DNA of 26,181 nucleotides from a virus: the IMG/VR virus record IMGVR_UViG_3300023184_000464, positions 1 through 26,181 of that record; one strand, given 5' to 3'. The position numbers were made by a program, and so were the translations under genes. Below are positions 1 to 26,181 of this stretch, in pieces. The notes below the pieces were generated by a model. The model saw only the letters and a list, made by a program, of their open reading frames with translations, searched no databases and had not been told where the DNA came from. Numbering within the stretch: the first letter of the stretch is position 1; every line of letters begins with the position of its first letter.

Positions 1-21
1 TAAAAGTATAAATAAATTTAT

Positions 22-29
22 TACATTTG
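22..29 (+). promoter_or_regulatory. Bacteroidota-type -7 promoter element
   Basis: TACATTTG fits the Bacteroidota sigma-ABfr -7 consensus TAnnTTTG exactly and ends 18 nt before the ATG at 48. The matching -33 element would fall at the window edge, so it cannot be checked. It is the best of five TTTG-type elements that precede gene clusters in this window. It supports the start of the first gene at 48. Confidence 0.5.
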
Positions 30-47
30 TAATAAAATATACAGAAA

Positions 48-2273
48 ATGAATAATCTATGTCAACTTGCCCTTCAAAAAGGAGGTTCTTTAAATTACTT
101 AATGTTACCTGCTACTATAACAGAAGGGTTAGGTTTAACTAATCCTTCTATTTTTATACATAAGGGGCATTATTTTCTTAATCTTAGACATGTTAAATAT
201 GCATTATATCATAGTGAAGGAGAACAAAAATTTCAATCTTCATGGGGACCATTAGCATATCTTAACCCAGAAGATGATCTTACTCTTAAAACAATTAATT
301 ATTTATGTGAATTAGATCCTAATACATTAGTTATTAATAAGTATCAAAAAATAGATACTTCTAAATTAGATGTTAAACCTATTTGGCAATTTATTGGTCT
401 TGAAGATGCAAGAGTAGTATATTGGGATAATAGTTTATTTATTACAGGAGTTAGAAGAGATACAACTACTAATGGAGAAGGTAGAATGGAACTTTCTACA
501 ATAGATAATAAAAATAAAGAAACTAAAAGAATTAGAATTGAACCACCTACAAAAGGTTCTTATTGTGAAAAAAACTGGATGCCTATTCTTGATTTACCAT
601 ATCATTATGTTAAATGGACTAATCCTACTGAAGTAGTTAAAGTAGATCCTATTAAAGGTATTTCTGAAACAGTTTTTTTAGTAGAACAAAAAATAAAATT
701 TCCAAGAGATATTAGAGGTGGTTCACAAGTTATTACAATTGGAAATTATTATGTTGCTGTAACACATGAAGTAGACCTTTGGTATAATGAACAAAAAAAC
801 AAAGATTCTCACTATTACCATAGATTTATTATATGGGATAAAAAATGGAATATTGTTGCTTATTCTTCTGAATTAAAATTTATAACAGGAGCAATTGAAT
901 TTACTTGTGGTTTAGCTTTTGATGGTAATAATATTATATTACCATTTGGATTTCAAGATTCTACAGCTTTTATTCTTAAATTTCCTATTAATCTTTTAGA
1001 AACATTATGTAATTTAAAACTTGTAAAACCTAAAATAAAAAAATCATTAATATTTTCTACTCCAAAAAAATTAGAAAACTTTATTTATCAACCATATAAT
1101 GAAGATATTACATTTGAATTAGGAGAATATTATTTTTTAAATGGTCATTATGCATCTGCAATGTCTTTTTATTTAAGAACAGCAGAATACTCAAAAAATT
1201 CAAATAAAACATATGAAGCATTATTAATGACTGCTAAATGTTTATCTAATATTAAAAGAAGAGAAGTTACTGAATTAGGATTATGGCTTAATGCACTTAA
1301 CTTTGATACAGAAAGACCGGAAGCATATTTATTTATAAGTGTATATTATGAAAAACAAAAAAAATATAATCAAATGTATAGTTATGCTATATTAGGATTA
1401 AAATATTATGCAAATGCTAAACCAGTAACTTCTAATCTAGGATATGAAGGTAGCTATCAACTTAATTTTCAAAAAGCAGTTTCTGCTTGGTGGATTGGTA
1501 AATCAAAAGAATCTAAAGATGAGTTTATTAAATTACTTAATAAAAGTACAGAATTAAGTGAAACATACCAAAAAATGATACGATCTAATATTACATTTTT
1601 AGATTCTGGACCATATCCTTTTTTAAGATATTACAAAGGATTTTATGATCAGTTAAGGTATAAGTTCCCAGGATCAGAGTCTATTGAAAAAAACTTTTCT
1701 CAAACATATCAAGATATGTTTGCATTATCTATGGTTAATGGTAAAAGAAATGGAACATACTTTGAAATTGGTGCAGCAGATCCATTTCATGGAAATAATA
1801 CAGCTCTTTTAGAACAATTTGGATGGACAGGTACTTCATTAGAAATTTTACCACATGAAGTTGAAAAATTTAAATTACACAGAAAAAATGAGATTATATT
1901 ATGTGATGCTACAAAGTTTGATTACTCTATACTTAAAGGTCATATTGACTACTTACAAGTTGATTGTGAACCACCAGAAACTACTTATAAGATACTTACA
2001 ATGTTACCTTGGGATCAATGTACTTTTGGAGTAATTACATATGAGCATGACTACTATACAGATGTAACACAATCATTTAGAAAAAAGTCTAGAGAATTTT
2101 TATTAAGTAAAGGTTATATGCTAATAGCAAGTAATATATCTCCAAATGATGATTGTCCTTATGAAGACTGGTGGGTACATCCAAAACATATAGATAAAGA
2201 TATAATTAAAAAAATGTTGGCAGATGATGATTCAATTAAAAATGCAGAGAAATATATGTTTGGAAAGTTGTAA
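48..2273 (+). CDS. Trimodular glycan-related protein: GH130-like propeller, TPR-like middle, FkbM-like methyltransferase
   Basis: This 741-residue protein appears to have three parts. Residues about 20-320 resemble the five-bladed propeller of GH130-type glycoside phosphorylases and related proteins: GLEDARVV at 117-124, EKNWMPI at 174-180, RGGSQVI at 223-229, then a stretch around E284 ending in GFQDSTAF at 301-308. Residues about 350-510 are helical with a TPR-like pattern. Residues about 560-710 look like an FkbM-family SAM methyltransferase, with TYFEIGAADPFHGNNT from 570 as the SAM loop and DYLQVDCE at 634-641. It probably modifies or binds glycans on the virion or host surface, but the substrate is unknown. 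The ATG at 48 lies 18 nt after a promoter-like element. An in-frame ATG at 102, preceded by AGGAGG at 80-85 (16 nt away), is a weaker alternative. The domain calls are by motif, and catalytic activity is not established. Confidence 0.72.
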   Translation: MNNLCQLALQKGGSLNYLMLPATITEGLGLTNPSIFIHKGHYFLNLRHVKYALYHSEGEQKFQSSWGPLAYLNPEDDLTLKTINYLCELDPNTLVINKYQKIDTSKLDVKPIWQFIGLEDARVVYWDNSLFITGVRRDTTTNGEGRMELSTIDNKNKETKRIRIEPPTKGSYCEKNWMPILDLPYHYVKWTNPTEVVKVDPIKGISETVFLVEQKIKFPRDIRGGSQVITIGNYYVAVTHEVDLWYNEQKNKDSHYYHRFIIWDKKWNIVAYSSELKFITGAIEFTCGLAFDGNNIILPFGFQDSTAFILKFPINLLETLCNLKLVKPKIKKSLIFSTPKKLENFIYQPYNEDITFELGEYYFLNGHYASAMSFYLRTAEYSKNSNKTYEALLMTAKCLSNIKRREVTELGLWLNALNFDTERPEAYLFISVYYEKQKKYNQMYSYAILGLKYYANAKPVTSNLGYEGSYQLNFQKAVSAWWIGKSKESKDEFIKLLNKSTELSETYQKMIRSNITFLDSGPYPFLRYYKGFYDQLRYKFPGSESIEKNFSQTYQDMFALSMVNGKRNGTYFEIGAADPFHGNNTALLEQFGWTGTSLEILPHEVEKFKLHRKNEIILCDATKFDYSILKGHIDYLQVDCEPPETTYKILTMLPWDQCTFGVITYEHDYYTDVTQSFRKKSREFLLSKGYMLIASNISPNDDCPYEDWWVHPKHIDKDIIKKMLADDDSIKNAEKYMFGKL

Positions 2274-2278
2274 ATTTT

Positions 2279-2288
2279 TTTGTATATT
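2279..2288 (+). promoter_or_regulatory. TTTGTATATT promoter-like element
   Basis: TTTGTATATT lies in the 46-nt gap between the first and second genes, 31 nt before the ATG at 2320. The same ten bases recur at 13008-13017 before the scaffold-like gene. It lacks the TA of the TAnnTTTG consensus, because a T-run replaces it, so it is a weak promoter candidate. The T-run at 2275-2281 has no clear hairpin before it. Confidence 0.3.
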
Positions 2289-2319
2289 ATAGATATAAGA
2301 TCAATTAATATATAAAACT

Positions 2320-2577
2320 ATGTCAGTAGGAAATTTAAAAACAGAGGGTCAAAAAGGAAATAACTTTCCTTGGCAATTAAAAATGTTAAAACTTGCTTCT
2401 TTAACACAAGTAAAAAATTGTGTTGAAGTTCAATTAAACAATACAAGTGTAGTATTATTAGTAACAGACATTAATAATTATTTTGTTGCAAATCCAAATT
2501 ATTACTTAGTATCTAAAGAAATTATTTTTGTTAGTCCTACGTATACGGCTTTTTTAACAGTATCTAAAATCAAATAA
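2320..2577 (+). CDS. Small conserved phage protein, function unknown
   Basis: This is an 85-residue protein with a hydrophilic N-terminus (SVGNLKTEGQKGNNFPW) followed by a beta-rich body containing valine- and asparagine-rich strands. I recall the N-terminal pattern NLKxxGxKGNNFPWQLK from many Bacteroidota phage small proteins, but know of no assigned function. It has no signal peptide, membrane segment or cysteine. It sits directly upstream of the lysis cassette with a 28-nt gap, probably in the same transcript. The ATG is preceded by an A-rich leader without a ribosome binding site, like its neighbours. Confidence 0.7.
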   Translation: MSVGNLKTEGQKGNNFPWQLKMLKLASLTQVKNCVEVQLNNTSVVLLVTDINNYFVANPNYYLVSKEIIFVSPTYTAFLTVSKIK

Positions 2578-2605
2578 AATTATTGTTGTAATCACTAAAG
2601 CTAAC

Positions 2606-3094
2606 ATGAAATATTTTATATACTTATTATTATTTATTTTAGTTTCATCTTGTTCTCTTGAAAAAAGACTAGCAAAGTATTGCCCACTATGTGTACAAAA
2701 AGATAGTACTGTAACAGTAATACAACTTAAAGATACTACAATAACAATCCCAGGTGAAACTATAACTCTATTAGACACACTTTATTGTGACTCATTGGGT
2801 AATGTTATATCTAGACTAAATGGAGACCTTAGAGACAAGGATGGTAAGTTAATCAGCCTACAGACAAAACTACAAAACAACATATATACATCTAAAGCTA
2901 GAGTTCAGACAATATATAGAACTATTAAGGGCAATGATGTGTACCACACTAAGCTTGTTACTAAAACTTTAAAACCAGAAAAAATTAAATACATTCCATG
3001 GTGGGTAAATTTCTTTGCTGTACTAGGGGTAATACTATTTATTATACTACTTGTATACTTTGGTTACAAGCTGATTAAACTTTATTTATTATGA
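2606..3094 (+). CDS. Predicted unimolecular spanin (u-spanin), lysis lipoprotein
   Basis: This 162-residue protein has a lipoprotein signal (hydrophobic residues 3-13, lipobox V13-S14-S15-C16) and a single C-terminal membrane helix at about residues 134-155 following the PWW at 131-133. An outer-membrane lipid anchor plus an inner-membrane C-terminal helix in one chain is the layout of unimolecular spanins such as phage T1 gp11, which fuse the inner and outer membranes in the last step of Gram-negative lysis. The middle is beta-rich and then charged (about 70-100), with a possible short helix. The stop overlaps the start of the holin gene by 4 nt (ATGA at 3091), indicating translational coupling, and an endolysin follows. 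The call rests on architecture and context, since spanins share little sequence. Confidence 0.72.
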   Translation: MKYFIYLLLFILVSSCSLEKRLAKYCPLCVQKDSTVTVIQLKDTTITIPGETITLLDTLYCDSLGNVISRLNGDLRDKDGKLISLQTKLQNNIYTSKARVQTIYRTIKGNDVYHTKLVTKTLKPEKIKYIPWWVNFFAVLGVILFIILLVYFGYKLIKLYLL

Positions 3095-3558
3095 AAACAC
3101 AATTATCACTGTTACTAATATCAATACAACAAGAACTTTTGACTTTAATATCTATTTGCCTTGCATTCTTTTTACCAATATCTGGTATACTACTGATGAT
3201 AGGAGTATTAATAGCTATTGATACTTTTACAGGGATATGGAAAGCTAATAAGTTAAATGAAAAAATTACTAGTAGAAAACTTTCAAATATAATCAGCAAG
3301 TTAGCACTTTATGAAGTTACTGTAATTATGTTTTTTCTTATAGATAAATTTATTCTTAATGATATCATACTAACTTTTTTTAGTGTACCATTTATGCTTA
3401 CCAAAATTGTAGCTCTAGTACTTGCTAGTATAGAAGTAATGAGTATCAATGAGAATTACAAAGTAGTAAAAGGAATAGACTTATGGCAATCAATGAAGTT
3501 ACTATTTGCTAGAGCTAAGGATATTAAAGATGATATAACTAAAATAAAAATTAAATAA
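3091..3558 (+). CDS. Phage holin (holin-4-like family)
   Basis: This 155-residue protein has several hydrophobic segments: about residues 15-50, where the run LPISGILLMIGVLIAIDTFT reads into GIWKANKL, and about 70-117. A membrane segment ending in IDTFTGIWKA, followed by a short basic loop with TSRKLSN, is the signature I associate with the phage_holin_4 (toxin secretion/phage lysis) family. A holin forms holes in the inner membrane to release or activate the endolysin. The gene overlaps the spanin gene by 4 nt and lies upstream of a predicted endolysin, so the context agrees. The C-terminal tail from about 140 is charged and probably cytoplasmic. Confidence 0.8.
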   Translation: MKTQLSLLLISIQQELLTLISICLAFFLPISGILLMIGVLIAIDTFTGIWKANKLNEKITSRKLSNIISKLALYEVTVIMFFLIDKFILNDIILTFFSVPFMLTKIVALVLASIEVMSINENYKVVKGIDLWQSMKLLFARAKDIKDDITKIKIK

Positions 3559-3560
3559 AA

Positions 3561-4160
3561 ATGGACTTAAAAAAACAAAGATTAGAAGAGTTAACTAATA
3601 TTGCACCAACAGTATTAGTCAAAATGGACATGGAGTGGTTAGGTTCAACATCTAATACTGCAGACTTCCAGATTCGTTTAACAAATACTGGATCAACAGT
3701 AGTTAAATTAAATGCTTTAATTATTCGTGGTGTACATGCTCCAAAAATAACAACAGGAACTATAACATGGCAAGCATTAAATAATAATACTGATCCTTCA
3801 TGGTTAGGTTGGCCTGCAGTAACATCTAACTTACCGTATATCTCAGGACAAAGAAAATTAAATTTTTCTTCAGCAACAAATATTTTTACCAATGAAACTG
3901 CTCCTATTATACCTACTGACAAAGGAGTAGTAGTTGGAACTTTTAGGATTTCTACAACAACAACATGGAATCCAAATACTGATTTTGGTTTTACTTGGGA
4001 AATGACAACAGGTGGAGTTGTTGGTTATGTAAATTTTGAAACAGAGTCTTCAACTTCATTACTACCAGTTGGTTTTATGCATTATGGACCAACAACAAAT
4101 ACTACAATAGGTAAATGTTTAACAGTAACCGCACCAAGTACACAACCTTTAAGTAAATAA
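3561..4160 (+). CDS. Beta-rich protein resembling Bacteroidota secreted (T9SS-type) cohesin-like domains; function unknown
   Basis: This 199-residue protein is rich in Thr, Asn and hydrophobic alternation, typical of an all-beta sandwich. It has no signal peptide or membrane helix; the N-terminus (MDLKKQRLEELTN) is charged. The series FQIRLTNTG (about 36-44), then LIIRGVHAP, WQAL, SGQRKLNFSS and GVVVGTFRIS recalls a cohesin-like repeat common in secreted Bacteroidota proteins, in which an experience of strand, aromatic and GxFR motifs recurs. This likeness is from memory and is moderate. It lies between holin and endolysin, 2 nt after the holin stop. It may be a virion decoration or adhesion protein, or a lysis accessory; I cannot decide. 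Confidence 0.6.
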   Translation: MDLKKQRLEELTNIAPTVLVKMDMEWLGSTSNTADFQIRLTNTGSTVVKLNALIIRGVHAPKITTGTITWQALNNNTDPSWLGWPAVTSNLPYISGQRKLNFSSATNIFTNETAPIIPTDKGVVVGTFRISTTTTWNPNTDFGFTWEMTTGGVVGYVNFETESSTSLLPVGFMHYGPTTNTTIGKCLTVTAPSTQPLSK

Positions 4161-4166
4161 AGTTAA

Positions 4167-4760
4167 ATGTTATATACTAGAGAACAAATAGAAAAAACAG
4201 TAAAAGAAAAAGGATATACTTATTTTACAGGTCCTGGAAACTATGATGTTAATATAGTAGGAGTAAGAAACTCTGATACTGGTAAAACAGTAACTAATCT
4301 ATTTGATGATAAGATAACTTTATCTTATAAGTTAGATGGAGTATGGCAGTATCATGAATGGGACAACACAACTGAACCAGGTAAAAAAGGAGTTACACAA
4401 TATCACAATGCTAATGGTGTAGCTAGATTAGTTCCAGGACAGTATAGAGGAGTATATGCCATATCTAAGCACCAAGGAAAATATGAGGCTTTATGCCAAA
4501 GATTAGGTAATGTGACTGTATGGAGAGATAAAAATAAAAACATGACCTTTGATGAAGTTGAAACAGATACAGGAATGTTTGGTATAAATATACACAAAGC
4601 AGGTACAGTATCTAACTTTGTAGAGAATTGGTCAGAAGGATGTCAAGTATTTAAAAGATCAAAAGATTTTGATGAGTTCATGAAAATAATAAATAAAGCA
4701 AAAGACTTTCATGGTAATCATTTTACATATACTTTACTAGAGAGTAAAGATATTAATTAA
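4167..4760 (+). CDS. Predicted endolysin with YkuD-like (L,D-transpeptidase-type) active-site motif
   Basis: This is a 197-residue protein with no signal peptide. GINIHKAG at 139-146 is followed by WSEGCQVF at 155-162, giving H143, S156, G158 and C159. A His followed 12-17 residues later by (S/T)xGC is the YkuD/L,D-transpeptidase-type catalytic pattern, and GC-Q proteins of this form occur beside holins in Bacteroidota phages. The likely role is cleavage of peptidoglycan cross-links or stem peptides at lysis, with C159 as nucleophile. VWRDKNKNMTFDE at 118-130 is a possible Ca-binding-like loop. The holin and spanin upstream support a lysis role. The exact bond cleaved is unknown, and a virion-associated peptidoglycan hydrolase is the main alternative. 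Confidence 0.68.
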   Translation: MLYTREQIEKTVKEKGYTYFTGPGNYDVNIVGVRNSDTGKTVTNLFDDKITLSYKLDGVWQYHEWDNTTEPGKKGVTQYHNANGVARLVPGQYRGVYAISKHQGKYEALCQRLGNVTVWRDKNKNMTFDEVETDTGMFGINIHKAGTVSNFVENWSEGCQVFKRSKDFDEFMKIINKAKDFHGNHFTYTLLESKDIN

Positions 4761-4774
4761 TTAAACAAACAATT

Positions 4775-4933
4775 ATGAAATTTAGAAACAGCTGGAAATT
4801 AGCAACAAAACAATGGGACAAAATATCTATAAGATTTAGATTATCTTCAGTAGATGTATTTACATTAGAGATAGATATCTCTAGAGAATTTTACATGCTA
4901 ACAATATTAAACTTAACAATTAAAAATAGATAA
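4775..4933 (+). CDS. Small 52-residue protein, unknown
   Basis: An ATG at 4775 opens a 52-codon frame (MKFRNSWKLATKQWDKISIR...) ending in TAA at 4931-4933. It fills an otherwise empty 174-nt gap between the endolysin and the next basic protein, 14 nt after the endolysin stop and with an A-rich leader (AAACAAACAATT). The product is basic and amphipathic, with no cysteine or recognisable family. The tight fit (next start 1 nt after this stop) and absence of a competing frame favour a real gene. It also contains an 18-nt inverted repeat at 4866-4883. Confidence 0.5.
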   Translation: MKFRNSWKLATKQWDKISIRFRLSSVDVFTLEIDISREFYMLTILNLTIKNR

Positions 4934-4934
4934 A

Positions 4935-5240
4935 GTGAAAGATAGTAAAAATCAAATCATTAGATCTATGAAAAGTTATGAAACAGGAGGATCATCAGAT
5001 GATCCTTGTATGGAGACTGTTATGGTAGATGGTTGGCCAAAACGTAGAAGAAGACCTAAATGTGGAAAAACTAAAACATTTAGAGTTAGAAGTGCTGGTG
5101 AAAAATTAGGTCTTGGTGCTAAAATAGTAGCAGGGGCAGGTGCAGTAGGTTTAGGTATTGCAGAACTTACAAATAAAACTGTAAGTAACATGTTTAAGAA
5201 AAAACAAAAAAAAGGAGGGGTTATTAAAACTAAAAAATAA
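4935..5240 (+). CDS. Small basic glycine-glycine-motif protein
   Basis: This 101-residue, Lys/Arg-rich protein has YETGG near the N-terminus (residues 15-19), a basic patch PKRRRRPKCGKTK at 35-47, a Gly/Ala-rich hydrophobic helix at about 62-78 (IVAGAGAVGLGIAEL) and a C-terminal KKGG. The GG motifs link it to the lysine-rich proteins at 17065, 19049 and 19678. A GTG start at 4935 follows the upstream stop by one base. An in-frame ATG at 4968 would give MKSYETGG, which resembles the N-termini of those relatives and is an equally good start. The function is unknown; a virion DNA-binding or membrane-active peptide is possible. It is the last gene before a terminator. Confidence 0.6.
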   Translation: MKDSKNQIIRSMKSYETGGSSDDPCMETVMVDGWPKRRRRPKCGKTKTFRVRSAGEKLGLGAKIVAGAGAVGLGIAELTNKTVSNMFKKKQKKGGVIKTKK

Positions 5241-5261
5241 AACTCTTATTTAAGCTATAAT

Positions 5262-5295
5262 AATCCAGGTAATTTAATTTATCTGGATTTTTTTT
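5262..5295 (+). terminator. Rho-independent terminator
   Basis: AATCCAGGTAA (5262-5272) pairs with TTATCTGGATT (5279-5289), an 11-bp stem with one G-T wobble and a 6-nt loop, followed by a T-run to 5295. It ends the lysis transcription unit. Confidence 0.82.
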
Positions 5296-5326
5296 GTTTA
5301 AATATTTTTTATTTAAACTTTTATAG

Positions 5327-5334
5327 TATATTTG
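5327..5334 (+). promoter_or_regulatory. Bacteroidota-type -7 promoter element
   Basis: TATATTTG is an exact TAnnTTTG match, located between the terminator at 5262-5295 and the ATG at 5358 (23 nt from element to ATG). A TTTG at 5293-5296 is too far upstream (30 nt) to be a standard -33 element. The position between a terminator and a new gene block supports a real promoter. Confidence 0.55.
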
Positions 5335-5357
5335 TTTAAACTTTAAAAATATAAACA

Positions 5358-5627
5358 ATGGAAAATGTAAATCAACAGGAACAAGAACAAGAATTAACTC
5401 CTGAACAGTTAACAGAACGTAAGGAACAAATGCTTTCTTTTTACAAAGAATCTATACCTTATTTAGAGGCTCAATTAAATTATGAAAACTTACTAACTAG
5501 TATAGATGAAGTAAGATTTAAAAGAACTAATATTCAAATGCAGTATGCTATGTTAGCATCAGAAATGCAAGAAGGACCAGAAGAAGAAACTACTGCACCT
5601 ACTAAAAGAACATTAAAGAAAAAGTAA
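5358..5627 (+). CDS. Acidic coiled-coil small protein, conserved in Bacteroidota phages, unknown
   Basis: This is an 89-residue, mostly helical protein. Gln/Glu-rich residues 5-25 are followed by MLSFYKESIPYLEAQLNYEN at about 30-49, a charged heptad-like helix to about 75, and a basic tail ending RTLKKK. I recall similar small proteins with the pattern YKExIPxLExQ preceding packaging genes in Bacteroidota phages, with no known function. It is the first gene after a promoter-like element, and the next start is 2 nt past its stop. An oligomeric scaffold or regulatory partner is possible, but nothing in the sequence decides. Confidence 0.65.
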   Translation: MENVNQQEQEQELTPEQLTERKEQMLSFYKESIPYLEAQLNYENLLTSIDEVRFKRTNIQMQYAMLASEMQEGPEEETTAPTKRTLKKK

Positions 5628-5629
5628 TC

Positions 5630-6007
5630 ATGGCTTTAGTTAACCAGGTACAGAAACGTGTAAAAATGCCCAAGTGGGACATTGTTAAATTTCAGATTTT
5701 AACTCATTGTTATGTTAATCATATAACAATGAGTGATTCTGATCTTAACTGTCTTACTCTATTAAGTTTTAACCAACCAATAGAACTTACTCATTTTTGT
5801 TATGATGCTTCTGCAGAAGATGAAAAAATATTTAAATCTTCTCAAACAGTAAGAAATTCTTTAAATAAATCAGAAAAAAATAATCTTATAATAAAAGATG
5901 ATAGTAATAAAAAACTTATAATGTTAAATCCAAGTTTAAAAATACAAACTCAAGGTAAAATATTATTAGATTATAAATTTTTAGATAATGATTCCGAAGA
6001 AGTCTAG
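5630..6007 (+). CDS. Winged-helix-like conserved phage protein
   Basis: In this 125-residue protein, residues about 15-60 form a helical region containing SDSDLNCLTLL and IELTHFCYDAS. Residues about 66-115 read like a winged helix: a recognition helix (SSQTVRNSLNKSEKNNLIIK) followed by two strands (KLIMLNP and GKILLDYKF). It may bind DNA and regulate late genes or take part in packaging; no family name can be given. The stop is TAG, which argues against reassignment of TAG in this phage. The next gene starts inside its last 20 nt. Confidence 0.62.
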   Translation: MALVNQVQKRVKMPKWDIVKFQILTHCYVNHITMSDSDLNCLTLLSFNQPIELTHFCYDASAEDEKIFKSSQTVRNSLNKSEKNNLIIKDDSNKKLIMLNPSLKIQTQGKILLDYKFLDNDSEEV

Positions 6008-6377
6008 TATTTTATACAAACCTGTTGCAGAAGAATTAAACATTAGTGAAACACTTGTTGAAGATTTAATTTCTTTTTATTATAAAGAAGTTAGATTTCA
6101 TTTAAGTAGTTTGTCACATCCTAGAATTAATGTAGATGGTTTAGGACACTTTGTTGCAAAAAGTTTTTTTATTGAAAAAACAATACCTAGACTTACTAAT
6201 AAACTAATGATACATGACACATCTACTTTTAATGCATATTTTAGTAAAAAACAATCTGAATTAAAATTAGAAAGTTTAATTGCTTTAAAAATAAAAATTG
6301 ATGAAGAAGCTAATAGAAAAATTGAATTTAAAAAAATAAAAAATGAAGGATTTATTAAAAACAATTTGGAAAAATAA
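5988..6377 (+). CDS. HU/IHF-like DNA-binding protein (divergent)
   Basis: The first 65 residues of this 129-residue protein follow the HU/IHF plan: helices with YKPVAEELNISETLVEDLISFYYKEV split by an N-x-S-E turn, then a beta section with RINVDGLGHFVAKSFFIEK, whose GLGHF corresponds to the conserved G-x-G-x-F turn of HU and IHF. The Pro-tipped arm is not obvious. Residues from about 85 form a charged helical extension. IHF-like subunits near late genes are known in crAss-like phages. It would bend or compact DNA, possibly at packaging sites. It overlaps the previous gene by 20 nt in a different frame, with no alternative in-frame start nearby. Confidence 0.62.
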   Translation: MIPKKSSILYKPVAEELNISETLVEDLISFYYKEVRFHLSSLSHPRINVDGLGHFVAKSFFIEKTIPRLTNKLMIHDTSTFNAYFSKKQSELKLESLIALKIKIDEEANRKIEFKKIKNEGFIKNNLEK

Positions 6378-6639
6378 AAGTAAAATTTTTGAAGGTGTAA
6401 AAAATTCAATTATTAAAAATGAAATAGTTGAAGAAATTTCAAGATTAAGAATGGACATTTGTAATGAATGTCCTAGTAAAGGTAAAAAATGTGCAGTAAA
6501 AGGTACAGGTCCTTGTTGTAATGAATGTGGATGTTCTTTAGCATTTAAGACAAGATCATTATCTTCTGATTGTCCATTAGATAAATGGAAAGCTTTTATG
6601 ACAGAAGAAGAAGAAGATAAATTAGACACTATAAAATAA
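6343..6639 (+). CDS. Cysteine-cluster (zinc-ribbon-like) small protein
   Basis: This 98-residue protein has a basic helical N-terminus (1-38) and eight cysteines at 40, 43, 50, 58, 59, 62, 64 and 77, a spacing that suggests one or two zinc sites (CxxC at 40-43, CCxxCxC at 58-64). It ends in an acidic tail (EEEEDKLD). Similar Cys-cluster proteins occur near packaging genes in Bacteroidota phages, without an assigned role. The start lies within the preceding gene (35-nt overlap). A later in-frame ATG at 6451 would still keep all cysteines, so the start is uncertain. The zinc-binding claim is inference from spacing. Confidence 0.65.
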   Translation: MKDLLKTIWKNKSKIFEGVKNSIIKNEIVEEISRLRMDICNECPSKGKKCAVKGTGPCCNECGCSLAFKTRSLSSDCPLDKWKAFMTEEEEDKLDTIK

Positions 6640-6645
6640 ATTATT

Positions 6646-7479
6646 ATGAGTATAAGATTTGATGCAAAAGATCATAGTTATATTAGTATAGATGATTCTG
6701 AAAAAATTAATTGGATAAGTGTTACAACTCTTATTTCTCATTTTAAAAAAAGTTTTGATGCTAAAGCAATTGCATTAAAAGTAACAAAAAATAAAAAATC
6801 TAAATGGTTTGGAATTGATCCAAAAACAATTGAAGAAATTTGGAATAATGAATCAGATAGAGCTACTACTTTAGGAACATACTATCATAATCAAAGAGAA
6901 TCTGATTTATGTTCTTTAGCTTCTATAGAAAGAGAAGGCATAACTATACCAGTTTTTAATCCAAGTGGAGAAACTGATGGTATAAGAGTTGCTCCTTTAC
7001 AAAAATTAGATCCAGGAGTATATCCTGAACATATGATGTATCTTAAATCAAAAGGATTATGTGGACAATCTGATTTAGTTGAAATAGTAAATGGTAGAGT
7101 AAATATCATAGACTATAAAACTAATAAAGAAATTAAAAAAGAATCATTTAAAAATTGGGAAGGAATATCTGAAAAATTAAAAGATCCTATAAAACATTTA
7201 GATGACTGTAATTATAATCATTATGCTTTACAGTTAAGTTTTTATATGTATATTATATTAAAACATAATTCAAAGTTATTACCAGGAAAAATATTTATAC
7301 ATCATGTAATATTTGAAGAAGAAGGTAGAGATAAATTTGATTATCCAATAACAAAGTATAATCATAATAATGATCCGGTTGTAAAAGAAGTTATACAAAT
7401 TCCTATGCCTTATTTATATGATGAAGTTATTTCAATACTTAATTACATAGAAGATAACCCTATTAAAAAAATAAAATGA
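6646..7479 (+). CDS. PD-(D/E)XK superfamily nuclease
   Basis: This 277-residue protein contains the motifs of RecB-like PD-(D/E)XK nucleases: GTYYH at 77-81 (motif with conserved His), E128, GQSDLVE with D143, IIDYKT with D156 and K158, and QLSFY with Q196 and Y200. These are the catalytic acidic/lysine core plus the QxxxY motif of Cas4/AddB-type nucleases. It would cut DNA, perhaps processing replication intermediates or concatemers before packaging. It begins 6 nt after the Cys-cluster gene and overlaps the next gene by 4 nt (ATGA at 7476), close upstream of the terminase. The exact substrate is unknown. Confidence 0.82.
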   Translation: MSIRFDAKDHSYISIDDSEKINWISVTTLISHFKKSFDAKAIALKVTKNKKSKWFGIDPKTIEEIWNNESDRATTLGTYYHNQRESDLCSLASIEREGITIPVFNPSGETDGIRVAPLQKLDPGVYPEHMMYLKSKGLCGQSDLVEIVNGRVNIIDYKTNKEIKKESFKNWEGISEKLKDPIKHLDDCNYNHYALQLSFYMYIILKHNSKLLPGKIFIHHVIFEEEGRDKFDYPITKYNHNNDPVVKEVIQIPMPYLYDEVISILNYIEDNPIKKIK

Positions 7480-7991
7480 TAATTAAACTATTTGATATAG
7501 AAAATGGTGTAGTAGTTCCTACAGAACACTGTTATACTTTAAAAGCATTAAAGGATGTTATGGATGAATATCCAGAAGAACATCTTAAAATTTACTTATA
7601 CTTGTTTTATATGAGTTGTCCAAATCCTGATTTAAATCCTTTTTTTTATACTCCTGAAATGGATAAAGAAGATTTAATATTAAAACAAATAGATTCTGAT
7701 TTTTCAGTAGAAGATAAAAGTATACATATTGCATTACAGTTTTGTCAAAGAATGTATGAAACACCAACCTCAAGAGCTTATAAAGGTATTGCCTCTATGT
7801 TAGATAGATTAGCAAGATATATGGAAACACAAAGCATTACAGATGGTAGAGATGGAAATATAAACTCTATTGTAAGTGCTGCAAAAAACTTTGATCAAAT
7901 TAGATCTTCTTTTAAAGGAGTATATAAAGATTTACAAGATGAACAATCAAGTAAAGTTAGAGGTGGTATTGGTATGGCATATGATCAATAA
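7476..7991 (+). CDS. Conserved protein upstream of TerL; possible small terminase
   Basis: This is a 171-residue acidic, mainly helical protein. N-terminal residues 1-50 include DIENGVVVP and a helix; residues 85-130 are strongly helical (IHIALQFCQRMYETPTSRAY, then MLDRLARYM); the C-terminus is Gly/Ser-containing (SSKVRGGIGMAYDQ). It lies directly before the large terminase gene (2-nt gap) and is translationally coupled to the nuclease gene. Position and size suit a small terminase subunit, but I see no clear DNA-binding helix-turn-helix and recognise no TerS family. Another packaging-associated factor is possible. Confidence 0.6.
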   Translation: MIIKLFDIENGVVVPTEHCYTLKALKDVMDEYPEEHLKIYLYLFYMSCPNPDLNPFFYTPEMDKEDLILKQIDSDFSVEDKSIHIALQFCQRMYETPTSRAYKGIASMLDRLARYMETQSITDGRDGNINSIVSAAKNFDQIRSSFKGVYKDLQDEQSSKVRGGIGMAYDQ

Positions 7992-7993
7992 TC

Positions 7994-10195
7994 ATGGAAG
8001 AAATCTACAATAATATACCAACTTGGGATAATGGTAAATGGACTATTACTGATTTTGAATCAAGAGAGTTATTTTCTAATTTTATTTTTGGTTTATTTAA
8101 AGAACCTGGTAAATATAAATTTGATGAAACAAGTTTTTTATTTAATCAACAAGGAGAATTATTTAGAGAAAATAAAGTTTATTGTACAGCACCATTTAAA
8201 TCTAAAGACTTTGTTAATTATTGGGATGATCAAAAACTAAAATGTAGAAAAGGTATAATATTTAAATCTAAAAATGATACCTGGTTTATTACAAGAGACT
8301 ACTATATGTGGTTAAACTTTTTACCAATCTTTGATAAAGAACAACAAAAGTTTGACTTTGCAAAAATTAGAGATGCTCAGTATCATATGGCATTATATGA
8401 ACTACTTGCAGAACTTAATTATAAACATGTTGCTATTTTAAAAAAACGTCAAATAGCATCTTCTTACTTTCATATATCAAAGTTACTTAATCAATTATGG
8501 TTTGAAGAAGGAGTTACCTTAAAAATGGGTGCTAGTCTTAAAGATTATATTAATGAAAAAGGATCTTGGAAATTTCTTGCAGAATATGCAGCATTTCTTA
8601 ATCAACATACTGCATGGTATAGACCTATGAATCCTGATAAAATTTTAATGTGGCAACAAAAAATAGAAATTAGAAAAGGAGATAGAAAAACTGAATCAGG
8701 TTTAAAAGGTACAATGCAAGGAATGTCTTTTGAAAAAGATCCTACAAATGGTGTTGGTGGGCCAGTAAAATATTTTTTTCATGAAGAGGCAGGTATTGCA
8801 CCAAAGATGGATCAGACATATGAATACATGAGACCTGCAATGAGATCAGGTTTAACAACTACAGGAATGTTTATTGCTGCAGGATCAGTAGGTGATTTAT
8901 CACAATGCAATCCTTTAAGAGATATGATATTAAATCCTAACTCAAAAGATGTATATGCTGTAGAAACAACTTTATTAGATAATAAAGGTACACCAGGTGT
9001 GTCAGGTTTATTTATTCCTGAACAATGGTCTATGCCTCCTCATATTGATTTATATGGTAACTCACTTGTTGAAGAATCTCTTATAGCATTAGATGCTCAA
9101 TTTGAAAAATGGAAAAAAGAATTAAATCCAGAAGATTACCAGTTAAGAATATCTCAACATCCAAGAAATATAAAAGAAGCATTTGATCACAGATCTGTAT
9201 CAGTTTTTCCTACACATTTAATTGCAGCACAAGCAAGAAGAATTGAGGAAAAAGAATATGCTTATGAATTTTTAGATATTAGTACAGATTCTGATGGAAA
9301 ACCTTTTGTTACAACAAGTAATAAAAGACCAATAATAGAATTTCCAATATCTAAAAAAACTGAAGATAAAACAGGAGTATTAGTAGTATGGGAAAGACCA
9401 ATTAAAGATCCAACTTTTGGACAATACTATGCTTCAATTGACCCTGTATCTGAAGGAAAAACAACAACATCAGAATCATTGTGTTCTATATATGTAATGA
9501 AAGCTCCAGTAGAAGTAACTAGAATAAGTGGAACTGAAACAGAAACATATGTTGAACAAGATAAAATAGTTGCTGCTTGGTGTGGAAGATTTGATGATAT
9601 TAATAAAACTCATCAAAGATTAGAACTTATAATAGAATGGTATAATGCATGGACAGTTATAGAAAATAATATTTCTTTGTTTATTCAATATATGATATCT
9701 AGAAAAAAACAAAGATATTTAGTACCTAAAGGACAGATTATGTTTTTAAAAGATATTGGTTCTAATGCTAACGTCTTCCAGGAGTATGGTTGGAAAAATA
9801 CTGGCACATTATTTAAAGCACATTTACTAAGTTATACTATAGAATATACTAAAGAAGAATTAGATGTAGAGACTAAAACAGATGGTACTATTGTAAGAAC
9901 TAAATATGGTATAGAAAGGATACCTGATCCCATGTTACTTAAAGAAATGCAAGAATATGCAGATGGTGTCAATGTGGATAGACTGGTTTCTTTTGCTGCA
10001 CTTGTTGCATTTATGAGAATACAACAATCTAATAGAGGATATTCTAAAAGAGTAGTTATGGATGATGCAGCAAAAAACTTGCAAAAGTCAGAAAATTTGT
10101 TTAAATTAAATAGAAGTCCTTTTCGTCATGTTGGAGGAAACAGGGTATCAAATAGGACAGACTCTAATAGATCTGCCTTTAAAAACTTAAAGTAA
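7994..10195 (+). CDS. terL: Terminase large subunit (DNA packaging ATPase-nuclease)
   Basis: This 733-residue protein has the order of TerL motifs. The ATPase has a deviant Walker A LKKRQIASS (149-157), Walker B VKYFFHEEAG (258-267, with E264 and E265) and coupling motif AAGS (295-298). The nuclease half has D483 in YASIDPVS, E557 in VIENN and D662 in VDRLVSFAAL, which fit the RNase H-like three acidic residues. It translocates DNA into proheads and cuts it. The N-terminal 110 residues and the basic/Arg-Asn tail (from about 680) are extensions. The length is larger than many TerL proteins but within the range of large Bacteroidota phages. The portal gene follows by 6 nt. Confidence 0.92.
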   Translation: MEEIYNNIPTWDNGKWTITDFESRELFSNFIFGLFKEPGKYKFDETSFLFNQQGELFRENKVYCTAPFKSKDFVNYWDDQKLKCRKGIIFKSKNDTWFITRDYYMWLNFLPIFDKEQQKFDFAKIRDAQYHMALYELLAELNYKHVAILKKRQIASSYFHISKLLNQLWFEEGVTLKMGASLKDYINEKGSWKFLAEYAAFLNQHTAWYRPMNPDKILMWQQKIEIRKGDRKTESGLKGTMQGMSFEKDPTNGVGGPVKYFFHEEAGIAPKMDQTYEYMRPAMRSGLTTTGMFIAAGSVGDLSQCNPLRDMILNPNSKDVYAVETTLLDNKGTPGVSGLFIPEQWSMPPHIDLYGNSLVEESLIALDAQFEKWKKELNPEDYQLRISQHPRNIKEAFDHRSVSVFPTHLIAAQARRIEEKEYAYEFLDISTDSDGKPFVTTSNKRPIIEFPISKKTEDKTGVLVVWERPIKDPTFGQYYASIDPVSEGKTTTSESLCSIYVMKAPVEVTRISGTETETYVEQDKIVAAWCGRFDDINKTHQRLELIIEWYNAWTVIENNISLFIQYMISRKKQRYLVPKGQIMFLKDIGSNANVFQEYGWKNTGTLFKAHLLSYTIEYTKEELDVETKTDGTIVRTKYGIERIPDPMLLKEMQEYADGVNVDRLVSFAALVAFMRIQQSNRGYSKRVVMDDAAKNLQKSENLFKLNRSPFRHVGGNRVSNRTDSNRSAFKNLK

Positions 10196-10201
10196 AATAC
10201 T

Positions 10202-12952
10202 ATGCAAATAATTAATGCTTTACAGGCCAAAGCAGGAGCTAAAACTGAAGTTAATAAAATGGGTACTTTAACCCAACCATTACAATTTTTATCTCATAAA
10301 GAAAAGAATGAAGAATGGGCTGCATGGAATCTTGACTGGATTGAATGGCAAGGACTAAGACAGATACGTCAAAATTCTAGAAGACTTATGAAAAATTATA
10401 AGTTAGCAAAAGGGACAATTGACAAATCAGATTATATAGTAGAAGAAAATAATGAAATGAGAGACATAGTAGATCTTCTAACTAAAGAAGATACATCTGC
10501 TTTAGAACTTAAATTTTATCCTATTATTCCAAATGTTATTAATGTTCTAGTAGCTGAGTTTGCAAAAAGAACAACTAAACTTACATACCGTGCAATAGAT
10601 GATACATCTTATAATGAGATGTTAGAACAAAAACGTAAGATGGTTGAAGAAACTTTATTGTCTGAAGCTGAAATAAAAATATCAGCAGCACTTCAAGAAC
10701 AAGGTTTAGATATTACATCAGAAGAAGGTAAAGAAGCATTAAATCCTGAAAAACTTAAATCATTACCAGAAATAGAACAATTCTTTAAAAAAGATTATAG
10801 ATCTATGGTAGAAGAATGGGCTACTCATCAACATAAAGTAGATGTTGAAAGATTTGGTATGAATGAATTAGAAGAAAGAGGATTTAGAGATATGCTAATT
10901 ACAGATAGAGAATTTTGGCATTTTAGAATGATGGAAGATGATTATGAAGTAGAACTATGGAATCCTGTTTTAACATTTTATCATAAATCTCCAGATGCTA
11001 GATATATTTCACAATCTAATTATGTTGGTAAAACAGAAATGTATACTATTGCTGATGTTATAGATAACTATGGATATTTAATGACTGAAGAACAATTAAA
11101 AAGTCTTGAACATATATATGCTATTACAGCTGCGGGTTATACAACAGGTGGTTATCAAAATGACGGTACATTTTATGATGGTACTAAATCACATGCATGG
11201 AATACTAACATGCCATCATTAGCAATGAGACAATATACTTCAGCAATGAATGGTAGTGTTATAAATAATGGAGATATAATAAATACAATTTTTGCAGAAA
11301 GTGGAGATGAATTTGTAAATTATAATTATGACTTACTTAGAGTTTCTACAATATATTGGAAATCACAAAGAAAAGTAGGACACCTTACAAAAATAACTGA
11401 AACTGGAGAAGTTATTAATGAAATTATTACAGGAGATTATAAAGTACTTGATAAACCAATTTATGATAATAGATTATTTACTAATAAATCTAAAGATAAT
11501 TTATTATTTGGAGATCATATAGATTGGATATGGATTAATGAAACTTGGGGTGGTGTTAAAATTGGTCCAAATATTAGTTCTTATTGGGGTATGTCTAATC
11601 CAGGTGGTTTTTCTCCAATGTATATTGGTATAGAAAAAAATAAAATTGGCCCTTTAAAATTTCAATTTAAAGGTGATTCAACATTATATGGATGTAAACT
11701 TCCTGTAGAAGGTTCTATTTTTTCTGATAGAAATACAAAGTCTACTGCATTAATTGATTTAATGAAACCATACCAGATTGGATATAACATAGTAAACAAC
11801 CAAATTGCTGACATATTAGTAGATGAGTTAGGAACTATTATTATGTTAGACCAAAACACTCTTCCTAGGCATTCTTTAGGAGAAGACTGGGGAAAAGGAA
11901 ATTTATCTAAAGCATATGTTGCTATGAAGAATTTTGGTATGCTTCCTTTAGATACATCTATAACAAATACAGAAAATGCATTAAACTTTAATCATTTTCA
12001 AAAACTTGACCTTTCACAAACTGAAAGACTTATGTCAAGAGTAAATTTAGCAAATCACTTTAAACAACAAGCTATGGAAGTAATTGGTGTTAACCCTCAA
12101 AGGATGGGACAACAGTTATCTCAGATTACAGCTACTGGAGTAGAACAAGCAACAGCTGCATCTTATGCTCAAACAGAAATTTATTTTATTCAACACTGTG
12201 ATTACTTAATGCCTAGAGTACATACAATGAGAACAGACTTAGCACAGTATTATCAATCTACAAAACCATCAACAAGATTAACATATTTAACTTCTGCTGA
12301 TGAAAAAGTAAATTTTAAAATTAATGGTACAGAATTATTATTAAGAGATTTAAATATATTTTGTAGTACTACTGCAAATCATAGAGCTATTTTAGAACAA
12401 CTTAAACAAATGGCTATACAAAATAATACTACTGGAGCATCAATATATGATCTTGGTAGAATTGTTCAATCAGATTCAATTGCAGAAGTTACTAAAGTTC
12501 TTAAAGATTCTGAATCTAAATTACAACAACAAAAACAACAAGAACAGCAATCACAACAAAAACTGCAACAAGAACAATTGGCATCTCAAGAAAAACAAAA
12601 ACAAATGGATATTCAAGCTGCAGCAGATAGAGATGATAAATTAATTAAAAAAGATATTACTGTTGCTGAAATTAGAGCAGCTGGTTATGGAGCATCGGCA
12701 GATGTAAATGAAAATAAACAATCTGACTATATAGATGCTATGGATCAAATTAGATCTACTGAACAATATCAAGAACAAACTGATTTACAAAGAGAAAAAG
12801 AAAATAATAGAATGACTATTGAAACTGATAAGTCTCAAATTGAAAGAGAAAAAATACAAGCTCAAAGAGAAATAGCAGATAAACAACTACAAATTGCTCA
12901 AGAAAATAAAAATAAGTTTGATTTGAAAACAAATAATAAAAATAATAAATAG
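10202..12952 (+). CDS. Portal protein with long Gln-rich coiled-coil tail
   Basis: This 916-residue protein follows TerL immediately, as portals do. The N-terminal 60-120 residues are helical (EWAAWNLDWIEWQGLRQIRQ), followed by mixed alpha/beta segments with ELEERGFRDMLITDREFW near 220-240. Then come the portal stem and wing regions and a helix at about 615-660 (LSQTERLMSRVNLANHFKQQ). I recall this pattern from portals of large Bacteroidota and crAss-like phages. From about residue 770 the chain becomes Gln/Lys/Glu-rich, a coiled coil coded by CAA/AAA runs, possibly the barrel or an internal tail. The portal is the dodecameric DNA gate at one capsid vertex. The gene ends with TAG. Assignment is by context and pattern rather than a single motif. 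Confidence 0.86.
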   Translation: MQIINALQAKAGAKTEVNKMGTLTQPLQFLSHKEKNEEWAAWNLDWIEWQGLRQIRQNSRRLMKNYKLAKGTIDKSDYIVEENNEMRDIVDLLTKEDTSALELKFYPIIPNVINVLVAEFAKRTTKLTYRAIDDTSYNEMLEQKRKMVEETLLSEAEIKISAALQEQGLDITSEEGKEALNPEKLKSLPEIEQFFKKDYRSMVEEWATHQHKVDVERFGMNELEERGFRDMLITDREFWHFRMMEDDYEVELWNPVLTFYHKSPDARYISQSNYVGKTEMYTIADVIDNYGYLMTEEQLKSLEHIYAITAAGYTTGGYQNDGTFYDGTKSHAWNTNMPSLAMRQYTSAMNGSVINNGDIINTIFAESGDEFVNYNYDLLRVSTIYWKSQRKVGHLTKITETGEVINEIITGDYKVLDKPIYDNRLFTNKSKDNLLFGDHIDWIWINETWGGVKIGPNISSYWGMSNPGGFSPMYIGIEKNKIGPLKFQFKGDSTLYGCKLPVEGSIFSDRNTKSTALIDLMKPYQIGYNIVNNQIADILVDELGTIIMLDQNTLPRHSLGEDWGKGNLSKAYVAMKNFGMLPLDTSITNTENALNFNHFQKLDLSQTERLMSRVNLANHFKQQAMEVIGVNPQRMGQQLSQITATGVEQATAASYAQTEIYFIQHCDYLMPRVHTMRTDLAQYYQSTKPSTRLTYLTSADEKVNFKINGTELLLRDLNIFCSTTANHRAILEQLKQMAIQNNTTGASIYDLGRIVQSDSIAEVTKVLKDSESKLQQQKQQEQQSQQKLQQEQLASQEKQKQMDIQAAADRDDKLIKKDITVAEIRAAGYGASADVNENKQSDYIDAMDQIRSTEQYQEQTDLQREKENNRMTIETDKSQIEREKIQAQREIADKQLQIAQENKNKFDLKTNNKNNK

Positions 12953-13002
12953 GTTAGCCATATAGTGCAAAAAAAAATTATTTTTTTTTAAATCTTTCAA
13001 GT

Positions 13003-13010
13003 TTAATTTG
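13003..13010 (+). promoter_or_regulatory. Promoter-like element before scaffold/capsid genes
   Basis: TTAATTTG differs from TAnnTTTG at one position and is followed by TATATT, giving the TTTGTATATT sequence also seen at 2279-2288. It is in the 88-nt gap between portal and scaffold-like genes and ends 30 nt before the ATG at 13041. The preceding A/T tract (12969-12990) could act as a weak hairpin or UP-like element. Confidence 0.38.
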
Positions 13011-13027
13011 TATATTGAATTATAAAC

Positions 13028-13040
13028 AAAAACCAACAAA
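13028..13040 (+). promoter_or_regulatory. A-rich translation leader AAAAACCAACAAA
   Basis: The 13 bases directly before the ATG at 13041 also occur at 16011-16023, 5 nt before the ATG at 16028, and nearly so at 23975-23987 (AAAAACCAACCAA) before the ATG at 23988. There is no Shine-Dalgarno sequence. This fits unstructured A-rich leaders used in Bacteroidota, but the recurring CCAAC is more specific. Confidence 0.4.
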
Positions 13041-14288
13041 ATGAAAACCAACAATGAAACTGAAGAAAAGCAGGTACAAGATTCTACAACGGTAGAAGAA
13101 GTAGATGTAAATATTGATGAACTATTTGGTATGCCAGGAGCAGAAAGTGTAATGCTTCCTGCAGATGGTAAACTAGAAGAAAAACAAAAGTCTATGTTTT
13201 CTAAAGAAAATACAGACATCACGTTCCTTGACAAGCCTGTTTCAAAAGAAGAGGCAAAAGAAATTGAAGAAGTAAAAGAAACTTTTGCAGAGTTAGATAA
13301 TCTAATTTCACAAGAGGAGGATGCTGGTAATAAAGGTAGACCTAAAGTTGATAAATCAGGATTATATGATTTAGCATCAAAAATGATAGAAGAAGGAGCT
13401 TTAGTTCCTTTTGATGATGATAAAGATTTAGAAGAGTATACAACAAAAGATTTTAGAGAACTGTTTGAAGCAAATTTTCAAGAAAGGGAAAATAAAATTA
13501 GAGAAGATACTCCAAAAGAATTTTTTAATGCATTACCAGAAGAACTTCAAATAGCTGCAAAATATGTAGCAGATGGAGGACAAGATTTAAAAGGACTGTT
13601 TAGAACATTAGCTCAAGTAGAAGAAATGATTGAATTGGATCCTACAAATGAAAATGATCAAGCAGAAATTGCAAGACAATATTTATATGCTACAAATTTT
13701 GGAACATCTGAAGAAATAGAAGAAGAGATAAATGATTGGCATGATTTAGGAAGACTTGAACAAAAAGCTAATCAATTTAAACCTAAGCTTGATAAAATGC
13801 AAGAAGAAATTGTAGCACGTAAACTTGCAGAACAAGAATATAAAAAAGAACAAAAAGGTAAACAAGCAAAAGAATATACAGATAATGTATATAACACATT
13901 ACTAAAAGGAGACTTAGCAGGATTAAAACTTGATAAAAAAACACAAGCATTGTTATATTCAGGATTAGTTCAACCAAATTTCCCTTCAATTTCTGGTAAA
14001 CCTACAAACATGTTAGGACACTTATTAGAAAAGTATCAGTTTGTAGAGCCAAGACATGACTTAATTGCTGAAGCACTTTGGTTACTTGCAGATCCAGAAG
14101 GGTATAAAAGTAAAATTAAAAATCAAGGGAGTCAACAAGTAACTGAAAAAGTAGTAAGACAATTAAAAACTGAAGAAAGTAAAAAGAATAGTACATCATA
14201 TACAAGAGATGATGATAAATATACAAAGACTCCTTCAAGAGAACAAAAAACACTATCTAGAAATACTAATATTTTTAGAAAATTTTAA
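13041..14288 (+). CDS. Probable head scaffolding protein
   Basis: This 415-residue protein is strongly acidic, with long charged helices: acidic N-terminus to about 100, a helical middle including LEQKANQFKPKLDKMQEEIV (about 237-256) and KLAEQEYKKEQKGKQAKEY, and a basic, Ser/Thr-rich C-terminus ending NIFRKF. Such composition, the position between portal and major capsid genes, and the lack of enzyme motifs fit a capsid scaffold or assembly chaperone, which helps the shell assemble and then leaves. The basic C-terminus may contact capsid subunits, as in other scaffolds. No protease motif is seen. It starts a new unit after a promoter-like element, and the capsid gene follows by 30 nt. Confidence 0.7.
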   Translation: MKTNNETEEKQVQDSTTVEEVDVNIDELFGMPGAESVMLPADGKLEEKQKSMFSKENTDITFLDKPVSKEEAKEIEEVKETFAELDNLISQEEDAGNKGRPKVDKSGLYDLASKMIEEGALVPFDDDKDLEEYTTKDFRELFEANFQERENKIREDTPKEFFNALPEELQIAAKYVADGGQDLKGLFRTLAQVEEMIELDPTNENDQAEIARQYLYATNFGTSEEIEEEINDWHDLGRLEQKANQFKPKLDKMQEEIVARKLAEQEYKKEQKGKQAKEYTDNVYNTLLKGDLAGLKLDKKTQALLYSGLVQPNFPSISGKPTNMLGHLLEKYQFVEPRHDLIAEALWLLADPEGYKSKIKNQGSQQVTEKVVRQLKTEESKKNSTSYTRDDDKYTKTPSREQKTLSRNTNIFRKF

Positions 14289-14318
14289 AATAAGTAACAA
14301 ATAAAAACAAAATAAAAA

Positions 14319-15935
14319 ATGGCAACTCCAGTAATGAACAACGGCATATTCCTACGGGATACAGCCTATGCAGCTAGTTCCCATGTGGATTCTTACCACT
14401 TGGTGAACATGCTAAAAGATGCAGAACCAATGGACTTAGGTCCAGTAGACCTTTGGGCAATGGCTCAAAGAGTTGAAATGCCTCTATACCAAATGTCAAG
14501 CTTTGGTGGTAAAAATGTAATCAATGTAGATAATGCTCGTGGAGAGTACAAATGGCAAACTCCGGTTTCTATTGACCTTCCATACATTATTGAAGACATT
14601 GAGAACACTAATTATTTTAAAGGTATTGATGGTACAACTTTCAAAATTAAAATTAACAAAAGAGAATTTGGACATGGTGATATCATCACATATGACAAAT
14701 ACAATGGTGTTGAGATGTACATTACAGCAGATGATATCCTTCCTTTAGGAGATGGATTTATCTATACTGTACAATTGGTAAACAATGATAACTATAAATA
14801 CTTAGATAATAAGTACTTAGCTAATGGTACAAAAGTATTCCGTAAGGGTTCTGCCCGTGGGGAATATGGAGAGAGATTTTCTGACATTACAACAAACACA
14901 GGATTCCGTGAATTCTACAACTATGTTGGTGGTGCAGAAGCTCACGTACATTATTCTATATCTTCTCGTGCAGACTTGATGATCAAAGGTGGAATGAATG
15001 CAGATGGTACAGTTCCTGTAACTGAAATCTGGAGAACATTTGACAAAAACATTGATCCATCTATTGCATCTTTAGATGACATGGTTAAAGTAATGGGTAA
15101 AGACAAAGTTAAAAAAGCTTTTGACAATGGTGATTTATCACGTACATTCTTAACTAATATGGAAGCTGCACATCTTTCTAAGATTGCAACAGACATAGAA
15201 ACTTACTTAATGTGGGGTCATGGTGGACGTGTACGTCAGGATGGACCAGATGATGTTAGATTGTCAGTAGGTCTTTGGAAGCAGTTGGATAACTCATTCA
15301 AAAGAGTATATAACAAGAATAACTTTACACTTGATTTGTTCCGTGGAGAAATTTATAATTTCTTTAATGGTAAAGTTGAGTTCCAAGGTCCAGATCCAAA
15401 AAGATCACTAGTTGTTCAAACTGGTATGGCAGGTATGAGAATGGTTAATGAGGCAATTAAAACTGAAGCAATTTCTTCAGGTCTTTTAATCCAAGCTGCA
15501 GACATAGGAGCTATCACAGGAAAAGGAATGGACTTAAACTTTGGATTTGCATATACTTCATATGTAATACCTTTCTTAGCAAATGTTAAGTTTGTACTTA
15601 ATCCAGCATTTGATAATGTTCATACTAATGATATTGAAAACCCAATCATTGATGGTTTCCCATTATCTTCTTATAGCTTCATTATCTTTGATATCACTGA
15701 TAATACTAATGACAATATCTTCTTATTGAAGTTGTCTTGGGATAATCAATTAAAGTGGTGGTACCAAAATGGTACTATGGATTACATGGGACGTTCACAA
15801 GGATTCCAGTCTTCTGGTCAATTCAATGGATACCGTGTAATGATGTCTCAAACAATGCCAGCTATTTGGGTAAAAGATCCAACTAAAGTTTTAAAAATTG
15901 TTATGAGAAACCCAATTACTGGTGGATCATTCTAA
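14319..15935 (+). CDS. Major capsid protein
   Basis: This 538-residue protein follows the scaffold-like gene and precedes a strong terminator. N-terminal residues 1-60 (with NNGIFLRDTAYAASSHVDSY and MAQRVEMPLYQMSS) are helical, then come beta-rich and alpha/beta segments compatible with an HK97-fold capsid protein, including YFKGIDGTTFKIKINKREFG near 105-125. Codon use differs from its neighbours: CGT supplies roughly half of the Arg codons, whereas TerL and portal use AGA almost exclusively, and C-ending codons (TTC, ATC) are frequent. This suits a very abundant protein. The start follows a 30-nt A-rich leader. The fold is inferred from context and composition. Confidence 0.85.
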   Translation: MATPVMNNGIFLRDTAYAASSHVDSYHLVNMLKDAEPMDLGPVDLWAMAQRVEMPLYQMSSFGGKNVINVDNARGEYKWQTPVSIDLPYIIEDIENTNYFKGIDGTTFKIKINKREFGHGDIITYDKYNGVEMYITADDILPLGDGFIYTVQLVNNDNYKYLDNKYLANGTKVFRKGSARGEYGERFSDITTNTGFREFYNYVGGAEAHVHYSISSRADLMIKGGMNADGTVPVTEIWRTFDKNIDPSIASLDDMVKVMGKDKVKKAFDNGDLSRTFLTNMEAAHLSKIATDIETYLMWGHGGRVRQDGPDDVRLSVGLWKQLDNSFKRVYNKNNFTLDLFRGEIYNFFNGKVEFQGPDPKRSLVVQTGMAGMRMVNEAIKTEAISSGLLIQAADIGAITGKGMDLNFGFAYTSYVIPFLANVKFVLNPAFDNVHTNDIENPIIDGFPLSSYSFIIFDITDNTNDNIFLLKLSWDNQLKWWYQNGTMDYMGRSQGFQSSGQFNGYRVMMSQTMPAIWVKDPTKVLKIVMRNPITGGSF

Positions 15936-15959
15936 TAAAAAATAAAATTAAACTAAAAG

Positions 15960-15986
15960 GGAGGAGGGAGCTCCTCCTTTTTTTTT
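15960..15986 (+). terminator. Strong rho-independent terminator after capsid gene
   Basis: GGAGGAG (15960-15966) pairs with CTCCTCC (15971-15977) around a GGAG loop, and nine T follow (15978-15986). It is the most GC-rich hairpin in the window and lies 25 nt after the capsid stop, so it limits read-through into downstream genes. Confidence 0.9.
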
Positions 15987-16010
15987 AATAAGTACTCAAT
16001 TTTACTAACT

Positions 16011-16023
16011 AAAAACCAACAAA
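16011..16023 (+). promoter_or_regulatory. A-rich leader AAAAACCAACAAA before the post-capsid gene
   Basis: This is the same 13-base sequence found directly before the scaffold-like gene (13028-13040), here 5 nt before the ATG at 16028. No TAnnTTTG promoter is evident in the 41 nt after the terminator, so this gene may rely on terminator read-through. Confidence 0.4.
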
Positions 16024-16027
16024 CAAG

Positions 16028-17044
16028 ATGGAAAATTTTACAATGGTAGAAACAACTACCAGCACAACAAAAAAAACAGCTATTGCTGTAAGACCTTTTT
16101 TTGATAGCTCTGCTTCAAATATGGGATTAGAAAATTATGGATTAGCATTATATGATGGTGTTAAACATCATGAACAACTAGCATGTCTAGAAAGTAATGG
16201 TGTAATGAGGTATGTAACAGGATTAAATGAGTTTGCTCCTGAAATTAAATTACTTCAAAAAGATGCTAGAGAAGCAAGAATAAGAGAAATAAGATCTGCT
16301 ATTATTGAACTTGAAAAAGATTTAGCAGCAAATGTAATTGATATTGATGATAAGGACTTTTGGAATAAAGTAACATTACTAAGACCTGACAATCAAAAAT
16401 TTTGGAATAAAATAAATATCTCTTGTGGAAATGAACCTATGTTCTTAGACCCAAAAGATCCTTATGATAGAATTAAACTTTATGCTATTGAAGCAGGAGG
16501 TTTTGCAATTGTAGCAAAAAGTTATGATGATGCAAGATCAAAAGCTGTAGCTCCTAAGTTTTACTTAGATAAAGAAGAAGAAACTGTAATGGCAAGAACA
16601 GAATACAAAAAAATGCGTAACAAAGCATTATCTGAACTTCAAAAATTATTTGACAAGAACAGTACTAAATTATTCTACATTGCAAAAGTTGTAGATTTAA
16701 ATAGTACACAGTATAGAAAATCAACACCTAATGATGTTATTTATGAAAACATGGACATTTATATAAATGGAGATGGTGCAGAAGGAAACAAGGAAAGAGC
16801 AGCTAAATCATTTATTGAAACTGCAGCAATGGATATGGAAACATTAAAAATCAAATCAATTGTAAGAGATTCCGTTTTTTTTAAGTATATTATAAATAAG
16901 GCAGATGGTTATATTTATCATGTTAAGTCAACAGCTTTACTTGGTAGAAATGTAGCAGATGTAGTTGAGTACTTAAAGAATCCTTTAAATGAAGATATTC
17001 TTAAAGATCTTAATGAAGCTTGTGAAAAGTATTGGAATGCGTAA
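16028..17044 (+). CDS. Conserved post-capsid structural protein, function unknown
   Basis: This is a 338-residue protein. Residues 1-30 are Thr/Ser-rich; FFDSSASNMGLENYGLALY at about 24-42 reads like a conserved motif. Residues 75-105 form a charged helix, followed by mixed alpha/beta segments and the C-terminal helix LNEACEKYWNA. I recall similar proteins following the capsid gene in Bacteroidota phages, where they are probably virion components. No enzyme motif is recognised. It follows the capsid terminator and precedes the lysine-rich cluster, so it may be an inner capsid or minor head protein, but this is inference from position only. Confidence 0.65.
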   Translation: MENFTMVETTTSTTKKTAIAVRPFFDSSASNMGLENYGLALYDGVKHHEQLACLESNGVMRYVTGLNEFAPEIKLLQKDAREARIREIRSAIIELEKDLAANVIDIDDKDFWNKVTLLRPDNQKFWNKINISCGNEPMFLDPKDPYDRIKLYAIEAGGFAIVAKSYDDARSKAVAPKFYLDKEEETVMARTEYKKMRNKALSELQKLFDKNSTKLFYIAKVVDLNSTQYRKSTPNDVIYENMDIYINGDGAEGNKERAAKSFIETAAMDMETLKIKSIVRDSVFFKYIINKADGYIYHVKSTALLGRNVADVVEYLKNPLNEDILKDLNEACEKYWNA

Positions 17045-17064
17045 CTTATTAAAACTAAAATAAA

Positions 17065-17436
17065 ATGAAAACTACAAAAACAATGAAAACAGGTGGTGCA
17101 AAACCTAAAGCTATGTATGGCAAAGAAATTATGCAAAAAGGTGGTTCTACAGGTAAAACAAAAAAATACAAAACAAAAAATTCTTATTCTGAATTAACCG
17201 GAAGTAATAATAATCCTATACGTACTACAGTAGATTCTCCTGGTGGAAATTATAAAAAAAATATAGAATGGCAATCATATTTAAGTGATACTAAAAAACC
17301 TTATATGATGTCTGTAACAAAAGGAGGAAAAACTAATGACTTTCAATTATCAGAAAAACAAGCACTTAGTCAAAGAAAAAAAGTTAAAAAAACAATGGGT
17401 TTTCAAAAAGGTGGAATGACTAAAAAGAAAAAATAA
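17065..17436 (+). CDS. Lysine-rich GG-motif protein
   Basis: This 123-residue, strongly basic protein of low complexity carries Gly-Gly motifs preceded by a hydrophobic residue: MKTGG (7-11), MQKGG (about 23-27), VTKGG and FQKGG near the C-terminus, plus SPGG. KGGSTGK recurs as KGGSTGT in the protein at 19049 and KGGSTKS in that at 19678. It has no signal peptide or membrane segment. It is likely a virion-internal DNA-binding or packing protein, or a substrate for proteolysis at GG; neither is proven. The gap to the previous gene is 20 nt, A-rich. Confidence 0.62.
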   Translation: MKTTKTMKTGGAKPKAMYGKEIMQKGGSTGKTKKYKTKNSYSELTGSNNNPIRTTVDSPGGNYKKNIEWQSYLSDTKKPYMMSVTKGGKTNDFQLSEKQALSQRKKVKKTMGFQKGGMTKKKK

Positions 17437-17442
17437 TTAATA

Positions 17443-17781
17443 ATGCCAAAAGATGCCTGTTATTCTAAAGTAAAAGCACAGTATGCTGTGTTTCCTTCAG
17501 CAAGGGCTTCTCAAGCAATTGCTAAATGTAGGAAAGGTTCTGGTACAGTTAGAAAAACTAAAGCAGGTACAAACCTTAAAAGATGGCAAGCAGAAAAATG
17601 GCAAGATACAAAATCAGGTAAAGCTTGTGGTGCCGGTGGTTCTAATGAATACTGCCGGCCTACAAAAAGAGTATCAAAGGATACTCCTAAAACAAAGTAT
17701 GAATTAACCCCTTCTAAACTAGCTGTTAAGAAAGCTGAAAAGTCTAAAGTAGGTATGGGAAGAAGAGTTAAAAATGTATAA
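17443..17781 (+). CDS. Small basic Cys-containing protein, resembles DUF5872 proteins
   Basis: This is a 112-residue basic protein. The N-terminus (ACYSKVKAQYAVFPSARASQ, then AIAKCRK) matches a short helix-Cys motif that I recall from phage and large-virus proteins with VKxxYxVxPSAxAS. Residues 45-85 contain KWQAEKWQDTKSGKACG, YCRPTKRVSKDTPKT, a pattern I associate with DUF5872 (CRPTKRVSxxTPKT). C6, C28, C62 and C71 may bind metal or form disulfides. The function is unknown. It begins 6 nt after the previous gene, within the basic cluster between capsid and neck genes. Confidence 0.72.
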   Translation: MPKDACYSKVKAQYAVFPSARASQAIAKCRKGSGTVRKTKAGTNLKRWQAEKWQDTKSGKACGAGGSNEYCRPTKRVSKDTPKTKYELTPSKLAVKKAEKSKVGMGRRVKNV

Positions 17782-17799
17782 CTATTAAAAAATAATACT

Positions 17800-18747
17800 G
17801 TGGCTACTTTAAGACCTTATGCTTTAAAAAATCCAAAAACAGATACTGTTGTACCTGGTGCTTTAATTCTTTCTAGTATTAAACCTGTATCAGGAGATTG
17901 GTTTCCTGTTGTTGAAGGTATAGAAAGAAATTTTGTTAATCCAGTAAGTTATGATACTACTGTTAAAATAACATATCCTTCTTCTGTAAACTCACAAAGG
18001 TTTGGAGACTATGCAAAAACTTTTATACAAACTAAAGGTTATACTCCTAATAATGTAGTATTATCTGAATCAGTTTGTTCAGATGATATTGATGGTCCTA
18101 TTTATTCTGATATACAAAATATTGGTCAAACTCCACCATCACAAAATGATTTTTTAGGTCCTTTTATGTCAGGAGGTTTAGCAGGATATGCTCACACAGG
18201 AATATTAGGTATTCAAGCTTGGGGATCTCATATTACAAATACAACAAATGGTGCATTATTTTTTATTAATATGCCACACATTGGAATTTCTCAAGCAGGT
18301 AATGTAGGTAGAATTTGGAGAAGAGGTAAAACTCAAGCTCAATCTTTAACAGATAATACTTGTGGTGCAGTTGCTACAGCAATTGGATGGGTAGCAGCAA
18401 ATGCTGTAGCTCCAATTGTAGCAAACTTTCCAAATGATTATCAAAATTATACTTTATGTGCTATACTATTTCCATTTAAAGCAGCTCTTGCAGCTATAAC
18501 AACTTATGGAGCTCAAATGGTTTATGCTACTGAAAAAATAAGATTAGCTTCAGATGCTTTTTTAACAGGTGCATCAGGAATAATTGGTGCTAATGTTGGA
18601 ACAGGAATTGATGTATTTTATTGTTCAGGAACATTTATTAATACAGATGATGGATACAATGCTTACATTAATGTTACATCATTTAAAAAATATAATAGTG
18701 TTGGTGGATGGGTAGATTTAACTACATCATTTTTAGCAGGTTTATAA
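17800..18747 (+). CDS. LCIB/LCIC-type beta-carbonic anhydrase-like protein
   Basis: This 315-residue protein contains VLSESVCSDDIDGP (87-100) with C93 and D95, FMSGGLAGYAHTGILGIQAW (122-141), INMPHIGIS with H160 (156-164), GNVGRIWRRGK (167-177) and NTCGA with C188. The order Cys-x-Asp, GGLxGxxxTGxxG, PHxGIS, GxVGxxxRxG, CGA is that of the LCIB family, whose Zn ligands are two Cys and one His. The 67-residue and 28-residue spacings are near the 62 and 24 I recall for the diatom PtLCIB4. It would interconvert CO2 and bicarbonate if active. Arg of the dyad is not identified. The start is GTG at 17800; no ATG is available before residue 123. It sits among virion genes, so a structural role with a repurposed fold is also possible. 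The match is from memory. Confidence 0.72.
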   Translation: MATLRPYALKNPKTDTVVPGALILSSIKPVSGDWFPVVEGIERNFVNPVSYDTTVKITYPSSVNSQRFGDYAKTFIQTKGYTPNNVVLSESVCSDDIDGPIYSDIQNIGQTPPSQNDFLGPFMSGGLAGYAHTGILGIQAWGSHITNTTNGALFFINMPHIGISQAGNVGRIWRRGKTQAQSLTDNTCGAVATAIGWVAANAVAPIVANFPNDYQNYTLCAILFPFKAALAAITTYGAQMVYATEKIRLASDAFLTGASGIIGANVGTGIDVFYCSGTFINTDDGYNAYINVTSFKKYNSVGGWVDLTTSFLAGL

Positions 18748-18758
18748 AATAAAAAATT

Positions 18759-19031
18759 ATGGCAAAGACAGCAGCTTGGACAAGAAAAGAAGGTAAAAAT
18801 AAAACAGGTGGTTTAAATGCAAAGGGAGTAGCCAGTTATAGAGCAGCTAATCCGGGATCTAAACTTAAGATGGCAGTCACTACTAAGCCATCTAAGTTAG
18901 ATCCAAATGGTAAAGCAGCAAAGAGAAGAAAGAGTTTTTGTGCTAGAATGTCAGGAATGCCTGGACCTGCAAAAAAACCAAATGGAGAACCATCAAGAAA
19001 AACTCTTGCTTTAAGAAAATGGAATTGTTAA
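18759..19031 (+). CDS. Small basic protein, DUF6321-like
   Basis: This 90-residue protein has AAWTRKEGKNKTGGLNAKG (5-23), SYRAANPGSKLKMAVTT (26-42), then KAAKRRKSFCARMSGMPG and a C-terminal ALRKWNC. I recall this run (AWxRKEGKNxxGGLNxKG, NPGSxLK, AAKRRKSFCARM, LRKWxC) as the DUF6321 family, found widely in aquatic phages; its function is unknown. The basic nature suggests nucleic-acid contact. It lies 11 nt after the carbonic-anhydrase-like gene. C76 and C90 are probably conserved, and the terminal Cys is notable. Confidence 0.78.
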   Translation: MAKTAAWTRKEGKNKTGGLNAKGVASYRAANPGSKLKMAVTTKPSKLDPNGKAAKRRKSFCARMSGMPGPAKKPNGEPSRKTLALRKWNC

Positions 19032-19048
19032 TTTAAAAACTATATATT

Positions 19049-19516
19049 ATGAAAACAAAATGTATGAGCTGTGGAGGTTCTATGAAAAAAATGAAAACTG
19101 GTGGTGTTAATAAAAAATTATTTAAAGGTAAAGAAACTTATAAAGAAGAACTTGCTGAAGGTAAAGCAATTAAATCTGGTAAAATATCTCCTAAACAATA
19201 TGCAAGTGGTGAAGCATCTGAAAAAAAAATAAAAAAAATGGCATTAGGAGGAACTACTACTAAAAGAATAATTAAAAAAAGTACTGGTGGTATGTATGGC
19301 ATACCTCAAGAAAATCTTGGTACTTCTGGTCAATATGGTTTTGCAAAAAAAGGTGGTTCTACAGGAACACATAAAATGCCTAATGGTAAAGTAATGCTTA
19401 ATTCTAAAATGAAAAAAGGTGGAGCAACTAAAGCAACTAAGTTTGCAGCATTAGCTCCTCCATATAACAAAGCAACTTTTGCTGATAAAATTGTTGGTGC
19501 TAAAAAGAAAAAATAA
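19049..19516 (+). CDS. Lysine-rich GG-motif protein with N-terminal CxxC
   Basis: This is a 155-residue basic, low-complexity protein. The N-terminus is MKTKCMSCGGSMKKMKTGG, with CxxC at 5-8 and GG at 9-10 and 18-19. Further motifs are MALGG (about 67-71), KSTGG, KKGGSTG (from about 101) and MKKGG (about 121-125), and the chain ends AKKKK. The short stretch LFKGKETYKEEL with KSGKISPKQYASGE recalls small phage proteins with a helical body, GKETYxEELxEAKAxKSGKISPxxYxxGE. It is likely related to the proteins at 17065 and 19678. The function is unknown. The stop overlaps the next start by one base. Confidence 0.65.
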   Translation: MKTKCMSCGGSMKKMKTGGVNKKLFKGKETYKEELAEGKAIKSGKISPKQYASGEASEKKIKKMALGGTTTKRIIKKSTGGMYGIPQENLGTSGQYGFAKKGGSTGTHKMPNGKVMLNSKMKKGGATKATKFAALAPPYNKATFADKIVGAKKKK

Positions 19517-19662
19517 TGGCTGAGAAGAAGGATAAGAAATGGATACAAAAAGCAGTTAACCCTAAACATAAAGGTTACTGTACTCCTCTTACCAAAAAAA
19601 CTTGTACACCTAAGAGAAAAGCTCTTGCAATGACTTTTAAAAAAATGGCTAAAAATAAATAA
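19516..19662 (+). CDS. Very small basic protein (48 residues), conserved phage type
   Basis: An ATG at 19516-19518 shares one base with the previous stop and opens 48 codons ending TAA at 19660-19662. The product begins MAEKKDKKWIQKAVNPKHKG and continues YCTPLTKKTCTPKRKALAMT then FKKMAK. I recall the pattern GxCTPxTKxTCTPxRKALAxTFKK from many aquatic phages as a short orphan protein of unknown function. C22 and C30 may form a pair. Its translational coupling and the recognisable pattern make a real gene likely despite its length. Confidence 0.72.
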   Translation: MAEKKDKKWIQKAVNPKHKGYCTPLTKKTCTPKRKALAMTFKKMAKNK

Positions 19663-19677
19663 CTAAAAATAAATAAA

Positions 19678-20418
19678 ATGAAAAAAACAAATAAAGTTAA
19701 GATGGGTCCTTTAGGAACTCCACTTGGAAATGCATTAGGATATTTTAACTCATTAAAAGCAAAAACTAAAGTTGAACCTAAACAAACTTTAAGAAAAGCT
19801 CAAGATGGACAATCTGTTTATAGCGGACCCTTTTCTGAAAAACGAACTAAAAGTTTAGATACAAAGTTTCCTAGTACAGTGACTCCTATAGGTATGAATC
19901 CTTGGTATAATACCAAATCTTATATTAATACAGGAGGAAATGTTGGAGATGATCCAGTAGGAGATGAAAAAAAAGAAAGAGCTAACTATGAAAATTTTTT
20001 AAGACAAGATTCAAAATTAAAAAAAGGTGGTTCTACAAAGTCTAAAATGAAAACAAGTGTTTCAGTTAAAAAAATGCAGGATGGTGGTATGTTTACACCT
20101 AATGGTAGACTTAAATCTAAAAAAACTAGAGATATTTCTTTATCATCTTATGGAAATTCAACTAATGTTTCAAGGACAAAAAGAAATGGTGACATAGTAA
20201 CTAAAAGTATAAATACTAGTAATGGTTATGGCGGAACTACTGCTGATAAAACTAAAACCATTACTAATAAAGTTGGAGAAACTGTATCTAAAAAAACAAA
20301 AAATATTTCTGCAAAATCTGCTGATAGAAAAATTAATAGAGTAAGTAATAATGTAGGTAGAAATGCTAATGATACTTGGGCATATAAAAAAGGTGGTCTT
20401 GTAAAAAAAAATAAATAA
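19678..20418 (+). CDS. Large lysine-rich GG-motif protein
   Basis: This 246-residue basic protein is rich in Lys, Ser, Thr and Asn and probably disordered. It contains INTGG (about 83-87), LKKGG (about 114-118) followed by STKSKMK, MQDGG (about 134-138), GYGG and a C-terminal YKKGG. The N-terminus (VKMGPLGTPLGNALGYFNSL) may form a short helix. It ends the basic cluster that starts at 17065. It has no signal peptide, membrane segment or enzyme motif. An inner virion protein, perhaps processed at the GG sites, is a reasonable guess. The next gene starts 3 nt later. Confidence 0.62.
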   Translation: MKKTNKVKMGPLGTPLGNALGYFNSLKAKTKVEPKQTLRKAQDGQSVYSGPFSEKRTKSLDTKFPSTVTPIGMNPWYNTKSYINTGGNVGDDPVGDEKKERANYENFLRQDSKLKKGGSTKSKMKTSVSVKKMQDGGMFTPNGRLKSKKTRDISLSSYGNSTNVSRTKRNGDIVTKSINTSNGYGGTTADKTKTITNKVGETVSKKTKNISAKSADRKINRVSNNVGRNANDTWAYKKGGLVKKNK

Positions 20419-20421
20419 AAA

Positions 20422-21120
20422 ATGTTAAATAGTACTATTACTATAAAGATAAAACAAAGAATCAATAAACTTGATAGCAATGACTATGATAATATAGAAT
20501 GCTGGCAAATTGTTGAGTCTTTTAATAAAGCACAAGTAGAGTGGACTAGAAGACAATTACATGGAGGTAATCAGTATAAAGAAGGAGATGAACAATCTAC
20601 TAGAAGAAAAGATGACCTACAAGTATTAATGAAAAAATATGATTTATCATTATATCCAAAAGACTATTATTATTTTGCAGCATTACCGGAAGATTATTTA
20701 CAATGGAAAAGAACAGATGTATTTGCAAATCAAGATTGTTGTGAAAAAAGAAGAATGACAGTTTATTTTGCTGAAGAAGCAAATCTACAACAATTATTAA
20801 ATGATAAACTAAAACAACCTAGTTTTGAATGGGCAGAAACATTTGCTACTTTAATAGGTAATGATGTACATATATATACTAACAATCAATTTAATATAGA
20901 AAGTGCAGATTTAATATATTATAGACAACCTATTAAAATTCAAATACAAGATTGTATTGATCCTTACACAGGTGTAGTATCTTTAACAAATGTACAATGT
21001 GAATTTAAAGATGATATAATAGAATTACTCATTGATGAAGCAGTAAGTATATTAGCAGGAGATATTGAGTCAAACAATCAGTTTGCTAGAGGAAGTGCAA
21101 ATGCTGAAAAAAATAATTAA
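20422..21120 (+). CDS. Probable neck/head-tail connector (ring or adaptor) protein
   Basis: This is a 232-residue, mixed alpha/beta protein. Residues 1-75 are helical with IECWQIVESFNKAQVEWTRR, and the middle has YPKDYYYFAALPEDYLQWKR. The C-terminus is the helix IIELLIDEAVSILAGDIESN followed by Q, AR and AEKNN. I recall the C-terminal pattern (DEAxxILAGDIExxNQ) and the N-terminal LPEDYL region from ring or head-completion proteins of crAss-like and related Bacteroidota phages, which join the portal to the tail. Its place after capsid-associated genes and before the tail genes fits. The assignment remains tentative, and a tail-completion protein is the alternative. Confidence 0.6.
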   Translation: MLNSTITIKIKQRINKLDSNDYDNIECWQIVESFNKAQVEWTRRQLHGGNQYKEGDEQSTRRKDDLQVLMKKYDLSLYPKDYYYFAALPEDYLQWKRTDVFANQDCCEKRRMTVYFAEEANLQQLLNDKLKQPSFEWAETFATLIGNDVHIYTNNQFNIESADLIYYRQPIKIQIQDCIDPYTGVVSLTNVQCEFKDDIIELLIDEAVSILAGDIESNNQFARGSANAEKNN

Positions 21121-21122
21121 AA

Positions 21123-21575
21123 ATGGAAAAACCTAGACTATTAAAAAGAAATACTGAATCAACTGTATCATATTCAAGTGCACCCGCAGGAGGATCTATA
21201 GATACAATGACAGCAGCATGTGTATCAGAATTAATGAATGCTTCTACAAGTTTTCATAAGTTACATCTTAAAGTAACTGGTGTAGGATCATTTGCTGCTC
21301 ATAAAGCTCTTAATGATTTATATGATGCTTTAGTTGATCATGCTGATGCTTTAGCTGAAGGATACCAAGGAGCAGCAGAAAAATTACTTACTTACTCTGA
21401 GTCATCTCCTAAAACTTTAAATAGTGTAGATGAAGGATTAAATTATATTCGTGAAATGGTAAATATGGTAACTGGATTACAATCTAAAATGCCATATTCA
21501 GAAATAGTAAATGAACTTGACACAGTTAAATCAAGTTTAAATTCTGCAAAATATAAATTAAAATTCTTAAAATAG
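21123..21575 (+). CDS. Dps-like ferritin-fold protein (DUF5856-like) with conserved ferroxidase residues
   Basis: This is a 150-residue helical protein. FHKLHLKVTGVGSFAAHKAL contains H48 and H60, and DALAEGYQG contains D75 and E79. The spacings H48-H60 (12), H60-D75 (15) and D75-E79 (4) equal those of E. coli Dps H51, H63, D78 and E82. The usual D67 equivalent is N64, with D65 beside it. Dps shells oxidise Fe(II) at such sites and store iron while protecting DNA. I associate this protein with DUF5856, a phage relative of the ferritin superfamily. Residues 97-150 form the other helices. A lysine-rich Dps-like N-tail is only partly present. Coupled to the neck gene (2-nt gap), it ends at a terminator. 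Confidence 0.78.
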   Translation: MEKPRLLKRNTESTVSYSSAPAGGSIDTMTAACVSELMNASTSFHKLHLKVTGVGSFAAHKALNDLYDALVDHADALAEGYQGAAEKLLTYSESSPKTLNSVDEGLNYIREMVNMVTGLQSKMPYSEIVNELDTVKSSLNSAKYKLKFLK

Positions 21576-21597
21576 TTTTGTTATTTCAAAACTTTTT
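21574..21597 (+). terminator. Rho-independent terminator overlapping the Dps-like stop codon
   Basis: AGTTTTG (21574-21580) pairs with CAAAACT (21587-21593) around a 6-nt loop (TTATTT), followed by T to 21597. The stem is AT-rich and short, so it is weaker than the other terminators. Its 5' arm begins within the TAG stop of the previous gene. Confidence 0.6.
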
Positions 21598-21604
21598 ATT
21601 ATAT

Positions 21605-21612
21605 TATATATG
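21605..21612 (+). promoter_or_regulatory. Promoter-like element before the tail structural gene
   Basis: TATATATG matches TAnnTTTG except for one base and ends 30 nt before the ATG at 21643, just after a terminator. The distance equals that of the scaffold-gene element at 13003-13010. The A/T-rich context makes chance matches likely. Confidence 0.35.
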
Positions 21613-21642
21613 TATTATATTATTAACTAAAAACTAAAAACA

Positions 21643-23352
21643 ATGAGTTATTTTAATCATGCTTTTCGGAAAGCATTCTTGGCTACAGGGCCAACACAAA
21701 CATCAGTTCCTATTACTAACCCTTTAGGAGTAACATTAGGAACAGCTGCAACAACTGTAAACGGGTATTTAAATACTGCAGGTTTACCACCTTATGCTCT
21801 TAATCAATTATCTGCATTAACAGTTGCTACCTATGGTACTGCACCTACAGCTACTACAGATGGTTATATTGGATGGTTTGATGCATCAACAAATTTGTCT
21901 GTTACATCTCCATCTTCATGTTGCAATCTATATCTTGCTGGTTCAGCAATTTATTCTAATGATAAAATTGGTCCATTAGCAGGTGGTTATCAAGAAACTA
22001 ACAAGTCTAAGATGATCAATCCTAAATATGTATCTAGGTTCTATTCAATGGCTCCATGTCTTCCACAAAATAATGTTATTCACGTAGGTTCTACTTACTG
22101 GACTGCAGGTGGTGGTGTATTAATTGGTTCAATCACAACTGCAGGTGTAGGTTATACTCCTAACTCAACTGTTGCAGTTGGTGTAGGTACTGTAACAACA
22201 TCCGGAGTAGGTGTTGGTTTAGAGTTGTCTATTACAATAGCAGGTGGTGTTCCAACTGTTGTAGGAATTGTTAATCCTGGTAAAGGATATGCTGTTGGTA
22301 ATACAGTTACAATTAAATCTCCTACAGGTACTCCAGGTACATTAGCAATATATACTATTAGTGCATCAGGAGTTACTACAGCACATACTCAAACAGGTTG
22401 TGGTACAACATCTACATGTTGTAAAGAATTTCTTTGTGGTGAAACTTACTCATTAAGAGTAGATGTAAAAGGTTCTCCTGCAATGAGATTTTTAAATCAC
22501 AATGCATATGCTACTATTGATGCTTATACAGGTTGTTGTCCAGATGGTGCAATAGCACCTACAGTTGTTGATTCAACTGGAGTATTTATTGCATGGGCAA
22601 ATGGTTTAATTACTAATCCTATTGTAGCTCCATTTTTACAAATTGTTGTTCAAACAGAACTTGGTCAATTATTATATGCTCCAGGTACAAGTGCTGCATT
22701 CTTAGCATTAAATTCTGCTCAAACTTGGGATACTTATGTATCTCCAGGACATACAACTAATGCTTGTGCAGGAATAATTATAAATGGTGCATATGTAGAT
22801 ACTAAATTTGGAGATTGTTCATTTCAAATTTCTGATTTCTATGAAAAAGAGCCAGTTAAATTATATGCTTCTGAAGTAGATCTTAATGGTGATCCTTGTA
22901 CATTTGATTCTTTATGTACAGTTACTGAATGTCAAGGTCTTCAAGCTCAAGGTTTAGGAGAAACTATTTTAAGAGATCTTACTTTGTCAGAATCTTATAG
23001 ACAAAATTTCTTAGCAACAGATATCCGTATCCGTGAGATTACTCAAGGAAATCAAATTATAAGTTCTATTAATAGAAATGCACAGTATTACAGATACTTG
23101 TTACAACACAATGTACCACGTAATTACAATCCATCAGGAACATTTGATTCAGATCAGTACTTGTTAGAAATATATTCAATATTACCACAAGCTACTTTCA
23201 ATTCTCAAACTACTAGTTGGTTAGAGACTTGTGGTCTTTGTCCTGCTGAAACAAATGACTATACATGTTCTACAACATGTGTAGTTCCTATTCCTTTCCC
23301 TGCATTACCTGTATATAATCCTTATAATACAGTTTCTTGTTGGGGACTATAA
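21643..23352 (+). CDS. Major virion structural protein, probably tail, with Gly-rich inserted domain
   Basis: This is a 569-residue, beta-rich protein with many cysteines, including CC pairs at about 93-94, 259-260 and 293-294, and C138, C253 and C265. Residues 160-245 are an inserted Gly/Val/Thr-rich domain with two GxGY repeats, TTAGVGYTPNSTVAVG (165-180) and NPGKGYAVGNTVTIK (211-225), of the type found in phage tail and fibre proteins. After it, LRVDVKGSPAMRFLNHNAY and later IREITQGNQIISSINRN look like conserved virion-protein blocks. The strong upstream element, the following terminator and some CGT codons suggest high expression. A tail tube or sheath protein is plausible, but I recognise no named family. 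Confidence 0.65.
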   Translation: MSYFNHAFRKAFLATGPTQTSVPITNPLGVTLGTAATTVNGYLNTAGLPPYALNQLSALTVATYGTAPTATTDGYIGWFDASTNLSVTSPSSCCNLYLAGSAIYSNDKIGPLAGGYQETNKSKMINPKYVSRFYSMAPCLPQNNVIHVGSTYWTAGGGVLIGSITTAGVGYTPNSTVAVGVGTVTTSGVGVGLELSITIAGGVPTVVGIVNPGKGYAVGNTVTIKSPTGTPGTLAIYTISASGVTTAHTQTGCGTTSTCCKEFLCGETYSLRVDVKGSPAMRFLNHNAYATIDAYTGCCPDGAIAPTVVDSTGVFIAWANGLITNPIVAPFLQIVVQTELGQLLYAPGTSAAFLALNSAQTWDTYVSPGHTTNACAGIIINGAYVDTKFGDCSFQISDFYEKEPVKLYASEVDLNGDPCTFDSLCTVTECQGLQAQGLGETILRDLTLSESYRQNFLATDIRIREITQGNQIISSINRNAQYYRYLLQHNVPRNYNPSGTFDSDQYLLEIYSILPQATFNSQTTSWLETCGLCPAETNDYTCSTTCVVPIPFPALPVYNPYNTVSCWGL

Positions 23353-23380
23353 GAACAAATAATTAATTATTAACTAGAAA

Positions 23381-23414
23381 GGGGAGAAGAGTTTCATACT
23401 CCTCCCCTTTTTTT
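23381..23414 (+). terminator. Rho-independent terminator after the tail structural gene
   Basis: GGGGAG (23381-23386) pairs with CTCCCC (23402-23407), and the inner GAGT (23389-23392) with ACTC (23398-23401), across a 2-nt AA bulge and TTCAT loop, then seven T. It ends only 11 nt before the next ATG at 23426. Confidence 0.88.
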
Positions 23415-23425
23415 ATATAAATACT

Positions 23426-23968
23426 ATGGCAAATCATGTATTAAGTTTAGAGGTACCTACTGTGATGAACACATGTATTTTAAGTATATTTGATACAAGT
23501 GTATATTCTGAATTAATTCCTGTTAGCTGTCCATTATTAACTATTACAGTACCAGGTTTTGCATATTCTGTACAAATCCCAGTTTCACCAAATTTCAATG
23601 AAACTATAACAGCATGTGATTTAAATTTACAAACAGAAAATTGTGGAATAAGTTATACTGATATACCTGATGGTATTTATATTATTAAATATTCAGTAGA
23701 ACCATCTGATATAGTATTTGTAGAATACAATCATTTAAGAATTACAAAAGCATTAAATAGATATAATAATATTTTATGTAGAGTAGATGTTGCTGATTGT
23801 GACCCACCTTTTAGAATTAAAGAAAAATTAGAAGCACTTAGAATAATACGTATGTATTTAGATGCTGCTAAATCTAAAGTAGAAGTTTGTCATGAACCTC
23901 AAAAAGGAATGTCATTATATAACTATGCTTTAAAACTTTTAATGAAAATGGAATGTGTAAATTGTTAA
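23426..23968 (+). CDS. Conserved phage structural/tail-assembly protein, unknown
   Basis: In this 180-residue protein, residues 1-105 are beta-rich (VLSLEVPTVMNTCILSIFDT; YSELIPVSCPLLTITVPGF; DIPDGIYIIKYSVEPSD; VEYNHLRIT), and residues 125-180 are helical (LEALRIIRMYLDAAKSKVEV, CHEPQKGMSLYNYALKLL, ending MECVNC). I recall both the VPTVMNTC start and the CHEPxKGMxLYNYA block from Bacteroidota phages, where the protein follows tail genes, with unknown function. The start is just 11 nt past a terminator, so it may depend on read-through. Six or more Cys are present, as in its neighbours. Confidence 0.68.
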   Translation: MANHVLSLEVPTVMNTCILSIFDTSVYSELIPVSCPLLTITVPGFAYSVQIPVSPNFNETITACDLNLQTENCGISYTDIPDGIYIIKYSVEPSDIVFVEYNHLRITKALNRYNNILCRVDVADCDPPFRIKEKLEALRIIRMYLDAAKSKVEVCHEPQKGMSLYNYALKLLMKMECVNC

Positions 23969-23974
23969 ACCTTT

Positions 23975-23987
23975 AAAAACCAACCAA
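23975..23987 (+). promoter_or_regulatory. A-rich leader AAAAACCAACCAA
   Basis: Thirteen bases directly before the ATG at 23988, differing by one base from the leaders at 13028-13040 and 16011-16023. There is no Shine-Dalgarno sequence. Confidence 0.35.
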
Positions 23988-24194
23988 ATGAGTCAATGTT
24001 CAAATTGTAATCAAACTCTAACTTGCGGATGCCAAAGAAGAAATGCATCTAATGGAGTTCAAGTATGTAGTAATTGCTTAAGTAGTTATGAATCACAAAT
24101 ACAAGTTGCTAATCAACCTTCTGAAGTTATAGAAGAAAAATCAATAATACAACCTCATAGAAGAGGACAAGCTTTAAGAAAGTTTACAAAATAA
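23988..24194 (+). CDS. Small zinc-ribbon-like Cys protein
   Basis: This is a 68-residue protein. The first 30 residues hold CSNC (4-7), C13 and C15 (TCGCQRRNASNG) and CSNC (27-30), a pattern suggesting a zinc-binding knuckle pair. The rest is polar and ends HRRGQALRKFTK. I recall this small protein family (CSNCxQxLxxGCQxRxASNGxxVCSNC) from aquatic phages near tail genes. The function is unknown, and zinc binding is inferred from spacing. A leader related to those of the scaffold and post-capsid genes precedes it. Confidence 0.68.
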   Translation: MSQCSNCNQTLTCGCQRRNASNGVQVCSNCLSSYESQIQVANQPSEVIEEKSIIQPHRRGQALRKFTK

Positions 24195-24203
24195 AATTTT
24201 AAA

Positions 24204-26181
24204 ATGAGCAGTACTCCTATAATACTTTTTATTCCTTGTTGTGCTCCTGGAGATACTTATGTAAGATTTGTAGGATTACCTATTGCTGGTATTCCTAATA
24301 ATTCTTATTGGGTTTATACAGATGGATCAACTCTTGTTGGAGAAGGTACCGCACCATGGAATTCATTAATACCTGGTCAATGTTATTTTATATCCTATAC
24401 TTCAACAGGTATTTCTACTGCTCCTGCATTTACTTTAACTTCTTCTAGTTTTAGTAATAGCATAACATATTTTCCAGGAAGTAAAACATGTGATGCACCT
24501 TATTGTATTAATGCATGTAATCCAATAATACCAGAACCAACTAATAATAGATATTTACAATATGTACCTTGTTGTACTGATTCTGGACCAACTCTTTATT
24601 TTAGAGTACCTGGAATTAATGTTCCAATTAATGGAGTAGCAAGTTATATTGGTACAATTTCTCCAGCTCCATATCCAACAACAGATGTTAATGGTAATAT
24701 TACTAATCCTTTAGTACAAAATAAATGTTATTCAATTACATTACATACCGTTGGTGTTGGTGAACCAGTTAGTAATGCTACTCAATATAATAATTTAGCA
24801 TTAGCTCCACAAGATTCATCAGGAAATTATATATGGCATTCTCCAACTACACCTACACAATGGGATAGTGATTGTCAAAAATTTATAAATGATTGTCCTG
24901 ATTGTAATCCATTATGTTTTACACTTTGGTCTTGTGATGGATCTCAACCTTTATTTACCACATCAATAGATTTATCAGGTTTTGTTGGACAACACATTAC
25001 AGTTAGTAGTGTAGATCCGTTAGATAATATAGTTGACCTTTGTGTGTTTGTTCAAAACACTACAGAATTTAATTGTATAAATGCAATAGAAGTAATAGTT
25101 ACTTCTAATTCATGCATATGTGATTGTACATGTTATACTGTAACAGGTAATATAAAATCTATTGAATATATTGATTGTTCTGGAAATTATGTTTTAATTC
25201 CAAATCCAGGAACATCAACATCAAGTTTTTGTGCTCAAAGTTATCCTATTGTATTTTCAAGAGATAATACTACAGCATTTATAACTAATAATGGTGATTG
25301 TATTGAATCTACTTTTCTTGATCCAGAAACTTGTGAAGAAATTACAGAATATATTTGTACACCACCTGTATGTTATTTACTTGAAGATTGTACAGATAAC
25401 ACTAATGTTATTTATTTTAACTCACCATCATTAGCATTACCTGCTAATCTTGGACAAGTAGTTACTATTGCTGGTCATACAGAATGTTGGAAAATATTAA
25501 TTCCTCAAGAATGTATATGTCCAATAAATGTAACAGTATTAACTACTAGTGCTTGTTGTTTAACTTGTTTGCCTAATATAAATTATAAACTTACATCATG
25601 TGATGATAATACAATATTTACGTATACATCAGATGATTTAAGTCTGTATGTTGATAAAGTAATTAGAAAAGAAGACTGTCCAGAAGAATGTTGGCTTGTA
25701 TCTCAAATTGATGGTAACATACCATCAGATACACCTGTTATAATATTAGATGATTATTTAGATTGTGAATTATGTTATAGAAAATATTATTTGCTTGAAG
25801 ATTGTTTAGGTTTACAAAATGATATAATAACATATACTGATCTATCAAGTTATGTTGATAAAGTAATTACATTAGATTGGTGTCCTGAAACATGTTGGGA
25901 AGTAACTGAAACTTTTATAAATAATGGTGCTGGTATTATATCAGATATTTTAAATACATACAATGTCTGTGTTGATTGTTTAACAAGTGCTTCTTGTATT
26001 TGTAGTACAATAAAAAATTATAATACTGTATCACAAATATATAAGTATTTAGATTGTTATGGTTTATTACAAAGTATTACATTACAACCTAATCAAAAAA
26101 GTGATAGGTTATGTTTAATAAGATGGTATGCACCAGAACCTTGTGATGAACTTATAGTAACTATAACATCTTCTACAGGAA
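24204..26181 (+). CDS. Cys-rich tandem-repeat virion protein (partial, continues past the window end)
   Basis: An ATG at 24204 opens a frame with no stop to 26181, at least 659 residues. Residues 1-230 are a two-copy module, each copy with PCC (P codons at 24234 and 24567, 111 residues apart), then Y-x-RF or Y-F-RV and a G-turn, ending CY-x-I. From about residue 238 there are repeats of about 68-84 residues beginning (C)Y/F-x-L-x-x-C, most with a YVDKVI and C-P-E-x-CW core. Such Cys-rich tandem domains resemble large virion proteins of aquatic phages and suggest an elongated adhesin or tail fibre. It starts 9 nt after the zinc-ribbon gene. The C-terminus is not seen. Confidence 0.72.
   Translation, partial: MSSTPIILFIPCCAPGDTYVRFVGLPIAGIPNNSYWVYTDGSTLVGEGTAPWNSLIPGQCYFISYTSTGISTAPAFTLTSSSFSNSITYFPGSKTCDAPYCINACNPIIPEPTNNRYLQYVPCCTDSGPTLYFRVPGINVPINGVASYIGTISPAPYPTTDVNGNITNPLVQNKCYSITLHTVGVGEPVSNATQYNNLALAPQDSSGNYIWHSPTTPTQWDSDCQKFINDCPDCNPLCFTLWSCDGSQPLFTTSIDLSGFVGQHITVSSVDPLDNIVDLCVFVQNTTEFNCINAIEVIVTSNSCICDCTCYTVTGNIKSIEYIDCSGNYVLIPNPGTSTSSFCAQSYPIVFSRDNTTAFITNNGDCIESTFLDPETCEEITEYICTPPVCYLLEDCTDNTNVIYFNSPSLALPANLGQVVTIAGHTECWKILIPQECICPINVTVLTTSACCLTCLPNINYKLTSCDDNTIFTYTSDDLSLYVDKVIRKEDCPEECWLVSQIDGNIPSDTPVIILDDYLDCELCYRKYYLLEDCLGLQNDIITYTDLSSYVDKVITLDWCPETCWEVTETFINNGAGIISDILNTYNVCVDCLTSASCICSTIKNYNTVSQIYKYLDCYGLLQSITLQPNQKSDRLCLIRWYAPEPCDELIVTITSSTG
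24228..24900 (+). repeat. Two-copy N-terminal module in the Cys-rich protein
   Basis: FIPCCAPGDTYVRFVGLPIAG (split here: FIPCCAPGD, then TYVRFVGLP) and YVPCCTDSGPTLYFRVPGI are the starts of two copies, 333 nt (111 residues) apart. Each later contains an Ile/Pro turn and ends in QCYFI or KCYSI. The copies are divergent in DNA, so they are old duplications. Confidence 0.6.
24915..26181 (+). repeat. Tandem Cys-rich repeats of 68-84 residues
   Basis: Repeat starts read CFTLWSC (24915), CYTVTG (25131), CYLLEDC (25371), YKLTSC (25584), YLLEDC (25788) and YKYLDC (26040). Successive spacings are 216, 240, 213, 204 and 252 nt. The units at 25584 and 25788 both carry YVDKVI followed by C-P-E-x-CW. They are amino-acid repeats with little DNA identity. 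Confidence 0.7.

Follow-up and report, generated by a model that had tools for sequence, protein, structure and literature searches.

LCIB-type proteins, which have a beta-carbonic-anhydrase fold and are known from algal CO2 concentration, are the closest described relatives of the protein studied here. Two of them, PtLCIB3 and PtLCIB4, have been reported to be active (PMC9614477). PtLCIB4 (5b5y) and 6kfs, both of the LCIB/theta-CA family, carry a C-H-C metal site, an Asp, a His (H88 in PtLCIB4) and an RRG motif in the same order as the phage protein, and in the classical beta-carbonic anhydrases of E. coli (Can2) and H. influenzae the metal site likewise starts with CxD. For gene layout, the nearest described proteins are the head fibers gp21 (PF11133) and gp29 (PF25641) of crAss001, which are encoded in the virion cluster, bind the capsid through residues 1–38 and 1–58, respectively, and display their distal parts (PMC10172136). 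In this study, we analyzed a window of 26,181 nucleotides of viral DNA, the whole stretch examined, in which a 315-residue protein (17800..18747, plus strand, as are all features below whose ends are joined by two dots) has a similar layout, with a short N-terminal module followed by an LCIB domain. However, its distal domain is unrelated to those of gp21 and gp29, no sequence similarity to either was found, and its reading frame matches PF18599 only, not PF11133 or PF25641.

Judged from its genes, the window is a virion cluster of the crass-like type. It encodes a terminase large subunit (7994..10195; phrog_6681, E 2e-58), a crass-type portal protein (10202..12952; phrog_6547, E 1e-91), a major capsid protein of the Crass_capsid type (14319..15935; PF23898, E 1.5e-31, and phrog_11589) and a tail ring protein (20422..21120; phrog_29507, E 1e-10, with PF25710 below threshold). 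Going solely by its position and length, the 338-residue protein adjoining the capsid gene (16028..17044) may be an auxiliary capsid protein; its synteny is conserved, and no sequence match to crAss001 gp36 was obtained. In the window, as in its clade, the gene order is portal, a 415-residue protein, major capsid protein, the 338-residue protein, the Lys-rich and LCIB genes, ring, a Dps-like protein, and proteins of 569 and 180 residues. The block between the 338-residue gene and the ring gene (17065..20418) holds the LCIB gene and the Lys-rich reading frames 17065–17436, 17443–17781 (DUF5872), 18759–19031 (DUF6321), 19049–19516 and 19678–20418. Leptolyngbya phage Lbo-JY46 (PP438436), which is a cultured relative, carries homologues of the terminase, portal, capsid, 338-residue and ring genes in the order of the window. 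In contrast to the window, it has neither the LCIB gene nor the Lys-rich cassette; its capsid, 338-residue and ring homologues are directly consecutive, the ring gene starting at the base where the 338-residue homologue ends, and the whole 3.4-kb cassette is missing. Because the flanking homologues abut, 17065–20418 is accessory within a virion cluster that is conserved apart from it, a presence and absence read from two records that gives no direction of ancestry. The original prediction had set the gene inside a virion gene cluster between small Lys-rich proteins, and both points hold, with the capsid, portal, terminase and ring genes around it in conserved synteny, the DUF5872 protein upstream and the DUF6321 protein downstream.

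The LCIB gene was predicted to be a full-length gene with a GTG start, and it is: the frame has zero internal stops across 315 residues, and its GTG aligns with ATG in close relatives. The opposite strand contains many stops in the frame read. The only Pfam match of the protein is LCIB_C_CA (PF18599; residues 70–296, E 6e-26), at 91.5 bits (cut-off 25). In phmmer searches of the PDB, the protein matched 6kfs (E 2e-13) and PtLCIB4 5b5y (E 3e-9), and a profile built from 17 phage relatives matched 6kfs at 4e-24. The sequence matches in the PDB were 6kfs, 9vzj/9w05, PtLCIB4, CrLCIB and CrLCIC, with no convincing match beyond LCIB-family entries. An AlphaFold2 model computed from 55 phage sequences reached a mean pLDDT of 85 and a pTM of 0.79. 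Superposition of its residues 48–312 gave Z 26.2 with 6kfs (2.3 Å, 240 residues) and Z 26.1 with PtLCIB4 (2.4 Å, 237 residues), whereas LCIB/LCIC (Z about 20) and, below them, the classical beta-carbonic anhydrases (Z about 11) ranked lower. Accordingly, the fold is shared with PtLCIB4 and 6kfs over about 240 residues at 22–25% identity, and with the classical enzymes in its core at 9–15%. We delimit the domain to residues 49–313 (17944..18738), compared with 70–296 in Pfam and 48–312 in the structural alignment. Two stretches of the model are of low confidence, residues 39–44, where the N-terminal module joins the LCIB domain, and residues 98–108, the loop right behind the metal-site motif. 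A chance motif match is ruled out by the LCIB_C_CA E value of 6e-26 together with the structural Z of 26. Collectively, these results indicate that the window protein is a genuine member of the LCIB domain family in a new context.

The metal site is preserved in the alignments. C93-S94-D95 (18076..18084) aligns with C46-S47-D48 of PtLCIB4, as numbered by reference to the PtLCIB4 mutants S47R and H88A; C93 is a putative Zn ligand, and D95 corresponds to the Asp of beta-carbonic anhydrases. H144 (18229..18231) aligns with H88 of PtLCIB4, H160 (18277..18279) and C188 (18361..18363) are the remaining putative Zn ligands, and R174 (18319..18321) belongs to the RRG motif and is invariant in the phage and cellular LCIBs aligned. 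C93, D95, H160 and C188 all fall on the cellular Cys-His-Cys and Asp residues. Moreover, C93, D95, D96, N107, H144, H160, R174 and C188 show no variation among 55 aligned phage sequences with 32–89% identity to the window protein. The invariance of C93, D95, H144, H160, R174 and C188 indicates that the metal pocket itself matters, and the phage domain likely binds Zn. The sequence blocks from which the family had been recognized (C93, D95, GGLAGYAHTG, PHIGIS with H160, GNVGRIWRRG and C188-GA) are all in place, and the assignment to the LCIB family and fold is borne out by the profile match, the model and these invariant residues.

In contrast, the catalytic Arg that the original prediction proposed to look for did not turn up after the CxD motif. 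The cellular LCIBs aligned read CSDEVTR (PtLCIB4), CSDEVNR (6kfs) and CCDEVNR (9vzj), whereas the phage consensus is C[SA]DD[VIAL][DNC][GA]. In all phage rows read, the Arg after CxD (R52 of PtLCIB4) is replaced by Gly or Ala, and the window has G99 (18094..18096); the phage protein has no CxDxR, unlike classical beta-carbonic anhydrases. In addition, the loop after the CxD motif is about 9 residues longer than in PtLCIB4 and 6kfs. By its position, the Arg of cellular LCIBs probably corresponds to the one that pairs with Asp in the dyad of beta-carbonic anhydrases, and R174 or another Arg could replace it. Since the ligands and the Asp are kept and the Arg is lost, we class the protein as an LCIB family member only, not as a carbonic anhydrase.

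Unlike PtLCIB4, 6kfs and the classical beta-carbonic anhydrases, the phage-encoded protein carries an additional N-terminal mounting module. This module A (residues 1–45, 17800..17934; xPYxLK..xxVPGxLxLxxxxPxxGxWxxV) also occurs on proteins of related phages without an LCIB domain. In HMM searches with a profile built without L067, it was detected on 83 of 166 LCIB reading frames (duplicate fetches included) and, in the same contigs, on 15 different proteins that lack the LCIB domain (E 1.5e-24 to 1e-9). The latter include an LRR_5 protein (L050:4864–6063), a Fib_succ_major protein (L019:9002–10042) and Thr-rich proteins; in L019:9002–10042, a tandem pair of module A precedes the Fib_succ_major domain. 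The LCIB proteins of the T4-like contigs L033 and L034 bear a module B, which is also present on a 776-residue YadA-head-like fiber in L031 that has no LCIB domain; the L031, L033 and L034 loci all have a gp23-type capsid gene on one side and a neck gene on the other. A module C on further T4-like LCIB proteins is common to neighboring proteins of 127–132 residues that have no LCIB domain. The LCIB domain is therefore carried by three or more N-terminal modules that are unrelated to one another, A in crass-like and B and C in T4-like phages, and in L053:7635–9962 and L054:7656–9983 it lies within a 776-residue protein with unrelated sequence on either side. A 516-residue gene with no Pfam or PHROG match precedes this protein in both contigs.

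Mixing of modules is usual for fiber and appendage proteins. Together with the N-terminal attachment of the crAss001 fibers, it suggests that the LCIB domain is displayed on the particle surface, and gene order and the shared N-terminal modules make a virion-surface location probable. Module A shows no detectable similarity to residues 1–41 of crAss001 gp21 (hhalign 0.8%), so it is its modular use that points to a role as an anchor. We consider it reasonably probable, with a good measure of reserve, that the window protein is an accessory virion protein, in which the N-terminal module mounts the protein and the LCIB domain, metal site included, is turned to the outside. In such a particle, the module of about 45 residues would attach the protein at a capsid-fiber or tail-appendage position, and the C-terminal domain of about 265 residues, with its conserved Cys-His-Cys site, would face outward. 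During attachment, this domain would most likely act on or close to the host surface, because related phages fill its slot with adhesin-type domains; there, the pocket might serve a small-molecule reaction, on CO2/bicarbonate or another compound, or ligand binding. The first interpretation as a repurposed shell or cargo protein came close, but display on the surface by way of an N-terminal module agrees better with the data than internal cargo. The enzyme acting on host inorganic carbon or pH that it offered besides remains a conjecture, as the Arg conserved in cellular LCIBs is lost. Overall, the first interpretation is partly supported, and the observation behind it is confirmed.

What the LCIB domain does can be read in more than one way. 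A purely structural or ligand-binding domain, used for decoration or receptor binding with a metal site that merely holds the fold, is a tentative possibility that we take seriously. The slot is common to LRR, Fib_succ_major, collagen-like and YadA-like proteins, and the cellular Arg has been lost, as would suit such a domain; however, D95, H144 and R174 are invariant besides the ligands, which goes beyond the needs of a structural metal. These same residues and the invariant putative ligands C93, H160 and C188, as well as the reported activity of PtLCIB3/4, speak for a particle-borne active carbonic anhydrase, which would hydrate CO2 or dehydrate bicarbonate at the cell surface and, as the phage enters, shift the pH or inorganic carbon there. 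We regard this as somewhat unlikely, given the Gly or Ala in place of the Arg of PtLCIB4, 6kfs and 9vzj, and the longer, poorly predicted loop past that position. Furthermore, the beta-carbonic-anhydrase-like DabA2 was functionally impaired when its Zn ligands and the residues of its Asp-Arg dyad were replaced by Ala (PMC13144422), and CrLCIB itself is without quantified in vitro activity. An extended form, in which an active, metal-dependent LCIB-class carbonic anhydrase with a site rewired to work without the usual Arg sits outside the particle as a plug-in on different fiber bases and is exchanged between lineages, seems unlikely. Finally, an unpackaged auxiliary metabolic enzyme, which would supply bicarbonate or buffer pH for host metabolism in the infected cell, draws on the enzyme-type fold and on relatives distant from capsid genes, but is quite improbable, as the gene of the window and its clade is flanked by capsid and tail-ring genes, the protein has N-terminal modules in common with fiber- and adhesin-like proteins, and no carbon-metabolism neighbors were seen. 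The relatives distant from capsid genes are those of the crass-like group L068–L079 and of several T4-like contigs, whose LCIB genes neighbor other kinds of genes, such as DNA polymerase, a setting that would be fitting for an intracellularly made enzyme as well.

The display reading places a beta-carbonic-anhydrase-fold domain in an apparent display slot of tailed phages in two very different lineages. With an active pocket, CO2/bicarbonate chemistry would be carried by phages to the surface of their hosts; with an inactive one, an enzyme fold would have been taken over for display on the virion, its metal site being kept under strong selection. Whichever holds, there is now a testable protein in about 100 phage contigs without annotation, and searches with modules A, B and C could uncover further displayed domains.

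Against six relatives, the LCIB core has dN/dS of 0.22–0.31, and it is under purifying selection among close relatives. The phage LCIBs form one group apart from three cellular sequences, on a long branch with 100% SH-aLRT support. Within it, the T4-like L032–L034 are placed among crass-like rows, with the clade of the window (support 99/98). A transfer of the domain between T4-like and crass-like lineages is likely and not proven, since the AU test leaves the alternative placement standing (p 0.05–0.07).

The original prediction knew of no phage virion protein with this fold, and our database searches agree. INPHARED phages gave no match to four LCIB family members or to the 776-residue carrier, PHROGs gave no LCIB match for the window protein at the sensitivity used, and the BFVD structure library gave none at E <= 0.001, a weak negative. 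No report of LCIB in phages was found in the open-access literature searched. Viral contigs searched with a 6kfs fragment contained no cellular-type LCIB. A host-derived or plasmid gene was rejected as an explanation, with no relative found on plasmids or in GTDB contigs, the latter search covering only sequences with chosen short peptides; a Bacteroidota-type promoter, sought as a host hint, showed no enrichment. Two profile scans of IMG/VR, in turn, returned 162 and 139 stretches encoding relatives, and about 100 distinct contigs with the domain, from uncultured crass-like and T4-like phages, were fetched. The domain was present in 30 of 30 records searched; a crass-type capsid gene was found in 10 of these, and a T4-like gp23-type one in 11. 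Collectively, these results point to a real branch of the LCIB domain family in phages that is apparently undescribed. Two adjacent LCIB copies occur in L037, L060, L085, L089, L090 and L092; these contigs reach 217 kb, and the metal-site residues are kept in both copies.

Several further features of the window were observed. A strong terminator-like hairpin with 12 pairs and a T tail (15955–15982) lies directly 3' of the major capsid gene. The Lys-rich protein immediately upstream of the LCIB gene (17443–17781) matches DUF5872 at E 1e-12. The one at 18759–19031 matches DUF6321 at E 4e-21, and relatives of it, from more than one phage group, are found no further than 1.5 kb from the LCIB gene at 44 of 155 loci (a count that includes duplicates). 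The virion cluster also contains a Dps/ferritin-like gene (21123–21572; phrog_858, E 4e-20; DUF5856), whose synteny is kept in about 20 relatives. Finally, the 741-residue reading frame at 48–2273 is weakly TPR-like in Pfam, and its C-terminal part seems by eye to resemble FkbM-type methyltransferases.
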